DNA from: a virus
Direction: 5' to 3' (one strand)
DNA length: 64,000 nt
IMG/VR virus record: IMGVR_UViG_3300032322_002033
Span: 30,075-94,074 of that record
Made by a program: the position numbers and the translations under genes. This document shows positions 1 to 64,000 of the stretch, piece by piece. Numbering within the stretch: position 1 is the first letter of the stretch; every line of letters begins with the position of its first letter. The notes beneath the pieces are model-generated. The model had not been told where the DNA came from. It saw only the letters and a program-made list of their open reading frames with translations, and made no database searches.

Positions 1-187
1 AGTCTTCAATATTTCCTTCAAGTTTTTGACAGATGATAACATCCTCAAAGTCGTCAACTAAATTATGAGAATTTTTACCGACAAGAACAAATTTAACGTC
101 TGGTAATGTGTTGAATTTACCAATTTTTTTAAATTCAATTATTATGTCTTGAGTGTGAGCAAATATAAAAGTGCTTATTGTTTTCAT
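1..187 (-). CDS. Partial gene, glycosyltransferase-like N-terminus
   Basis: Only the first 62 codons are in the window; the gene runs off the left edge. It starts with ATG at 187 and reads MKTISTFIFAHTQ, then a strand-like FVLVGKN segment. The stop of the upstream gene overlaps this start in an ATGA arrangement, so it is the distal member of the same coupled operon. The short hydrophobic N-terminus followed by a second beta-strand suits a GT-A type nucleotide-sugar transferase, and the neighbours are such enzymes, but no DXD motif is visible in this piece. The product assignment is mainly from context. Confidence 0.5.
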   Translation of the reverse strand, partial: MKTISTFIFAHTQDIIIEFKKIGKFNTLPDVKFVLVGKNSHNLVDDFEDVIICQKLEGNIED

Positions 188-909
188 ATAACTTTTATTT
201 TATTTTTTCTTAAATGTTCAGTATAAGTTATGGCATTTTTATCAGTATAGTGAGAACCAAAACCATTATTTTTATTAAAATTAGATAGTCTCTTACTTGA
301 CATCCTATATCTTTCTAAAACATATTTGAAATCTATAAATTTATAATGTAATAGTTTTAACTCGGCAGTTTCATTTGATTGACAATTATTACACACTGAC
401 TGATGAGCACCAATTCTATAATCAATATCTACCTCAGGGTTTATTAATATTTGTTTTGACATCGGTTCATATACTTCGGAACCAAATTTTATTTTTTCTG
501 TAATTAATTCCCCATCATATATTGGAAAATTTTCACTAAACATGTCATGTCCATCTATTTTAGGTGAAGTTATGCCTAAATTTTTATATTCCTCAAGTTT
601 AGATAATAAATTTTCGTGATATAAAAATTCATCGCAGTCACAAATTATGACCCAGTCAACTCCTTGACCTCTACTTCTTTTTTTGTATTCTTCAGATTTA
701 ATTTTTGTGTAATTTAATTCATGTATTTCATTACCACTATCCCATTTAATAACTTCCACTTTTGGATATTTTTTATAAATTTTATCTGAAGAGTCTGTTG
801 ACATATTATCATAAATAAAAATTTTTTCACAAATATTACTATAATAGTCTAATGTAAATGGAAGAATTTTTTCTTCATTCCATGATAGTATGTGGGCATG
901 TATTTTCAT
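184..909 (-). CDS. Glycosyltransferase family 2-like protein
   Basis: A 241-residue protein likely to transfer a sugar from a nucleotide donor in the host cytoplasm. The N-terminus reads as a GT-A fold: AHILSWNEEKILPFTLDYY, then IFIYDNMSTDSS, the typical second strand of family 2 enzymes, and a metal-binding-like DCDEF motif near residues 90-95 within VIICDCDEF. A cluster CNNC lies near residue 174. No membrane segment is evident. It overlaps both neighbours by 4 bp (ATGA), so translation is probably coupled. The acceptor is unknown; either virion protein or host surface glycan is possible. Confidence 0.75.
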   Translation of the reverse strand: MKIHAHILSWNEEKILPFTLDYYSNICEKIFIYDNMSTDSSDKIYKKYPKVEVIKWDSGNEIHELNYTKIKSEEYKKRSRGQGVDWVIICDCDEFLYHENLLSKLEEYKNLGITSPKIDGHDMFSENFPIYDGELITEKIKFGSEVYEPMSKQILINPEVDIDYRIGAHQSVCNNCQSNETAELKLLHYKFIDFKYVLERYRMSSKRLSNFNKNNGFGSHYTDKNAITYTEHLRKNKIKVI

Positions 910-1592
910 AATGGTATTGATGAATAAACTTGTTGACTAAATGTTAAATTATGTTTAAAAAATAATTCGTGAAGTTCTTGTATTGGTTCTTTAGTAAATC
1001 TTCCATTGTAATTACCACCTATTGGCTTAGTATGTTCAACAGTAATAATATCAACTATCGCAATTTTATCAATAGGGTGACCTAATATTTTAGGCCATAA
1101 ATAATCCATACCCCATCCTGACTCATTGAGTGTAAAATAATTAACTAATTTAAAAACCGTTTTTTTACTCATCGATGGACATATTATCTCAACAAAATTT
1201 GTAAATCTAAGTTTTGACCCAAAAACTTTCTTTTCAATTTCATATGAGACATAACCACTTAAACTTGGTTGTGATAACCACAAAGAATGTTCTTTAATTA
1301 TATCAAAATACAAATTTATATCTTCAGTATTAGTTAACAAATCATCATCCGGAAACCAAAAATATTCGTAATTTGAAATATTGTTAAAATTATTTGTTAT
1401 ATAGTCAGATATTAAATGCCATTTATGTCCTTTTTTTCTTACACAATGTTCAGATTGATTGGAATACTCATTAAATTTTTCTTCAGAATCTCCATAATAT
1501 ATTATGACTAAATCAAAATTAGTATCACCACTAACCCAATGATGATGTAAAGAATAATCACCTGACGGGACTATAATTAAATTATTTTTCAT
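906..1592 (-). CDS. DUF707-like glycosyltransferase-type protein
   Basis: A 228-residue protein with the order of motifs seen in the DUF707 family: a WFPDDDLL acidic motif near residue 80 that resembles a DXD metal site, LSQPSLSG near 107, FVEIICPSMSK near 133 and SGWGMDYLWPKI near 158. DUF707 is thought to have a GT-A-like fold, although its biochemical role is poorly defined. It overlaps the start of the downstream glycosyltransferase by 4 bp and the end of the mutase gene by 11 bp, which places it in the same coupled glycan operon. The family call is from motif recognition; the substrate is unknown. Confidence 0.65.
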   Translation of the reverse strand: MKNNLIIVPSGDYSLHHHWVSGDTNFDLVIIYYGDSEEKFNEYSNQSEHCVRKKGHKWHLISDYITNNFNNISNYEYFWFPDDDLLTNTEDINLYFDIIKEHSLWLSQPSLSGYVSYEIEKKVFGSKLRFTNFVEIICPSMSKKTVFKLVNYFTLNESGWGMDYLWPKILGHPIDKIAIVDIITVEHTKPIGGNYNGRFTKEPIQELHELFFKHNLTFSQQVYSSIPL

Positions 1593-2685
1593 TTGTTATT
1601 TTTTCTATAAAGTTTATTGCCGATTCAACAACCTGGTGCATATCGTAATATTTATACTCCGCTAAACGACCACCAAAATATATGTTATTTTCTTCCTTGG
1701 ATAAATTTAAATATTTTTGATATTTTTCATTATTTTCCGAATCGTTTACTGGATAATATGGCTCAATATCATCAGGAACATAATTAACAGGATATTCCCA
1801 TGTACACCAACTTACTTCACTATTATTATCCTGAAAATGTTTATGTTCAATTATCCTAGTAAATTCAATTGATTCATCCGTATAATTAACAACACTAGTG
1901 CCTTGGTAGTTATCTTTATCTATTTTTTTATGTTCAAACCTAACTGACTTATACTCTAAATGACCAAATTTATAATCATAAAATTTGTCTATGGGGCCTG
2001 TGTAAATTAATTTTTTTGACATTGACATAAGTTCATTTTTATTTAAGAAAAAATCAGTATTTAATTTAACGTCAATGCCTGATAATAACTTTTCAAAAAT
2101 TTTAGTGTACCCTTCTTTTGGAATGCCTTGGTAAGTATCATTAAAATAGTTGTTATCATATTTAAATCTAACAGGTAACCTTTTAATTATTTCTTTTGGC
2201 AGTAATTTTGGTTCTTTTTTCCATTGTTTAGTTGTGTATCCTTTAATTAATTTTTCATAGACATCCTTCCCGACTAATTTAATCGCTTGTTCCTCCAAGT
2301 TGTTAGGTTCTATTATTTCATTACCTTGCTCCAATATTATTTTTTTAGCATCTTCAGGTTTATTAATACCCCATAGTTTATTAAACGTGAACATATTAAA
2401 AGGTAATGAATATATTTCTCCTTTATAGTTAGCCAAAACATGGTGTCGGTAATTATTAAATTCGGAAAATTTATTCATATAATCCCAAATTTTTTTATTT
2501 GATGTGTGGAAAATATGTGCTCCATATTTGTGAATATCTATATTATCTTGATTTTCAGTATAACAATTACCCCCAATATGACTACGTTTATCAAGAACTA
2601 AACACTTATATCCCATATCAGTTAATTCTCTTGCACATATAGAACCAAAAAAACCTGAACCTACTATTAAAAAATCGTACATCAT
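1582..2685 (-). CDS. glf: UDP-galactopyranose mutase
   Basis: A 367-residue flavoenzyme that interconverts UDP-galactopyranose and UDP-galactofuranose; a cytosolic precursor step for galactofuranose-containing glycans. The sequence shows the FAD-binding Rossmann motif GSGFFG near residues 8-13, followed by LDKRSHIGGNCYT, the family signature GAHIFHTSNKKIW, GYTTKQWKKEP, YTGPIDKFYDY and a C-terminal GRLAEYKYYDMHQ. Length matches bacterial Glf. It starts at ATG 2685 (a second ATG follows at once at 2682) and overlaps the upstream stop as CTATGATG. Surrounded by glycosyltransferases, it probably supplies UDP-Galf to one of them. Such mutases are uncommon in phages, and the call is firm. Confidence 0.95.
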   Translation of the reverse strand: MMYDFLIVGSGFFGSICARELTDMGYKCLVLDKRSHIGGNCYTENQDNIDIHKYGAHIFHTSNKKIWDYMNKFSEFNNYRHHVLANYKGEIYSLPFNMFTFNKLWGINKPEDAKKIILEQGNEIIEPNNLEEQAIKLVGKDVYEKLIKGYTTKQWKKEPKLLPKEIIKRLPVRFKYDNNYFNDTYQGIPKEGYTKIFEKLLSGIDVKLNTDFFLNKNELMSMSKKLIYTGPIDKFYDYKFGHLEYKSVRFEHKKIDKDNYQGTSVVNYTDESIEFTRIIEHKHFQDNNSEVSWCTWEYPVNYVPDDIEPYYPVNDSENNEKYQKYLNLSKEENNIYFGGRLAEYKYYDMHQVVESAINFIEKITNEK

Positions 2686-3467
2686 AGATTAAATAAATTT
2701 TTCCATAAATTTAATACTTCATTATTACTAAGTAAAGAAACCTCATTTTCAGTTTCTTCATTACCGTAAAATTCAGTATTAGTTAAATAACATTCATCTT
2801 TAACTAAACAGGCAACTTCTCCTTTTGAAGAATGGTATACCTTTCCAATCATATCATACATCTCTTGTTTGTTTGTGGTATATCCATGATGAATAACTTT
2901 ATTTGATATAAAGGGTTTAACGTATCTTTCATAGTACTGTTGGTCACCTATTTGACCAAATAAATATATTTTTTCACATTTATCTTTTAGAGCTCTCTGT
3001 ATTGAAACATGAGTTTGTTTCCTATCCTCAATAGTTCCAATAATACCAACAATATTTGAAACTAAAGATTTGTCAGATTTAGATAAATTTTCTTTTATAT
3101 TAGGGATTATTGTAAATTCACCAATATAATCTGAATGATATTTTCTATGTTCATCATGTAAAAAAACACAAACATCCCAATATTGTTTTACCTTACCAAC
3201 AGGGAACCACCATTTTTCATGACAAGATAAAATGACTTTTTTAACTGGTGGTCTTTCAGATAATTGTAAAAAATGTGTAATTATAATATCATCGGAATTA
3301 TATTTTAAATCATTTTTAATAGTACCTGATTTACATTTATCTAAGTGGTACGGTTGGTCACCATAAAACACACAATCAATACCATTTTCATTAAAAAAAT
3401 TGGTAAGATTAATAAAAAAAGTTGTAGACCCACCTTTGTCAGTATACCCTGAAACTATTTTAATCAT
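2682..3467 (-). CDS. Glycosyltransferase, GT-B-like, short
   Basis: A 261-residue protein that opens with KIVSGYTDKGGSTTFFIN, a glycine-rich acceptor-side loop like that of group 1 (GT4-type) glycosyltransferases, followed by a DCVFYGDQP strand. The middle part VVGIIGTIEDRKQTHVSI and IYLFGQIGD resembles the start of the donor-binding Rossmann domain. The C-terminal region is shorter than in full GT4 enzymes and the usual E-x7-E motif is not obvious, so it may be divergent or partly reduced. It is coupled on both sides by 4-bp overlaps within the mutase operon. Confidence 0.6.
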   Translation of the reverse strand: MIKIVSGYTDKGGSTTFFINLTNFFNENGIDCVFYGDQPYHLDKCKSGTIKNDLKYNSDDIIITHFLQLSERPPVKKVILSCHEKWWFPVGKVKQYWDVCVFLHDEHRKYHSDYIGEFTIIPNIKENLSKSDKSLVSNIVGIIGTIEDRKQTHVSIQRALKDKCEKIYLFGQIGDQQYYERYVKPFISNKVIHHGYTTNKQEMYDMIGKVYHSSKGEVACLVKDECYLTNTEFYGNEETENEVSLLSNNEVLNLWKNLFNL

Positions 3468-4930
3468 TTTATAATTTTAAATTTTGAATTTAATTCACTA
3501 TTTTGATTAACAAAATACATTATTTTTTGAAATTCTTGATTAACAATTTGGTCAGAAAAATAATCAGTTTCTTTTTGAATAATGCTATTAGTATCCACAA
3601 AACTTTTTAAAGACTTTAAATTAGTTTTCATACAAAAATTTAAAGAAAATAAGTCACTCTCAAAATCGATATCAAACCAATCATTTTTATTTAAAACAGA
3701 ATATGTTGTTGCAAATAAAGGTGAGATATTACCAAAATATACAGGTTGATACCCATTAAGAACATTATAATTAGTTAATCTTCCTTTAAAAAATACATTT
3801 AATTTTTGTTCTTGATTTTTTAAAATTTCTAATCCATTTGAAAAAATGGTGTAATCATTATTTAATACTGATGGAAAAATTATTGACAATAGATTTTTTT
3901 CTTTTTGGTGTACTTTATACATACTACCAAAAATATTACTCAATAATATTGTAGAATCATTTGAAAAGAAAATTAAATCATCTTTAATTGAATTAATAAA
4001 ATCATCGTCCCATTTTAAAACAGATAAATTTTTGTTAATGGAGTTAAAAAAACCCTCAAAAACTTTTATATTTTCAGATGTAATTCCTTTTAAATCCTCA
4101 TAATTATTTTCATTAGAAATTAAAATAAAATTAACATCCTCAAAAACACCAATAGACTTAGTATTATTAATAAATTTTTCAGTTAAGTTTAAATCAGATG
4201 TTGTTTGTAGTACTAAGTTGTAACGTTTTTTTGGTTTATCGTAGTTTATTTGATTATAATTAATATTTGGAATTAAATTAATTGGTAAAGAATCTTTAAA
4301 CTTCTCGGTAAACTCTAATCTATTTTCTTCCCATTTATCATTTGTTTGACCAATCGATTTATGAGTTAGTCTAACATCATGTGTAACCCCAATTTTAACG
4401 CCTGATAAATGATTCTCAACTGAAAAATAAACATCATAGAAGTGAAATCCTTTAACGGATTCATTAAATTTATGGTTAATTTTATTTTTATTTAGTGATA
4501 TAAAAACCCCATCAATCAAACAAACTTCTTGTAAAGAATTAATTAAACTACTGGAGTATTTTGATTCCCATTTTCTACCTTCGTGTTCATGATTAACAAT
4601 TCCCGACATTTTAGACATGTCTTCCCACCATCTTCCACTTACAGGAATGTTGGTTGTTCCGGCCACTCCGATAATTCCAAAATCATTATTTTGAAAATTC
4701 TTTAAAAGTTTTTTACCCCAATTGTTAGTATCAAAATAAATGTCATCGTGACATAAAACTATGATATCATAGTTTGACTCATCAATTATTTCATTATAAA
4801 CCTGTGATAAACTCTTATCACCGTTATTAACCTTTTCAATTACTTGAATTTTGTGTATACCTGAAGACTTTTTTAAATATTCGTAAAATTCAGGTTTAGT
4901 TTCTCTTGTGCTATATCCTATTGTAATCAT
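3464..4930 (-). CDS. Glycosyltransferase with StrF-like GT2 N-terminal domain
   Basis: A 488-residue protein. Residues about 1-210 look like the Glyco_tranf_2_5 (StrF-type) domain: ITIGYSTRETKPEFYEYL, SLSQVYNEII, the acidic DIIVLCHDDIYFD motif near residue 60, FGIIGVAGT, and the W-rich SGRWWEDMS segment. A second part from about 235 (YNLVLQTTSDLNLTEKFIN) to the end reads like another GT-A-type or accessory domain with WDDDFI near residue 305. No membrane helix is seen. It is coupled to the dUTPase gene upstream and to a glycosyltransferase downstream by ATGA overlaps. Confidence 0.7.
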   Translation of the reverse strand: MITIGYSTRETKPEFYEYLKKSSGIHKIQVIEKVNNGDKSLSQVYNEIIDESNYDIIVLCHDDIYFDTNNWGKKLLKNFQNNDFGIIGVAGTTNIPVSGRWWEDMSKMSGIVNHEHEGRKWESKYSSSLINSLQEVCLIDGVFISLNKNKINHKFNESVKGFHFYDVYFSVENHLSGVKIGVTHDVRLTHKSIGQTNDKWEENRLEFTEKFKDSLPINLIPNINYNQINYDKPKKRYNLVLQTTSDLNLTEKFINNTKSIGVFEDVNFILISNENNYEDLKGITSENIKVFEGFFNSINKNLSVLKWDDDFINSIKDDLIFFSNDSTILLSNIFGSMYKVHQKEKNLLSIIFPSVLNNDYTIFSNGLEILKNQEQKLNVFFKGRLTNYNVLNGYQPVYFGNISPLFATTYSVLNKNDWFDIDFESDLFSLNFCMKTNLKSLKSFVDTNSIIQKETDYFSDQIVNQEFQKIMYFVNQNSELNSKFKIIK

Positions 4931-5511
4931 ATTCCTGTACTCCCAAAACCATTTTCATTTCTATCTTTTTCATCAAATGAATCGACCTTCACAAAATTAA
5001 TGTTTCTACCCTGTACACATCTTGTCAATACTGCTTGGGCAACTTTCATTCCTTTATTAATTGTAATTGATTCAGGATTTGTGTTAAAAATAATAACTTT
5101 AATTTCACCAGTATACCCCTCATCGATGGTACCTGGACTATTTAAAACCATAATACCTTGATTTAATGCTAATCCACTTTTAGTTCTAACCTGAACCTCA
5201 AATCCAAAAGGTATATTAATTTTGACTCCTGTTGGAACAAGAGCTCTACCAAATGAACCTATCTCAATTGTGTCGTTTGAATATAAATCAAATCCACTAT
5301 CTGAGTCATAGTTAAACATTAAATCTTTCTCATTTGTTGATGAATATTCTAAATCCATCTTTGGTACTTGATTCATCATTTGTTTTTCTAATTCGTTTAA
5401 ATCAATCCCTATTTCTTCAGAGATATTTTTAAAATTATCTTCTCCTAATGACTCTATTAATTTTTGTAATTCTTCTAAATCACTATAAAGTCCGTTTTTA
5501 TCTTCACTCAT
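4927..5511 (-). CDS. dut: dUTPase with N-terminal extension
   Basis: A 194-residue trimeric-type dUTP diphosphatase that hydrolyses dUTP to dUMP, keeping uracil out of phage DNA and feeding dTMP synthesis. All five family motifs are present in order: SGFDLY (about 72-77), RTKSGLA, GTIDEGYTGEIKV with the catalytic Asp, GMKVAQAVL, and the C-terminal GFGSTG lid. The core is preceded by about 60 extra acidic, helix-prone residues that typical dUTPases of about 150 residues lack; their role is unknown. The gene sits between a glycosyltransferase and an exonuclease with 4-bp overlaps, so it is translated from the same message. Confidence 0.93.
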   Translation of the reverse strand: MSEDKNGLYSDLEELQKLIESLGEDNFKNISEEIGIDLNELEKQMMNQVPKMDLEYSSTNEKDLMFNYDSDSGFDLYSNDTIEIGSFGRALVPTGVKINIPFGFEVQVRTKSGLALNQGIMVLNSPGTIDEGYTGEIKVIIFNTNPESITINKGMKVAQAVLTRCVQGRNINFVKVDSFDEKDRNENGFGSTGI

Positions 5512-6206
5512 AATTCAATTATTTTTTTAACCACATTTATTAACACTTCAACATCTTTTTCACAATATTCTTGAATTTCACCATATTTGTTTTCGTTCCA
5601 AAATGAGTTATGAACTTTATTACCAGTCACTTCCATATTTTTAGAACTTTCAACTCCTAATGAAATACACATTAATTCTAATGAGGAAATTGCTCCAAAT
5701 TGACCATATTGCCATATTTCTTTGGTGTCAATAACTTTCATTTCCCATGGCTTAGTATCATATGTTGGTAATAAAGATGAAGGTCTAACTCCATTTATTA
5801 ACATTCTTTTTGATAAGACAGGAATGTCAAAATTTTTAACATTATGCCCACACAAAACAAATCCAAGTTTATCAACCCTATTAAACAAATTATTAACATC
5901 TGTTAATAATTGTTTTTCATCAGAATTAAAGAAAGTTTGTTTTTTAACCTCTCCTTTTGGGCCAATAAACCCAACTGACACACATATAATTTTATTGAAC
6001 TCAGGTACTAAAGCGGACCTATTAAGGAAAACTTCTTCTTTTGTTTTTTCAGAATCTTCAGGGAACCTCTTATGAAACCAATCCAAATAGTTTTCAAATT
6101 GGTAACATAATGAAGGATAATCTGATTTAAAGTTTTCGAAATTACTGGAAATACCAACAGTTTCAATATCAATAAATAAAATTTTGTGTATTGGATGTTT
6201 TATCAT
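5508..6206 (-). CDS. DnaQ-like 3'-5' exonuclease (PolB exo2 type)
   Basis: A 232-residue RNase H-fold exonuclease. Exo I is FIDIETVG (Asp13 and Glu15), Exo II is GHNVKNFDIPVL with the family HN-x3-FD pattern, and Exo III is YCEKDVEVLINVV (Y-x3-D), so the four acidic metal ligands are all visible. The LVPEFNKIICVSVGF strand between Exo I and Exo II is typical of the predicted PolB-like 3'-5' exonuclease family. It may assist proofreading or nucleic-acid turnover; the phage polymerase at 31504 already carries its own exonuclease domain. It is coupled to the dUTPase gene by a 4-bp overlap. Confidence 0.85.
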   Translation of the reverse strand: MIKHPIHKILFIDIETVGISSNFENFKSDYPSLCYQFENYLDWFHKRFPEDSEKTKEEVFLNRSALVPEFNKIICVSVGFIGPKGEVKKQTFFNSDEKQLLTDVNNLFNRVDKLGFVLCGHNVKNFDIPVLSKRMLINGVRPSSLLPTYDTKPWEMKVIDTKEIWQYGQFGAISSLELMCISLGVESSKNMEVTGNKVHNSFWNENKYGEIQEYCEKDVEVLINVVKKIIEL

Positions 6207-7417
6207 ACTAATGTTTTATAAAATTCTGCTCTTTCTTTTGTTACAACATGTAGTGAATATTTTTTCGATACATGTTCATATAAGTTTTCACCTAAATCAA
6301 TACGTAAGTTAGGATTTTGTACTAATTTTTTCACATATTTTGCCCAATCGCTGTGGTTTCTCGAATCACCAACTAGTAAAGCGTTTCCACCATTATAGTT
6401 ACCATTGGTTAATGCGTGTTTTAAGTCGATAGTATATGGACCAAAATCACTTGCAATTAACGCCTTCTTATAAAAACCTGCTTCAATAACCTTTAGTTGA
6501 GATTTAACTTTATTAAAAATGTGTTGTTTAATCGGAGCCAAAGATATATCAAATTTTGAATAATTCCGAGCATAAGATGTGACAGGTTTTGTCCACACTC
6601 TCAAATAAGGTTCTTCACTTTCGTTTTCAAAATTTGTTTGAGTGAACTGATAAAGATAATCTTTATACTGAGGAGATACTATTGAATAGTTATTTGTAAA
6701 AATTTTCTCATACTCATGCCAAACAGTTTCGTGTGGTTTAATGGGTCTTTGTTTTTTCTCACCTGTTTGTTGGTTGATTTCTGTCATCATACCTCTTGTA
6801 TCAAATCCACACAATACGTATTGTATTTGGTCTTTAATTTCAGAAAGTTTTGAAACCATCCCATCCAATAACATTAAGTCATGTAAGTGTGATGAACCTC
6901 CTAACCAACCAACTCTAACTCTATCAGATTCAATTGTCGGTTCGTTAAATTGTGGTTCATTTGGGTCAATTGCGTTTGGGAATACAACAACATTAGGATT
7001 GTGTTTTTTAATCTCATCGGCAAAAATTTCCGTAGTTGTAGTTACGTATCTTGCAACCTTTAAGTTGTTGATTATTTTTTCATGAATTTTTTCTTGTCTA
7101 ATTAAATCATGTAAAGGATGTTCTTTTGTCGGTGCCCAATAGTCATCTAAATCACAAATTGTTATAATACCCATACTATTCAACATAGGGACTATTTGTG
7201 CTGACCTATCTAAATCTTGTCCAAGACTTCTATGATAATGAATTATCTGATATTGTTTAAAGTAATTTAAATTTGATAAATCAGGATTAAATTCAATATC
7301 GACATGGAAATCATCAGGATAATTATCTTGTAAAAAAACGTGTGGATTAATTGAACGGAATCGACCAACTCCTGTTCCATCCGAAGGTACTACTAAAATT
7401 TTAATTTTTTCTTTCAT
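6203..7417 (-). CDS. Glycosyltransferase, group 1 (GT4-like)
   Basis: A 404-residue GT-B type glycosyltransferase. The N-terminal half has KILVVPSDGTGVGRFRSIN and a DLDDYW motif near residue 120. The C-terminal half has RVGWLGGSSHLHDL, YVLCGFDTRG and the donor-site region FNKVKSQLKVIEAGFYKKALIAS, in which the conserved Glu of the E-x7-E region is seen. It is the first gene of the coupled operon that runs to position 1. A short AT-only inverted repeat (AGTTTA-ataa-TAAACT) lies immediately upstream of the start, but no TATTTAT element was found there. Sugar and acceptor are unknown. Confidence 0.8.
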   Translation of the reverse strand: MKEKIKILVVPSDGTGVGRFRSINPHVFLQDNYPDDFHVDIEFNPDLSNLNYFKQYQIIHYHRSLGQDLDRSAQIVPMLNSMGIITICDLDDYWAPTKEHPLHDLIRQEKIHEKIINNLKVARYVTTTTEIFADEIKKHNPNVVVFPNAIDPNEPQFNEPTIESDRVRVGWLGGSSHLHDLMLLDGMVSKLSEIKDQIQYVLCGFDTRGMMTEINQQTGEKKQRPIKPHETVWHEYEKIFTNNYSIVSPQYKDYLYQFTQTNFENESEEPYLRVWTKPVTSYARNYSKFDISLAPIKQHIFNKVKSQLKVIEAGFYKKALIASDFGPYTIDLKHALTNGNYNGGNALLVGDSRNHSDWAKYVKKLVQNPNLRIDLGENLYEHVSKKYSLHVVTKERAEFYKTLV

Positions 7418-7466
7418 AAGTTTAATAATAAACTAAAATGAAAGAATTTTCAATATAAATCTTTAA

Positions 7467-8066
7467 TTACTTAGAAGTTTGTTTGATTTTTAAAATCTTA
7501 CCTTCAAATATATGTTTTCCTACTTTAATTTGAACTACCTCATTTGCCTTTTGAGATGATTCGTACAATAAACCATTCTCAGATAAAACTTCTTCTAAAA
7601 CTTCTCTTATCATTTCTTTTAATTCAGAGTTGTTTGATTTTGTCTGTGGTTGTGGTTTTTGAGTAGTTTTTTGTGTTGGCGTTTCAGATACCAATCCGTT
7701 TTTCTTCATTAATCTTGCGGCTCCTTCAATAATATCATCAGATAATGTCGCTTGATATTGTTGAGGTTTATCTATTGGGTGTTCTATCATTAATTTTTTG
7801 ATAGCATCTGGTAATTTAGAATTTTTAATTCTGTCTTCAGTTACCACAGGTGCCTGCATTGTCATTTGTTTTGGTTGTTGTGGAGACAAATATTCTTCAG
7901 GTATTGAGTATTTTGCATCAATTGGTAATGTTGAGGTGTCACTAACCGAACTAACAGATTCGGATACTGACATACTGGGGTCATATTGATTTTGGTTTCT
8001 TGGCATTTGTTTATGTCTATCCATTATTTGTTTAGATATCGCCAATTTTTGCATTAAATCATTCAT
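7467..8066 (-). CDS. Hypothetical protein, Gln-rich with C-terminal helix
   Basis: I do not recognise a family. The ATG at 8066 is preferred because it overlaps the upstream stop as ATGAATGA; a GTG seven codons earlier would lengthen the overlap. The protein (199 residues from this start) has a helical N-terminus, a low-complexity middle rich in Ser, Gln, Pro and Thr, an amphipathic helix NSELKEMIREVLEEVLSEN and a small basic beta-like tail VVQIKVGKHIFEGKILKIK. Such architecture is common among phage head-core or assembly proteins, but that is only a guess. It is the last gene of the minus-strand unit starting at 10001. Confidence 0.7.
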   Translation of the reverse strand: MNDLMQKLAISKQIMDRHKQMPRNQNQYDPSMSVSESVSSVSDTSTLPIDAKYSIPEEYLSPQQPKQMTMQAPVVTEDRIKNSKLPDAIKKLMIEHPIDKPQQYQATLSDDIIEGAARLMKKNGLVSETPTQKTTQKPQPQTKSNNSELKEMIREVLEEVLSENGLLYESSQKANEVVQIKVGKHIFEGKILKIKQTSK

Positions 8067-8451
8067 ATTCTTCGTCAAATTTTGCACATACTTTAAGACC
8101 TACCATTCCCTTATCGTCAGGGTTATATTTTGGTCTAATTTCATTAAATTTATCTTTAGGGTCAATTGAATAGTTACCTATTCTATCTACTCTAAATAAT
8201 CTCCACCCAGGTAATGGTTGTTCACCTTTACTTGCGGTGAAAGATGCTCCCTCACGTTCCCAAGCTCTAATAACTTTATTCCCCCTCTTTGATGTACCAT
8301 AACAAAAAGGTTCAATAGTTCTTAATCCCTTCCCACCATTATCCTCACCATTATAATAAATGGTTACAGGATTACGGTTCTTGATGGACTGAATTATAGT
8401 ATCAGAACTCTTCTCAAGAATAATTTGTTTGATTAGATTGTAAAGCTTCAT
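8059..8451 (-). CDS. Stand-alone WYL-like domain protein
   Basis: A 130-residue protein whose core NPVTIYYNGE, LRTIEPFCYG, GNKVIRAWER and PGWRLFRVDRIGNYSI follows the strand order of a WYL domain, a ligand- or nucleic acid-sensing SH3-like fold usually attached to a winged helix in regulators. No helix-turn-helix is present here. The first 15 residues, MKLYNLIKQIILEKS, form a short amphipathic helix ending in a Leu-x-Glu like T4 prohead-protease sites, so virion packaging is conceivable. It is coupled to its neighbours by 1-bp and 8-bp overlaps. Confidence 0.65.
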   Translation of the reverse strand: MKLYNLIKQIILEKSSDTIIQSIKNRNPVTIYYNGEDNGGKGLRTIEPFCYGTSKRGNKVIRAWEREGASFTASKGEQPLPGWRLFRVDRIGNYSIDPKDKFNEIRPKYNPDDKGMVGLKVCAKFDEEYE

Positions 8452-8741
8452 TAAGAAGTCGGAGTTGTGTACGGTTTATCAGGTTGATAAGCGTTTATTT
8501 TTATCTCGTTGTTTCTCTCAACGATATCTTCACTTGTTCCACCATTTTTTATATCTAAAAATGTACCAGTACCTCTACCAATTTCATCACCATCAGATAA
8601 TGCGTCTTTATTGGTACTTCCGTATTCATTTTTTTGAGATGCAAAATTGTTTTTTGCTAATAATTGATTTCTAATTTTATCAGCTACAGATGTCATATTG
8701 TTTTCTGGTTGTGATAAATCAACAGGTTCTTTTTCAGCCAT
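8451..8741 (-). CDS. Hypothetical small acidic protein
   Basis: A 96-residue protein with no family that I recognise. It is hydrophilic, rich in Asn, Asp and Lys, with one likely helix (MTSVADKIRNQLLAKNN) and a glycine-rich SDGDEIGRGTGTF segment; it looks largely disordered. There is no signal peptide or membrane segment. Its stop overlaps the start of the WYL-like gene by one base (TAATG), and it begins one base after the upstream gene, so it is part of the coupled minus-strand unit. Confidence 0.6.
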   Translation of the reverse strand: MAEKEPVDLSQPENNMTSVADKIRNQLLAKNNFASQKNEYGSTNKDALSDGDEIGRGTGTFLDIKNGGTSEDIVERNNEIKINAYQPDKPYTTPTS

Positions 8742-8742
8742 A

Positions 8743-9135
8743 TTACAGTAATTTTTTAATTATTTCATTTATTCTTTGTAAACTTTCGACAACAGATAAA
8801 TCTTGTTGTGTATCTATTTTTTTAGTGTTATTATTGTGAGCCTTTCTAAATTGATTTTGCATCCCTCCATATTCTGATTTATGTTCATCACTTCTCTCAA
8901 CCTGACCTCTCTTCTCACCTAACAAACCATTTAAATACTCTAAAAACTTTTCACCCCCCAATTTCTCTTTCTCATTTGGGTCTGACATTCTATTAATAAT
9001 TCTTTTAGCATTTGAATAGGATATTTGTTTAGATGATAGTATATTCTTGATACTTTCTTCAGATTTGAATTGCTCCAAATGTGATAAAATATCAGAAGTT
9101 AATGTAAAGTTTTTACCGTATAATTTGCTATTCAT
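8743..9135 (-). CDS. Hypothetical protein, helical
   Basis: A 130-residue, charged, mostly helical protein without a recognised family. A helix-rich N-terminal half (LTSDILSHLEQFKSEESIKN, then ISYSNAKRIINRM) is followed by a polar region and a C-terminal helix LQRINEIIKKLL. No metal or catalytic motif is evident. It overlaps the upstream gene by one base (TAATG), so translation is probably coupled. Confidence 0.6.
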   Translation of the reverse strand: MNSKLYGKNFTLTSDILSHLEQFKSEESIKNILSSKQISYSNAKRIINRMSDPNEKEKLGGEKFLEYLNGLLGEKRGQVERSDEHKSEYGGMQNQFRKAHNNNTKKIDTQQDLSVVESLQRINEIIKKLL

Positions 9136-10001
9136 TATTTTTTCATTAATTTAATCAAATCCATTATATCAACACCTTCTTTATCCGCAATCTTTTTTAT
9201 ATTTTCAATATTTTTTGATAATATTTTTGTAATCCCCTTTTGTTTTTTTGGTGACATTTTATCTTCCTTTTTTTTCTTATTTAGGATGATATCCTCAACC
9301 ATTTTTACAACTTCATTTTTCCTATGCTCTTCAATTTTTTCTTTTTCAGTTAGTCTTCTTTTTGTGAAACAATTAAGACATTTACCATTCTTTTTTTGTT
9401 TTTCTAAAGATTTATCTAATTTTTTTGAAAATCCAAATTTAGATAGTCTATCATCTAATTCCAAATCATCTTCTACACCCATTTTTTTCATAATGTTTGC
9501 CGCCTGATTGTAGGTTTTAGCGTCCTCTACTTCTTCATAACCAAAAGCATCCGAAAAGTCAATTTCTTTAATTACAGAATCTTCATTATCCACACTTTCT
9601 CCCCAATAAACTCGATAACCACGAGTAACAGGATTATTTGTTTGTCTTGTTGCAACAACCTCTTGGTCAGTAGTTTTCTTTGGTGATAAATAAGGATTGA
9701 AAATTGGAATTTTTGAACTTAACATAGTCCCGTCATAATCAACCAACTCTTCTAATTCTTCTTTTTTATCTGAAAGATGTTTTTTTAAATCTGAAGTATT
9801 TTTTATATTTTTTTCCTTTTTAATTTTACTCAATTCTTTTTTTAAAGAGTCTTTCTGAGTTTTTTTAAATTTTAAAATTTCATCTTTTTTTCTAGCCTCA
9901 GTTAAAGTATTTGACACACTAAAATAAAGAGTAATATCGTCTTTACCTTCTTTAAGGAAAAAGTAATATGGTGAACTAAAATATTCTTTTCTAAATTCCA
10001 T
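9135..10001 (-). CDS. Hypothetical Lys-rich protein
   Basis: First gene of the minus-strand unit, unknown family. I place the start at ATG 10001 (MEFRKEYFSSPYYF) because the longer reading from ATG 10025 would begin inside the TATTTAT promoter element at 10016-10022. That gives 288 residues: an aromatic N-terminus, a Lys/Glu coiled-coil stretch around residues 45-85, a globular-looking middle (VTRGYRVYWGE), a CLNC pair, and a basic helical C-terminus with MSPKKQKGITKIL. It may be a DNA- or scaffold-associated protein, but nothing decisive is visible. Confidence 0.65.
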   Translation of the reverse strand: MEFRKEYFSSPYYFFLKEGKDDITLYFSVSNTLTEARKKDEILKFKKTQKDSLKKELSKIKKEKNIKNTSDLKKHLSDKKEELEELVDYDGTMLSSKIPIFNPYLSPKKTTDQEVVATRQTNNPVTRGYRVYWGESVDNEDSVIKEIDFSDAFGYEEVEDAKTYNQAANIMKKMGVEDDLELDDRLSKFGFSKKLDKSLEKQKKNGKCLNCFTKRRLTEKEKIEEHRKNEVVKMVEDIILNKKKKEDKMSPKKQKGITKILSKNIENIKKIADKEGVDIMDLIKLMKK

Positions 10002-10015
10002 TAGTCTTTTTACAT

Positions 10016-10022
10016 ATAAATA
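10016..10022 (-). promoter_or_regulatory. TATTTAT late-promoter-like element
   Basis: Reads TATTTAT on the minus strand, 14 bases before the ATG at 10001. It lies back to back with the plus-strand element at 10035-10041, giving a compact divergent promoter. Confidence 0.5.
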
Positions 10023-10034
10023 CATCGGATTAAC

Positions 10035-10041
10035 TATTTAT
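10035..10041 (+). promoter_or_regulatory. TATTTAT late-promoter-like element
   Basis: TATTTAT followed by ctacaaa and the ATG at 10049. The extended form TATTTATctA recurs before 20220 and 43464. The leader would be very short and has no Shine-Dalgarno sequence. Confidence 0.55.
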
Positions 10042-10048
10042 CTACAAA

Positions 10049-11806
10049 ATGGCTCAACAGAATATTAATCAATATAATTTTAAAAAATGGTTTATCAAAT
10101 CGGTTCCAAAAAATAACGATTTAAGTCTGGCGTCGGATGAGGTAGACTTTAATCAAGAAGTTATTTTTTCTACAGAGTTGATAGGGTTAAATGATGGTAA
10201 TCGATTACCTATACATTTTGATTTAAACAATTCGGGCAGTTCTCAACTGTTTACAATTAATTATGGTGATTATTACACAGGTAATACTCTTGTATCTTTA
10301 AATTATTATAACCCTAATAATGACAATTTAAATTGTTATACCTCATCGACATTATGTGACATAGGTTTAACAGGTGTTGATAATGGTTTAACTACTCAAA
10401 TATCAGGTGAAACCCTGTATTATACTATGGGGGTATATACTGGAGATACAAAATGGGATAGATACCATTATGATAGAAGAATGAAATTAATTCCTGTGTC
10501 TTATGGTACTAACGAACTAGTAGAATTAGTACTAACTTCAGATATTAGTGCCGGCTCAGTTATTGTGAATTATGTTTTTTCAGCAAGCACAAATGTTAAA
10601 ACTAATGTCTCAATATCATTTACTCAGTCAATTGGTAGGGAAGACAATACTCCTCTAGTGGTTACTACAGGGGTTACAATTTTTTCAGGAACATCAACAG
10701 GGTCAACAACTGTTGTGTTTGATGCGAGTTTTTCTAATTTAAATCGAACAAGTAGTTTTGAAAATGTGACAATATCGGGAGTTAAATACACACAACCCAT
10801 TGTTCTCAAAGAAGATACAAAATTCGAAGTACCTGTGTGCGAACAATTTTTAACTAATGAATTGAGTAATATTTTAACAACTGAAAATAGTGATAATATA
10901 ATTACTGAACTTGATGGTTGTTATAATTGTTATTCTGGATTACAAACATTAAATGTCGGATATAGAACTGGTGCAATTGTTTATAATAGCGTTGATAACA
11001 CAATTTACGTGGCAGCGGTAGAAAGCCCATATGTTTTTATAATTGACCCTTTAAACTTTACTGTTTCTGATACCGTAACGTTAAGTCAATCTTCTTCGTA
11101 TTATAATTATATGGCTTATTATTCAGGAACAAATTCAGTATATGGTAGTTATTTGTTTAGTGATAACACAATTGGTGTTGTTTCATCAAACACTGAAGAT
11201 AGTACGTTATCAATTTTTGTACCTAGAGGATTAACTGTACAACCAAATGAACAAAGATTATATGTTGGCGGGACAGGTAGGGTTAGATATGTCGATTTAA
11301 ATACTCTAACAACACATACCGGTGTCTCATTAGGCTCAGCATCATTCGAATCAGTTTATAATAGTGTTGACAATACAATATATTTTGCAAAATATATTGC
11401 AGGCCAAGTTGCAGTTTACGATTGTTCAACAAGTAATGTAACTACCAATATTACTGTTGGGAAAACTCCATATAACTTACAATTTAATCCATTACTTAAT
11501 GTTGTATATGTACTTAATGAAGGTGATGATAGTGTTTCGGTAATTGATTGTAATACAAATATAGTAATTGCAACAATTACAGGGATGACTAACGTGTTAT
11601 CAATTTTGTATATACCTAATACGACAAAACTTTTAGTTAGTAATCTAAATGGAGTTGTTTATAAAATAAATTGTTCTAACAACACAATTACTTGTTCTCA
11701 GGATTTAGGTACTAATATACCTCAAATGACATACAATCCAAATGATGGGTTTGTATATGTGAGTGATTATAACGAAACAGCAACTATGAGAAGATTCATA
11801 CCGTAA
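10049..11806 (+). CDS. YVTN-type beta-propeller adhesin/fibre protein
   Basis: A 585-residue virion-type protein. Residues 1 to about 290 are Ser/Thr/Asn-rich beta segments typical of phage fibres. Residues about 295-585 hold repeated blades such as NTIYVAAVESPYVFIIDP, RLYVGGTGRVRYVDL, NTIYFAKYIAGQVAVYDC and VVYVLNEGDDSVSVIDC, the pattern of YVTN/surface-layer beta-propellers, which often bind host surfaces. No signal peptide is seen, as expected for a protein assembled inside the cell. It heads the plus-strand fibre region behind its own TATTTAT element. An adhesin role is inference from domain type and context. Confidence 0.75.
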   Translation: MAQQNINQYNFKKWFIKSVPKNNDLSLASDEVDFNQEVIFSTELIGLNDGNRLPIHFDLNNSGSSQLFTINYGDYYTGNTLVSLNYYNPNNDNLNCYTSSTLCDIGLTGVDNGLTTQISGETLYYTMGVYTGDTKWDRYHYDRRMKLIPVSYGTNELVELVLTSDISAGSVIVNYVFSASTNVKTNVSISFTQSIGREDNTPLVVTTGVTIFSGTSTGSTTVVFDASFSNLNRTSSFENVTISGVKYTQPIVLKEDTKFEVPVCEQFLTNELSNILTTENSDNIITELDGCYNCYSGLQTLNVGYRTGAIVYNSVDNTIYVAAVESPYVFIIDPLNFTVSDTVTLSQSSSYYNYMAYYSGTNSVYGSYLFSDNTIGVVSSNTEDSTLSIFVPRGLTVQPNEQRLYVGGTGRVRYVDLNTLTTHTGVSLGSASFESVYNSVDNTIYFAKYIAGQVAVYDCSTSNVTTNITVGKTPYNLQFNPLLNVVYVLNEGDDSVSVIDCNTNIVIATITGMTNVLSILYIPNTTKLLVSNLNGVVYKINCSNNTITCSQDLGTNIPQMTYNPNDGFVYVSDYNETATMRRFIP

Positions 11807-11817
11807 AAAATAAAATA

Positions 11818-11824
11818 TATTTAT
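11818..11824 (+). promoter_or_regulatory. TATTTAT late-promoter-like element
   Basis: TATTTATaaataaaattaaaaa precedes the ATG at 11840 in the short spacer after the propeller gene. Confidence 0.5.
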
Positions 11825-11839
11825 AAATAAAATTAAAAA

Positions 11840-12820
11840 ATGTCAAATATTAAAATATCACAGTTAACTCAGTTTACTGGTTCATCAAGTAATACGTGGT
11901 TAGTTATAAATAACTCAGCTCAAACTGAAACGTTTAAAATAACAAGAGAAACCTTATTATCAGGATTAATACAATGTTCAAATGTTATTGCGAGCGAATC
12001 ACTACAGGCGAATGAAATTTTCCCATCAGATGATGTAGATTTAAATATAAGTACAAGAACTAACACTGGCACCAAAGGGATTAATTTAATGACCGGACCA
12101 AAACCTGGTGGTCTCGGGTATATTAGAATTAAAATCACATCCGGAGGTACGGTAGGTATTAATACAGATACACCAACTGCTCAACTTGATGTGTCAGTTC
12201 CAACAGGAAGTACGGTTGGATTAAGAGTTTCAGGTAATTCAAATACTGACATGGTTAGAATTACGCAAGTAGGAACAGGACATACTTTTGTTGTTGAGGA
12301 TTCTCAAAATCCTGATAGTACACCATTTGTCATAAGAAATGACGGTAAAGTGTATATGGGAACTTATACTGAAGACACCTCATCACTACTTAATGTTGGA
12401 GGTAACGCCCATTTTTGGGGTAATGTTTTTTTTACGGGAACCGCTAATGTCGCAATCCAAAATGCAGTTCCTGGAAGAACTTTAATAAATTTTGCATCAG
12501 TTGGGAATTCCTATTTTAATAACGGTAATTTAGGTGTTGGTACAATATTACCTGACGCCAGATTAGACGTAACCTCAACAGGAAGTACGGTTGGGTTAAG
12601 AGTCTCAGGTAACTCGTCAACTGACATGGTTAGAATTACTCAAACAGGTAGTGGGAATGCTCTTATAGTTGAAGGAAATATAATATACCCGTCTCCATCT
12701 ACTCCACCTGTAAGTAGTGGTAGTACCGGAACAAAAGGTACTGTGACATGGGACGGAAGTTATTTTTATATCTGTGTTGATACTAATACTTGGAAGAGGT
12801 CACAATTATTATCTTGGTAA
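11840..12820 (+). CDS. Tail fibre-like protein with internal repeat
   Basis: A 326-residue protein. The N-terminus (KISQLTQFTGSSSNTWLVI) resembles an attachment module also seen in the gene at 14621. Two copies of a repeat with GSTVGLRVSGNS and TDMVRITQ, preceded by AQLDV or ARLDV, lie near residues 112-145 and 245-275. This style is common in trimeric fibre shafts and endosialidase-chaperone-type fibres. The C-terminus ends in a short domain with YICVDTNTWKRSQLLSW, nearly shared with the gene at 14621. A structural fibre role is inferred; the binding target is unknown. Confidence 0.7.
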   Translation: MSNIKISQLTQFTGSSSNTWLVINNSAQTETFKITRETLLSGLIQCSNVIASESLQANEIFPSDDVDLNISTRTNTGTKGINLMTGPKPGGLGYIRIKITSGGTVGINTDTPTAQLDVSVPTGSTVGLRVSGNSNTDMVRITQVGTGHTFVVEDSQNPDSTPFVIRNDGKVYMGTYTEDTSSLLNVGGNAHFWGNVFFTGTANVAIQNAVPGRTLINFASVGNSYFNNGNLGVGTILPDARLDVTSTGSTVGLRVSGNSSTDMVRITQTGSGNALIVEGNIIYPSPSTPPVSSGSTGTKGTVTWDGSYFYICVDTNTWKRSQLLSW

Positions 12821-12835
12821 TAAAAAAGTCCAAAG

Positions 12836-12842
12836 TATTTAT
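12836..12842 (+). promoter_or_regulatory. TATTTAT late-promoter-like element
   Basis: TATTTATataaaaat lies in the 38-bp spacer before the ATG at 12859. Confidence 0.45.
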
Positions 12843-12858
12843 ATAAAAATAGTTTTCA

Positions 12859-14616
12859 ATGTCAAGAAGATTTTCTGGAAATACCAAAGAAACCGTATAT
12901 AATATTGTATCAAAAACGGGTAATACTATAGGGTATTATAACCAACTTTACGGAGGGTTTTACCAAGGATTTTTTAAACTATTCGGATATGACTATGAAG
13001 TATTTCCGGACAGAACTAATAAAGGTTGGTCTGTTGAGATGTTATTAAGAGCGAGACAAGAAGATGAGTTTTATCATTTAGAGAATCAAACTTATTTAAA
13101 TGAAGTTTACCCTAATAACAAGAATACTTTTTTTTATTTTGGTACAAGAGCTGAGAATAAATTTTATCATCATGCGGCAGGTTCACCCGCGACAGATACG
13201 GGGTATACAAGAGTTACGGCAAGTCTAAGTGGATGTTTTGAAACTTGCGCATGTTCAAACACAGGAGTCACCAACTCTCGATGTGTTGAAGTCTATGAAC
13301 CTTTAACATATCTACCACAACATAATATTGATTGTAATTGCGGTTGTGGTTCATCAACAACGGAAGTTCCTAATTCAGATAAAGACCCATTATTTGACAC
13401 TATGTCAAATAGTTTTTCATTAAAATTATCAGGTGACCCAAAAAACCCAAAAATATGTGTCAGAGTTTTAAAATTTACGGGAGGGTGTGAAGTAACAGGT
13501 ACTTGTTCAACAACAGGAATTACATATGCAACAGGTTATACAGTTTCAGAGTATTGTTCATCAAAACAAATTTACGATTATTGCCAGGTCGCAAACGATG
13601 ATTATTTAAATAAAGAGCATTGGTTTTTAGTTGATTGTGTTTGGGAAAGAAATGAATATTTTGATACATGTGATTTATATTATAAAGGTGGGCTCGGTCT
13701 GATTAGTGAAACTAAATATGTTGATTCATTATCACAAAATACGGTTAATTTAATTTCCCCACCAATTACAAATGGGGAAGTAGTCGCTGAAACTATAGAA
13801 GTTATTGAGTTGAATGAAAGATGGTTAACTGAAAAAGACCACAGACTTGGTTCTTTAAAATTATATGTTAATGGTAAATTGTTTTATGTTATTAATGGAT
13901 TTGAGGAAATTATACCAAGAGGATTAAATACTGAAAAAGAAAAACAATTAGGTGTACCTTTTAATCTTTCTTGGGGTGGAGGAACTCAAGGACTTAGAGA
14001 AAGTTTAACTTTGGTATCTTGTAATGACAACACAGATTACCAGCAAGACCCTGAGGTAATGCCAAACCAAACATTATCAGGTACCTCATTATCCGCATTA
14101 ACAACAAATATATTTATTGAACCTAATTTTGCAGGAAGTTTTGATGGTGCCATAAGTCAATTTAGGATGTATACTGAACCATTATCTTATCCTGAAATTA
14201 TACACAACTTTGATATATTAAAAGAAAATTTTTCTTTATTTGATTGGAAATGTCCAAATTGTAATGATTTTTTGGTAAATGATATTGTTAGTGGAGTTAC
14301 TAATAATGTTTTAACTTTTTCTTCGGCAACTTTTTCAGCATATAGTTATGACTTGAGTTGGAAACCTTTAAATCAAAATTTTAGAATTTCAATCACAGGT
14401 AATACATCAATACCATCATTCCCATATTCAATAAATTTATTAGACCCATTAATAATTCCTTACTTTGGTGGTGGTAGTTATTATTTTTATTTTCAACATA
14501 TAGACCAAACATTACGTGTTGATGTTCCTGATAATGTAGTTAACGTATTATTATTTGGAGGTGATAATGTGTTAGATGTTGGTAATGATGCATATTTATT
14601 AATAGAACCTTTATAA
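12859..14616 (+). CDS. Cys-rich LamG-like virion adhesin
   Basis: A 585-residue protein. The segment FAGSFDGAISQFRMYTEPLS near residue 420 is the hallmark end strand of LamG/concanavalin A-like domains, which commonly bind glycans. The N-terminal part (GGFYQGFFKLFGYDYEVFP, KGWSVEMLLRA, TFFYFGTRAENKF) is consistent with a jelly-roll sandwich. Two unusual Cys clusters, CFETCAC near residue 126 and CNCGCG near 158, plus further Cys in CEVTGTCSTTG and YCSS, are inserted in it. These could bind metal or form disulfides once the virion is released. Part of the fibre block and transcribed with the gene at 14621. Confidence 0.65.
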   Translation: MSRRFSGNTKETVYNIVSKTGNTIGYYNQLYGGFYQGFFKLFGYDYEVFPDRTNKGWSVEMLLRARQEDEFYHLENQTYLNEVYPNNKNTFFYFGTRAENKFYHHAAGSPATDTGYTRVTASLSGCFETCACSNTGVTNSRCVEVYEPLTYLPQHNIDCNCGCGSSTTEVPNSDKDPLFDTMSNSFSLKLSGDPKNPKICVRVLKFTGGCEVTGTCSTTGITYATGYTVSEYCSSKQIYDYCQVANDDYLNKEHWFLVDCVWERNEYFDTCDLYYKGGLGLISETKYVDSLSQNTVNLISPPITNGEVVAETIEVIELNERWLTEKDHRLGSLKLYVNGKLFYVINGFEEIIPRGLNTEKEKQLGVPFNLSWGGGTQGLRESLTLVSCNDNTDYQQDPEVMPNQTLSGTSLSALTTNIFIEPNFAGSFDGAISQFRMYTEPLSYPEIIHNFDILKENFSLFDWKCPNCNDFLVNDIVSGVTNNVLTFSSATFSAYSYDLSWKPLNQNFRISITGNTSIPSFPYSINLLDPLIIPYFGGGSYYFYFQHIDQTLRVDVPDNVVNVLLFGGDNVLDVGNDAYLLIEPL

Positions 14617-14620
14617 AATT

Positions 14621-15115
14621 ATGGCACAGGGAAAAACTTTAAATGAATTAACAGGGACAACATCAGTAAATCAACAAGATTTACTTTTAATATACCAAAC
14701 AGGTAGTACTAAAAACGTATCAATAAGTGCATTGACTCAGAATATTGTAAACAAAAATTTTACAGGAGGTACTATGTCAGTAACTGGTACATCTTCTTTT
14801 GAGGGTAATGTAACAATTAATGTTTTAAGTGTTACTGGGGAAACAATTTTTTCAGATAACATCACAGGACAAACAGGGACGTTTAATGAGATAACTATTA
14901 CCGGAAGTACCACAATTAGTGGTAATACTGAAATTGGAGGTAATGTGAGAATATCTAACGATTTAATTTACCCAACACCATCAGTAGTACCAAGTTTAAG
15001 TGGTGGTAGTTATGGAACTACAGGAACTACAGGAACAATTTCATGGGATTCAGATTACATATACGTATGTGTTGCAACTAATACATGGAAAAGAGCTCAG
15101 TTATTAATATGGTAA
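14621..15115 (+). CDS. Short tail fibre-like protein
   Basis: A 164-residue protein with the same plan as the gene at 11840 but shorter: an N-terminal module (KTLNELTGTTSVNQQDLLLI), a Gly/Thr-rich beta shaft (GGTMSVTGTSSFEGNVTI) and a C-terminal cap YVCVATNTWKRAQLLIW that closely matches the cap of that protein. It begins 5 bases after the LamG-like gene. The shared ends suggest that these proteins use common attachment and tip modules on the virion. Function beyond fibre structure cannot be stated. Confidence 0.7.
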   Translation: MAQGKTLNELTGTTSVNQQDLLLIYQTGSTKNVSISALTQNIVNKNFTGGTMSVTGTSSFEGNVTINVLSVTGETIFSDNITGQTGTFNEITITGSTTISGNTEIGGNVRISNDLIYPTPSVVPSLSGGSYGTTGTTGTISWDSDYIYVCVATNTWKRAQLLIW

Positions 15116-15174
15116 GTTAAAAAAAGATTTATTTAGTTTTAAATTTTATTAATATTTTATTCAAATAGTAAACT

Positions 15175-16422
15175 ATGAGTAAAATATTCATACAAGTCGC
15201 GTCATATCGAGACCCCCAACTTATCCCAACAATAAAATCGGCGATAGATAATTCCAAAAATCCTGAAAATTTGGTATTCGGTATTTGTCGTCAATATCAC
15301 CCTTCTGACAAGTTTGATGATTTAGAAGAATATCGAAATGATGGTAGATTCAAGATTATTGATGTGAATTATAAAGATTCTAAAGGTGCTTGTTGGGCAA
15401 GACATCAAATCCAACAATTATATGATGGTGAGGATTATACCTTACAGATAGATTCCCACATGAGGTTTGCTAAAGATTGGGATTTTGAAATGATAAAAAT
15501 GGTTAAAGATTTGAAAAAGAAAGGTTATAAAAAACCATTACTAACTTCTTATGTTTCATCTTTTGACCCTGATAATGACCCAAATGGTAGAACTATGGAA
15601 CCTTGGCAAATGGCTTTTGATAGATTTATTCCTGAAGGGGCGGTATTCTTTTTACCTGAAACAATACCTAATTGGCAAAATTTAGACTCACCTGTAACCT
15701 CAAGATTCTACTCGGCACATTTTTGTTTTACCCTTGGTAAGTTTGCTAAAGAAGTACAACACGACCCTGATTTTTATTTTCATGGTGAAGAAATATCTAT
15801 TGCGGTTAGAGCGTTCACACATGGTTATGATTTATTTCACCCGCATAAAGTTTTAATTTGGCATGAATACACAAGAAAAGGTAGAGTTAAGCAGTGGGAT
15901 GATGATTTAAAATGGTTTGAGAAAAATAATGTTGCCCATCAAAGAAACCGAGCTCTATTTGGAATGGATGGAGAAGCTGAAATTGAATTAGGTAAATACG
16001 GATTTGGGAAAGTTAGAACATTAAAAGATTATGAAAAATACTCAGGTCTAAAATTTTCAATACGAGGAGTCCAACAACATACATTAGATAAAAAATACCC
16101 ACCTAACCCATATAATTTTAATAATGATGAGGAATGGGAAAATTCATTTGCAACAATTTTTAAACATTGCATAGATGTTGGGTATTCAGATGTACCTGAA
16201 GATGATTATGATTTTTGGGCAGTTGCATTTCACGATGAAAATGACAATACGATGTATCGATTAGATGCGACAAAAGAAGAAATAAAAAGAATGAAAAATG
16301 ACCCCGATGGATATTGTAAAATATGGAGACAATTTGATACTTTAAAGAAACCAAAGTATTGGGTTGTTTGGCCACATTCAGAATCTAAAGGGTGGTGTAA
16401 TAGAATAACAGGTAACTTATGA
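15175..16422 (+). CDS. GlcNAc-transferase-like glycosyltransferase (GT60-like)
   Basis: A 415-residue protein that matches the Glycosyltransferase (GlcNAc) family related to Skp1 GlcNAc-transferases: the start KIFIQVASYRDPQLIPTI, then LVFGICRQYHP, KGACWARHQIQQLYDGEDYTLQIDSHMRF with the DSH metal motif near residue 98, and HFCFTLGKFAKEV and GEEISIAVRAFTHGYDLFHP further on. Family members modify hydroxylated protein acceptors in eukaryotes; here a virion protein or host glycan acceptor is possible. It heads a run of five plus-strand glycosyltransferases linked by short overlaps. The 59-bp spacer upstream has no clear promoter element. Confidence 0.85.
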   Translation: MSKIFIQVASYRDPQLIPTIKSAIDNSKNPENLVFGICRQYHPSDKFDDLEEYRNDGRFKIIDVNYKDSKGACWARHQIQQLYDGEDYTLQIDSHMRFAKDWDFEMIKMVKDLKKKGYKKPLLTSYVSSFDPDNDPNGRTMEPWQMAFDRFIPEGAVFFLPETIPNWQNLDSPVTSRFYSAHFCFTLGKFAKEVQHDPDFYFHGEEISIAVRAFTHGYDLFHPHKVLIWHEYTRKGRVKQWDDDLKWFEKNNVAHQRNRALFGMDGEAEIELGKYGFGKVRTLKDYEKYSGLKFSIRGVQQHTLDKKYPPNPYNFNNDEEWENSFATIFKHCIDVGYSDVPEDDYDFWAVAFHDENDNTMYRLDATKEEIKRMKNDPDGYCKIWRQFDTLKKPKYWVVWPHSESKGWCNRITGNL

Positions 16423-17135
16423 ATATAGATTTTTGTTTTGCAACATTTTGTTTTGGTGATAGGTATTATTCCCAAACAAACACACTAATTAATGATTTGA
16501 AAATATCAGAATTAAAACCAAATTTAATTGTGATTACTGATAATCCTGATAAAATATTAATTGAAGATTTTGTTAAAGTTTTTAATGTCTCAGAATATTC
16601 TGAGGATTATTTAAACTATGCTAACAACTATTACGATTTTGATTTTTCAGTTAAACGATTTACAGTAAAGAAAGCATTTGAATTAGGTTATAATAAAATT
16701 ATTTTGGTTGATACTGACATTCGAGTCAACTATGGGTTATTCACTCATGAAAATATTTCCAATTCGTTTGAAGATAATTCAATTTTAGGTTCAGTCACTT
16801 ACAACTTTGATGAACAAATAACTACTAATAGTGAATTAGGTAAACGTTTAATGTATTATGAAAATCATTTTGGTTATGAAATAAATAAAAATGAATTAAA
16901 CTTTATGCCTGAGGATTGTATTCAATATTTGAATATTGATACTGATAAAATGGTTAATTTTTTAAATGATTGGGACAATTGTATTCAAGTTAAGAATAGT
17001 CATGGGTTAAGGAACATACCTGCGGGAAATATTGATGAAATGTGTTTTAGTGCAATTAAGAATGGTATTAAAGTGGGTAACAATTCAAATAAATCTTTAA
17101 ACATAGTTTTTGCACAACATGACAAATGGTACTAA
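16419..17135 (+). CDS. Glycosyltransferase, GT-A-like
   Basis: A 238-residue protein with a GT-A type core: DFCFATFCFGDRYYSQTNTL, a strand NLIVITDNP, AFELGYNKIILVDTDIRVN with a DTD metal-binding motif near residue 99, and IPAGNIDEMCFSA near residue 204. This order resembles family 8-like enzymes, although overall similarity is weak. It overlaps the previous gene by 4 bp (ATGA) and the next start by 17 bp. Substrates are not apparent. Confidence 0.65.
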   Translation: MNIDFCFATFCFGDRYYSQTNTLINDLKISELKPNLIVITDNPDKILIEDFVKVFNVSEYSEDYLNYANNYYDFDFSVKRFTVKKAFELGYNKIILVDTDIRVNYGLFTHENISNSFEDNSILGSVTYNFDEQITTNSELGKRLMYYENHFGYEINKNELNFMPEDCIQYLNIDTDKMVNFLNDWDNCIQVKNSHGLRNIPAGNIDEMCFSAIKNGIKVGNNSNKSLNIVFAQHDKWY

Positions 17136-17973
17136 AATAGTTAGTTCAATTTATGAACTAAATTATGTCAAAGAAAGAAATGGTGAAAGATATAAAAACT
17201 TTCCATTACTTGTTGCGACTTTAAAAAACATAATTTTTCCCGAATACAACTATGTAATTTATACTGACCAAAATTCGTATGAAAAATTCAATTTACAATA
17301 TGAATTTAATAAACCAAATGTTGAATTTAAATTCAAAGAACTTAATACGTCAGAATCTTGTGAATTAATTGATAAAATCAGACATGATGAATTATCAGGG
17401 GGTATGAACTATGATAGAATTTATTGTGTTAACAATTATTTAGAAGTCGTAATTAATAAGTTGAAGTTTTTAATTGATGAGTCAGTTGATTGTGAAAATA
17501 TATTTTGGATTGATTCTGGTTTGATTGGAACATCTTGTCATGACGGATGGAGAGATTACATGGCTCCACTAATTAACTCAAAAAATTTTTTAGAAAAAAT
17601 TTTGGAAAAAATCCAAAAACATGGATTTATACATTTAAAAGGTAATTCAATTGTTATGAATTATGAAATGGTTGATAGATTCCAAGAGTTGTATGGTGTA
17701 GAATTAAAGGTAGTGCCAGGATGTCTATTTGGTGGAAAATCTGAAAAAGTTAGACATTTATTAGACGGATATTTAGACATTTTTACAAGTTATCTTATCA
17801 AATATAATCAGCTAATAAGTGAACAAGAAGTCCTTACGGCTATTACAGGTCAAAATAAAGAAGAATGTTATGCTTTTGAATTTGGAGATTGGTTAGACTT
17901 ACAAAAAGGATTTTTAAACATTTTAGACATTTATGATGAATCAAAGTACACAAGAGAAAGATGTTATGTTTAG
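17119..17973 (+). CDS. HtrL/YibB-like glycosyltransferase
   Basis: The ATG at 17119 is chosen (284 residues); an in-frame TTG three codons earlier is less likely. The sequence KIVSSIYELNYVKERNGERY, then YNYVIYTDQ, ENIFWIDSGLIG near residue 135 and GCLFGGKSEKV near residue 200 fit the bacterial HtrL (YibB) protein family, which has a GT-A-like fold and is found in polysaccharide loci. The DSG motif occupies the metal-site position. It overlaps both neighbours and belongs to the five-gene glycosyltransferase run. Confidence 0.7.
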   Translation: MTNGTKIVSSIYELNYVKERNGERYKNFPLLVATLKNIIFPEYNYVIYTDQNSYEKFNLQYEFNKPNVEFKFKELNTSESCELIDKIRHDELSGGMNYDRIYCVNNYLEVVINKLKFLIDESVDCENIFWIDSGLIGTSCHDGWRDYMAPLINSKNFLEKILEKIQKHGFIHLKGNSIVMNYEMVDRFQELYGVELKVVPGCLFGGKSEKVRHLLDGYLDIFTSYLIKYNQLISEQEVLTAITGQNKEECYAFEFGDWLDLQKGFLNILDIYDESKYTRERCYV

Positions 17974-18529
17974 TCTTAATATTGTATGTACAAGTATTGG
18001 AAGACAAACTCTACCAAGGTTAATCGATTCATTTGTTAATCAACTAAAAAGTAATGATATTTTTACAATCATATCAGACATAAATCATGATTTTGTTTCT
18101 GAGGTTTTATCAAGATACAATTTTAATTTTACTGTTAATCATATCATTAATAATGGTGAAAGAGCGTGGAAATATGGTCATCCATTAATTAATAAACACG
18201 TAAACAATTTAGATGGTGATTTTATAATGTTTGCTGACGATGATGATAGATATACCGAAGGAGCGTTTGATGTAATTAGAGATAATGTTAAAGACAAAAA
18301 TAAATTATATATTTTTAAACATAAGTGGGGTTCCGATATTAATTGGAAGTTAAAAGATTTTACAATAGGTAATGTTGGAAAATGTATGGGGGTAATTCCG
18401 AACACTCACAATCTTCCAAAATTTAGAGAAGATGTTTTTGGTGATGTTTATTTTTATGAGGAAATTGGTAACATGTTTGAAAGTGAGTTTATTGACCACA
18501 TAATTTATAAAGTTAGGGATACAGAATGA
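17966..18529 (+). CDS. Small family 2-like glycosyltransferase
   Basis: The start is placed at ATG 17966, which overlaps the upstream stop; longer readings run back into the previous gene. The product (187 residues) shows a GT2 pattern: SLNIVCTSIGRQTLPRLIDSF, a strand DIFTIISD, NGERAWKYGHPLIN and the metal motif FIMFADDDDRY near residue 88. It is short for a GT2 enzyme and ends about 90 residues after the metal site, so it may be a minimal catalytic domain. It is coupled to the next gene by a 4-bp overlap. Confidence 0.7.
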   Translation: MFSLNIVCTSIGRQTLPRLIDSFVNQLKSNDIFTIISDINHDFVSEVLSRYNFNFTVNHIINNGERAWKYGHPLINKHVNNLDGDFIMFADDDDRYTEGAFDVIRDNVKDKNKLYIFKHKWGSDINWKLKDFTIGNVGKCMGVIPNTHNLPKFREDVFGDVYFYEEIGNMFESEFIDHIIYKVRDTE

Positions 18530-20193
18530 GTCTTACGTTAGTTACAGGTTTATGGAATATTGGTAGAGATAATTTAAATGAGGGATGGTCAAGGTCCTAT
18601 CAACATTATTTAGATAAATTTTCACAATTATTAGAAATTGATAATAATCTTATAATTTTTGGAGACTCTGAGCTTGAGACTTTTGTTTGGGAAAGAAGAA
18701 GTTCTGAAAATACTATGTTTATTGTTAGAGATAAAGATTGGTTTGTCAATAATGAGTTTTATGAAAAAATACAAAATATTAGAAAGTCAGAATCTTGGTA
18801 TTCACAATCATCTTGGTTAAAAGACTCAACCCAAGGTAGATTAGAAATGTATAACCCATTAGTCATGTCAAAAATGTTTCTTTTACATGACGCAAAAATA
18901 TTCGATAAATTTGATTCTGATAGTTTATTTTGGATTGATGCGGGTATTACAAATACGGTACATCCTGGTTATTTTACTCACGACAAAGTTATTGAAAAGT
19001 TAAAAAAGAAAATTAATAAATTTACTTTTGTTTGTTTCCCATATGATGCGAATACCGAAATTCACGGATTCATATACCCAAAAATAAACCAGTGGTCAGG
19101 TAAAGATGTAAAAAAAGTTGCTCGAGGTGGATTTTTTGGTGGACCAAAACACATCATATCTGAAATAAATTCAATATACTATAATTTACTTAACGATACC
19201 TTATCACAAGGTTATATGGGGACTGAGGAATCAATATTCTCAATAATGGTTTATAAATTTTCAGAAATTATTGATTATTTTGAAATAAATTATGACGGGT
19301 TGTTGGGAACATTTTTTGAAAATGTTAAAAACGAAAAATTAACAATCAAAAGTGAAAATACAAAACCAACTAAAAATTTAAATATTACAAATGTTGGTCT
19401 TTATGTAATCACATTTAATTCTCCAAATCAGTTCAGAACTTTAATACAATCTATGTCTGAATATGATAATGATTTTATTAAATTAACTAAAAAGTTTTTA
19501 TTGGACAATTCAACTGATTTATCAACTACCGACGAGTATTTAAAAATCTGTGAAGAGTTTGGATTTGAACATATCAAAAAAGATAATATTGGTATAACAG
19601 GCGGAAGACAATTTATTGCCGAACACTTTAATGAAACTGAATTAGATTATATGTATTTTTTTGAGGACGATATGTTTTTTTATCGTGGAGAAAATAATGT
19701 TTGTAAAAATGGGTTTAATCGAAAAGTTAGTAATCTTTACCAAAAAAGTTTAGAAATTATCAATAAAGAAAATTTTGACTTTTTGAAACTTAATTTTTCC
19801 GAATTTTATGGTGATAATAGTACTCAGTGGAGTTGGTATAACGTACCTCAGAATTTTAGACAAAGTCACTGGCCAAATAATCCTAAATTACCTGAATTTG
19901 GTTTAGACCCAAATGCTCCTAAAACAAAATTTGAATTTATAAAATCTCACAAAAACTTACCATATGCGGGTGGAGAAATATTCCTATGTAATTGGCCAAT
20001 TCTATTATCCAAAGAAGGGAATTTTAAATGTTATATTGAAACAAAATTCCAACATCCATTTGAACAAACAATAATGTCTCATTGTTTCCAAGAAACTATT
20101 AAAGGTAATATTACACCAGGTATACTGCTAATCACTCCTACTGAACATGATAGATTTGAACATTATGACTCATCTTTGAGGAAAGAATGTTAA
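18526..20193 (+). CDS. Two-domain glycosyltransferase (HtrL-like plus GT-A)
   Basis: A 555-residue apparent fusion. Residues 1 to about 270 are HtrL/YibB-like (TLVTGLWNIGRDN, LIIFGDSELETFVWERR, SLFWIDAGITNTVHPGYF, RGGFFGGPKHII) and paralogous in plan to the gene at 17119. Residues about 288-555 form a second GT-A domain: VGLYVITFNSPNQFRTLIQS, FLLDNSTD, GITGGRQFIAEHF and the acidic MYFFEDDMFFY near residue 385. The two catalytic-type halves suggest sequential transfer of two sugars, as in bifunctional enzymes. It is the last gene of the glycosyltransferase run. Confidence 0.75.
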   Translation: MSLTLVTGLWNIGRDNLNEGWSRSYQHYLDKFSQLLEIDNNLIIFGDSELETFVWERRSSENTMFIVRDKDWFVNNEFYEKIQNIRKSESWYSQSSWLKDSTQGRLEMYNPLVMSKMFLLHDAKIFDKFDSDSLFWIDAGITNTVHPGYFTHDKVIEKLKKKINKFTFVCFPYDANTEIHGFIYPKINQWSGKDVKKVARGGFFGGPKHIISEINSIYYNLLNDTLSQGYMGTEESIFSIMVYKFSEIIDYFEINYDGLLGTFFENVKNEKLTIKSENTKPTKNLNITNVGLYVITFNSPNQFRTLIQSMSEYDNDFIKLTKKFLLDNSTDLSTTDEYLKICEEFGFEHIKKDNIGITGGRQFIAEHFNETELDYMYFFEDDMFFYRGENNVCKNGFNRKVSNLYQKSLEIINKENFDFLKLNFSEFYGDNSTQWSWYNVPQNFRQSHWPNNPKLPEFGLDPNAPKTKFEFIKSHKNLPYAGGEIFLCNWPILLSKEGNFKCYIETKFQHPFEQTIMSHCFQETIKGNITPGILLITPTEHDRFEHYDSSLRKEC

Positions 20194-20199
20194 TGTGAA

Positions 20200-20206
20200 T
20201 ATTTAT
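20200..20206 (+). promoter_or_regulatory. TATTTAT late-promoter-like element
   Basis: gaaTATTTATctaaaaaag just after the glycosyltransferase run and 13 bases before the ATG at 20220. It is the best candidate start of the long 20220-31415 fibre transcript. Confidence 0.6.
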
Positions 20207-20219
20207 CTAAAAAAGATAG

Positions 20220-20585
20220 ATGGAGTTTAGTATTGGTAAAAATTCAACCCTTCCCATATTAAAAATGCAGGTCGTTAATAACGGCAAAACTGAATTAGAT
20301 GAATTTAATCAGGTGATTGAAAATTCTGCAATATTTTTTTCTATGAAAAATATGAAAAATGGGTCTTACAAGATACTAAATTCTCCCGCAGGATTTGTCG
20401 AAAGAACCAAAGAAAATATGGATGCTCCAACTGAATATTATGTGTATTATAGATTTAGTTCAGGTGACACAAGAACTGCTGGATTATATGAGGGTGAGTT
20501 TATGTTTAGAAATGAAGAGGGTACATATTTGTTACCAATCCGAGAAAAACTTACAATAAAAATTAATGAAACAAATGTGATATAA
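20220..20585 (+). CDS. Baseplate/fibre-attachment-like small protein
   Basis: A 121-residue protein that seems to be one beta-sandwich domain: FSIGKNSTLPILKMQVVNNG, AIFFSMKNMKNGSY, EYYVYYRFSSGDTRTAGLYEGEF and LLPIREKLTIKI. The same plan forms the N-terminus of the next protein, and it resembles the upper-fibre (BppU-type) domains of phage receptor-binding complexes. It is the first gene of the second fibre block and overlaps the next start by one base (TAATG). The role is inferred from plan and position. Confidence 0.6.
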   Translation: MEFSIGKNSTLPILKMQVVNNGKTELDEFNQVIENSAIFFSMKNMKNGSYKILNSPAGFVERTKENMDAPTEYYVYYRFSSGDTRTAGLYEGEFMFRNEEGTYLLPIREKLTIKINETNVI

Positions 20586-21574
20586 TGGATTTTTATATTA
20601 AGAAAAACGCAACATTACCACAAATTCAGGTTGAGATATCTAAAAACGGAGTAAGTGATTTTAATGTAAATCAAAATCTATCCGAAATAATTGATGCGTA
20701 CATTTCAATATTCAATCCTGATAATAATCAATATATTGTTGCATCTAAAAATTGTACCATAACTCAAAGTGCGTCAACTACCAACCCAACTGATATATCA
20801 TATTATTTAAATTATCAATTAACAAATAGGGAAACAAAAAAACCTGGTAAATATGAAATTCAGATTTCTTTAACTGACACTAATGGTGAAATAATTTTAC
20901 CATTACAAGAAAAAGTTTATTTGAATATTTTGGAAAGTTTTGCAATACAGGATTACCCATTTTCATCAAATTATATTGTTGATTTACCTTGTTGTGGTCC
21001 TGTTGAGGTTCTTCCTCCTGTTGTACCTGTTAAAGGTCCTGCATTATTATTTATTGAACCTATTAGTGAGGCTAGTTTTGTAGGTAATTACTTACATTTA
21101 CGTGAGGCTTCTTTTTATGGTTTCTCTAATGGTACTTCACCACAATCAGGTTCTGATATTGGAAAGTATATGGACATGTATGCTGAATATATAAATTCAT
21201 TACCTAATGTTATTACACAAGACATTCCACAATCTTCAGGTGGGTTTGACTCATTTGGAAACGCAATTGTTCAATATAATTTCTATACAACAGAAGTAAG
21301 TGCAAATACCGTTAGTGAATTTGCATGGTACACATGGGTTATACCAAGTGAATCTATTGGGGATTTAAAACAATCTGAAATTGCTTACGGATACGAGTTT
21401 GATAACCTTAGCACTGAGTCTATGAACAATACGATTTACCAATATAATTTTTATTATACAGGTACATCTTATTCTGTAGGGCATTACTCGATGTATACCA
21501 CATTCCAATCAAATAACTTTAATCTCAATAACACTAATAGAAGTATTTATTTTAAAGGTCAAACGGTACAATAA
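20585..21574 (+). CDS. Fibre protein with N-terminal attachment domain
   Basis: A 329-residue protein. Residues 1 to about 120 repeat the domain of the preceding gene (FYIKKNATLPQIQVEISKNG, YYLNYQLTNRETKKPGKYEI, LPLQEKVYLNI). A Cys-Cys/Pro linker (DLPCCGPVEVLPPVVPVKGP) follows near residue 138, then a C-terminal domain with LLFIEPISEASFVGNYL, PSESIGDLKQSEIAYGYEF and YQYNFYYTGTSYS that I cannot name. The gene probably encodes an accessory fibre or adhesin docked through the shared N-terminal domain. Confidence 0.6.
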   Translation: MDFYIKKNATLPQIQVEISKNGVSDFNVNQNLSEIIDAYISIFNPDNNQYIVASKNCTITQSASTTNPTDISYYLNYQLTNRETKKPGKYEIQISLTDTNGEIILPLQEKVYLNILESFAIQDYPFSSNYIVDLPCCGPVEVLPPVVPVKGPALLFIEPISEASFVGNYLHLREASFYGFSNGTSPQSGSDIGKYMDMYAEYINSLPNVITQDIPQSSGGFDSFGNAIVQYNFYTTEVSANTVSEFAWYTWVIPSESIGDLKQSEIAYGYEFDNLSTESMNNTIYQYNFYYTGTSYSVGHYSMYTTFQSNNFNLNNTNRSIYFKGQTVQ

Positions 21575-21576
21575 TT

Positions 21577-23184
21577 ATGTCATTACAATATAAAAATCCA
21601 TTAACATCAAGTTTATTAGACGGGTCACAATCCGCACTAAGAACAAAAACGTTTGGTACTAATTTTTCAGTACTACAAACGGGTGGATATATGGAAGTAT
21701 ATACCCTTAACGATTTAGTTTTTTCAACTAATGGTCAAACAGGGTTAATAGAATATAGTGGTAATACGATTCCAATTAAATTTAATGTAAGAACATTAAA
21801 TTTTTTACCTGATGTTTTAACATTAGAATCAGACAATATTTCAACAGGTAGACAAAGATTAGGTATGCTAGTTTACGTTAAAGAAGTAAATCAAGTATAT
21901 CAATTACACATAGACAATTATAATACTCTTTGGGATAATGCGGTTGCTGATGGTGATGTAATTCAAACTGAATATGGGACTTCAGTATATTCTAACCACG
22001 CAGGTGGTCGAGCATTAATTAACGCATGGTCAGCATCTACAATTGAAGGTGTTGGTGGGATTACTAGACCAAACGCTAAATGGAGAAAATACTATGGGAA
22101 TGATTTAGCCTTAACAGGTGGGTCATTTAATTCATCCACAGGTATTTTAACTATGGTAACCATAACTGGAGGAACTGTACCAATTACAGGATTTGGAACG
22201 CCTTCAGGTGGTACGTCTGCAAACATTACGGGAGGAACATCATTTGCTGGAACGGGTGGTACAAGAGATATAAGTTTGACATTAATTAACAGCGGACAAA
22301 CAGAAGGTGTTGATATTAGTTTACTTGAAGCATTTTCTTTTGAAAATGACAATGCAGTAAAAGTAACTGTTGGTGGAGTTAGTGCCGGAACTGCTCCGTT
22401 TTCAGCGGCAACATCAATACATGAGATAATCCAACAGATATTTTACCCAAGAATTGCTCCGGTATATAATCCCCAAAGAGACTCATCTCTTACTTTAAAT
22501 CCGGGCACTTTATTATTTGAAGTTAATCAAACAATATCAACATTAGTATTAAATTCAGCATTTACTAGAGGTATATACACTGGGGGTATTTATCAAAAAA
22601 TTGGAGGACTACCAACTTCGTATGTATACTCGGGACCGGATATTTCTCCTTCAGTTACAGCAACAACTAGTAATTTAACTAATTCATATACTTTAAATAA
22701 TTACATCGTTTCATTAGGGTATAATATTTGGACATTACAAGTAAATTATGGAGAAGGTGATATACCTGTTTATGATACAAATGAACCATATCCTGTTCCT
22801 ATATTCACAAATTCAGGGTTCACAACAACAACTGATAGATTTGAAGGGGTATATCCATTATTTGCGAATTCCACAACAATCAATACCAAAACTAGACAAA
22901 CTTTAGTTTCTATAATTACATCAAATACTGTTGAGATATATTTTGCTGAAGGAGATAATAATGATGGTAGACAATATTTTGAAATTGCCGATGAATGGAT
23001 AAACAGCCGGTCAATCAAAAGAGTAGAACAATTCAGTAGTATTACTCAATGGACATTAGACCCATATTGGACTAACATAACATCAACGACAAATACAATT
23101 CAGGGGGTTTCGGTTAATTATAAAAGATATACATACGCAGCAGGAATTGATGTTGGATTTAGATTAATAAGATTAGTTTTTTAA
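21577..23184 (+). CDS. Structural fibre/adhesin protein
   Basis: A 535-residue Gly/Thr/Ser-rich beta protein. The middle (GGTSFAGTGGTRDISLTL, VDISLLEAFSFEN) and the motif ATSIHEIIQQIFYPRIAPVY near residue 280 recur in the next gene (FQEIIQAMFYPVIPPTI), followed in both by a similar domain that contains YNIWTLQVNYGEGD or YNTWNCQINFAPGQ and ends with FRLIRLVF or QLIRLTFS. The C-terminal 250 residues therefore form a domain shared with the gene at 23192. No enzyme motif is seen. A virion role is inferred from context. Confidence 0.65.
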   Translation: MSLQYKNPLTSSLLDGSQSALRTKTFGTNFSVLQTGGYMEVYTLNDLVFSTNGQTGLIEYSGNTIPIKFNVRTLNFLPDVLTLESDNISTGRQRLGMLVYVKEVNQVYQLHIDNYNTLWDNAVADGDVIQTEYGTSVYSNHAGGRALINAWSASTIEGVGGITRPNAKWRKYYGNDLALTGGSFNSSTGILTMVTITGGTVPITGFGTPSGGTSANITGGTSFAGTGGTRDISLTLINSGQTEGVDISLLEAFSFENDNAVKVTVGGVSAGTAPFSAATSIHEIIQQIFYPRIAPVYNPQRDSSLTLNPGTLLFEVNQTISTLVLNSAFTRGIYTGGIYQKIGGLPTSYVYSGPDISPSVTATTSNLTNSYTLNNYIVSLGYNIWTLQVNYGEGDIPVYDTNEPYPVPIFTNSGFTTTTDRFEGVYPLFANSTTINTKTRQTLVSIITSNTVEIYFAEGDNNDGRQYFEIADEWINSRSIKRVEQFSSITQWTLDPYWTNITSTTNTIQGVSVNYKRYTYAAGIDVGFRLIRLVF

Positions 23185-23191
23185 AATAGTA

Positions 23192-24994
23192 ATGAATAGA
23201 ATAACAGGAAGTACTACAATATCGTTGAACGTTGATGTGTTAGCGTCAGGTCCGTGGGACGCTCGCTCAATAATACCATATTACACAGGACTTACGGATA
23301 ATGTAACATTACCTTATCCATACAAAGGTATGGTAGTTACTGTCTATAATGACCCTGATATTACAAAAAATGGGGTTTATTATTGTACTAACAAGGGTAC
23401 CAATATTCCATTTGCAAATTCTGATGCAACTTGGACTAAAGTAGGTTCTGACTCTCAAACAATCACAGGTAATTCTTGGACATATTCTTCAGATACTTTA
23501 AATCTACTATATTCAACTGGTGGAACAATCCCAATCACAGGTTTTACATTTGTTAATACAACAGGTGATACAATATTAGGACAATTAACAATATCTGCCA
23601 ATACCAATCCATTAATTTTATCAGGATTAACTGGTAGTACGTCATCAGTTGATACTAACACAAAATTTTTAACATTAGACCAATTTAATAATGTAATATA
23701 TCAAACGGGTGTTACATCTACAGTTATTACAGGTAATACTTGGACATATTCTTCTGACACTTTAAATCTACAAATGTCGACAGGTGGTACGATACCCATA
23801 ACTGGATTTACATTTGTTAACACAACAGGAGATACAATTCTTGGTAAGTTGATAATATCGGCAAACACTAATCCTCTTAATTTATCAGGTTTAACAGGGT
23901 CAACAAGTGCTGCCACAATAGATACAAAATTCCTTACTTTAGATGAATTCAATAATGTAATTTATCAAACAGGTTTAACCGCATCTTTACCTTACACAGG
24001 TGGTACTTCATCAGCGGGGACTGAAGGAACTACCGCAATTACCGCAACATTAATAGTATCAAATGAATCTACAGGAACTACAATTGATTTATCAGGGGCA
24101 TTAACATTTGAAAACCCACTACCAACAAAAGAATCTTTTGGAAGTATTGGTCAAAACACAACTTTTTTTGCCGGAGGTAAAACATTCCAAGAAATAATTC
24201 AGGCAATGTTTTATCCTGTAATACCGCCTACAATAACGGCAATTTCAACAAGTTTTACTCGAAATACAACTGGTGGGGGATTTAGTCCTTCACAATTACA
24301 AATTGCAGGAACAAGTGGTAATGTTACTCTTACCGCAACTTACGTAAGTGGAACATCAATTGGTGGTGCTTACGTTGCAAAAACAGGTCCAGTAACTTCA
24401 TTTGTATTTAGTGGATTTACTGAACCAACACCTGCTGTAACAGCATACACTTCTTTAAGTACTACCGCATATACTGTAAACTCAAATTATTTAGTAGTTT
24501 CAGGATATAACACTTGGAATTGTCAAATAAATTTTGCACCAGGTCAACAGCCATTAGATGATAGTGGAGCGCCATACTATGGGTCAGGTACTCCGGACTT
24601 TATTAACGGAGGTACTAAAACACCCGCCAATATTGTTATAGAAGGAGTATTTCCAATATCGGCAACATCAGACTCAAACGCATTTTATACTCAACAATCA
24701 TTAGTATCTATGAAAACTAATGCAACCTCAACGTTTAATACTGCAGATGAAACCACATCAGATAGACAAGCATTTATATTACCGATAATGCTATACAATA
24801 AATTACAAACTATGGAATTATATGATGGTAATAGTCAAAGATATGTGACGGTTACTCCGTCTGAATTTTATACAATTACAGATTTTGGTCCGGTATATAT
24901 TAACAGTACATATTCAAGTGTTGCGTATAAACAATATAAATATGATATAAGAGGTCAACACGGGGCTCAATTAATAAGATTAACATTTAGCTGA
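23192..24994 (+). CDS. Fibre protein with two 88-residue repeats
   Basis: A 600-residue protein. The N-terminal head (RSIIPYYTGLTDNVTLPYPY, KNGVYYCTNKGT) also starts the next protein. Two copies of an 88-residue repeat with WTYSSDTLNL, GFTFVNTTGDTILG and TNPLILSGLTGST follow, beginning at DNA positions 23477 and 23741. The C-terminal domain from about residue 325 (FQEIIQAMFYP) is shared with the gene at 21577. The repeat resembles shaft modules of trimeric fibres. Mixing of head, shaft and tip modules among these neighbours suggests recombination-driven evolution. Confidence 0.7.
   Translation: MNRITGSTTISLNVDVLASGPWDARSIIPYYTGLTDNVTLPYPYKGMVVTVYNDPDITKNGVYYCTNKGTNIPFANSDATWTKVGSDSQTITGNSWTYSSDTLNLLYSTGGTIPITGFTFVNTTGDTILGQLTISANTNPLILSGLTGSTSSVDTNTKFLTLDQFNNVIYQTGVTSTVITGNTWTYSSDTLNLQMSTGGTIPITGFTFVNTTGDTILGKLIISANTNPLNLSGLTGSTSAATIDTKFLTLDEFNNVIYQTGLTASLPYTGGTSSAGTEGTTAITATLIVSNESTGTTIDLSGALTFENPLPTKESFGSIGQNTTFFAGGKTFQEIIQAMFYPVIPPTITAISTSFTRNTTGGGFSPSQLQIAGTSGNVTLTATYVSGTSIGGAYVAKTGPVTSFVFSGFTEPTPAVTAYTSLSTTAYTVNSNYLVVSGYNTWNCQINFAPGQQPLDDSGAPYYGSGTPDFINGGTKTPANIVIEGVFPISATSDSNAFYTQQSLVSMKTNATSTFNTADETTSDRQAFILPIMLYNKLQTMELYDGNSQRYVTVTPSEFYTITDFGPVYINSTYSSVAYKQYKYDIRGQHGAQLIRLTFS
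23477..24004 (+). repeat. Two 264-bp direct repeats in a fibre gene
   Basis: Unit starts (TGGACATATTCTTC) lie at 23477 and 23741, exactly 264 bp (88 codons) apart. The units are similar but not identical and stay in frame. They match the units at 25269-26324 in the next gene. Confidence 0.85.
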
Positions 24995-24995
24995 T

Positions 24996-26918
24996 ATGAG
25001 TAGGACATTAGGAGCATTTGATTATACACAAAACTATGAAGTATTAAATTCGTATCCTTTAGATGCTAGAATGAAAACCGGTTTATATGCCGATTTACAA
25101 GATAACGTAACAATACCTTATCCATACACAGGAATGATTGTTGCCGTCACAGATGATGGGTCAAATAACGGATTATATATTTGTACTAATAAAGGAACCG
25201 CAATACAATATGCTAATGGTACTACAATTTGGGAAAGAGTTGGTAGCCCAATTATAACTGGCAACACTTGGACTTATTCTTCTGACACTTTAAATTTACA
25301 AATGTCAACTGGAGGTACAATATCTCTAACAGGGTTTACTTTTGTCAATACAACAGGTGATACAATATTAGGTCAGTTAATAATCTCAGCGGACACTAAC
25401 CCATTAATTTTATCAGGACTTACTGGTTCAACAACTTCTGTAGATACAGACACTAAATTTTTGATATTAGATGTTAATAATAACGTGATTTATCAAACGG
25501 GAGTGACCTCAACGGTAATAACTTCAAACACTTGGACATATTCTTCAGATACTTTAAATTTGGAAATGTCAACAGGTGGGACAATCCCAATCACAGGTTT
25601 TACATTTGTCAATACAACAGGTGATACTATACTTGGTAAATTAACAATATCTGCGGATACTAATCCACTTAATTTATCAGGATTAACCGCAACAACTACG
25701 TCAGTTGACACTAATACGAAGTTTTTATCTTTAGACTCAAATAATAACGTAATAATTCAAACAGGGGTCACTTCAACCGTTATTACCAGTAACACTTGGA
25801 CATATTCTTCGGATACTTTAAATTTACAAATGTCGACAGGTGGTACAATTCCGTTAACTGGATTTACATTTGTTAATACGACTGGTGACACAATTTTTGG
25901 TAAATTGGTAATATCTGCTGACACTAATCCTCTTAATTTATCAGGGATAACCGCAACAACAACTTCAGTAGATACTAATACAAAGTTTTTATCTTTAGAT
26001 TCAAATAATAATGTTATTATACAAACTGGAGTCACATCAACGGTAATAACTTCAAACACTTGGACATATTCTTCGGATACTTTAAATTTACAAATGTCGA
26101 CCGGAGGGACAATTCCGTTAACTGGATTTACATTTGTTAATACGACAGGTGACACGATACTTGGTAAACTAACAATATCTGCAGATACCAATCCATTAAA
26201 TTTATCAGGATTAACTGCCACAACATCAGCACTCACAGTTAATACTAAATTCTTATCTTTAGATGAAAATAATAATGTAATTATTCAGACGGGTATTAGT
26301 GTAAGTAACGCATCCGCATTATCTGGTGGTGTTACAAACTATCTTGCAAAATGGACAGGAACAAGTGCAATAACGACAACATTATTAAGAACAACTGATG
26401 ATGGTTCAAAACTTGCGATAGGATTACCAAGCGGTGATACAATAAGTTATCCTTTAATGGTTTCTGCCGACACAAGTCCCGTATCATTTAAAGGAATAGT
26501 ATCAAATTCTTTTGACCCTTCAAATCAATATTTGTATGTTGATACTTCATCGGGTGAGATTAAATCAAGTGTTATTTCAGAGCAGACAGGTATTACGGTT
26601 TATATAAGCGCAAGAACAAATAGCGGTCAAGTAGACTTCATTCAAACAGGTTCACCTGAAAACTTTAGAAGTGTTTATTACAACTATCACTTAAAAAGTT
26701 TAAGTAGTTATTCTATAAGAAGTGGTACTTTACAAGCGGTTTGGGGGACAGGAGCGACGGCAGATTTAAATTATACTGACCAAGGCCCTTTACAAATCAT
26801 AGAAGGAGCTAATACTATTAGTGGAATAAATGTGTCAGGTGTGACAGGAGGTATTAGTGTGGTTATTGAGGTTGCAAATGGTAATTGGGAATTTAAAGCA
26901 TATAGAGTAAAATTATAA
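24996..26918 (+). CDS. Fibre protein with four 88-residue repeats
   Basis: A 640-residue protein built from the same N-terminal head as the previous gene, four copies of the 88-residue WTYSSDTLNL/GFTFVNTTGDT repeat (residues about 92-443), and a different C-terminal region. The end has ALSGGVTNYLAKWTGTSAI, a phrase widespread in phage fibres, then SGQVDFIQTGSPENFRS and a beta-rich tip ending GNWEFKAYRVKL. The copy number differs from the neighbour, so shaft length is variable in this family. It starts two bases after the previous stop. Confidence 0.7.
   Translation: MSRTLGAFDYTQNYEVLNSYPLDARMKTGLYADLQDNVTIPYPYTGMIVAVTDDGSNNGLYICTNKGTAIQYANGTTIWERVGSPIITGNTWTYSSDTLNLQMSTGGTISLTGFTFVNTTGDTILGQLIISADTNPLILSGLTGSTTSVDTDTKFLILDVNNNVIYQTGVTSTVITSNTWTYSSDTLNLEMSTGGTIPITGFTFVNTTGDTILGKLTISADTNPLNLSGLTATTTSVDTNTKFLSLDSNNNVIIQTGVTSTVITSNTWTYSSDTLNLQMSTGGTIPLTGFTFVNTTGDTIFGKLVISADTNPLNLSGITATTTSVDTNTKFLSLDSNNNVIIQTGVTSTVITSNTWTYSSDTLNLQMSTGGTIPLTGFTFVNTTGDTILGKLTISADTNPLNLSGLTATTSALTVNTKFLSLDENNNVIIQTGISVSNASALSGGVTNYLAKWTGTSAITTTLLRTTDDGSKLAIGLPSGDTISYPLMVSADTSPVSFKGIVSNSFDPSNQYLYVDTSSGEIKSSVISEQTGITVYISARTNSGQVDFIQTGSPENFRSVYYNYHLKSLSSYSIRSGTLQAVWGTGATADLNYTDQGPLQIIEGANTISGINVSGVTGGISVVIEVANGNWEFKAYRVKL
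25269..26324 (+). repeat. Four 264-bp direct repeats in a fibre gene
   Basis: Unit starts at 25269, 25533, 25797 and 26061, each exactly 264 bp apart, in frame. Units three and four are especially close. Their regular length suggests copy gain or loss by homologous recombination. Confidence 0.9.
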
Positions 26919-28324
26919 TGGGAATTTTTAGTGGAATAGTAAACTATCAAAATTTTGAGGTAGAATCAGGTATAACATCTAATTTTTTTATATCTCCAAC
27001 TATCTCCGCTAATACAATTTCAGGTGGGGCATTATCGGCTTTATATGTTGCTAGCGGAAAAGTTACAAATCAGGAGTTTAAATATTTGAGTGGAACTACA
27101 TCAAGTATTCAAATTCAAATAAATTCTTTAGCAAATAAAAACGAACAGTTTGTTTCTTATAGTGCGAGTACTAATTTAGATAATGATAAAAGTAGTATTG
27201 CGGGAAATGCTATAACATTTAGTCAAGGAAATAAAGAACTACTTATTAATACCACATTAACCAGTACTGAATTTGTTTGGATTAATTTTAATATGACGGA
27301 CATATCCGTAACATCAATAACTAATTGGAATCCAACAGGTTTTCAAACAAATAATAATAATAGAGCTACACATATAATAATTGGTGGGGGGTCAACATCT
27401 GTCTATCCTTCAGTAATTTCAGGATTAACTGGTGGTACTAATGGTAGAATTGCAATAATAAGTAATTTGGGTACAGGATTTCCTGTGATATTTGAAAATA
27501 ATAGTTCAAAATGTCCGACAATTTGTAAATTTAATTTTTCAAATAACGAGGCATATTTTTTACCTCATAACGCAACTATGACTTTAATATATGATGGAGA
27601 GTCTCAGTCGTGGAAGGAATTTTATCCATTAACAAGAGAAAGTATGTTTTCTACATACCAAGACTTTAACTATGTTGGTCGAAATACTAATTTTGGAAAT
27701 GGTGCTTATGGTAGATTTTATTCATCGCAAGGAGTAATTGCATATACAGGTTTTAATGATACTAATAGTGTTATTTCTTTTAGGGGTACGAGTACTTATG
27801 CAGCACCTGGATTATCCGCAAGCTATTGTGCCGGAAGAGTCCCCCAAAGCTTAGGAGGTTCACAGTTCACTTTTTTTTTATCAAAAGTTGCAATTGATAA
27901 TGATTTTGCAGGTCAAATGACTTTTGAAAACACAGTTGCGGTATTAAATAACGGCAAAGTCAATAATTATGGACAGGTGTGTGGTGCGGTAGGTACGGCA
28001 GCTAGTTCTAATCAGCATTGGATGATTTCTGGGAATAATTGGGTAAATATGGCAACAGTTGCTGGGTCGATAGTTCAAGTTACGCCTACAAATTTATTGG
28101 CATCTGATAGTGTGTTTAATTTTGTGTATTTAGGTATTGCAAATAATAATACAAGATGTTTTTGGTTTTATTCTAAAGACGGAAATGAATATGAAATAAG
28201 TAACATTAGAGCACAAGCATCTAATAATTTTATGGCAGGATTTGGGGCAGGTGTAAGGATAGTTACGCCAACAACAATCACACCAACTTTATTTGTTGAC
28301 TGGTATGGAATGAATTTAAATTAA
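26918..28324 (+). CDS. Tail fibre paralogue 1
   Basis: A 468-residue fibre-type protein. Near residues 50-70 it has NQEFKYLSGTTSSIQIQIN, a motif very common near the shaft start of phage tail fibres and shared by the next two genes. A middle segment GGTNGRIAIISNLGTGFPVI also recurs in them. The C-terminal half has the tip-like strands SSNQHWMISGNNWVNM and FNFVYLGIANNNTRCFWFY. It overlaps the previous stop by one base (TAATG). Three tandem paralogues imply either hetero-fibres or alternative specificities. Confidence 0.7.
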   Translation: MGIFSGIVNYQNFEVESGITSNFFISPTISANTISGGALSALYVASGKVTNQEFKYLSGTTSSIQIQINSLANKNEQFVSYSASTNLDNDKSSIAGNAITFSQGNKELLINTTLTSTEFVWINFNMTDISVTSITNWNPTGFQTNNNNRATHIIIGGGSTSVYPSVISGLTGGTNGRIAIISNLGTGFPVIFENNSSKCPTICKFNFSNNEAYFLPHNATMTLIYDGESQSWKEFYPLTRESMFSTYQDFNYVGRNTNFGNGAYGRFYSSQGVIAYTGFNDTNSVISFRGTSTYAAPGLSASYCAGRVPQSLGGSQFTFFLSKVAIDNDFAGQMTFENTVAVLNNGKVNNYGQVCGAVGTAASSNQHWMISGNNWVNMATVAGSIVQVTPTNLLASDSVFNFVYLGIANNNTRCFWFYSKDGNEYEISNIRAQASNNFMAGFGAGVRIVTPTTITPTLFVDWYGMNLN

Positions 28325-29875
28325 ATGGGAAAAATAGTTAAAACATATGGAAATTTATCAGTATCCTCGACAGCTAATACCTTGTCCTTTACCTCAAATA
28401 CAATAAATGGTGGGCTATTATTAGGGAATATTGATGCGTCATTTATAGGAACCGGAGATTCTTTGACTAACAAATCAAATTTTGTAACCAATATTGAATT
28501 TATTTATTTGTCAGGATTAACAGGTCACGTGCAAACACAGATAAATGAAAAATCTTATAGTAGTCTGTCGTATCTAACAACTTTATCATCCCCAAACTTA
28601 ATTAATTCAAAAATAATTTCCGCAGATACTAATATAAAATTTGTAACAAGTTCAACAGAAATAGTAATTAATCAGTGGATAGGAGCGTTAGAATTCGGTT
28701 CAATTAGTGTATCAACATCGGGGGATAGCTCATATTCTGTAAATAATTTAACTTTGACTGGTTGGAACGATGTATACCCTAATAGGGCATTACAAATTAA
28801 AATAAATCCTCTATGTGTCTTGAAATTAACAGGTTTGGTTGGGGGTTCTGACGGCAGAATGGTAACAATAACAAATGTTGGGAATTTTTTAATAATTATT
28901 GAAAATTTAAGTCAGAATAGTAACTCTGACAATAATTTTTCACTTTACAATAAAACCAGTTATTTTTTGGGTAAGAATTCATCAATTAATTTTTTATACA
29001 ATAATAATTTAAAAAAATGGGTACAAAATCTATCGTATCCTAATAACGAATTTTTAATTTACGATGATTTTACAAAGTCTTATTTTGCAGATATTACAAC
29101 AACTTCATTATATTCAGGTTTAACTTCAGCATCAACACTATCAACAATAATTTATAGTGGTGGAACACAACCAGGAGCTACTTTTGTACCTGGATTTAGA
29201 ACCTTTTCAGGATGTGCCACAGGTGCTGTCGAATTATATAAAAATTTTCAAAATAATTCAACAAATTCAACATCTTCGATATCTATAGGTTTTAGGGATA
29301 ATTATAAAGGATTTCAATCTAAAACAGGATATTCTATGACAATTATTTCTAAATTCACCTCAATTAAAAACGTTCCCCCATTTTTAGGTCCTTTGGATAA
29401 TTGGGCATTAACTTTAGGTACTAAAAATGTTAATATTTTAACAAATTACTCAGCAACCACAAATAGTAATACCATATTTCCAAATTTTAATGGAGGTACT
29501 TTTTGGTTGTTTGATTATAGTGGTAGTCCACAATATGCAAGATTTGCGGTTCAGGACACTTCAAACTCAACAATCGTAAAAAATTCAACTTTTAATTTAT
29601 TAGATATTACAGGTAACACTTTTAAAACTTTTGGGGTTTATTCATTAACACCTTCAGGGTCTTCTTTTGGTAGTTCTACTTTTTTTTGGTGTGTAAATTC
29701 AGGAAGTTCTGAAAATTATATAATAGAGCCACCAATATTCCATACAGGAGGGACTATAAATGGATATCCTTCACTTACTTTTTACGGTGCTTACAATTAT
29801 AGTGGTAATAGTAATTTTAATAATGTATCTAAAATTGTTGTGGACAATTTTGGATTTGATTTTAAAAAAATATAA
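28325..29875 (+). CDS. Tail fibre paralogue 2
   Basis: A 516-residue paralogue of its two neighbours. The motif NIEFIYLSGLTGHVQTQIN lies near residue 57, then GGSDGRMVTITNVGNFLIII and a tip domain with GGTFWLFDYSGSPQYARFAV, FGVYSLTPSGSSFGSSTFFW and HTGGTINGYPSLTFYG. The tip is closer to that of the next gene than to paralogue 1. It starts immediately after the preceding stop (TAAATG). The sandwich-like tip could bind a host surface glycan, which is inference. Confidence 0.7.
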   Translation: MGKIVKTYGNLSVSSTANTLSFTSNTINGGLLLGNIDASFIGTGDSLTNKSNFVTNIEFIYLSGLTGHVQTQINEKSYSSLSYLTTLSSPNLINSKIISADTNIKFVTSSTEIVINQWIGALEFGSISVSTSGDSSYSVNNLTLTGWNDVYPNRALQIKINPLCVLKLTGLVGGSDGRMVTITNVGNFLIIIENLSQNSNSDNNFSLYNKTSYFLGKNSSINFLYNNNLKKWVQNLSYPNNEFLIYDDFTKSYFADITTTSLYSGLTSASTLSTIIYSGGTQPGATFVPGFRTFSGCATGAVELYKNFQNNSTNSTSSISIGFRDNYKGFQSKTGYSMTIISKFTSIKNVPPFLGPLDNWALTLGTKNVNILTNYSATTNSNTIFPNFNGGTFWLFDYSGSPQYARFAVQDTSNSTIVKNSTFNLLDITGNTFKTFGVYSLTPSGSSFGSSTFFWCVNSGSSENYIIEPPIFHTGGTINGYPSLTFYGAYNYSGNSNFNNVSKIVVDNFGFDFKKI

Positions 29876-29876
29876 T

Positions 29877-31415
29877 ATGTCAGAAATAGGTCAAATAAGA
29901 GGAAGATTTGTTAGTTCAAACTTTAGTGGGTTTTCAAACAGTCTTAGTTCAACTACAATATCAGCCACTACTTTTTTTGGTAATATTAGTGCCAAATTTA
30001 TAGGTACGGGTACAACAATTGGGGATACCCCAAATTTTGTGACTGACTTAGAATTTTCATATTTATCCGCAACGACCTCTAACATTCAAACTCAAATCAA
30101 TACTAAAGCGAGAAAATTAGACCCATTTTTAACTTATTCTTCAGAGACTAATTTAACAGATTACCGACAAATTTCGGCCGGAACAAACATAAATTTTACA
30201 TCATCCACTACTAATTTTGGAATTTCTGCAAAATTTGATTTATTTAACCCAAATATAGTTTATGATACACCAACAATTCCCTCAAATAAAATAATTTTAG
30301 ATTATTTCCCAAATGGGTGGTCTAACACCTATCCAAACAGAGCAACTCATTTAATAATTAACCCAACAGGAGTAACCCAAATATTTAATTTGAGTGCAAA
30401 CACATTCGACTCACAATTAAATAGATTTGTAACAATCACAAACGTTGGTAACTATGTAATAATATTAGGAGGTACCCCATCATCAAGGGTTGGAAAATTT
30501 GAGGGAATCCCCACAATAGTGATGGGTGGAATGGCAAATTCAAGTTACACAACTGGATTTTATTTAATGCCTAATAAAAGTGTAAGTTTCGTTTGGTATA
30601 ATTTTAATTGGTATATGATAAATTCATATTTGGCGGATAAACAATGCGGTCTGGATGCTAATGATTTATTTTTAGTTGTACCTGATACCGCAAATTCCCC
30701 TTTGAATAGCGGATTAAATCTACAGTCAAAAAACTACACAATGTGGTGTGACCCAAGTCTAACTCGTTCTTGTTTTGGTGGGGACCATGGTGCCCTCTTA
30801 AACGGATATATTGCATTTGGGGCACCAAATAACGGTTCGTGTTCTATAGGCTCTTTTTCTAATACCGCATTTCAATCTCAATCAGGTATGTCTTTTTTAT
30901 ACACAGTAATGACTAGAGCTAAATTTGTGGTGGATAATTATCGAACCACTAAAATATTTGGAACTCAAAATAGATTATCAACGACCTCATATACTGCATT
31001 AACAAATAATTTCCAAACCATCCCTAATCTTGGTGGGGGGACATTTATGTTAAATGATTACAGACGTAACCAAAACTATTGGTCCATGTGCGTACAAACT
31101 CAAGATGGTTCTACAATTGTCTCATCGTCTACTTTGCCTTTTTCAGCATTGACCTCAGAAACTGTTGCGGTACATTTTGGATTATACACAATAAATCCAT
31201 CAGGTAGTAGTTTAGGTAGTACAACATTTTTTTGGAGAAAGACTTCCGACACGTATTGGACTATTGAAAATGAGATATTTCACACCGGTTCAACTATCAA
31301 CGGTAACCCTTCATATGTATTATACGGGATTACAGGTAACAGCTCATCTATATCGACACGAGAATGTCAACAAGATTTGTATTATATGGGACACGCGGTT
31401 GGTTATTTAAATTGA
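29877..31415 (+). CDS. Tail fibre paralogue 3
   Basis: The ATG at 29877 is chosen, one base after the previous stop; an upstream in-frame ATG would bury 39 hydrophobic residues in the preceding gene and is rejected. The product (512 residues) has DLEFSYLSATTSNIQTQIN near residue 57, RFVTITNVGNYVIILGGTPS in the middle and a tip with GGTFMLNDYRRNQNYWSMCV, FGLYTINPSGSSLGSTTFFW and EIFHTGSTINGNPSYVLYG, close to paralogue 2. It is the last gene of the fibre block. Its TGA stop lies within the -35 box of the polymerase promoter. Confidence 0.7.
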   Translation: MSEIGQIRGRFVSSNFSGFSNSLSSTTISATTFFGNISAKFIGTGTTIGDTPNFVTDLEFSYLSATTSNIQTQINTKARKLDPFLTYSSETNLTDYRQISAGTNINFTSSTTNFGISAKFDLFNPNIVYDTPTIPSNKIILDYFPNGWSNTYPNRATHLIINPTGVTQIFNLSANTFDSQLNRFVTITNVGNYVIILGGTPSSRVGKFEGIPTIVMGGMANSSYTTGFYLMPNKSVSFVWYNFNWYMINSYLADKQCGLDANDLFLVVPDTANSPLNSGLNLQSKNYTMWCDPSLTRSCFGGDHGALLNGYIAFGAPNNGSCSIGSFSNTAFQSQSGMSFLYTVMTRAKFVVDNYRTTKIFGTQNRLSTTSYTALTNNFQTIPNLGGGTFMLNDYRRNQNYWSMCVQTQDGSTIVSSSTLPFSALTSETVAVHFGLYTINPSGSSLGSTTFFWRKTSDTYWTIENEIFHTGSTINGNPSYVLYGITGNSSSISTRECQQDLYYMGHAVGYLN

Positions 31416-31440
31416 CAAACCCAAATTTGTAAATTATAAT
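31412..31440 (+). promoter_or_regulatory. Sigma-70-consensus-like promoter of DNA polymerase
   Basis: TTGACA at 31412-31417, a 17-base spacer and TATAAT at 31435-31440: an exact match to the primary sigma consensus. It lies 63 bases before the polymerase ATG and overlaps the stop of the upstream fibre gene. It differs from the TATTTAT elements of virion genes. Confidence 0.65.
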
Positions 31441-31460
31441 TAAACCAAAATAAGGTAAAC

Positions 31461-31478
31461 TCCGACCTATAATTCGGA
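31461..31478. promoter_or_regulatory. Inverted repeat in polymerase leader
   Basis: TCCGA and TCGGA flank 8 bases, downstream of the promoter and 25 bases before the ATG. It could be an operator or a weak leader hairpin; T4 DNA polymerase is translationally autoregulated through a leader hairpin, so the position is suggestive only. Confidence 0.3.
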
Positions 31479-31503
31479 AGCAAATACACCAAAAGTTTAA
31501 TTT

Positions 31504-34299
31504 ATGATATCAAATGAAGAAATTGAGAATTTCCTACAAGGAAATGACGATGAGAAATACATCATCGGAGTAGAATACGATTACGTCAAAGATTGTGTTT
31601 GGAAAATTATTGAAGACCCTATTCACGGAAAACTAATTAAAAAAGATACATTCATCCCATTTGCATGGGTTGGTGACTTACGTGGATTAAACTTTTATCA
31701 ATCATCAAAAGCGTTACAGAAAGAAGCAATGACAAAACATAAGATTGTCATTGAAAAATTACGAACTGATGGTAATGAGCGATTAGAAAAAGGTTTGACA
31801 TTTATGGTTAAATCCCTAAATGGTTATCGTTCTCTTATTCAGTTTTTTAGAGATGGTGGAGTTGACCCTTGGGGTGAAAAGACCAAAGGACTTATCCTTA
31901 TTCTACCACCTGTTGAGCAATTTCTAGTTACAAAGGAGAAACGACTATTCAAAGGATTTGACGATTACAATAGTATTACGAGGTTTGTATTTGACTTAGA
32001 GACGACCGCATTAGAACCAAAGGATGGTCGTATCTTTATGATAGGGATGAAAACCAATAAAGGTTTTAGTCAAGTAATTGAGTGTTCAACTGAAGAACAA
32101 GAAAGAGAAGGTATTATCAAATTCTTTAATACCATAGATGAACTTAAACCAAGTATCATTGCATCTTATAACGGATTTAACTTTGACTGGTTTTGGATAT
32201 TTGAAAGAGCCAAGGCTCTAAAATTGGATATTAAGAAAGTTGCAAAAACTCTTAATCCAATTAACCCAATCAAACAATCTGAAAGTATGTTGAAACTCGC
32301 AAACGAGGTTGAAAGATTTAATCAGACATCTATGTGGGGGTATAACGTTGTGGATACATTACATGCAGTTAGAAGAGCTCAAGCAATTAACTCATCTATT
32401 AAATCTGCGGGTTTGAAGTATATCACCCAATATATTAAAGCCGAGGCCGCTGACCGAGTTTATATTGACCACACAGATATTGGTTCGTTCTACGCTAAGA
32501 AAGAAGAGTATTGGTTAAACATCCAAAACGGAAAATATAAGAAAGTGGGGATTGATACCTCAATTGATGAAGCGTGTTCCAAACATTCAAATGTTTATAT
32601 TAAAACAACAGGTGATGATTTGGTTGAACGATACCTTGACGATGACTTGGAGGAAACTTTAACCGTAGATGAGGAATTCAATCAGGGTTCGTTCCTACTT
32701 GCGTCTTTGGTCCCAACAACATATGAAAGGGTTTCCACTATGGGAACTGCAACATTATGGGAAATTCAAATGAGAGCTTGGTCATACAAACATAATTTGG
32801 CAATTCCCGCAAAGAATGAAAAAACAGAATTTGTTGGTGGATTATCGCGACTACTTAAAGTAGGATACTCAACTGATGTATTGAAACTTGACTTCTCGTC
32901 ACTTTACCCTTCAATACAACTTGTACACGATGTATTCCCAACTTGTGATATTACAGGAGCAATGAAAGGAATGTTAAATTACTTCCGTAATACTCGTATT
33001 AAGTATAAAAACTTGGCTAAAGAATATGCCGATATAGATAAGAAACAATCGACATCTTATGATAGAAAACAATTACCGATTAAGATTTTCATCAATAGTA
33101 TGTTTGGCGCGTTATCTGCACCACAGGTATATCACTGGGGTGATATGTATATGGGTGAACAGATTACTTGTACAGGACGACAATACCTTCGTCAGATGTT
33201 ACGTTTCTTTATGAAACGAGGTTATACTCCACTTGTATGTGATACGGATGGTATGAACTTCTCATTACCTGAAGGTGGTGTGGATGATAGAAGATACATT
33301 GGTAAGGGTAACAATTGGTTGGTTAAAGAAGGTAAGGAATACAAAGGTTATGATGCTGATGTTGCCGAGTTTAACGATATGTTTATGAAAGGTGCGATGG
33401 GTCTTGACTGTGATGGAACTTGGAAATCTTGTATGAACATTGCTCGTAAGAACTATGCAACAATGGAACATAATGGTAAGATTAAACTTACAGGTAACTC
33501 AATTAAGAGTAAGAAACTACCACTTTATATTGAGGACTTTTTGGACAAAGGAATTAAGATGTTGTTAGAAGGTGATGGTCAATCATTTGTTGAATGGTAT
33601 TACGAGTACTTGGAAGTAATCTTTAACCAACAAATTCCATTAATGAAGATTGCCCAAAGAGCAAAGGTTAAGTTATCAATTGACGATTATAAAAAACGTT
33701 CAAAGGAAAAGACCAAAGCTGGTAATGAGATGTCTCGTATGGCTCATATGGAATTGGCAATCCGTGATGGTATTGCCGTGAGTTTAGGTGATGTAATATT
33801 CTATGTAAATAATGGTGTTAAAGCATCGCACGGAGATGTCCAAAAGGTTAATAAACCTAAAAAAGGGTGGTCACAATCTGATTTGGATAATATGATGGAA
33901 GGATATGGTAAAATACCTCGTGAAATGGTTGAATCGTATGTAAAACTTAATTGTTATCGTCTTAACCCATCAGAATTGGAGTCCAATCCTAATATGACTG
34001 GTGAATATAACGTAGCGAGAGCTGTTGTAACTTTTAATAAAAGAATTGAACCATTGTTGATTGTGTTTGGTGAAGAAGTTAGAAATAATCTAATTGTTAC
34101 TGACCCTAAAGACAGAGGGTTGTTTACTAAAGACCAATGTAAATTGATTAATGGTGTTCCTTTTGAACCTGCGGACCAAGATAGTATTGAGGACTTGTTA
34201 ACTATTACAGAACAAGAAAAGGTATATTGGGGGAAACGAGGTATTGACCCTGAATATATTTACGAACTCGCTGAAGAAGGATGGGAAGAAATGGTCTAA
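31504..34299 (+). CDS. Family B DNA polymerase (T4 gp43-like)
   Basis: A 931-residue replicative polymerase with proofreading. The exonuclease domain shows Exo I FDLETTALEP (near 161-170) and Exo II ASYNGFNFDWFW (near 220). The polymerase motifs are A KLDFSSLYPSI (near 461), B KIFINSMFGALS (near 526) and C VCDTDGMNF (near 577). Motif C has Gly where Ser is usual in DTDS, and the A-to-B distance of about 64 residues is shorter than in T4/RB69, pointing to compact fingers. Length is close to T4 gp43 (898). It has its own TTGACA/TATAAT promoter. The stop overlaps that of the convergent gene at 34296. Confidence 0.95.
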   Translation: MISNEEIENFLQGNDDEKYIIGVEYDYVKDCVWKIIEDPIHGKLIKKDTFIPFAWVGDLRGLNFYQSSKALQKEAMTKHKIVIEKLRTDGNERLEKGLTFMVKSLNGYRSLIQFFRDGGVDPWGEKTKGLILILPPVEQFLVTKEKRLFKGFDDYNSITRFVFDLETTALEPKDGRIFMIGMKTNKGFSQVIECSTEEQEREGIIKFFNTIDELKPSIIASYNGFNFDWFWIFERAKALKLDIKKVAKTLNPINPIKQSESMLKLANEVERFNQTSMWGYNVVDTLHAVRRAQAINSSIKSAGLKYITQYIKAEAADRVYIDHTDIGSFYAKKEEYWLNIQNGKYKKVGIDTSIDEACSKHSNVYIKTTGDDLVERYLDDDLEETLTVDEEFNQGSFLLASLVPTTYERVSTMGTATLWEIQMRAWSYKHNLAIPAKNEKTEFVGGLSRLLKVGYSTDVLKLDFSSLYPSIQLVHDVFPTCDITGAMKGMLNYFRNTRIKYKNLAKEYADIDKKQSTSYDRKQLPIKIFINSMFGALSAPQVYHWGDMYMGEQITCTGRQYLRQMLRFFMKRGYTPLVCDTDGMNFSLPEGGVDDRRYIGKGNNWLVKEGKEYKGYDADVAEFNDMFMKGAMGLDCDGTWKSCMNIARKNYATMEHNGKIKLTGNSIKSKKLPLYIEDFLDKGIKMLLEGDGQSFVEWYYEYLEVIFNQQIPLMKIAQRAKVKLSIDDYKKRSKEKTKAGNEMSRMAHMELAIRDGIAVSLGDVIFYVNNGVKASHGDVQKVNKPKKGWSQSDLDNMMEGYGKIPREMVESYVKLNCYRLNPSELESNPNMTGEYNVARAVVTFNKRIEPLLIVFGEEVRNNLIVTDPKDRGLFTKDQCKLINGVPFEPADQDSIEDLLTITEQEKVYWGKRGIDPEYIYELAEEGWEEMV

Positions 34300-34631
34300 G
34301 ATTGTTTCAACCCATCTGAGGATACAATATACCAATTACCAAAGGCATAATACATTTCAATTGATGCTCCTTTTTCAATATTGATTTCATTAAATTCTTC
34401 ATCAATTAAACCATTTAATGGTAAAATTTTTGTAGATGTCAGGGCTTTAATGATGATATGGTCAGTATTTGTATTGTCTAATTTAATGGTAATATTTTGA
34501 TTTTCTTTTGTGATGATAACACATTCACCATTTGTTGTGTATTCACTATCACTAACTAAACATAATTGACTGGTCATTAAAGTTTGACCAGCAATTATTC
34601 TTCTCATCGGTACTGATTTTAAGATTGGCAT
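34296..34631 (-). CDS. Hypothetical small virion-type protein
   Basis: A 111-residue beta-rich protein, distal in the unit that starts at 35761. The segments NITIKLDNTNTDHIIIKAL and SIEMYYAFGNWYIVSSDG resemble the closing strands of phage fibre or head-decoration domains, but no family is recognised. Its stop overlaps the polymerase stop on the other strand, leaving no room for a terminator between the convergent genes. It follows the neck-like gene after 2 bases. Confidence 0.6.
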   Translation of the reverse strand: MPILKSVPMRRIIAGQTLMTSQLCLVSDSEYTTNGECVIITKENQNITIKLDNTNTDHIIIKALTSTKILPLNGLIDEEFNEINIEKGASIEMYYAFGNWYIVSSDGLKQS

Positions 34632-34633
34632 AA

Positions 34634-35761
34634 TTAAATCACATATAAGTTTCTTGGGAACGCTCTTGTCTTCATTTGTTTCTGTAAGTTTTCAGCAATT
34701 GCTGCTTCACGTTCCATTATTTTTTCAGGTCTTAATCTTGTTAATTTTCCTTCAGCTCCAAACAAATCATCCCAAAGTTTTGCCTTTTCATCTTTTGCTT
34801 CACTTGCCAAAGATTGGTATTCCATAGTTACTTCACTTTCAGGTGTTTTTAAATTTCCTGAATATTTTCCTCTGACTTTTGACAAAGTTTCTTTACATGA
34901 TGCAATAAACCATCTTCTAACCCATTGCTGTGACGGATTATTTAAATCATTCCATGTTAAAACTTCCATAGGTACATCTGACGGCATTCTTATAATATCA
35001 GGATTTGCCTTTAAACAAGCATCTCTATCGTCAGGACCAACATCATAATACCAATACCAAACTTGCGAATGTTTTAAAGAAGAGTTACCAAAGTCAAATT
35101 TCCCACCTGGTGTTTGCATTAAATGTATCGCTTTTTTACCATCAGGTAATGAAGTAATTCTATATGTTAAATCACCGGCAATAATTCTTCTTTGTATGTT
35201 AATTTGTTGTAAACGTAACATCATATCAAACGCTGGCATCATAAAATAAGAACCCGTATATCCCATCTGAGTATAACCTGCCGGACCACCCATACCATAT
35301 CCACCCAAAGCTCCAAAACTCCAAGGGTCAAATAAAAGGTTATTCATTGCGGTTGGAGTAAACCATAAAAGTTCATTAACTTCTCTACCTGCAGGAATTT
35401 CATAAATTTGTTTATTTGGTTCTAAAGTGATATAATCTTTTTTTAATTCCCAATCCCCAAGTGGTGACGATTGTAAACCAACAATTTTAGAATACGCTTG
35501 TGCATATCTATTTTCATAATCCAAACTTTTTGTAATAAATGCTCTCGATAATGATTGGGTATCTAAGTTTAGATTGTATAATGAAGTCCACTGAGTATCA
35601 ATCAACCAATCTTGAATGTATTGTGAATAATCACCTATTGAAAATTCTAATAGTGTATCCATTTGCTCATCTTCTAATTCGATTGAACGCAAAGGAGCCC
35701 CGAGTACGTGTCTTATTTTGGTATATAATTCACTTCTAAATGGTTCTGAAATTATTGACAT
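34634..35761 (-). CDS. Neck protein, T4 gp13-like
   Basis: A 375-residue protein. The N-terminus FRSELYTKIRHVLGAPLRSI, ELEDEQMDTLLEFSIGDYSQ follows the pattern of T4-type gp13 neck proteins, in which a helical N-terminal adaptor lies above the portal exit. The middle has an aromatic, Gly-rich stretch (LGGYGMGGPAGYTQMGYTG), and the C-terminal half is helical and charged. It is somewhat longer than T4 gp13 (about 309). A gp14-like and a gp15-like gene follow on the other strand at 38308 and 38823, which supports the call; the sequence evidence alone is moderate. Confidence 0.55.
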   Translation of the reverse strand: MSIISEPFRSELYTKIRHVLGAPLRSIELEDEQMDTLLEFSIGDYSQYIQDWLIDTQWTSLYNLNLDTQSLSRAFITKSLDYENRYAQAYSKIVGLQSSPLGDWELKKDYITLEPNKQIYEIPAGREVNELLWFTPTAMNNLLFDPWSFGALGGYGMGGPAGYTQMGYTGSYFMMPAFDMMLRLQQINIQRRIIAGDLTYRITSLPDGKKAIHLMQTPGGKFDFGNSSLKHSQVWYWYYDVGPDDRDACLKANPDIIRMPSDVPMEVLTWNDLNNPSQQWVRRWFIASCKETLSKVRGKYSGNLKTPESEVTMEYQSLASEAKDEKAKLWDDLFGAEGKLTRLRPEKIMEREAAIAENLQKQMKTRAFPRNLYVI

Positions 35762-35776
35762 GATATTTCTTTATAT

Positions 35777-35783
35777 ATAAATA
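35777..35783 (-). promoter_or_regulatory. TATTTAT late-promoter-like element
   Basis: gaTATTTATatataaag on the minus strand, 15 bases before the ATG at 35761 of the neck-like gene. Confidence 0.5.
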
Positions 35784-35787
35784 TCAT

Positions 35788-36495
35788 CTACTTTTTTTCA
35801 ATTTTTGTTTTGTATAAATCGTTGACAAATTTCCAATTAACAGCCTCCCAAAAGTTTTGAATATATTCATCTCTTTTGTTTTGGTATTTTAAGTAATACG
35901 CGTGTTCCCATAAATCCAATCCTAATAACGGAAACCCACCATAATCAAAAATATTCATAAGTGGGTTATCTTGATTTGCGGTTGACATAATTTTTAAATT
36001 TCCCTTATCGGTTAAAATTAACCAAATCCAACCTGACCCAAATCTTTTTTTTGCCTCAGACTCAAACCTAATTCTAAATTTTTTATATCCTCCAAAATCC
36101 TTAACAATTTTTTCCAAAATTTCACCAAATGGTTTTTGTGGAGTTGGGGACAACATTTTCCAAAATAACGCGTGATTAAATGCCCCACCTGCGTTATTTC
36201 TAATTGTTGTATTATACTTTGAAATTTGTTTAACAATATTTTCTAATTCAACATCTCCGTAATCTTTCTTTCGTAGTGCTGAATTTAATTTTTTAACATA
36301 ACCCTTATAATGTTTTTGATAATGAAACTTCATAGTTTCAGGGTCAATAAACCTTCTTAAAGAAGCGTAACTATATGGTAATTTATCAATACCAATAGTC
36401 TTCATTTCTGTTAAAAAATATCTCTCACTTTCTAACAGATTTTCCCCACTAATTTTTTTAATTAAATTTTCAGTTAAAATATTAAGTGACTTCAT
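35788..36495 (-). CDS. Mn-type superoxide dismutase with N-terminal extension
   Basis: Converts superoxide to hydrogen peroxide and oxygen. From ATG 36495 the product has 235 residues. The Fe/Mn fold starts at LPYSYASL (about 39); metal ligands are His58 (MKFHYQKHY), His108 (GGAFNHALFW), Asp194 and His198 (DLWEHAYY). The Gly-Gly pair before the NH motif and STANQDNPLM with Gln175 are features of Mn rather than Fe enzymes. Some 38 residues precede the core (MKSLNILTENLIKKISGENL and on), longer than in cellular enzymes and with Leu-x-Glu sites. A TATTTAT element five bases upstream suggests late, virion-linked expression. SOD genes are rare in phages. Confidence 0.92.
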   Translation of the reverse strand: MKSLNILTENLIKKISGENLLESERYFLTEMKTIGIDKLPYSYASLRRFIDPETMKFHYQKHYKGYVKKLNSALRKKDYGDVELENIVKQISKYNTTIRNNAGGAFNHALFWKMLSPTPQKPFGEILEKIVKDFGGYKKFRIRFESEAKKRFGSGWIWLILTDKGNLKIMSTANQDNPLMNIFDYGGFPLLGLDLWEHAYYLKYQNKRDEYIQNFWEAVNWKFVNDLYKTKIEKK

Positions 36496-36500
36496 CACTT

Positions 36501-36507
36501 ATAAATA
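36501..36507 (-). promoter_or_regulatory. TATTTAT late-promoter-like element
   Basis: agTATTTATaagtg on the minus strand, five bases from the ATG at 36495 of the superoxide dismutase. An almost leaderless message is implied. Confidence 0.5.
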
Positions 36508-36508
36508 C

Positions 36509-38254
36509 TTAACCCCTATTGATTTCGTTCAATATTTGTTCAACAATATCTGCAGGTTCATCACCCGTGTCTCCCATAACGGTACCAATAATTTGTTTTT
36601 TCTTAATTAAGATGTCATAGATAACACCTTCAATTGTGTTTTCAAATAAAGGATAAAATATAGATACGTTGTTTTTTTGACCATATCTGTATGCCCTATC
36701 TTCTGCTTGAGCGTGTTCTGCGGGAACAAATGATAAATCATTCATAATAACTGCTTCACCTTCAGTTAAAGTAAGACCAACACCTGCTGCCTTTAAATTA
36801 CCACAAAATACTTTGATTTTATCACTTGTTTGGAATTTATCTACAGCATCCTGTCTTGCGGGTTTTGGGGTGGAACCATCCAAATAAACTGAGGATTTAC
36901 CAAAATGGTCGTGTATCTTTTTTAAAGGTTCTGTAAAATTACTAAAAATAATAACCTTCTTACCTTGTTCAATAATATTCTCGGCAAGTTCAATAGTGTA
37001 AGCAATTTTTTCTTCAGCAATAACTTGTCTGACTTTCATCAGTTTTGTAAATTGAACAGATAGTGATTTGGATTCTTCTTGTCGATTGTTATACCAATCA
37101 TAATATTCACCCATAAGACCCTCATACATTTTTGACTTTAATCTCAAATATACGGGGGTAATAATTTTATCAGGTAAATCCAATACATCAGTTTTTAATC
37201 TTCTTAAAATTTGACGAGAAGTTCTTTCTCTAAGTTCTTCTAAATTTGACGCTCCTGTAACGTTCCACACTTTCTTATTTCCAACTCTAAACTGATACCC
37301 ACCACAATAACGAATTGCGTAAGCCATCCAATTTTGACTTACAGGACTATCAATTAATTTTAAAATGTTATAGTAATTCATAGGACGAGAAGTCATCGGA
37401 GTTCCCGTTAATAACCAAAGTTTTTTTATATCTTTGGTTAAATCCATTATGATTTTTGTTCTTTGAGCTTGAGCATTTGAAACATAATGAGCTTCATCAA
37501 TAATCACCAAATCAAATTTGGATTTTGAAATTAATGAATTGTCTTTATCTTTTGGGTCGTGGAAGTTTTTTAGAATATCATAGTTTGTGATAATGTAGTC
37601 AGCATCCTCATATTTTTTTCCCTCGCAGATATAGATTGATTTATCTGTATAATTTCTAATTTCCCTTTCCCAATTTATCTTTAAAGATGCTGGACAAATG
37701 ATTAAAACTTTTTTAGCCCCACTTTCTAATGATGCAATAATTGTTGAAGTCGTTTTTCCTAATCCCATGTCGTCAGCCAAAATGAACTTATCATTTTTTA
37801 ACAACTTCTCAATTGCTTCTTTTTGGTGTGATAGTGGAGGACGATTCTCATATTTTGAGTAATCAACATTTACTTCATTTTCTCTATATTCTTTAATAAT
37901 CGCAGCCTTCGGTACCCAAAAATCGTGAGTAGTTTCTCCACTAAAAACCTTACCCCAAATATGATATGATTTATCTTTTTCAACTAAGAGCTTCTCAACA
38001 TATATTTTATCAGGTTCTTTAATAAACGGATTGTCCTCAACAAGTTTGGTTGAGAAATAAGAATCAATCGGCACCCATTTTTTGGCAACTTTTGGATTAA
38101 CGTTATGGTAATTAATTACATATTCGCATTGAGCTCTTGTGGGGACATGTTTTTTGTTTGTCTCGCACTGATTTTTAATTTTTAAAATATAATTGTTTGA
38201 GCCATTATAGGTCTCCAAAATAGAAATTGCCTGTTGCTCAATACTAATGTTCAT
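36509..38254 (-). CDS. SNF2-type DEAD/H helicase (SMARCAL1/HARP-like)
   Basis: A 581-residue superfamily 2 ATPase. The core starts at LSHQKEAIEKLL; Walker A is ADDMGLGKTTST (near 160), Walker B is LVIIDEAHY (near 250), motif III is LLTGTP, and the C-terminal RecA lobe has VIIFSNFTEPL, VYLDGSTP and AEDRAYRYGQ. The order and GTPM/RYGQ motifs match SNF2 proteins of the SMARCAL1 type, which reanneal or remodel DNA forks; T4 UvsW has a comparable branch-migration role. The roughly 140-residue N-terminal part is unassigned. It has a TTGATA-N17-TATTAT promoter rather than TATTTAT, suggesting expression before the late genes. Confidence 0.88.
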   Translation of the reverse strand: MNISIEQQAISILETYNGSNNYILKIKNQCETNKKHVPTRAQCEYVINYHNVNPKVAKKWVPIDSYFSTKLVEDNPFIKEPDKIYVEKLLVEKDKSYHIWGKVFSGETTHDFWVPKAAIIKEYRENEVNVDYSKYENRPPLSHQKEAIEKLLKNDKFILADDMGLGKTTSTIIASLESGAKKVLIICPASLKINWEREIRNYTDKSIYICEGKKYEDADYIITNYDILKNFHDPKDKDNSLISKSKFDLVIIDEAHYVSNAQAQRTKIIMDLTKDIKKLWLLTGTPMTSRPMNYYNILKLIDSPVSQNWMAYAIRYCGGYQFRVGNKKVWNVTGASNLEELRERTSRQILRRLKTDVLDLPDKIITPVYLRLKSKMYEGLMGEYYDWYNNRQEESKSLSVQFTKLMKVRQVIAEEKIAYTIELAENIIEQGKKVIIFSNFTEPLKKIHDHFGKSSVYLDGSTPKPARQDAVDKFQTSDKIKVFCGNLKAAGVGLTLTEGEAVIMNDLSFVPAEHAQAEDRAYRYGQKNNVSIFYPLFENTIEGVIYDILIKKKQIIGTVMGDTGDEPADIVEQILNEINRG

Positions 38255-38277
38255 ATTTACTAATACTATAACAAATA

Positions 38278-38306
38278 ATAATAAACAAAAATAAGATATT
38301 TATCAA
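38278..38306 (-). promoter_or_regulatory. Sigma-70-like promoter of SNF2 helicase
   Basis: On the minus strand TTGATA (38306-38301), a 17-base spacer and TATTAT (38283-38278), 24 bases before the helicase ATG. It overlaps the opposing late-type element at 38297-38303. The spacer is AT-rich, so chance is possible. Confidence 0.4.
38297..38303 (+). promoter_or_regulatory. TATTTAT late-promoter-like element
   Basis: gaTATTTATcaat directly before the ATG at 38308, only four bases away; first gene of the rightward tail module. It shares bases with the helicase promoter on the other strand. Confidence 0.55.
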
Positions 38307-38307
38307 T

Positions 38308-38823
38308 ATGTCAAATAGAATAGTTCCAATAACAAGATTAGGTAAATTTTTTGGTGCTGAAGATTTCAATTTAGAAATTTCTATGGGTAAAGAATGGGTA
38401 CATGGAGATATGAATTTTACTTTGGTTCTTTACCGAGTTGATAGACAAAAAACGAATACTGATGACGTTTACGGAGAGGCGGTTAAAGATGGAATTAAAT
38501 TTTTAACACCTGTAGAATTTAAAGGTATTGTTAAAATTGAGCAACCTAAGAATGAATATTTAGATAAATCTATGATTGAACAATTAGAGCCAGGTAATTT
38601 ACAAGTTTCTGTTTATCAATCTGATTTAGATGAGTTAGGTATTGACATAGAATTTGGTGATTATATTGGTTATTATGAAACTGAAAAGAGAGTTAGATAT
38701 TATTCAGTTTTTAATGATGGTAGAGTTATTAGTGATAATAAACACACATATGGTGGTTACAAACCTTATTATAGAACAATAATGGCATCACCTGTTACGG
38801 ATAACGAATTTAGAGGATTGTAA
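38308..38823 (+). CDS. Neck/completion protein, possibly gp14-like
   Basis: A 171-residue protein with VLYRVDRQKTNTDDVYGEAV near residue 45, which resembles the YxPR-x-D-xxxGE pattern of T4-type gp14 neck proteins, then a beta-rich body (VEFKGIVKIEQPKNEYLDK, IDIEFGDYIGYYETEKRVRY). It is shorter than T4 gp14 (256). It overlaps the start of the gp15-like gene by one base, exactly the gp14-gp15 order. The call rests on this motif and on synteny, not on strong similarity. Confidence 0.5.
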   Translation: MSNRIVPITRLGKFFGAEDFNLEISMGKEWVHGDMNFTLVLYRVDRQKTNTDDVYGEAVKDGIKFLTPVEFKGIVKIEQPKNEYLDKSMIEQLEPGNLQVSVYQSDLDELGIDIEFGDYIGYYETEKRVRYYSVFNDGRVISDNKHTYGGYKPYYRTIMASPVTDNEFRGL

Positions 38824-39875
38824 TGGCATTACCCAAAAAAGTTATAAAAAATTTATCTCTATATCCTGAAAAGGTTGGCAGGGAAAGAAGACAAGAACTT
38901 CTTGACGATATTAATCGTGATGGTACTTATTTGCCCAAATCAATTCTACATGAAGATTTAGATAGAGGTTTTTTAGACTTTGTTAAAAATGAATTAAAAG
39001 TTGTCACAGATGGAAAAACAATTCCTGTTGTGGACATTTTAATATCATCACAAAATTGGGCTCAATTTTCGCAAACATGGAATTTTAAAAATTTAGATAA
39101 AAACACAGAACCACCTTTTATTACAACAATTAGAAAACCTGAAGTAAAATTTGGGTCACTACCATCTTTACAATACAACATACCAAATAGAAGACAATAT
39201 TATTATGCAGCAGTCCCTAATTGGAGTGGAGAAAGAAAAGGTGTTGATATCTATACAATCCCACAACCAATTCCTGTTGATATTGAATATTCAGTTAAAA
39301 TAATTTGTAATAGAATGAGAGAACTGAATCAATTTAATAAAATTGTTTTGGATAAATTCGCGTCTTTACAAGCATATACAAGAGTTAAGGGACATTACAT
39401 TAGAATCACATGGAAAGAAATTTCTGATGAGTCTGTTTTAGATTTAGAAAAAAGAAAATATTATATCCAATCTTATGATTTTGTCTTATCAGGGTTTTTA
39501 TTAGATGAAAATGAATTTGAGGTTAAGCCAGGAATTACAAGAGCATTACAAATTTTTGAAACCTCATCAAGTGGAAGAACTAAAAAGAAAAAAAGAGCAA
39601 TTGAAAATAGTGATGTAATATCTACAGAAATTGTTATGTCTGCCGGAACAACAACATATTCTAAAACATTTGAATATAATGTTAATTTAAAACTTATGGG
39701 AACTGAAAATATAACATCTTTTAATGTTTATATTAATAACTTATTTTTTGGAACAACATTCTCAGGACTTACAAATTCTGTTCAATTAAATTCAAATGAC
39801 GTATTAAGAATTGATATTGTTCAAACTAATAATACGGTAGATTCAGTATTCAAAATAGAAGAAATATTGGTTTAA
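38823..39875 (+). CDS. Tail sheath stabiliser/completion protein, gp15-like
   Basis: A 350-residue protein. Residues about 60-225 follow T4 gp15 element by element: TIPVVDILISSQNWAQF, PEVKFGSLPSLQYN, PQPIPVDIEYSVKIICNRM, LQAYTRVKGHYIRITWKE and the final YDFVLSGFLL. In T4, gp15 caps the tail tube and sheath and joins them to the neck. Here a C-terminal extra domain of about 85 beta-rich residues (VMSAGTTTYSKTFEYNVNL to the end) is added after a basic KKKKR linker; its role is unknown. Located just upstream of the sheath genes, as in T4. Confidence 0.75.
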   Translation: MALPKKVIKNLSLYPEKVGRERRQELLDDINRDGTYLPKSILHEDLDRGFLDFVKNELKVVTDGKTIPVVDILISSQNWAQFSQTWNFKNLDKNTEPPFITTIRKPEVKFGSLPSLQYNIPNRRQYYYAAVPNWSGERKGVDIYTIPQPIPVDIEYSVKIICNRMRELNQFNKIVLDKFASLQAYTRVKGHYIRITWKEISDESVLDLEKRKYYIQSYDFVLSGFLLDENEFEVKPGITRALQIFETSSSGRTKKKKRAIENSDVISTEIVMSAGTTTYSKTFEYNVNLKLMGTENITSFNVYINNLFFGTTFSGLTNSVQLNSNDVLRIDIVQTNNTVDSVFKIEEILV

Positions 39876-40021
39876 TTTTCACCATATATATCTTTTTTTT
39901 CTGAACAATTTTCAAATATCATCTTCTCAATAAATTTATGAATTTTTAAACCATTTTTCTCACAATACTTTTTAAGTACTTTGTGACTATCTTCTGATAT
40001 TTTAAGATTCTTTATTTTCAT
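39872..40021 (-). CDS. Small ribbon-helix-helix-like protein
   Basis: A 49-residue gene in the spacer between the gp15-like and sheath genes, on the opposite strand. It reads MKIKNLKISEDSHKVLKKYC, then GLKIHKFIEKMIFENC: one strand followed by two helices, the plan of Arc/CopG-type DNA-binding monomers. The frame stays open upstream to 40087 with Cys-containing codons (FDCG and FCPF) but no ATG, GTG or TTG, so either a non-standard start or a decayed N-terminus is possible. It ends 3 bases inside the gp15-like gene. A regulator of tail or late genes is a guess. Confidence 0.55.
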   Translation of the reverse strand: MKIKNLKISEDSHKVLKKYCEKNGLKIHKFIEKMIFENCSEKKDIYGEN

Positions 40022-40099
40022 GGCAGAAAAAGGGCAGAATTTATTCTTACTAACAAGTAAATAGTTTCCACAATCAAAGTATTTTGATTAAAAACATAA

Positions 40100-40106
40100 T
40101 ATTTAT
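40100..40106 (+). promoter_or_regulatory. TATTTAT late-promoter-like element
   Basis: aaTATTTATgaataaaataaaa, followed by an A-rich 32-base leader to the first sheath ATG at 40139. Strong A-rich leaders are expected for highly expressed genes in hosts without Shine-Dalgarno use. Confidence 0.55.
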
Positions 40107-40138
40107 GAATAAAATAAAAAAATTAAAAATTAAAATTA

Positions 40139-43100
40139 ATGGCATCTAAAAGTAAAGTATTTGTATCTCCTGGTGTTTACACATCAGAAAAAGATTTATC
40201 TTTTGTGTCAAAAAGTATCGGTGTAACAACCTTAGGTCTTGTTGGTGAAACTTTAAAAGGACCTGCGTTTGAACCTATGTTCATTTCTAATTACGATGAG
40301 TTTACTGCATTGTTTGGAGGAACAACACCTGAAAAATTTGTAAACACACAAATCCCAAAATATGAAGCTGCATACATTGCAAAATCATATTTACAAGAAT
40401 CAAATCAACTATTCGTCACGAGAGTATTGGGACTTTCGGGATATGACGCAGGACCATCATGGTCAATAACCACTCAAGCAAATTTAAATTGTTTAACAAT
40501 ATCTGCAACTGCGATTAATCAATCTGCGGATTTTCAATTTCAGGTAATAAAATCGTCAAGTGCGGTAACATTGTTTAATAATACTGCGGGAACTTATGCA
40601 TCTAATATTAATACATGGACAGGTTCACCTATGAATCCTGTTTTCAGTACTCCGTATACAGATTTTAATGGCAACATATCAACAATTAGTGGAGATATGA
40701 CAACCGCATTAGGTATAATGGTGGCCAATTTAACAACATTAAGTGCTCAAACAGGTGGATGGTATGGTCCGGGTAATGGGTCACCTGCTTCATTTAGTAA
40801 CGCTCAAAATTATTTGGATGTTCCTGATACAATTTATCCTGCATCTGATTATTGTGATAGATTAAATGATGGATGGTATTATTCACAATTTACGGATATT
40901 GGTAATAATGTATTTACAGGGTTTTCATTTAGTTGGGTAGTAAATACAAAGCCAGGTCTTGGAGAATTAATTAGTGGTGCAACTACCATAACAGGTTCGG
41001 TAGAAGGTACTTACTACACTTACAGAGCAACCGCTCACACTGAGTATAATGATTTAGTAATTGCAACACTCCGTTCAAGAGGTATTACACAATACTCATC
41101 AACACAATCAGGACCAAGATATGAAGTTTCAGCGACTACTGCAGTACCAAATGTTAATATGATAACATCAGGAGCATATTCCGCAGTTACAACTGACCCA
41201 TTTGCAACTTTTAAAATTTCAGGTAAGACTTATGATAATAATACCTTTAGTTTTGAAACATCATTTAATCAATCAAATTCAAATTATTTTTCTAAAGTTT
41301 TTGGAAGTACTAATTTTGAAAAAGATAGAACTGAAGTTCCTTTATTTGTTGAGGAGGAATATATTAACTTATTGAACTATGGATATAAGAAAGGATACAT
41401 TAAAGGGTTAAACACAACTTTGGTTTCATTACCAAGAGCTGTTGGTCAAAGCTCAAGTTCAATTGCGTTCTACTTAGAAAGATACCAGACTCCTGTTTCT
41501 CCATGGGTTGTTTCTGAAATTAGAGGTAACCTTGTGTATCAAATGTTTAAAGCATATACTATTGGTGATGGAGATAGTGCAAACTATCAAGTAAAAATTT
41601 CAATTGCAAACATTTCATTTAACCTTGGAACTTTTGATGTGCAGGTAAGAGATTACTACGATACAGACGCAAATCCTGTGGTTTTAGAAAAGTTTGTAGG
41701 TTGTTCGATGGACGCTAGTCAGAACAATTATGTTGCTAAGAAAATTGGTACATCAGATGGTGAGTTTGAAATTAAATCAAAATACATCATGTTAGAAATG
41801 AATTATGATGCACCATTTAACTCATTACCTTGTGGATTTGAAGGTTATACAACAAGAACTTATGGTTCTGCGGCATCTCCATTCCCTGTTTACAAAACAA
41901 AATATGACACACCTGGTGATATAATTTGGAATCCTCCTTTGACAACATTTGCAGATGGTTCTGATGATGAGGTCAGAAGTCCTGGAGATAATGTGAAAAG
42001 AACTTATTTAGGTATCTCTGACACATTAGGTTATGACCCTGAGTTCTTCGCATATAAAGGAAAACAAAATTACCAAGGAAATTGGTGTACTGAAGGAACT
42101 TATAATAGTTGGGATACAAAAACTAAAGGTTTCCACATGGATAGTAGAGCAACTGGTATTACAACAATTGCGGGATATAATTATAGTGGTTCAGCATTTT
42201 ATGCTGGTGATGCTCAATTTAGTAGCGAACCTGAAGATTCTACAAGTCCATATTACAGATTATTCTCTCGTAAATTTACATTCTTAGTACAAGGTGGATT
42301 TGACGGATGGGATATCTACAGAGAGTTAAGAACAAATGCTGACACATTTAAATTAGGTTCTGCAGGATATAGATATGGACAATTGGCAGGATGTACAAGA
42401 TTCCCAAGCTCAACAGGTCTTGGTATGTTTAAACCAATTACGGTTGGGGATAATGCAGTTGATTACGCAAATACTGACTATTACGCATATTTGTTGGGTA
42501 TTGAAACATTCTCAAATCCTGAAATAACTAATATTAATGTATTTGTAACACCTGGTATTGACATTAAAAATAATGAAGAACTTGTAAGTGCGGCAATTGA
42601 TATGGTAGAAAATGACAGAGCAGATTCAATCTATATTCCAACAATGCCTGACTTTGATTTATTACAAAATTCAACATCTATGGATTATTTAATCTACCCA
42701 CAAGGAGTTGTTGATGATTTAGAAAATACAGGTATCGACTCTAACTACACCGCAACTTACTACCCTTGGGTATTGACTCGTGATACAGTTAATAACACTC
42801 AAATCTATTTACCAGCAACGGCTGAAGTATGTAGAAACTTAGCGTTAACTGATAACACCGCATTCCCATGGTTTGCAACTGCAGGTTACACTCGTGGTAT
42901 TGTAAACGCAATTAGAGCGAGAAGAAGATTAACCCAAGAAGATAGAGACACATTATACAAAGGTAGAATTAACCCAATCGCTACGTTTAATGATGTTGGA
43001 ACGGTAATTTGGGGTAACAAAACTCTTCAAATTAGAGAATCAGCTCTTGACAGAATTAACGTTAGAAGATTGTTATTACAAGCTCGTAAGTTGATTTCAG

Positions 43101-43360
43101 CAGTGGCGGTTAGATTGTTGTTTGAACAAAATGACCAAATTGTGAGAGACCAATTCTTAAATGCGGTTAATCCAATTTTAGACGGAATTAGACGTGATAG
43201 AGGTCTTTATGACTTTAGAGTTGTGGTTCAAAACACACCTGAAGATTTAGACAGAAATCAATTGGTAGGTAAAATTTATGTAAAACCAACAAGGTCTTTA
43301 GAATTTGTTGACATAGAATTCTTAATCACACCAACAGGAGCTTCGTTTGAAGATATCTAA
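40139..43360 (+). CDS. Tail sheath protein (gp18-like), copy 1
   Basis: A 1073-residue contractile sheath subunit. The N-terminus VFVSPGVYTSEKDLSFVSKS and GETLKGPAFEPMFISNYDEF, and the C-terminal region with RINPIATFNDVGTVIWGNKT, RLLLQARKLISAVAVRLLFEQ and DIEFLITPTGASFEDI, are typical of T4-type sheath proteins. It is much longer than T4 gp18 (659); the extra length is mainly between about residue 115 and 600, a surface domain region. The C-terminal strand and N-terminal arm needed for the inter-subunit mesh are present. It has its own late-type promoter and is followed by a hairpin terminator. Confidence 0.95.
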   Translation: MASKSKVFVSPGVYTSEKDLSFVSKSIGVTTLGLVGETLKGPAFEPMFISNYDEFTALFGGTTPEKFVNTQIPKYEAAYIAKSYLQESNQLFVTRVLGLSGYDAGPSWSITTQANLNCLTISATAINQSADFQFQVIKSSSAVTLFNNTAGTYASNINTWTGSPMNPVFSTPYTDFNGNISTISGDMTTALGIMVANLTTLSAQTGGWYGPGNGSPASFSNAQNYLDVPDTIYPASDYCDRLNDGWYYSQFTDIGNNVFTGFSFSWVVNTKPGLGELISGATTITGSVEGTYYTYRATAHTEYNDLVIATLRSRGITQYSSTQSGPRYEVSATTAVPNVNMITSGAYSAVTTDPFATFKISGKTYDNNTFSFETSFNQSNSNYFSKVFGSTNFEKDRTEVPLFVEEEYINLLNYGYKKGYIKGLNTTLVSLPRAVGQSSSSIAFYLERYQTPVSPWVVSEIRGNLVYQMFKAYTIGDGDSANYQVKISIANISFNLGTFDVQVRDYYDTDANPVVLEKFVGCSMDASQNNYVAKKIGTSDGEFEIKSKYIMLEMNYDAPFNSLPCGFEGYTTRTYGSAASPFPVYKTKYDTPGDIIWNPPLTTFADGSDDEVRSPGDNVKRTYLGISDTLGYDPEFFAYKGKQNYQGNWCTEGTYNSWDTKTKGFHMDSRATGITTIAGYNYSGSAFYAGDAQFSSEPEDSTSPYYRLFSRKFTFLVQGGFDGWDIYRELRTNADTFKLGSAGYRYGQLAGCTRFPSSTGLGMFKPITVGDNAVDYANTDYYAYLLGIETFSNPEITNINVFVTPGIDIKNNEELVSAAIDMVENDRADSIYIPTMPDFDLLQNSTSMDYLIYPQGVVDDLENTGIDSNYTATYYPWVLTRDTVNNTQIYLPATAEVCRNLALTDNTAFPWFATAGYTRGIVNAIRARRRLTQEDRDTLYKGRINPIATFNDVGTVIWGNKTLQIRESALDRINVRRLLLQARKLISAVAVRLLFEQNDQIVRDQFLNAVNPILDGIRRDRGLYDFRVVVQNTPEDLDRNQLVGKIYVKPTRSLEFVDIEFLITPTGASFEDI

Positions 43361-43382
43361 TTATTAAATAAAATTATAAAAA

Positions 43383-43408
43383 CCCTCACATTATTGTGGG
43401 GGTTTTTT
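43383..43408 (+). terminator. Rho-independent terminator after sheath copy 1
   Basis: CCCTCACA-ttat-TGTGGGGG hairpin (one G-T pair) followed by TTTTTT. It separates the two sheath genes, so the second needs its own promoter, which is present. Confidence 0.9.
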
Positions 43409-43428
43409 GTTACAAATAAAAAGATGAA

Positions 43429-43435
43429 TATTTAT
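43429..43435 (+). promoter_or_regulatory. TATTTAT late-promoter-like element
   Basis: gaaTATTTATctataaataaattg lies between the terminator and the ATG at 43464 of the second sheath gene. Confidence 0.6.
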
Positions 43436-43463
43436 CTATAAATAAATTGAACAATTAAATTAA

Positions 43464-46400
43464 ATGGCATCTAAAGTATACGTTTCACCCGGTGTATATA
43501 CTTCTGAAAGGGAACTTTCATTTATATCACAAAGTATTGGGGTAACAACATTAGGTTTGGCTGGAGAAACTTTAAAAGGACCAGCGTTCGAACCAATATT
43601 CTTAACAAGTTATGACGACTTCCAAACATATTTTGGAGGACTATCTGTTGAGAAATTTGTTAACACTCAGTTACCCAAATATGAATTACCATTCATTGCA
43701 AAACAATATCTACAACAATCAAATCAATTATTTGTAACAAGAGTATTGGGACTTTCAGGTTATGATGCCGGACCTTCTTGGACTATATCAACTGTTGCAA
43801 ATCCTGATTATTCAACTCTCAAAGTGTGGCCTCCAACCCAAGGTAATTTTAGACTTTTTACATTTTCAGGAAATACTGGTGGAACGGTAAATTACTATTT
43901 AACAGGGGAAGATACGTTTAATCATAATCAAATAAATACTTTTTCAGGTTCACCATTTTATAGTAAATTTGATAAAGTGTATACCAAATTCGATGGGGGT
44001 ACGTCAACAATAAGGCAAGATATTACGGCATTGTTAACTTCCATTTTTTTGGATAACTCATTATCAGCAACCACAACAGGTGTTTATGGTTCTGTTAGTG
44101 CGTCCACCCCGTCAACAGACATATTTTCAACACTTACTAATTACACTAACCATTATGACGTTCCTAATTTATTATTAACAGGTTGGACAAACACGGATAG
44201 ACTAAATGACGCTTGGTATTATGCGGGATTTGATATTAAAAATGATGGTACGTATTCTGGAGTTTCAGGATATTGGACAATTAGAACATGTACAAATCCC
44301 AGTGACCCATATTGTTTCAGGTCAAGTGGTATTGGTAGTTTTACAGGTATGTGTACGTTTAATCATATTTTTTTTTCAGGTAACTCATATACCGATTATA
44401 ATGATTTAGTAGTTGCAACTTTAAGGTCACGAGGAAAAACACAATACACCTCAACATTACATGGACCCCAATATCAAGTTACTGCAGATACCGCATCTTT
44501 TATAGGTACAGGTGCATATTCAGGAGTTACCCAAAATCCTTTTTCAACATTTGTAATATCAGGTTCCGATAAAAGTAATAATGTGTTTTCTTTTGAAACT
44601 TCTTTAGATATAAATAACGCAAATTATATCAGTAAAGTTTTTGGAACATCTAATTTTGAAAAGGATAGTGTACAGGTTCCATTATTCGTGGAAGAAAGAT
44701 ATCAAAATCTTTTAACTTATGGTTATAATAAAGGATATATTCGAGGATTGAATACTGATTTTCAATATCTTCCTGAATCTAGAAATAAAAACCAAGAATC
44801 GATAGGTTATTATTTACAACAATATCAATCTCCTGAATCACCATGGGTTGTTTCTGAATTAAGAGGTAATTTAGTTTACCAATTGTTTAAAATAATTTCA
44901 ATACCTGACGGTAATAGTGCTAATAGACAAGTTAAAGTATCAATTGCAAATATATCTTTTCAATACGGAACGTTTGATTTACTTGTTCGTGATTACTATG
45001 ATACGGATGCTAATCCTGTTATTATTGAAAAGTTCACAAAAATGTCGATGGATAGTTCCCAAAGTAATTACATCGCAAAACGTATTGGTACATCTGATAG
45101 TGAATACACAATTCAATCAAAATACATAATGGTTGAAGTTAATCCTGATGCTCCATTTAACGCATTACCTTGTGGTTTTGAAGGGTATAGAACTAGAACA
45201 TATTCAACTTTAACTTCTCCATATGTTATTTACAAATCAAAATATGATACATATGGAGAGGAAATATTTAACCCTCCATTTGGTTCAACTCAGGGAGATG
45301 ATACTGTATTTAGTCAAGGTGATAACGTTAGAAGAACTTACTTAGGTATTTCAGATACAATTGGCTATGATTCTGATTTTTATGATTACAAAGGGGCTTA
45401 TAATGACCCATCATATAATTGGTGTTCAGAAGTCACCCCAACTAAGTGGCAAAAAATTACAAAGGGTTACCATATGGATATTAACGCATCTGCAGTAACT
45501 ATTGCAAATGAATATAGTAATTCAGGAGACCCCAAATTTGTATGTGGAAATGCAAGTTTCAATAGTGAACCTGAAGATTCATCTAGTCCTTATTATAACT
45601 TATTTTCTCGTAAATTCACATTCTTAGTTAATGGTGGATTTGACGGGTGGGACATTTATAATGAAAGAAGAACAAATTCTGATTCATATATCTTAGGAGC
45701 GTCAGGTTACAGGTCAGGTCAATTGGCTGGATGTACAAGATATCCGACATCTACAGGTTGGGGAGCGTTTAGACCAATAACCTATAATGACAACACAACT
45801 GATTATGGTAATACTGACTATTACGCATATTTAATTGGTGTTCAAACATTTGCAAATCCTGAGGTTACTAATATTAACGTTTTTGCAACACCTGGTATTG
45901 ATTATGTTAACAATCAACAACTTATTGTTCAAACAATCGATATGATTGAAAACGACAGAGCGGATTCAGTTTACGTGGTTACAACACCCGATTTTGATAT
46001 ATTACAACCATCGTCTTCTTTAGATAATTTAATTTATCCAAGAGATGCTGTAAGTAATTTAGAAAATAGTGCAATTGACTCTAATTACACTACAACTTAT
46101 TATCCTTGGGTATTAATGCGTGACACAAGTAATGGAAGTCAGATTTATTTACCTCCGACTGCTGAGGTATGTAGAAATATTGCATTAACTGATAATATTG
46201 CATTCCCATGGTTTGCAACTGCAGGTTATACAAGAGGATTGGTAGATGCGGTAAGAGCTAGAAAAAAATTAACATTAACTGATAGGGATGTATTGTATAC
46301 AGGTAGAATTAACCCAATTGCAACATATAACGATTCAGGTCCAATAATTTGGGGTAATAAAACATTACAAGTAAATGCGTCTTCATTAGATAGATTGAAC

Positions 46401-46700
46401 GTTAGAAGATTATTACTACAAGCTCGTAAGTTGATTTCGGCAGTTGCAGTTAGATTGTTGTTTGAACAAAATGATTCAGTCGTTAGACAACAATTCTTAG
46501 ATGCTGTGAATCCTATTTTAGATAGTATTAGACGTGACAGAGGTCTCTATGACTTCCGAGTTGTTGTCCAAAATACAACTGAAGATTTAGATAGAAATCA
46601 ATTAGTTGGTAAAATTTATTTAAAACCAGTTAAATCTTTAGAGTTTATTGATATTGAATTCTTAATTACACCGACAGGTGCATCATTTGATAATATTTAA
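43464..46700 (+). CDS. Tail sheath protein paralogue, copy 2
   Basis: A 1078-residue full-length paralogue of the preceding sheath. N-terminal (VYVSPGVYTSERELSFISQS) and C-terminal (RLLLQARKLISAVAVRLLFEQ, DIEFLITPTGASFDNI) regions are nearly the same, while residues about 115-300 are strongly divergent apart from the shared anchor YNDLVVATLRSRGKTQY. Both look intact, so this is not an obvious pseudogene. A mixed sheath, a second function or alternative surface domains are possible. It has its own promoter and is followed within 4 bases by a HAD phosphatase gene. Confidence 0.93.
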   Translation: MASKVYVSPGVYTSERELSFISQSIGVTTLGLAGETLKGPAFEPIFLTSYDDFQTYFGGLSVEKFVNTQLPKYELPFIAKQYLQQSNQLFVTRVLGLSGYDAGPSWTISTVANPDYSTLKVWPPTQGNFRLFTFSGNTGGTVNYYLTGEDTFNHNQINTFSGSPFYSKFDKVYTKFDGGTSTIRQDITALLTSIFLDNSLSATTTGVYGSVSASTPSTDIFSTLTNYTNHYDVPNLLLTGWTNTDRLNDAWYYAGFDIKNDGTYSGVSGYWTIRTCTNPSDPYCFRSSGIGSFTGMCTFNHIFFSGNSYTDYNDLVVATLRSRGKTQYTSTLHGPQYQVTADTASFIGTGAYSGVTQNPFSTFVISGSDKSNNVFSFETSLDINNANYISKVFGTSNFEKDSVQVPLFVEERYQNLLTYGYNKGYIRGLNTDFQYLPESRNKNQESIGYYLQQYQSPESPWVVSELRGNLVYQLFKIISIPDGNSANRQVKVSIANISFQYGTFDLLVRDYYDTDANPVIIEKFTKMSMDSSQSNYIAKRIGTSDSEYTIQSKYIMVEVNPDAPFNALPCGFEGYRTRTYSTLTSPYVIYKSKYDTYGEEIFNPPFGSTQGDDTVFSQGDNVRRTYLGISDTIGYDSDFYDYKGAYNDPSYNWCSEVTPTKWQKITKGYHMDINASAVTIANEYSNSGDPKFVCGNASFNSEPEDSSSPYYNLFSRKFTFLVNGGFDGWDIYNERRTNSDSYILGASGYRSGQLAGCTRYPTSTGWGAFRPITYNDNTTDYGNTDYYAYLIGVQTFANPEVTNINVFATPGIDYVNNQQLIVQTIDMIENDRADSVYVVTTPDFDILQPSSSLDNLIYPRDAVSNLENSAIDSNYTTTYYPWVLMRDTSNGSQIYLPPTAEVCRNIALTDNIAFPWFATAGYTRGLVDAVRARKKLTLTDRDVLYTGRINPIATYNDSGPIIWGNKTLQVNASSLDRLNVRRLLLQARKLISAVAVRLLFEQNDSVVRQQFLDAVNPILDSIRRDRGLYDFRVVVQNTTEDLDRNQLVGKIYLKPVKSLEFIDIEFLITPTGASFDNI

Positions 46701-46704
46701 TAGT

Positions 46705-47535
46705 ATGGGAGTTATATTAATAGAACAAGTTAAAGAAGAATTTACACCCGATATGGTTTATTGGGCATTTGATTGGGATGATAATATTTTAAAAATGCCA
46801 ACTCAAATTATCTTAAAAGATAAAAATGGTAATGAGGTTGGTATGTCTACTGAAGATTTCGCAGAATACAGACATGAAATTGGTATTAAGGATTTTGAAT
46901 ACAAAGGACATACAATTGTAGGTTACGCAAATGACCCTTATAGACAATTCGGAGAGAAGGGAGACAAGAAATTCCAAATAGATGCATTTTTAGCAAAACC
47001 TGCAGTTGCTTGGGACGACTTTGTTAAGGCAATTAATAGTGGTTCAGTTTTTGCAATTATAACTGCAAGAGGACATTCTCCGTTAAAGATAAGAAGTACC
47101 ATCGAAAAAATGATTAATGGGAACTACAAGGGTATAAACAAGAAAGAACTTGTTAAAAATTTAAGAAAGTACAGAGAGTTTGCGGGTGAAGAAGATATGG
47201 AAGATTCAGAAATTATTGACGCATATTTGGATATGAACAAATATTATCCTGTTACTTTTGGACAAGGTTCCGCCCAATCACCTGAAAAAGGAAAAGAAAT
47301 TGCGTTAAAAGAATTTGAAAATTATGTTAAGTACCTTTCAAAGGTTTTGCAGACTCCGGCGTATTTAAAGAATAAAATATCTAATTCTTTTCTACCAGTT
47401 ATCATTTTTTCAGATGATGATGAGAAAAATTTAGAACATAGTCATAAAAAATTATCAAATAGACCAGAGAATATAATTCAATTTGTTTCTACAAAAGGAG
47501 GAGAAAAAAAGTTATATACTGGAAATGAAAATTAA
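46705..47535 (+). CDS. HAD-like phosphatase/nucleotidase
   Basis: Start at ATG 46705, after the sheath stop; longer readings overlap the sheath gene. The 276-residue product has HAD motif I AFDWDDNIL (Asp23 and Asp25), motif II AIITARGHS (near 118) with a basic LKIRSTIEK helix, and an acidic motif IV IIFSDDDEKN (near 235). The substrate cannot be read from the sequence; phage relatives include polynucleotide 3'-phosphatases and nucleotidases. The first residues MGVILIEQVKEEF resemble a short prohead-processed peptide (Leu-Ile-Glu). Its place between sheath and tube genes is odd for an enzyme and suggests late expression. Confidence 0.8.
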   Translation: MGVILIEQVKEEFTPDMVYWAFDWDDNILKMPTQIILKDKNGNEVGMSTEDFAEYRHEIGIKDFEYKGHTIVGYANDPYRQFGEKGDKKFQIDAFLAKPAVAWDDFVKAINSGSVFAIITARGHSPLKIRSTIEKMINGNYKGINKKELVKNLRKYREFAGEEDMEDSEIIDAYLDMNKYYPVTFGQGSAQSPEKGKEIALKEFENYVKYLSKVLQTPAYLKNKISNSFLPVIIFSDDDEKNLEHSHKKLSNRPENIIQFVSTKGGEKKLYTGNEN

Positions 47536-47601
47536 ACTGGTCTTATTGCAAATTTGGACATAAAAAAATTTAAAGTAAATAGAAAAAATAATAAACGACA
47601 C

Positions 47602-47608
47602 TATTTAT
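47602..47608 (+). promoter_or_regulatory. TATTTAT late-promoter-like element
   Basis: acTATTTATagaaaaataaaag, then an A-rich leader to the tail tube ATG at 47640. Confidence 0.55.
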
Positions 47609-47639
47609 AGAAAAATAAAAGAAGAAAAAAAACAAAGAA

Positions 47640-48125
47640 ATGGCTGATTTACTGATTAAAATGCCGATACCATATGAACCCAAACAAAAGAACAGGTTCA
47701 TTTTAAAATTTGATAATTTAGGTATCAATGAATGGTTCGTGGAAAGTACAAGTAGACCATCAATAACTATAAAAGAAAATGAGATACCCTTTATTAATAG
47801 TAAAAGATATGTTGCATCTAGTTATGAATGGGAAACAATAGATGTTACATTTAGAGACCCAATCGGTCCATCGGCTACACAAGCTTTAATGGAATGGGTT
47901 CGTCTTCATGCTGAGTCTGTTACAGGTCGTATGGGTTATGCCGTAGGATATAAAAGAGATTTGGAATTGGATTTATTAGACCCAACAGGTGTTGTTATTG
48001 AAAAATGGATGTTAATGGGTACATTCTTAACTAAAGTTGATTTTGGTGATTTGGAATATGGTGAAGGTGGACTTGTTAATATTACTGCCACTCTAAGACC
48101 TGACTATTGTGTTTTAGTATACTAA
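47640..48125 (+). CDS. Tail tube protein (gp19-like)
   Basis: A 161-residue tube subunit, the size of T4 gp19 (163). The N-terminus IPYEPKQKNRFILKFDN, then WFVESTSRPSI, the strand WETIDVTFRDPIGPSATQAL and the C-terminal LEYGEGGLVNITATLRPDY match the beta-barrel of contractile-tail tube proteins that stack into the DNA conduit. It has its own late-type promoter with an A-rich leader and is followed by a hairpin terminator, as expected for a very abundant virion protein. Confidence 0.95.
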   Translation: MADLLIKMPIPYEPKQKNRFILKFDNLGINEWFVESTSRPSITIKENEIPFINSKRYVASSYEWETIDVTFRDPIGPSATQALMEWVRLHAESVTGRMGYAVGYKRDLELDLLDPTGVVIEKWMLMGTFLTKVDFGDLEYGEGGLVNITATLRPDYCVLVY

Positions 48126-48147
48126 AAAATACAAAATATATTATATT

Positions 48148-48171
48148 AAAGTCCAAGAAATTGGACTTTTT
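48148..48171 (+). terminator. Rho-independent terminator after tail tube gene
   Basis: AAAGTCCAA-gaaa-TTGGACTTT, a perfect 9-bp stem with a GNRA-type tetraloop, continuing into a T-rich tail. It ends the tube transcript. Confidence 0.9.
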
Positions 48172-48220
48172 TATTTACAAAGGTTTATATTAATCTAATT
48201 TTATATATAAAAACTTATTT

Positions 48221-48973
48221 ATGAACGAGCAAATCGCTGGACAAGAAAATTTTTCATTACCTCACGACATAGTTGTATTACCAAGTGAAGGTAAGTATTA
48301 TAAAAATAAAAAGAAGTCAGTTAAAGTAGGGTATTTAACTGCAGTTGATGAAAATCTAATAGTATCTTTATCTACGGGTGAAGCGACTCAAATGATGTCT
48401 CAATTAATTAGAAATAAACTATATGAACCTGAATTGTCACCATACGATATGTTAGAAGGTGATATTGAGGCGATATTAATCTTTTTGAGAAATACGTCTT
48501 TTGGTCCTGAGTATAACTTCACATTAATTGACCCTGAAACAGGAAAAGAATTCTCACATTCTATAGTTTTAGATGAATTGACGTTTATAAAACCAAATGT
48601 TGAACCTGATAGTGAAGGTTTATTAAAAACAACATTACCAAAATCAAATGTTGAAATTAAATTAAAATTATTAACTTACGGTGAATTAATGGATATTGAC
48701 AGAGCAACAAGAAAATATGTTGGAGGTCAAGTCAAACCTATCGTAACTAATAAACTATCAAAACAAATTGTTGAAATCAACGGAAGTAGAGATGCGAACG
48801 AAATCACATCATTTATTTCTAAAATGCCAATTATGGATTCTAAGTACATTTCTAAATTCATTTTAGAAAATGAACCAAGAATTGATTTTAACAGAGAAAT
48901 TATAGCCCCGTCAGGAAAAAAGGTTCTTACAAAGATTACCTTTGGGGCGGAGTTTTTTCGCCCTTTCTTCTAA
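48221..48973 (+). CDS. Baseplate/tape-measure chaperone, gp26-like
   Basis: A 250-residue protein with the start IVVLPSEGKYYKNKKKSV, VGYLTAVDENLIVSL and helix-rich middle PYDMLEGDIEAILIFLRNTS, as in T4-type gp26 and the T4_baseplate family, involved in hub or tape-measure assembly. It ends FGAEFFRPFF, and the reading frame continues in +1 as a gp51-like segment (to 49115). The slip site GAG-TTT-TTT-CGC at 48950-48961 could give a 297-residue fusion by a +1 shift. The position right before the tape-measure gene is that of frameshifting tail-assembly chaperone pairs. The 95-bp spacer upstream has no clean TATTTAT at a useful distance. Confidence 0.7.
   Translation: MNEQIAGQENFSLPHDIVVLPSEGKYYKNKKKSVKVGYLTAVDENLIVSLSTGEATQMMSQLIRNKLYEPELSPYDMLEGDIEAILIFLRNTSFGPEYNFTLIDPETGKEFSHSIVLDELTFIKPNVEPDSEGLLKTTLPKSNVEIKLKLLTYGELMDIDRATRKYVGGQVKPIVTNKLSKQIVEINGSRDANEITSFISKMPIMDSKYISKFILENEPRIDFNREIIAPSGKKVLTKITFGAEFFRPFF
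48953..48961 (+). promoter_or_regulatory. Candidate frameshift site (TTT TTT CGC)
   Basis: Two Phe codons followed by the Arg codon CGC. A Phe-tRNA can re-pair from UUU to UUC by a +1 step, as at the influenza PA-X site UUU-CGU; a -2 step on the U run would give the same frame. Confidence 0.55.
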
Positions 48974-49115
48974 GTATTTAGACAATTTATTAGACCAATA
49001 TTATTTGATGGGTAAAATGCTTCATACATCCTATTCGGATTTTATGAACATGCCTATTTATATTAGAAATGCGATTACTAGTAAGATAATCAAATATAAT
49101 AGTAAAGGTAAATAA
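48960..49115 (+). CDS. gp51-like extension read by frameshift
   Basis: A 51-codon open frame, +1 relative to the upstream gene, ending TAA at 49113-49115, three bases before the tape-measure ATG. It reads ALSSKYLDNLLDQYYLMG, then SYSDFMNMPIYIRNAITSKI, with the FF-A-L and MP-x-Y-x-R pattern of gp51-like or gpT-type assembly chaperone extensions. There is no ATG before 49008, and a start there would lose half of the segment, so expression as a fusion with the gp26-like protein is the simplest explanation. T4 has separate, adjacent genes 26 and 51. Confidence 0.65.
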   Translation, partial: ALSSKYLDNLLDQYYLMGKMLHTSYSDFMNMPIYIRNAITSKIIKYNSKGK

Positions 49116-49118
49116 AGT

Positions 49119-51071
49119 ATGCAGGCAAATCAGGGAGGTGGTGGACAAAGTTCACTTACAAACGAAACGGTTTTAAAAGGTATGATTCCTGGTGCTGTCC
49201 AAATCGATGCGGTAAAATCAATATTAAAATCAATTGAAGTATATTCAAATTTAAACCAGTCTGTTGTTGATTATGGTACATTCATCGGTCAAAATGTTGC
49301 TTACCAAGAATTACTTACTCAAAAAGCAATTGAGTTTGGAAAACAACAAACCTTAAACATAAAGTCTACATCAGATTTTGAAAAAGTATTTTTTCAAATA
49401 AACCAAGAATTTAGTTCAGCTTATGGTAGAATTTCTTTGTTAACTAATGAACAAGTTGGGAATGTTGTTAAATATTCAGATGTTTTAAAAATAGCGTCCT
49501 CTGATTTATTAAACAACTTTTCTGATATTGGGTATTCAGTTGATGATGTTACTAAAGTAACCGCTGATTTAGCCAAATCTTCTAATAAATTTGCGGTTCC
49601 ATTACAATTAGTAGCTAATGAAGTAATTCCTAAATTATCTTTAATAAATAAATTAGGATTTACAAATGGTGTTGAGGGTCTTACCGAAATGGTTGCTCAA
49701 TCTAAATTATTAGGTTTAAGTTTTGAAAAAGTACAACAATATGGTGAAAAAATGTTTGACCCTGAGCAAGCTCAAATGGCGGCAAACAAATTTACTATGT
49801 TAGGTGCTCAAATTTCAGAATTTAAAGACCCATTTTTTTGGATGGGTTCAGTATATGATGGATTTGAAAAGATTACCCCAAAAGTATCTGAGTTATTTTC
49901 AACGTACTTACAATTTGATGAAGCAACAGGACGATTTAAAGTACCTAAAGGAGCTATTACGGACATTCAAAAATTATCTGAAGAATTTGGTATTACTTAT
50001 GAAGAGGCAGTTAAAACAGGGGGTCAATTTTTACAAGTTGAAAATCGAGTAAGTAAATTAAAGGGGGCATTTAAAAATTTAAATGATACGGAATTAAGGA
50101 GTTTAGCATCAAATGTTGTAACTACTACAGACGCTGCGGGAAAATTAGTGTACCAATTTGATTTGTTTGACAAAGAAGGAAAAACAACTACCGTTTCTAA
50201 AACATTAGAACAATTACAGGGTGATTTACAAACACAAGAAGAAATTTTAAAATTTTATAAACCACCTGAATATGAAAAATTGAATAACGATGAATTAGTG
50301 GAGACATTAAGACAGGGTTCAATTAGTGTAGGTGAAGAGTATGCTAGATACGGTAAGGTTACCTCTCAACAAATTCCTTTAGAGATGGCTCAAGCAGGAG
50401 TCACACCTGAACTTGTGGATAAATCTTTAGAAATTTATAAATCAAACGTTCAAGGGTTTATTAGTACATTTAATAGTTCAAATGCTCAGTTTAAATCGTT
50501 TTTGGATGGGTTTAATGGGAACATATCAACCTTTGTTAATAATTTAACGTCAGGTAATTTTCAAAAGGCTTTTGGAGATTTAACTTCTTTAGTTGGACAA
50601 TTTACAAATGTTGCTGGAACTGGAATATTAGAAAGCATACAAAAGTCTTTTACTAGTATTGTGGATACACAATTACCTAATTTAAGTACTAGTATTGATA
50701 CGTTAAATAATGCGGTTAACAGAATAAAAGGTGTTTTTGAAAATATTGAAAACTGGTCAAAAGGATTGAATGCTGAAAATGTCTCACAACCCGGCACAAA
50801 AGGTCCGAATAATTTAGAAATGAAAGAATTAACGGGGGGTCTTTCTGCAGCTATGCAAACGCCAAAAGTTAACGAAGTTGATTTTTCAAATATTAAAGAT
50901 ATGAATTTAACTACTGAAAATACTACTAATAAAAATGTTAATGGTAAAGTAATTTTAGAAGTTACATCATCTGGTAACCTTGATAAGGGTACGATGGAAT
51001 CCTTTAAAAAAGAAATTATGCAACCATCATTTTTACAACCTTTAAAAGTGGCGTTGGAAAACATGATATAG
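49119..51071 (+). CDS. Tail tape-measure protein (gp29-like)
   Basis: A 650-residue, mainly helical protein that should sit inside the tail tube and set its length. It is close in size to T4 gp29 (590). The sequence is a series of amphipathic helices with conserved-looking stretches such as GYSVDDVTKVTADLAKSSNK, DPEQAQMAANKFTMLGAQIS and FITYEEAV-type hydrophobic repeats, and a Gly-rich start QANQGGGGQSS. No transmembrane segment is clear. Its position after the tube and chaperone genes and before baseplate cap genes fits. The tail here is likely of T4-like length, by comparison of protein sizes. Confidence 0.8.
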   Translation: MQANQGGGGQSSLTNETVLKGMIPGAVQIDAVKSILKSIEVYSNLNQSVVDYGTFIGQNVAYQELLTQKAIEFGKQQTLNIKSTSDFEKVFFQINQEFSSAYGRISLLTNEQVGNVVKYSDVLKIASSDLLNNFSDIGYSVDDVTKVTADLAKSSNKFAVPLQLVANEVIPKLSLINKLGFTNGVEGLTEMVAQSKLLGLSFEKVQQYGEKMFDPEQAQMAANKFTMLGAQISEFKDPFFWMGSVYDGFEKITPKVSELFSTYLQFDEATGRFKVPKGAITDIQKLSEEFGITYEEAVKTGGQFLQVENRVSKLKGAFKNLNDTELRSLASNVVTTTDAAGKLVYQFDLFDKEGKTTTVSKTLEQLQGDLQTQEEILKFYKPPEYEKLNNDELVETLRQGSISVGEEYARYGKVTSQQIPLEMAQAGVTPELVDKSLEIYKSNVQGFISTFNSSNAQFKSFLDGFNGNISTFVNNLTSGNFQKAFGDLTSLVGQFTNVAGTGILESIQKSFTSIVDTQLPNLSTSIDTLNNAVNRIKGVFENIENWSKGLNAENVSQPGTKGPNNLEMKELTGGLSAAMQTPKVNEVDFSNIKDMNLTTENTTNKNVNGKVILEVTSSGNLDKGTMESFKKEIMQPSFLQPLKVALENMI

Positions 51072-51109
51072 AAAATTACAATTCTTCTATTTATTAGAAA
51101 ACACAAATA

Positions 51110-54100
51110 ATGTCAGATGTATTATCTTTTAATGGTTCAAAACAGTTTAGGGATAAACTTATAACAAGAAATTTAGTTCCTTACTATGTTGAGGGGTCTT
51201 ACGTACCGCCCAACGCACCATTAAACTATGAAATAGTTCAACAAGATAATTCACCAATTGATAGTGAAAATATAAGCTATGAAATTTTATCTGAACCTGA
51301 AAACGCGACAATTATTAACAAGTACCAACCTGAAAACTTTTTTGATGGTGCTGAATTCCTATCAGTTGTTGACCCACCAGGGGTTAATGAGGGTTTATTA
51401 AAAGATTTATCAACAGGTCCAAACGGAGAGTATATTGATTTTGTTGCTCCTGAATATAGTATATATGAAATTTTAACAAATACTAGTCAAAATTTATCTA
51501 ACGATACCTTCATTCAAAGATTGGCGGCTCAAAGACTTAAAGAGATATTTGAAGAAAGGATTGCTTCACAAATTGAAAGATATACAATAGGTAGAGTTAA
51601 TTTAAGTGCATTACAAGACCCATTTAATGCTAGTTTAGTTTTAAATGGACAACAACCTGTCATATATGATGATTTCACAATTACGGTACCTGACGGACCA
51701 ATAGATATTGCGTTATTTTTTCTACAAAGATTATCCGGTACTTATATTCCTGTTTCACCAATTGAAGGGGATTATACGACACCTGTTGAAAAGCAAAAAA
51801 CTGCTGCCGGTCAATTAATTGCAAATACTGGACTTGGAAGATTAGTTGGTAGATTATCTAATCGAGTATCTAATTTAATTAATTCTTCAGAAAAATTTTT
51901 ACAAAACACGGGTACAGGTCAAAAAAGGGCAATGTTCAACAGTATTGGATGGAATAGATTTAAACCACCATATGTTGATGCAATAGCTGGAGGACAGGCA
52001 ATTGCTAATTTATTTAACAAAAATCAATCATATACTAATTTTTATGTTGGTAGTGAACAAGAAGAAATTAATTTTATAAATTCACCTGCAAGTTTAATAC
52101 CTACAGACGCTTATGGTAATCCAATGAACATTATTGTTTATGGACCAAATAAGCTTGCTGATTTATATGAAGAAAATAGTACTTTAATTTTTGGTAACAA
52201 TAGTCAAACTTATGCCGATAGACCAGCACTTGATGGTGGATTTGTTTGGATAAGTGAAGAGACAAAATCTGAGGCTGGTAAAAAGGTGGGACAAGGTGGG
52301 GAACTATACGACTCTGACCCAAACTTTAATCAAATTTCTCCATACTACGAACAAGTTACATCAACAAACTATGATTTGAAAAAAGGGTCGATTTTAGATG
52401 AAACTCAAAGAATTGTTGATTCTGCTCCTAAGAAGGGTAAAGAAAGATTAGAACACGTTGGTAATGCCATTAACCAAGTATCAAAAGTATTTTTTGATGG
52501 TTATAAAGAAATTACCAAAGGTTCTCGAGTTAAAAAATATGTAACTAAAAACGGAAAAGAAGTTGGAGAAGAATATGGAAGAGTTTTCACTAAAGATAAT
52601 CCATATTTTGCGTATGGTAATTTACAATCTACAATAGCTAATACATCAGGTTTAGAAACAAGTGGAAATATAAGAAGGTCGTCATATTCTGTTTTAGACT
52701 CAACATACAATCTTAATATTAACCCATATAAGACATCTTCCACAAATCTTAACAATCCTACTGGTGGTCCTGCAAATGTTAAAAAATATATGTTGTCTAT
52801 TGAGAATTTGGCTTGGAAAGGAAGTTCAGAATATCTTGATTTACCCGATATTGAGAAGGGACCAAATGGAGGTAGAATTATGTGGTTCCCACCTTATGAC
52901 TTGACATTTGATGATAATTCACAAGCGCAATTCGATGCTACTGACTTTTTAGGTAGACCAGAGCCAATATATACGTATAAAAACACATCAAGGTCAGGTA
53001 ATCTTGGATTTACAATTATTGTTGACCACCCTTCGGTTTTGAATTTAATTGTTAATAAAGTTTTACAAGGAGAGAGTTCGAGGATAACTGATGAGGTTGT
53101 TGATTCATTTTTTTCAGGTTTAAAAAAGTATGATTTATACGAGATTGCTAGAAAATTTAATACTGTTAGTAGAACTAATTTAGAACAATTATATAACGAT
53201 GTATTAAGTGATGCGAATTCTTCTGATGAGGCGAAAAGACAAGCGGCAATTGCCTTAGGTTCTACCAGTACTACACCTAATGTTGAATTACCTGAAGTAG
53301 GTATTGATTATAATGACTATGGATTTTATTTTGACATAACGTCAACATCATCTTACCAAGATGATTATGATAATTATTTAAATAATTTACCAAACATATT
53401 AGTACAAGCCGGTTCATTTTCTTCTCAAACTGAAACTTTCTTTAATGAAGTAATTAAATCAAATTTTGATAAAGCAGATGCAATAAGAACCAAGGTTAAA
53501 TCATTAATTGAAAATGATAACATGAATGTTATTATTAGGATTAATGGTAGTAAAACAATTGGAGAAAGTGACAATTCATCAGTACAATTAGCGAATCGAA
53601 GATTAGAATCGGTTAAAGGTTTCTTTTCTGCCGCTGGTCTTGACAAGTATTTTGAAAATGAAAAATTGAGGATTGTTGGTACAGAGACTTTAGGAACATT
53701 AACTGATGGTATTGCTAGAGAAGGTAGTTCTGAAACAATTAATTGTTCCGAAACTTTAACAGGACAAGAAATACAATATTCATATAAAGCATTAGCTTGT
53801 AGAGCGGTTCGTTTTGAAAACATAGTTGTAAACGCTCCATCGGCAAATGTTAATAATCAGGGGACTCAACAAACTCCTGAAAATAACCCTAATGCTAAAA
53901 CGTTAAATGGTAGAAAACCACAAGGAAATCAAGGTGCTACACCAAACGCACAAGGATTAAGTAAAAAAATAATAAGACAATTATTAGTTGAGTCTGATTA
54001 TTTTGAAATTCTAAAAAAGGATAATCCTTTCTTTTATGATTCAATTAAAAGTAAAATTAAATACTTCCATCCTGCATTCCATTCTATGACACCCGAAGGT

Positions 54101-55726
54101 TTGAATAGTCGTATTACTTTTTTAAATCAATGTGTTAGACCTGGAAAAACAGTATCTACAAAAACGAGTGAAGGGAGTTTAGTTTCAAATGACGCAATTA
54201 ATACTAATTTTGGTAGACCACCTGTTTTAGTTTTAAGAATTGGAGATTTTTACAATTGTAAAATTATTCCTGGAACTATGAAGTTTGATTACGATGAACA
54301 TCAATTAGACATTAATCCTGAAGGTATTGGAGTACAACCCATGGTAGTTAAAGTTAGTTTGGACTTTGAAATGATTGGAGGTCATGGGTTAAAAGGACCT
54401 GTCTCTGAACTTCAAAACGCATTATCATTTAATTTCTATGCTAATACTGAAATGTATGATGAAAGAGCGACACCGACTGAGGATACAAGTGCGGTTGACG
54501 TTTCATTATTGGCGGCTATTGTTAATCAAGAACCCGCGTCAAATCTAAAAGATGTCTCAAATATTTTAGAAAATGACGGAGGAACAACAATTGGAAACAT
54601 TACGAATAATGTCCCATCAGGAAATACTCAAAGTGGGGTAATCGAATATAAAACATTTTTTGATAAATTGGTTGATAGTACTAAGAGTTACTTTGAAAAA
54701 ATAACATCAACATCTGAAAGCGTAATAAATGAATACAATTACGGAGTTTGGAAACAGATGATTAGTGAAATTAATTTTAGGGCTGGATTTATTGACAATC
54801 TACAAAATCCATCAATTACAGCAGTTAAGATTTTTGGTAAACCTACAAATTATGAACAAAATTTAACAGATGTAAAAGATGAGTTGATTACTGATATTGA
54901 CACTGACCAAGAACCTTTAATTGAACAATTAAATGATGATACCGCAATCACAGATGGTAATAAAGAAATTGTAAAAAATAATTATAAACAATATATTAAT
55001 AATTATTTCGGAACTTTTGTTGGTGGGGTTGGTTCAAAAACTCAGGATGTTGGAAATTACCAAGCTGATTTTTATCAAAATTTTAGAAAAATGGATTTTA
55101 TTTTAACTAAAAATGATGGTAAAATACTTACAGATGGTAACCAAAAAATTTATAGTTTAACAGGTGAAACAGTACAAGTTGAAACTGATTTAAGTTCCGA
55201 TTATTTACAAATTGGAACTGATATGCAATCTTATTATGATTTATTATTAACTAATAATGTAATTTTAGAAATTGATGAACCCGATGTTTTATTTACACCA
55301 TTAACAGGATTGATAAATACTGATGAAAAAAATAGACTATATACTATTTTGTCACCTGTATTTTTAGATGTTAATAAAAGAAATGAATTATCGACTGAGT
55401 TAAAGAAAAATTTATTACCTGTTAGTTCTGCGGAAACCATACAATATATTGATAGTTATGTTGAAGGAATTGCTTTAGATTTCCAAACAGAAAAAACTGC
55501 CGAGGTTGAACTAATAACAAATTTAAAATCTTCGACAGATTATCAAACGTTTGCTAACTATAATCCAAATGTTAGTGGAGTTGCAATTAAAGGAAAAAAT
55601 AGGAATTATACTTATACCACACCTAAAGATGATGCGACTGCAAAAACCAACCTTAAACAAATCTATCAAACTCAAAATTTGAACCAAGATAAAACAACAT
55701 ATAACGGTAAAAAAGTTTTTAATTAA
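51110..55726 (+). CDS. Baseplate tube-cap-like protein with OmpA-like domain
   Basis: A 1538-residue baseplate protein. Around 560-690 and 1030-1125 are two parts like the tube-fold caps of T4 gp48/gp54: RIMWFPPYDLTFDDNSQAQF with EPIYTYKNTSRSGNLGFTII, and FGRPPVLVLRIGDFYNCKII with PMVVKVSLDFEMIGGHG. Between them (about 770-905) is a domain with MNVIIRINGSKTIGES and NRRLESVKGFFSAAGLDKYF, the pattern of OmpA-like peptidoglycan-binding domains. The N-terminal 500 and C-terminal 400 residues are unassigned. An OmpA-like domain here could touch the cell wall during injection. The stop overlaps the next ATG (TAATG). Confidence 0.65.
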   Translation: MSDVLSFNGSKQFRDKLITRNLVPYYVEGSYVPPNAPLNYEIVQQDNSPIDSENISYEILSEPENATIINKYQPENFFDGAEFLSVVDPPGVNEGLLKDLSTGPNGEYIDFVAPEYSIYEILTNTSQNLSNDTFIQRLAAQRLKEIFEERIASQIERYTIGRVNLSALQDPFNASLVLNGQQPVIYDDFTITVPDGPIDIALFFLQRLSGTYIPVSPIEGDYTTPVEKQKTAAGQLIANTGLGRLVGRLSNRVSNLINSSEKFLQNTGTGQKRAMFNSIGWNRFKPPYVDAIAGGQAIANLFNKNQSYTNFYVGSEQEEINFINSPASLIPTDAYGNPMNIIVYGPNKLADLYEENSTLIFGNNSQTYADRPALDGGFVWISEETKSEAGKKVGQGGELYDSDPNFNQISPYYEQVTSTNYDLKKGSILDETQRIVDSAPKKGKERLEHVGNAINQVSKVFFDGYKEITKGSRVKKYVTKNGKEVGEEYGRVFTKDNPYFAYGNLQSTIANTSGLETSGNIRRSSYSVLDSTYNLNINPYKTSSTNLNNPTGGPANVKKYMLSIENLAWKGSSEYLDLPDIEKGPNGGRIMWFPPYDLTFDDNSQAQFDATDFLGRPEPIYTYKNTSRSGNLGFTIIVDHPSVLNLIVNKVLQGESSRITDEVVDSFFSGLKKYDLYEIARKFNTVSRTNLEQLYNDVLSDANSSDEAKRQAAIALGSTSTTPNVELPEVGIDYNDYGFYFDITSTSSYQDDYDNYLNNLPNILVQAGSFSSQTETFFNEVIKSNFDKADAIRTKVKSLIENDNMNVIIRINGSKTIGESDNSSVQLANRRLESVKGFFSAAGLDKYFENEKLRIVGTETLGTLTDGIAREGSSETINCSETLTGQEIQYSYKALACRAVRFENIVVNAPSANVNNQGTQQTPENNPNAKTLNGRKPQGNQGATPNAQGLSKKIIRQLLVESDYFEILKKDNPFFYDSIKSKIKYFHPAFHSMTPEGLNSRITFLNQCVRPGKTVSTKTSEGSLVSNDAINTNFGRPPVLVLRIGDFYNCKIIPGTMKFDYDEHQLDINPEGIGVQPMVVKVSLDFEMIGGHGLKGPVSELQNALSFNFYANTEMYDERATPTEDTSAVDVSLLAAIVNQEPASNLKDVSNILENDGGTTIGNITNNVPSGNTQSGVIEYKTFFDKLVDSTKSYFEKITSTSESVINEYNYGVWKQMISEINFRAGFIDNLQNPSITAVKIFGKPTNYEQNLTDVKDELITDIDTDQEPLIEQLNDDTAITDGNKEIVKNNYKQYINNYFGTFVGGVGSKTQDVGNYQADFYQNFRKMDFILTKNDGKILTDGNQKIYSLTGETVQVETDLSSDYLQIGTDMQSYYDLLLTNNVILEIDEPDVLFTPLTGLINTDEKNRLYTILSPVFLDVNKRNELSTELKKNLLPVSSAETIQYIDSYVEGIALDFQTEKTAEVELITNLKSSTDYQTFANYNPNVSGVAIKGKNRNYTYTTPKDDATAKTNLKQIYQTQNLNQDKTTYNGKKVFN

Positions 55727-56049
55727 TGGCTGATTTATATTATAATCGATATACAAATTTTAATTTTAATGGGCAGTTCATTAATGTTCCATATGTAAAA
55801 TTACCTTCTAAGTCTACAGATAAGACAATTACTTATAAAGTTGGTAAAACTAGATTAGATAAGGTTTCCCAAACTTACTATGGTACACCATTTTTTGGGT
55901 GGTTAATACTTCAGGCTAATGGTATATATGGTGGGTCTGAACTTGAGATACCTGATAATAGTATATTGATAATACCATTCCCTTTACAGCCATCTTTATT
56001 AGATTATAAATCGGCGACCGACCAATATTTCTTTTATTATGGCAAATAA
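55726..56049 (+). CDS. LysM-like baseplate protein (gp53-like)
   Basis: A 107-residue protein. The core TITYKVGKTRLDKVSQTYYG, FFGWLILQANGIYGGSELEI and NSILIIPFP forms a LysM-like fold, used both by T4 gp53 (which clamps baseplate wedges) and by P2-type tail protein X. It is shorter than T4 gp53 (196). The gene overlaps the preceding stop by one base and the giant hub gene by 11 bases, supporting a stoichiometric baseplate role. Confidence 0.7.
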   Translation: MADLYYNRYTNFNFNGQFINVPYVKLPSKSTDKTITYKVGKTRLDKVSQTYYGTPFFGWLILQANGIYGGSELEIPDNSILIIPFPLQPSLLDYKSATDQYFFYYGK

Positions 56050-59000
56050 AAATATATATGTAGACATTAACCAAGACAATATTTTTGTAGTTGACCCAAA
56101 CAGAGTTTTTAATTCTGAGGGATTGTCAGAACCTAGATACGTAAACCAAGATGAATTGGTAATGTACGTAAATTTAGAATGTGATTTAGTTCCAAGAAGT
56201 AGATTAGTAAGTGGTGCCGATGGTAAAAGTGGTAAACTACTAACGGTCGCGTCAGGGTCTATCAATTTTTTAAATCCAAATGGAAATAAAAAAATGACAA
56301 CTGATTGGACTGAATTGGTTAGTGAACAAAACGGAGACCCATCAATCATTAATAATGAGTTATTAGGGATTACAAGAATTAGTTATCGAATAAAACAAAG
56401 TTTTATTGCTTCATGTACTATTACATTAGAAGATGTTAGAGGTAGGGCATTATTTGAGTCTGGTGACAATTCAGTTTATTCTGCTTTTTTTAATTTCCCA
56501 CCACCAATTTTTTATTTAACTTTAAAAGGATATTATGGTAAGGCTTTAAGAGTAAGACTATGGTTACAAAGTTTTAATGCAGCATTAAATTCATCAAGTG
56601 GTAATTTTGAAATACAGTTAGAATTAACATCTGAAGATTTTGGAGTGTTAAAGGATATACAATATGGTGCAATTATGGCGGTACCGCAAATGTATAATAA
56701 AAGAGTTAGTCAAAATACTCAGACATCACCTGTAAATCAATCAAACCAAAGTTCTGAACCTGTTACTGACATGGTTGTTAATGGTGGGTTTGAAAAAATG
56801 AAATTAGTCTACGAAAATTACAAAAGTAGAAATTTGATACCTCAAGATTTTCCTGTTATGACAATACAACAACTTATTAATAAGTTGGATAATTTTGTAT
56901 TTGACACATTAGCAAACCAAGGAAAACAATCATTTACTTCTTATACTGATTTTGAAAATTATAAAAAACTATTACAATCTTATATTGACGAGGTTGTATT
57001 AGATTCTAATTCTTGGTACAACAAATATATGGATATAAAAAATCCATTTATTGTTACCGAAAATAATGTTAATTATAAAGTTTACACATTCAAACCTGAG
57101 ATAAGTGATACAATATCACCGAAAAAAGAACTTGAAGAAATTTTAATAAGATATAATCAAAAAATTAATGAAAATTCTACATTTGGTAATGAGGGTAATA
57201 AAAAGATATCATTCTCAATTACACTAAGAAATGTTGAGGCGTTGGGTTTTGTTCAGACAGATATTAACGATTTTGAAACATTAAAATTACGAAATAATGG
57301 AGTCGACCCAACAGATGAACAAATTGCAAAATTTCAAGATAGTACGATATTAACTTTTGCAAACGCTGACCAAATTCAGGCAAATGGAGGATATGGGTTT
57401 TATAGATTTACAGGATTAAATTATTTCTTTAATATTATTGAGGATGTTAGAACACAATTAAATGCGTACAATAAAGAAATTGAACAAGAACTTTCTGATG
57501 AGTTAGATAAAATTTTAGAATCAAATAAAGGACTTGGATTTAAACCTACTTTAAAAAATATACTTGCGGTAGTATTAGCCCAAACAGAAGCATTTTTACT
57601 TTTATTGGATGATGTACATGTAAAGGCATTTAATGTTCGAGATAGTTTAGTTAGAAAAAATGCTGTAACATTAAGTAACATACCTCAATTATCGGATGTT
57701 AAACCTCAACCTGACGCGCCTGTTTTTCCTTGGCCTCAGTTTTTGGTTTCAAAGATTGTTGATGGAAATGAAACATTTCAAAGTGAATACCCCGGTGATA
57801 AAAACTATATATCATTAACCAAGGCTACAAATAAAGAACTTTGGCCTGAGGTTGAATTTGTTGAAGAATTTATTAAAGGTTTCACAAAAAGAAATTTAGA
57901 CCCTCAAACACCCCAACCAACTACAAATTTAGATATTGTTAATAGATTATTACCTTCAGGTTTTGATACTCCACCATCCAATATAGTGTATTCAAATTTA
58001 GAAGTTATTAAATTCTTATTTGAAATTGAAGAGAGATTAGAACTTATATCAAAGTATCAAGGATATACAAGAGCGGATTATGGACAAATAATTCCATATA
58101 TCTCAGAAGCTGAAAGTACAAGTATTGTAAATGCGATTTTATCGAAAAGTATTGAATTAGTTAATATCTTAAAAGGTGCTGATTTTACACCACAAACTTT
58201 TTTAGATTATCTAAAAAGTGTTTCAAATAATGGTAAATCAAGTAACTATATAAATTTTGAAAGAGGTAACATAGTTACTGATTATTTAAAAGATGAGATT
58301 AACAATAGTTTTAGAATATTAGAAACTGATTTACCAAAAATACAAGTTAAATCAACTAAAGAAAATACGATTAAAACATATATAGAGTCTACAAAACATA
58401 ATGATTTAAGTTTCACCGACATATATCCGTTTATTGATAATAATTGGGATAAGAGTAATTTGGCAAATGGTACTTTAAATTATAGTTTTAAGAAGGCATT
58501 TGATACTCGATATTCATTATTTTATAATGAAAATATTAGAAAGTTTGCAAACTATAAAGATGAAAACGTTACAAAATATACAGGTAATGTTAATACTAAT
58601 CGACCATTTACAGATTTTAGAGTTTTAACAAATAAAATAACAAATCCTGTTAATTTACAAAGTTTTTATTTAAACAGGAACGGAAGTAATATGGTCCTTA
58701 CAGAAGGGGATTATGGAAGTAGTTTAACAACTTCTATGTTGAATACTAGTATTTTTACAAATGCTATGTATGATGGGATTTTAAACCAAAGAGATGGTCT
58801 TGAATATCCTTATAAAAGTGCGGCGTTTTTATTTTTGAATAGTTTACCATTAGCAACTCTCAGAGAATCTTTTAGAGATTTTGATGAATCTGAGGGTACC
58901 GAAACTGGTTTAATTGCTGCCAACTTTAAAAAATTTGGAGCTATAAATTATGTACCAAAACTATGGGCAATGAAGATTGGTTCTATTTGGAATAGGTACA

Positions 59001-62000
59001 AAAACAAAATAGAAACAAATAATGATATAATTGGAACTAAACAATTATTGGTAAATGAGTTTTATGATAATTCACAAACAAGTATTCAAGTTACTAATGA
59101 TATGTCGTGGGTGTCGGACACACTTTATAGAATAACATATGAAGGACAATTAACTGACATACGATTATTCCAATTAAATTATCAAGGTACTAATGCTTTG
59201 GTTAATTTAGGATTTTATCCATATCTTATTAATGATATATATTACTTTTTAAATGGGTTTAATATTTTTGACCCTAATGTTACACAAACTCCTCAGTCTG
59301 TTGAAACCGCAATTAATGACAAAATTAATAGTGGAGAAATTAAATTATATAAATCAACTAATGCGTCAATTATAAAAACTAATTTTAGCCCACCATTAGT
59401 TACCAATCTTTATGTTTATACTTGGACGGTATTGATTAAAAAAATTGATGATAATACGTGGTTTACTTGTCCCTCATTTGGAACAACACAAAATCAATTA
59501 AGTGATGAAATTACTAATACTGAAATTTTACAACATTTTAGTTTATTTGATGGTTCGGCAAGATTTCTATGGGGAGCTCCAAATTACGGGTCGTTTGATG
59601 GAAATGAGTTTGGTACAAAAACTGATGAGTATTTAAAATTAATTAATACAGGGGGTACTAAACAAATTGCATTTGATTTGATTAATTCAACCTCAATTGA
59701 AGAAATATTTTCAGTATTTGAAAAAAAAGAATTAGATGCTTTTGAAAGTTTATTTTTAGATTATTGTAAATCAAGTAAATCCACAACCGACGATTTTAAT
59801 TTTGAAACTCACATAAAAACATTATTAACATCAACATATAATTTAGATGGAAATACTGATGATAATAATATTGTTGAGGTACAAAACAAACAACTTGATA
59901 AATTTTCATCACAATTAAAAAAATATTTAAATTACAATATTTTAATATCTAAGGCGAATCCTACAGGGTATAATGAAAAATCTTTTAAGAGTTTGTCATC
60001 AAATCCTTTACCTGACTCAAGTGTTCAAATTTTTTATGCGACAGGTACTGCAAATGCTGTTCCAACCGCAACAAACTCAATTGACCTTGCAACGTCTCAA
60101 TCAAATTATCCTGAATCTTGGAAAGCTTTAAAATTGTTTGTTGGGTTTTCTACAATACCCGAATTACAATATACCGATGATGGTTCATACATTACAGACT
60201 TCTTTGAAACTTGTAATATTGGATTTGTACCTGAAAATATTGAATACTATGCAACATTAATCAAAATATTTGCATCTCAAAAATTAATCAACAATAATTT
60301 AACTTTTGAGAATTTTAAAACTTTATTAGATGATTATATCTCATCAAATAACACTTTAAAAAACGAAATTTTTGTACAAACATTTCAAAATTTAAAAAGT
60401 AAATTACCCGACTCATCACCAACTGAGGAGAATATTGACTTTTCACCTGTTGATGCATATGTAACTAAAATTGAATTGTATGACACATTTAAAGCTTTAA
60501 ATGATAAATGGGTTGGAGGAAACAATTATGGCGCTGAGACTTTATTAGAAAGTGTCTTATTAATAGATAGGGCGAATCGAAACATAAGTGATTTAATTAT
60601 TGCCGACACAAAGTTTGTGAAAGAGTCCTTACAACAATATGGCAATCGATATAATATTCATAATTTAATTAAAGATTTTGTTATCCATCATGGATTTGTT
60701 ATAACGTATAACCCAACCTATATTAATTATTATAACCAACTTGTACCGACAGATAATAACATAGACTTATCTGAATCACAAGAATTATTTGCCGATAAAT
60801 TATTTGGAACCTATGATGTTGTAGATTATCAAGAGTCAAAACCAAAAATAGTTTGTGTTTATAAAAACACTCCATCATCACAATTAGATAATAATAATGT
60901 TAATAATGGGTATAATAATGATGGGTTTGATTTAAAAAATTTACAAACGCCATTAATTGAAAATTTAACGGTTAAAGAAACTAAAAAAGATTATGCTCTT
61001 TCAAATAAAGTAGTTGGATTTGTGGTCGATTTTGGATTACAAAACCAATCGGTATTTAATGATATATCATTAAATCAACAAACAGGGGAACCTACTGCAG
61101 AATCATTAGACGCTCAATATCTCTTGGCAACATCTAGTTCAGGTATACAGACAGCAACACAATCAGTTTCGTTAATGAATGTTTTTAAAACTAGAGCATA
61201 TACTGCGACTATTAGTTGTTTTGGTAATATGATGATTCAACCAACAAATTATTTTATATTGAGAAATACTCCGTTATTTAATGGTACATACTTAATTACT
61301 GAAGTAACACATGAAATAACTAATGGAAATTTTGAAACAATCTTTAATGGGTTGAGAATCCCTGTTAGAAGTTTACCAATAACTAATCCATTATTAACAA
61401 CAATAAAACAAAATTTATTAACAGATGTTAGGAATAATTATCAAAATAGTGTCCAAACACAACAACCTGTAACTACAACAACTACAAATGTTGTACAACA
61501 AAAAACAAATACTTCAAATAATATTTTGACAACTAATAAAATTGCTAATGTTCAAAATTGTACACCGACATTTAACAAATATCAGAATTACACATCAATA
61601 ACTCCTGAAGAAAATAAGTATACGTTAAGTGCAGTTACAGATTACGTTAAAACTTTAACAATATTATATAACGAAAGATTATTAACTTTAGTTTATCTAA
61701 TGTCTCAAACATATAATAATACTACTTCATCTTTTGTTTGTTATAATAATAATTTAGGAAATATTAGTTTAGATGTAACAAGTGGATGGGGAGGTAATTT
61801 AGCTGACTTATTTGAAAATCAATTCATTTGTTTAACTAATGATGCTAATAATACAGGTTCATTTGCGGTGTTTAGTACAAAGGAAAAGGGTATTCAATTT
61901 GTCTATAAAAAATTCATTAAGAAAATTTATACAACTGCGGTCACAAATAATGTTGACTCTGACATATTCAGTCAACAATTTGTAAAACAATTAATATTGG

Positions 62001-62125
62001 ACACTTCAGGTAATAATGATATTACTTACTATGACACTTACAAAAAGACAAATCAGAGTTCTGTAACCGAATACGAAAAGGTTATTAAGAATTATTATAA
62101 TTTAGTAAAAAACACTATAAATTAA
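56039..62125 (+). CDS. Giant baseplate hub protein (gp27/gp5-type)
   Basis: A 2028-residue protein, the largest in the window. The N-terminal 220 residues have PPPIFYLTLKGYYGKALRVR and NFEIQLELTSEDFGVLKDI, a hub domain seen in large myophages. Around 1690-1760, VFKTRAYTATISCFGNMMIQ and NGTYLITEVTHEITNGNFET match the second tube-like barrel of gp27/gpD hubs. The middle 1400 residues are unassigned insertions. After a Thr/Gln-rich linker (about 1800-1840), the last 190 residues (CYNNNLGNIS, SFAVFSTKEKGIQFVYKKF) weakly resemble glucosaminidase-type lysozymes; no catalytic Glu is certain. Its position after the LysM gene supports the hub call. Confidence 0.7.
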   Translation: MANKNIYVDINQDNIFVVDPNRVFNSEGLSEPRYVNQDELVMYVNLECDLVPRSRLVSGADGKSGKLLTVASGSINFLNPNGNKKMTTDWTELVSEQNGDPSIINNELLGITRISYRIKQSFIASCTITLEDVRGRALFESGDNSVYSAFFNFPPPIFYLTLKGYYGKALRVRLWLQSFNAALNSSSGNFEIQLELTSEDFGVLKDIQYGAIMAVPQMYNKRVSQNTQTSPVNQSNQSSEPVTDMVVNGGFEKMKLVYENYKSRNLIPQDFPVMTIQQLINKLDNFVFDTLANQGKQSFTSYTDFENYKKLLQSYIDEVVLDSNSWYNKYMDIKNPFIVTENNVNYKVYTFKPEISDTISPKKELEEILIRYNQKINENSTFGNEGNKKISFSITLRNVEALGFVQTDINDFETLKLRNNGVDPTDEQIAKFQDSTILTFANADQIQANGGYGFYRFTGLNYFFNIIEDVRTQLNAYNKEIEQELSDELDKILESNKGLGFKPTLKNILAVVLAQTEAFLLLLDDVHVKAFNVRDSLVRKNAVTLSNIPQLSDVKPQPDAPVFPWPQFLVSKIVDGNETFQSEYPGDKNYISLTKATNKELWPEVEFVEEFIKGFTKRNLDPQTPQPTTNLDIVNRLLPSGFDTPPSNIVYSNLEVIKFLFEIEERLELISKYQGYTRADYGQIIPYISEAESTSIVNAILSKSIELVNILKGADFTPQTFLDYLKSVSNNGKSSNYINFERGNIVTDYLKDEINNSFRILETDLPKIQVKSTKENTIKTYIESTKHNDLSFTDIYPFIDNNWDKSNLANGTLNYSFKKAFDTRYSLFYNENIRKFANYKDENVTKYTGNVNTNRPFTDFRVLTNKITNPVNLQSFYLNRNGSNMVLTEGDYGSSLTTSMLNTSIFTNAMYDGILNQRDGLEYPYKSAAFLFLNSLPLATLRESFRDFDESEGTETGLIAANFKKFGAINYVPKLWAMKIGSIWNRYKNKIETNNDIIGTKQLLVNEFYDNSQTSIQVTNDMSWVSDTLYRITYEGQLTDIRLFQLNYQGTNALVNLGFYPYLINDIYYFLNGFNIFDPNVTQTPQSVETAINDKINSGEIKLYKSTNASIIKTNFSPPLVTNLYVYTWTVLIKKIDDNTWFTCPSFGTTQNQLSDEITNTEILQHFSLFDGSARFLWGAPNYGSFDGNEFGTKTDEYLKLINTGGTKQIAFDLINSTSIEEIFSVFEKKELDAFESLFLDYCKSSKSTTDDFNFETHIKTLLTSTYNLDGNTDDNNIVEVQNKQLDKFSSQLKKYLNYNILISKANPTGYNEKSFKSLSSNPLPDSSVQIFYATGTANAVPTATNSIDLATSQSNYPESWKALKLFVGFSTIPELQYTDDGSYITDFFETCNIGFVPENIEYYATLIKIFASQKLINNNLTFENFKTLLDDYISSNNTLKNEIFVQTFQNLKSKLPDSSPTEENIDFSPVDAYVTKIELYDTFKALNDKWVGGNNYGAETLLESVLLIDRANRNISDLIIADTKFVKESLQQYGNRYNIHNLIKDFVIHHGFVITYNPTYINYYNQLVPTDNNIDLSESQELFADKLFGTYDVVDYQESKPKIVCVYKNTPSSQLDNNNVNNGYNNDGFDLKNLQTPLIENLTVKETKKDYALSNKVVGFVVDFGLQNQSVFNDISLNQQTGEPTAESLDAQYLLATSSSGIQTATQSVSLMNVFKTRAYTATISCFGNMMIQPTNYFILRNTPLFNGTYLITEVTHEITNGNFETIFNGLRIPVRSLPITNPLLTTIKQNLLTDVRNNYQNSVQTQQPVTTTTTNVVQQKTNTSNNILTTNKIANVQNCTPTFNKYQNYTSITPEENKYTLSAVTDYVKTLTILYNERLLTLVYLMSQTYNNTTSSFVCYNNNLGNISLDVTSGWGGNLADLFENQFICLTNDANNTGSFAVFSTKEKGIQFVYKKFIKKIYTTAVTNNVDSDIFSQQFVKQLILDTSGNNDITYYDTYKKTNQSSVTEYEKVIKNYYNLVKNTIN

Positions 62126-62144
62126 AAATTTGTATTTAATCGTA

Positions 62145-62151
62145 TATTTAT
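62145..62151 (+). promoter_or_regulatory. TATTTAT late-promoter-like element
   Basis: cgtaTATTTATaaataaaaa, 15 bases before the ATG at 62167, in the short spacer after the hub gene. Confidence 0.5.
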
Positions 62152-62166
62152 AAATAAAAAATTGTT

Positions 62167-62391
62167 ATGAACGCAAAAGACGCATTAGACAAATATCTTG
62201 GAAAAAATACAAGAATAACTGAGACTGACAGAGGTAATGGTTATAAAGAAGTTTGTGATTTAGATACCGGTGAATGTTATACTCTTAGAATGAAAGATGG
62301 TTTGATTGAGAGAGTTAATAATACTATGTATACTAATAGAAAAATTAATGTTGAAACAACACAAGGAATTAAACAATTATTAAACGGATAA
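62167..62391 (+). CDS. Hypothetical small protein
   Basis: A 74-residue protein of unknown family. It has a short N-terminal helix (NAKDALDKYLGKN), a beta hairpin-like GNGYKEVCDLDTGECYTLRM with two Cys eight residues apart, and a C-terminal TQGIKQLLNG. No signal or membrane segment. It lies between a late-type promoter and the acidic coiled-coil protein gene, with a one-base gap to the latter. Confidence 0.65.
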   Translation: MNAKDALDKYLGKNTRITETDRGNGYKEVCDLDTGECYTLRMKDGLIERVNNTMYTNRKINVETTQGIKQLLNG

Positions 62392-62392
62392 C

Positions 62393-63061
62393 ATGAGCAA
62401 AGTTTCAGAAAAAATTCTACAAGAAATTGCAAGATACAAAACTATAAATAATTATATTTTTGAACAAGAAGTACCACCACCTCCCGGTGGTGATGTACCT
62501 CCTCCACCTGAAGGTGATGTGACATTACCATCACCTGACGAGGTAACAACACCCGCACCTGATGCTACGGATGCGGCTCCCACTACCGAACCACAACCAG
62601 TAGATATTGAGGCGGATGCTGAGGTTGAAAAAATTGGACCTGAAGGTGAAGAAGGTAACGAAGAGTTAGAAATTACTGATTTAGTAGATGCTCAAAAAAA
62701 TATTGAAACAAAACAGGATGAGTATTTTAATAATTTATTTAGTCAAATAACTAATTTGGAAAATAAATTGTCTGAGATGGATAAGTTTTTTGATAAACTT
62801 AATAGCATTGAAACTAAAATTGAAAAATACAGAGAAAAGACTCCACAAGAGAAATTAGAATTGAGAAGTATTGACTCAGGACCTTTTAATCAAAAATTAA
62901 CTGATTTTTTCCAAGACAAACAAGAGGATATTGAAAAGTCTGGAAAAAATGAATATGTTTTAACTGCGGACGAGGTTGAAGATTATACACCTTCTGAAAT
63001 TAAAACTACTTTTAACGACTACGAACAAGACACACAAACATTCAAACCGATTAAATTTTAA
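62393..63061 (+). CDS. Acidic Pro-rich coiled-coil protein, possible head-core protein
   Basis: A 222-residue, very acidic protein. It begins with an amphipathic helix (MSKVSEKILQEIARYKTINN), followed by a Pro/Glu/Asp/Thr-rich disordered stretch (about 25-75), a coiled coil (about 85-150, QKNIETKQDEYFNNLFSQIT and on) and a helical tail. No enzyme motif. Acidic coiled-coil proteins with a short N-terminal helix and Leu-x-Glu-type sites are typical of phage prohead core or internal proteins; that role is inferred. It lies directly upstream of the ssDNA-binding protein gene but that gene has its own promoter. Confidence 0.6.
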   Translation: MSKVSEKILQEIARYKTINNYIFEQEVPPPPGGDVPPPPEGDVTLPSPDEVTTPAPDATDAAPTTEPQPVDIEADAEVEKIGPEGEEGNEELEITDLVDAQKNIETKQDEYFNNLFSQITNLENKLSEMDKFFDKLNSIETKIEKYREKTPQEKLELRSIDSGPFNQKLTDFFQDKQEDIEKSGKNEYVLTADEVEDYTPSEIKTTFNDYEQDTQTFKPIKF

Positions 63062-63068
63062 TTACGGG

Positions 63069-63100
63069 TTTGACATTTACGGCTGACACACTTACATTTG
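63069..63100 (+). promoter_or_regulatory. Early-type promoter of ssDNA-binding protein
   Basis: TTTG (63069-63072), 20 bases, TACATTTG (63093-63100): an exact fit to the Bacteroidota consensus TTTG/TAnnTTTG. The same bases also read TTGACA-N17-TACATT. It lies 27 bases before the ATG at 63128. Confidence 0.65.
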
Positions 63101-63127
63101 TTTATTAACTATTAATTTATATATAAC

Positions 63128-63970
63128 ATGGCGACAAATTCCTTAGATGCTGTACTCGCTCAGTATGAAAAAGCGAAAGGTGGAACAGGTTCCACAAACA
63201 AAATGTCTCAAGAAGACAGAATGAAAAAGTATTTTGCGGCTATTCTTACGCAAAACGAAACATCAGGTCAAAAAAGACTTCGTATACTACCAACTCCTGA
63301 CGGGTCATCACCCTTCAAAGAAGTTTGGTATCATGAAGTTCAAGTTGAGGGTAAATGGAATAAAATCTATGACCCTGGAAAGAATGACAATGAGCGTTCA
63401 CCTTTGACAGAAATTCACGATGAGTTAATGTCAACAGGAAAAGAATCTGATAAAGAACTTGCAAAGGCTTACAAACCTCGTAAATTCTACATCGTTAAAG
63501 TAATTGACCGTGATAACGAAGCGGACGGAGTTAAATTCTGGCGTTTCAAACACAATTACAAGAACGAAGGTATCTTAGACAAAATCATTCCAATTTGGAA
63601 AGCTAAAGGTGATATTACTAACCCTGTAAATGGTCGTGATTTAATCATCGAATTGGCTAAGGCTAAGACTCCAAAAGGTGCCACTTACACAGTTATTCAG
63701 ACTGTAATGCACGACGACCCATCACCTGTTCACACAGATGCTGAAACTGCTAAGTCTTGGGTAGAAGACCCACTTACTTGGGCAGATGTTTACTCTAAAA
63801 AACCTGTTGAGTATTTGGAGGCAATTGCTCGTGGAGAAACTCCAAGATGGTCATCTGAATTGGGTAAATACGTTTATGGTGATAGTACATCAGATGAAAG
63901 TACTATTGGTGGAGCATCGTATGTTGACCCACAAGCTGGTGACGAACCCGATGGTGATTTACCATTCTAA
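63128..63970 (+). CDS. Single-stranded DNA-binding protein, gp32-like
   Basis: A 280-residue protein that coats single-stranded DNA during replication and recombination. The N-terminal LDAVLAQYEKAKGG helix and basic segment are followed by an OB-fold-type core QKRLRILPTPDGSSPFKEVW, then KPRKFYIVKVIDRDNEADGV, FWRFKHNYKNEGI and GRDLIIELAKAKTPKG, the plan of T4 gp32 relatives (gp32 has 301 residues). The usual gp32 zinc Cys/His set is not evident. The C-terminus is acidic and ends DEPDGDLPF, very like the DDDIPF tip with which bacterial SSB recruits partners. It has its own early-type promoter. Confidence 0.88.
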   Translation: MATNSLDAVLAQYEKAKGGTGSTNKMSQEDRMKKYFAAILTQNETSGQKRLRILPTPDGSSPFKEVWYHEVQVEGKWNKIYDPGKNDNERSPLTEIHDELMSTGKESDKELAKAYKPRKFYIVKVIDRDNEADGVKFWRFKHNYKNEGILDKIIPIWKAKGDITNPVNGRDLIIELAKAKTPKGATYTVIQTVMHDDPSPVHTDAETAKSWVEDPLTWADVYSKKPVEYLEAIARGETPRWSSELGKYVYGDSTSDESTIGGASYVDPQAGDEPDGDLPF

Positions 63971-63981
63971 TTTATAAAAGG

Positions 63982-64000
63982 ATGAGTACTAGTATAGACA
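63982..64000 (+). CDS. Start of a further gene, truncated by window edge
   Basis: ATG at 63982 begins MSTSID and runs off the right edge. It follows the ssDNA-binding protein stop by 11 bases, after taatttataaaagg, and is probably in the same transcript. Too little is visible to name it. Confidence 0.4.

What the first reader, a model, noticed from the sequence alone, without database searches (positions are those of the whole stretch)
48940..49121. Probable programmed +1 (or -2) frameshift fusing gp26-like and gp51-like chaperones
The gp26-like gene ends at 48973, but a +1 frame that is open from 48906 to 49115 encodes a gp51-like segment (FF-A-L then MP-x-Y-x-R). It has no ATG until 49008. 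The overlap holds TTT-TTT-CGC (48953-48961), where Phe-tRNA can move from UUU to UUC; the influenza PA-X +1 site is UUU-CGU. A -2 step on the U run would reach the same frame. Frameshifting chaperone pairs before the tape-measure gene are established for lambda-like tails, usually by -1 shift; in T4 the corresponding genes 26 and 51 are separate.
Basis: partly seen in the sequence, partly recalled or inferred. Interest (0 to 1): 0.75.

Follow-up and report, generated by a model that had tools for sequence, protein, structure and literature searches.

The report
Frameshifted T4-type tail chaperone gene
In this phage one gene appears to make both a short and a long tail-building helper protein, because some ribosomes skip one base at a fixed spot; T4 itself uses two duplicated genes (26 and 51) for the same job, so this shows two ways of solving one assembly problem.

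Summary
A gp26-like gene (48221-48973, PF12322) overlaps a +1-frame segment that ends at 49115. About 120 distinct relatives keep the phase, the protein downstream and a UUU-C or UUU-U site at the same place. They include cultured Flavobacterium, Microcystis, Bacillus, Listeria, Streptococcus, Streptomyces and Rhodothermus phages. Many have no start codon or have a +1-frame stop just upstream, so internal initiation fails. Several sites lack a U run (AAC-UUU-CUA, CUG-UUU-CGC, UUC-UUU-CGU), so +1 fits and -2 or transcript slippage does not. The short product ends where T4 gp26 ends. The +1 segment matches the C-terminal extension that makes gp51 longer (profile E 9e-5). T4 and two other Straboviridae tested carry two PF12322 genes; the frameshift phages whose record gave a match carry one. 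This is therefore the lambda G/GT logic inside the T4 gp26/gp51 family: a new variant of a known kind. That T4 has two separate genes for this is already published (Vladimirov 2022, not readable here). No shifted product has been observed.

The parts
48221..48973 (+). gp26-like short tail assembly chaperone (0 frame, 250 aa)
   Evidence: PF12322 E 2.5e-10 over full length, phrog_150 'baseplate hub' E 4.8e-13; only PF12322 copy in the 94-kb record
48956..48959 (+). proposed slip tetranucleotide UUU-C: P-site Phe codon UUU (48956-48958) re-pairs at UUC (48957-48959)
   Evidence: invariant TTTTTTCG in the window clade; UUU-C or UUU-U at the homologous place in most distant relatives
48959..48961 (+). 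0-frame A-site codon CGC, used 2 times in 20265 codons of this window
   Evidence: always CGC, CGT or CGG in the clade
48960..49115 (+). +1-frame C-terminal extension (51 aa after the shift, plus stop), equivalent of the gp51 C-terminal extension
   Evidence: conserved ungapped across relatives; profile match to Straboviridae gp51 C terminus E 9e-5
48221..49115 (+). predicted long isoform, 297 aa, read with one +1 step (P0004)
   Evidence: phrog_150 match extends from profile position 233 to 264 of 282 when the extension is included
48905..48910 (+). 5' arm of upstream stem, outer helix (GCCCCG)
   Evidence: pairs with 48943-48948
48920..48924 (+). 5' arm of upstream stem, inner helix
   Evidence: pairs with 48938-48942
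48938..48942 (+). 3' arm of upstream stem, inner helix
48943..48948 (+). 3' arm of upstream stem, outer helix (TGGGGC), ends 7 nt before the P-site codon
   Evidence: accounts for the invariant GGG codon 242
49119..51071 (+). downstream gene in the tape-measure position
   Evidence: weak phrog_1538 tape measure match, E 0.12; in immuto and LIS04 the annotated tape measure gene holds this position

Best explanation
Programmed +1 ribosomal frameshifting. Most ribosomes read the gene to 48973 and make the short chaperone (gp26 type). A minority, with peptidyl-tRNA-Phe on UUU 48956-48958 and the rarely used CGC codon waiting in the A site, slip one base forward, so that the anticodon GAA re-pairs with UUC; they then read GCC onward and make a 297-aa long isoform with a gp51-type C-terminal extension. 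In this clade a stem-loop (48905-48948) that can refold behind the ribosome next to the E site probably pushes the mRNA toward +1. The two isoforms probably work as lambda gpG/gpGT do: the short form coats the tape measure protein, and the long form also recruits the tail tube protein. Shown here: overlap, phase, site and product conservation, covarying stem, single gene copy, relation to gp26/gp51. Inferred: the slip itself, its direction, its rate, the stem's effect and the chaperone roles.
For: Site and phase conserved in ~37 window-clade loci, 83 distinct distant loci and ten phage records from several host phyla. 44 of 83 distant loci have no ATG/GTG/TTG in the +1 frame from its last stop to 10 codons past the site, and 27 have a +1-frame stop within 5 codons upstream; in the window clade L037 has a +1 stop directly before the site. 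Sites without a usable -2 re-pairing: UUC-UUU-CGU (GXN1), AAC-UUU-CUA (LR756508), CUG-UUU-CGC (BRock), UUC-UUU-UGG (L160 group). Overlap codons conserved beyond amino-acid need. CGC is nearly unused here. Stem: 95.9% of cells paired, covariation score above all 500 shuffles, 18 both-side changes against at most 2 in slid controls; most stable 54-nt window of the gene in 19 of 23 representatives. An upstream refolding hairpin stimulates +1 shifting at a hungry codon in a 70S system (PMC6321510). T4, RB43 and phiP4-3 have two PF12322 genes; each frameshift phage with a match has one.
Against: No protein or reporter data. L007, L014 and L024 keep the site but have non-standard pairs in the stem, and the stem was not found in the UGG clades, so it cannot be essential in general. 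In BRock and pSt2308, phages of GC-rich hosts, the A-site codon is also CGC and may not be rare there (not tested), so codon rarity may not be the general driver. L170 and L175 encode the extension as a separate ORF. Both stem arms are coding, so some of their conservation may come from protein constraint, and related sequences inflate covariation counts.
Confidence: 0.88

Rival explanations
1. A -2 shift on the U6 run reaches the same frame and adds one phenylalanine (EFFFALSS).
For: U6 is invariant in the window clade and permits re-pairing; -2 shifting is known in phage Mu (review PMC5009743).
Against: Relatives with the same phase have U3 or UUC-UUU sites where -2 cannot re-pair. The 3' C or U after UUU, which +1 needs, is kept in nearly all relatives; Listeria LIS04 (UUU-UUU-AGU) is the exception and would slip at its first UUU.
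Confidence: 0.06
2. RNA polymerase slippage on the T6 run makes a fraction of mRNAs with one U fewer, which are read without any ribosomal shift.
For: A T6 run is present in this clade; the product would be identical.
Against: Relatives with the same phase have only T3 at the site (GXN1, LR756508, BRock, LuckySocke, pSt2308).
Confidence: 0.03
3. The +1 segment is a separate small gene with its own start (TTG 48942 or ATG 49008).
For: TTG at this place occurs in most clade members; a separate short gp51 is annotated in P-SSM2, and L170/L175 have a separate ORF.
Against: Conserved protein begins upstream of ATG 49008. The TTG is part of the conserved stem (UUUGGGG) and is missing at this position in L007, L037 and L053; a +1 stop lies between it and the site in L037; 44 of 83 distant relatives have no start codon there.
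Confidence: 0.05
4. The overlap is a degenerate or chance extension without function, or an assembly error.
For: None found; the T run invites suspicion.
Against: Conservation at DNA and protein level in many independent contigs and finished genomes.
Confidence: 0.01

Closest known systems
T4 gp26 and gp51 (PF12322; hub assembly chaperones; tail assembly chaperone pair according to Vladimirov, Gautam and Davidson 2022, Virology 566:9-15, as cited in PMC10885494)
   Same: Same protein family; short form ends at phrog_150 position ~233-235 like T4 gp26, long form carries the C-terminal extension of T4 gp51.
   Different: T4 has two paralogous, divergently transcribed genes; here one gene and a frameshift.
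Lambda gpG/gpGT and other tail assembly chaperone frameshifts (Xu, Hendrix and Duda 2004; reviewed in PMC5009743)
   Same: Two overlapping frames between the tail tube and tape measure genes, short and long isoforms sharing an N terminus.
   Different: +1 instead of -1; no sequence relation found; the review states this frameshifting is conserved in long-tailed phages 'except T4'. +1 use is proposed there for HSTV-2.
Influenza PA-X (UCC-UUU-CGU, +1)
   Same: Same P-site and A-site codon pattern UUU-CGN; no 3' structure needed.
   Different: Bacterial ribosome, upstream stem-loop, and the extension is added to a whole protein rather than replacing a domain.
RF2 prfB (CUU-UGA, +1, close upstream Shine-Dalgarno)
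   Same: P-site tRNA slips forward over a slow A-site codon; a duplex close behind the P site; some relatives have CUU-UGG.
   Different: Sense codon instead of stop; an mRNA hairpin instead of an mRNA-rRNA duplex.
Vandenendeviridae and Andersonviridae chaperones with -1 shift at GTTTTT (phage Adele, PMC12846349)
   Same: Frameshifted chaperone of a contractile phage at a U run.
   Different: -1 direction; sequence relation not tested here.

Membership tests
PF12322 / T4 gp26-gp51 family | Sequence match over the family profile above the curated cut-off | tested here: met
   40.9 bits against cut-off 24.5, residues 29-245 to profile 11-217 of 219
PF12322 / T4 gp26-gp51 family | Long form bears the gp51-type C-terminal extension | tested here: met
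   T-segment profile against Straboviridae gp51 C-terminus E 9e-5, full-length fused profile against gp51 E 2e-5, each one comparison; phrog_150 match extends to 264 of 282 (273 for LR756508) against 233 for the short form
PF12322 / T4 gp26-gp51 family | Two separate genes for short and long form (as in T4) | tested here: not met
   One copy in G000 (94 kb, possibly incomplete) and in each frameshift phage record with a match; two in T4, RB43, phiP4-3. So it is a member of the protein family but not of the two-gene arrangement
G/GT-type tail assembly chaperone frameshift | Overlapping ORFs between tail tube and tape measure genes, sharing one start | tested here: met
   gp19-like tube 47640-48125 upstream, tape-measure-position gene 49119 downstream; annotated so in immuto and LIS04
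G/GT-type tail assembly chaperone frameshift | Conserved slippery site with conserved phase in relatives | tested here: met
G/GT-type tail assembly chaperone frameshift | Short and long isoforms made in a fixed ratio; both absent from the virion | not testable with these tools
   needs proteomics
G/GT-type tail assembly chaperone frameshift | Structural likeness to a solved chaperone | tested here: inconclusive
   HK97 chaperone 2ob9 appears with prob 0.63, TM 0.51 of target but E 0.8
Refolding upstream hairpin as +1 stimulator (PMC6321510) | Stable hairpin adjoining the E site upstream of a hungry A-site codon | tested here: met
   Stem ends 4 nt before the E-site codon in the window; broken or weakened in L007, L014 and L024, absent in UGG clades
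Refolding upstream hairpin as +1 stimulator (PMC6321510) | Hairpin raises +1 efficiency | not testable with these tools
   needs reporter assay

The most novel reading that the evidence does not exclude
A naturally selected upstream hairpin that drives +1 frameshifting at a UUU-CGN site on bacterial ribosomes, inside a chaperone family whose short and long forms are made in three interchangeable ways in different phages: +1 frameshift, -1 frameshift or adjacent small gene, and gene duplication.
Probability: 0.5. Interest if true: 0.72.

Novelty: new variant of a known kind. Interest (0 to 1): 0.6.

Why it matters
T4 has stood as the exception among long-tailed phages because its chaperones are not made by frameshifting. 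The T4 chaperone family itself does appear to use frameshifting widely, in the less common +1 direction, and the Straboviridae look like a lineage that replaced the shift by duplication. It gives a natural, testable case of an mRNA hairpin behind the ribosome promoting a forward shift, so far known from engineered constructs and from bypassing in T4 gene 60. It also means that the long isoform is missing from the annotations seen of cultured phages such as Flavobacterium immuto, Bacillus SP-15, Listeria LIS04 and Streptomyces BRock.

Tried and rejected
Shine-Dalgarno-like stimulator: GGAG lies close to the site in the window but is not kept (GAA in many relatives), and the invariant GGGG is better explained by the stem. 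Downstream RNA structure: none predicted in the window clade and no signal in the UGG clades. Short extension searched alone in PHROGs, Pfam and phage records: no match, too short for single-sequence searches. T4 gp51 C-terminus with few sequences gave only E 0.024; adding seven more diverse sequences gave 9e-5. An alignment including T4 proteins was too divergent for a pattern scan. GTDB genomes hold no close relative of this gp26, so no host could be named. Foldseek against PDB gave nothing significant for gp26-like or gp51 models.

Full report
Observation. The window codes for a gp26-like protein at 48221-48973, 250 aa, with a PF12322 match above the curated cut-off and a phrog_150 'baseplate hub' match. 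It lies between a gp19-like tube gene (47640-48125) and a gene in the tape-measure position (49119). The +1 frame is open from 48906 to the stop at 49113-49115 and its first ATG is at 49008. TTT-TTT-CGC sits at 48953-48961.

Conservation in close relatives. A scan of IMG/VR gave 74 related loci. In every one with sequence over the junction, gp26 ends ..EFFRPF.. or close to it, the -1 frame is closed and the +1 frame continues for 50-61 codons with the pattern FF-x-LSS-x-Y..LD..YYL...SYSDF..MP.Y.R (L073 and L074 are a more distant pair with W for R). The block TTTGGGG(C/T)NGA(A/G)TTTTTTCGNCCTTTCTTCT is nearly invariant. Among conserved amino acids, codon identity averages 0.53 upstream and 0.86 in the last codons, p = 6e-4. 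Past the 0-frame stop, the +1 frame aligns without gaps and varies most at third and least at second codon positions.

Conservation in distant relatives. Loci related to L073 and to LR756508 (27% and 28% identity to the window protein) keep the phase. Of 83 distinct loci, 55 have TTT-TTT-TGG, 14 TTC-TTT-TGG and 14 TTT-CTT-TGG. Phage records add TTC-TTT-CGT (Streptococcus GXN1), TTT-TTT-CAC (Bacillus SP-15), TTT-CTA (a 484-kb uncultured phage), TTT-CTT-TGG (Flavobacterium immuto), TTT-TTT-TGG (Microcystis Mel-JY01, Rhodothermus RM378), TTT-TTT-AGT (Listeria LIS04) and CTG-TTT-CGC or CTG-TTT-CAG (Streptomyces phages). In the records whose annotation was read, the long form is not annotated; the extension is missing, or listed as a separate hypothetical protein.

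Why a frameshift and not a separate gene. In 44 of the 83 distant loci no ATG, GTG or TTG lies in the +1 frame between its last stop and ten codons beyond the site, and in 27 the +1 frame has a stop within five codons upstream. In the window clade L037 has such a stop directly before the site.

Why +1. Forward re-pairing of UUU to UUC or UUU (or CUU to UUU) is possible at the listed sites; in LIS04 it would have to be at the first UUU. Backward re-pairing by two is impossible at AAC-UUU-CUA, CUG-UUU-CGC, UUC-UUU-CGU and UUC-UUU-UGG. The same sites exclude polymerase slippage on a long T run as the general mechanism. In this window the A-site codon CGC is used twice in 20265 codons, which fits a hungry codon, and the pair UUU-CGN is that of influenza PA-X (reference listed in PMC5009743). 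In the Streptomyces phages CGC may be common (not tested), so rarity is probably not the only driver.

Upstream stem-loop. RNAalifold on 18 relatives predicted a stem between 48905-48910/48920-48924 and 48938-48948. On 29 distinct sequences 95.9% of cells pair; the covariation score exceeds all 500 shuffles; both-side changes number 18 against at most 2 when the partner is slid. Pair 48905-48948 is G-C, A-U or G-U, with A-U on two separate branches; pair 48922-48940, both third codon positions, is A-U, G-C, G-U or C-G with repeated changes on the tree. In 19 of 23 representatives this is the most stable 54-nt window of the gene. L007, L014 and L024 have non-standard pairs in it and L007 is predicted not to form it, and UGG clades show no counterpart. 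Huang, Cho and Chang (PMC6321510) showed that a refolding hairpin next to the E site stimulates +1 shifting at CUUUGA in a 70S system when the A site is starved. The stem here ends four bases before the E-site codon, so the same role is plausible but untested.

Relation to T4. T4 gp26 and gp51 both match PF12322, gp51 only over residues 1-201. On phrog_150 (282 positions) T4 gp26 ends at 235 and gp51 at 280; the 0-frame products of the frameshift phages mostly end at 233-235, while the fused window product extends to 264 and the fused LR756508 product to 273 (other fused products only to 237-244). A profile of the +1 segments matches the C-terminal extension of Straboviridae gp51 at E 9e-5, and the full-length fused profile matches gp51 at 2e-5 (each a single comparison). 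T4, RB43 and Proteus phiP4-3 hold two PF12322 genes. The frameshift records with a match hold one; two records (immuto, Mel-JY01) are too diverged for this model, and several of the contigs may be incomplete. P-SSM2 holds one, followed by a 57-aa annotated gp51 in the -1 frame over AGTTTTTTCGTATAA. L130, L158 and the GAP32-type jumbo phages also show a -1 arrangement over TTTTTTC, and L170 and L175 a separate ORF. The predicted structure of the window's gp26 (mean pLDDT 88) finds named gp26/T4-like hub assembly proteins among its best viral matches.

What is known. The Atkins review (PMC5009743) says the G-T frameshift is conserved in long-tailed phages except T4 and names -1, -2 and +1 versions. 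PRFect (PMC10885494) cites Vladimirov, Gautam and Davidson 2022 for T4-like phages carrying one short and one long chaperone gene. That paper is not held, so I could not check whether it lists frameshifted gp26-type genes; the Adele paper attributes to it polyT -1 signals in T4-like phages. The protein pairing is therefore known; the +1 mode in this family and the upstream stem were not found in what could be searched.

Verdict. A real, widely conserved programmed frameshift, most likely +1, that makes short and long forms of a T4-type tail chaperone. Steps not shown: the shifted protein, its ratio, the effect of the stem, and the chaperone function in this phage.

Noticed in passing
L130 2250-2330, L158 2250-2330: Two relatives have TTT-TTC-TGG, a closed +1 frame and an open -1 frame with the same extension, as if the shift changed from +1 to -1 at a U-UUU-UUC heptamer.
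   Followed up: partly
L170 2227, L175 2215: The extension is a separate ORF with an ATG just after the gp26 stop, so the fusion seems lost or replaced.
   Followed up: partly
L209 2193 (P-SSM2 7217-7390): Cyanophage gp26 is followed by a 57-aa annotated gp51 in the -1 frame over AGTTTTTTCGTATAA, a possible -1 frameshift.
   Followed up: partly
L187, L188, L189 near the end of the hub gene: GAP32-type jumbo phages have TTT-TTC-GTA and an open -1 frame carrying the extension motif, currently annotated as a separate small gene.
   Followed up: partly
window 48914-48916 and codon 218 of gp26 (48872-48874): GGA (Gly232) and GAA (Glu218) codons are invariant in all 23 representatives without an evident reason; GGA lies in the bulge of the upstream stem.
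   Followed up: no
window 51110-55726: A 1538-aa ORF after the tape-measure-position gene has no family match beyond weak ones and a stretch that looks OmpA-like by eye.
   Followed up: no
window 43464-46700: Tail sheath gene of 1078 aa, about 1.6 times the T4 length (T4 length from memory); Pfam sheath domains match only its C-terminal third, so it probably carries a large insertion.
   Followed up: no
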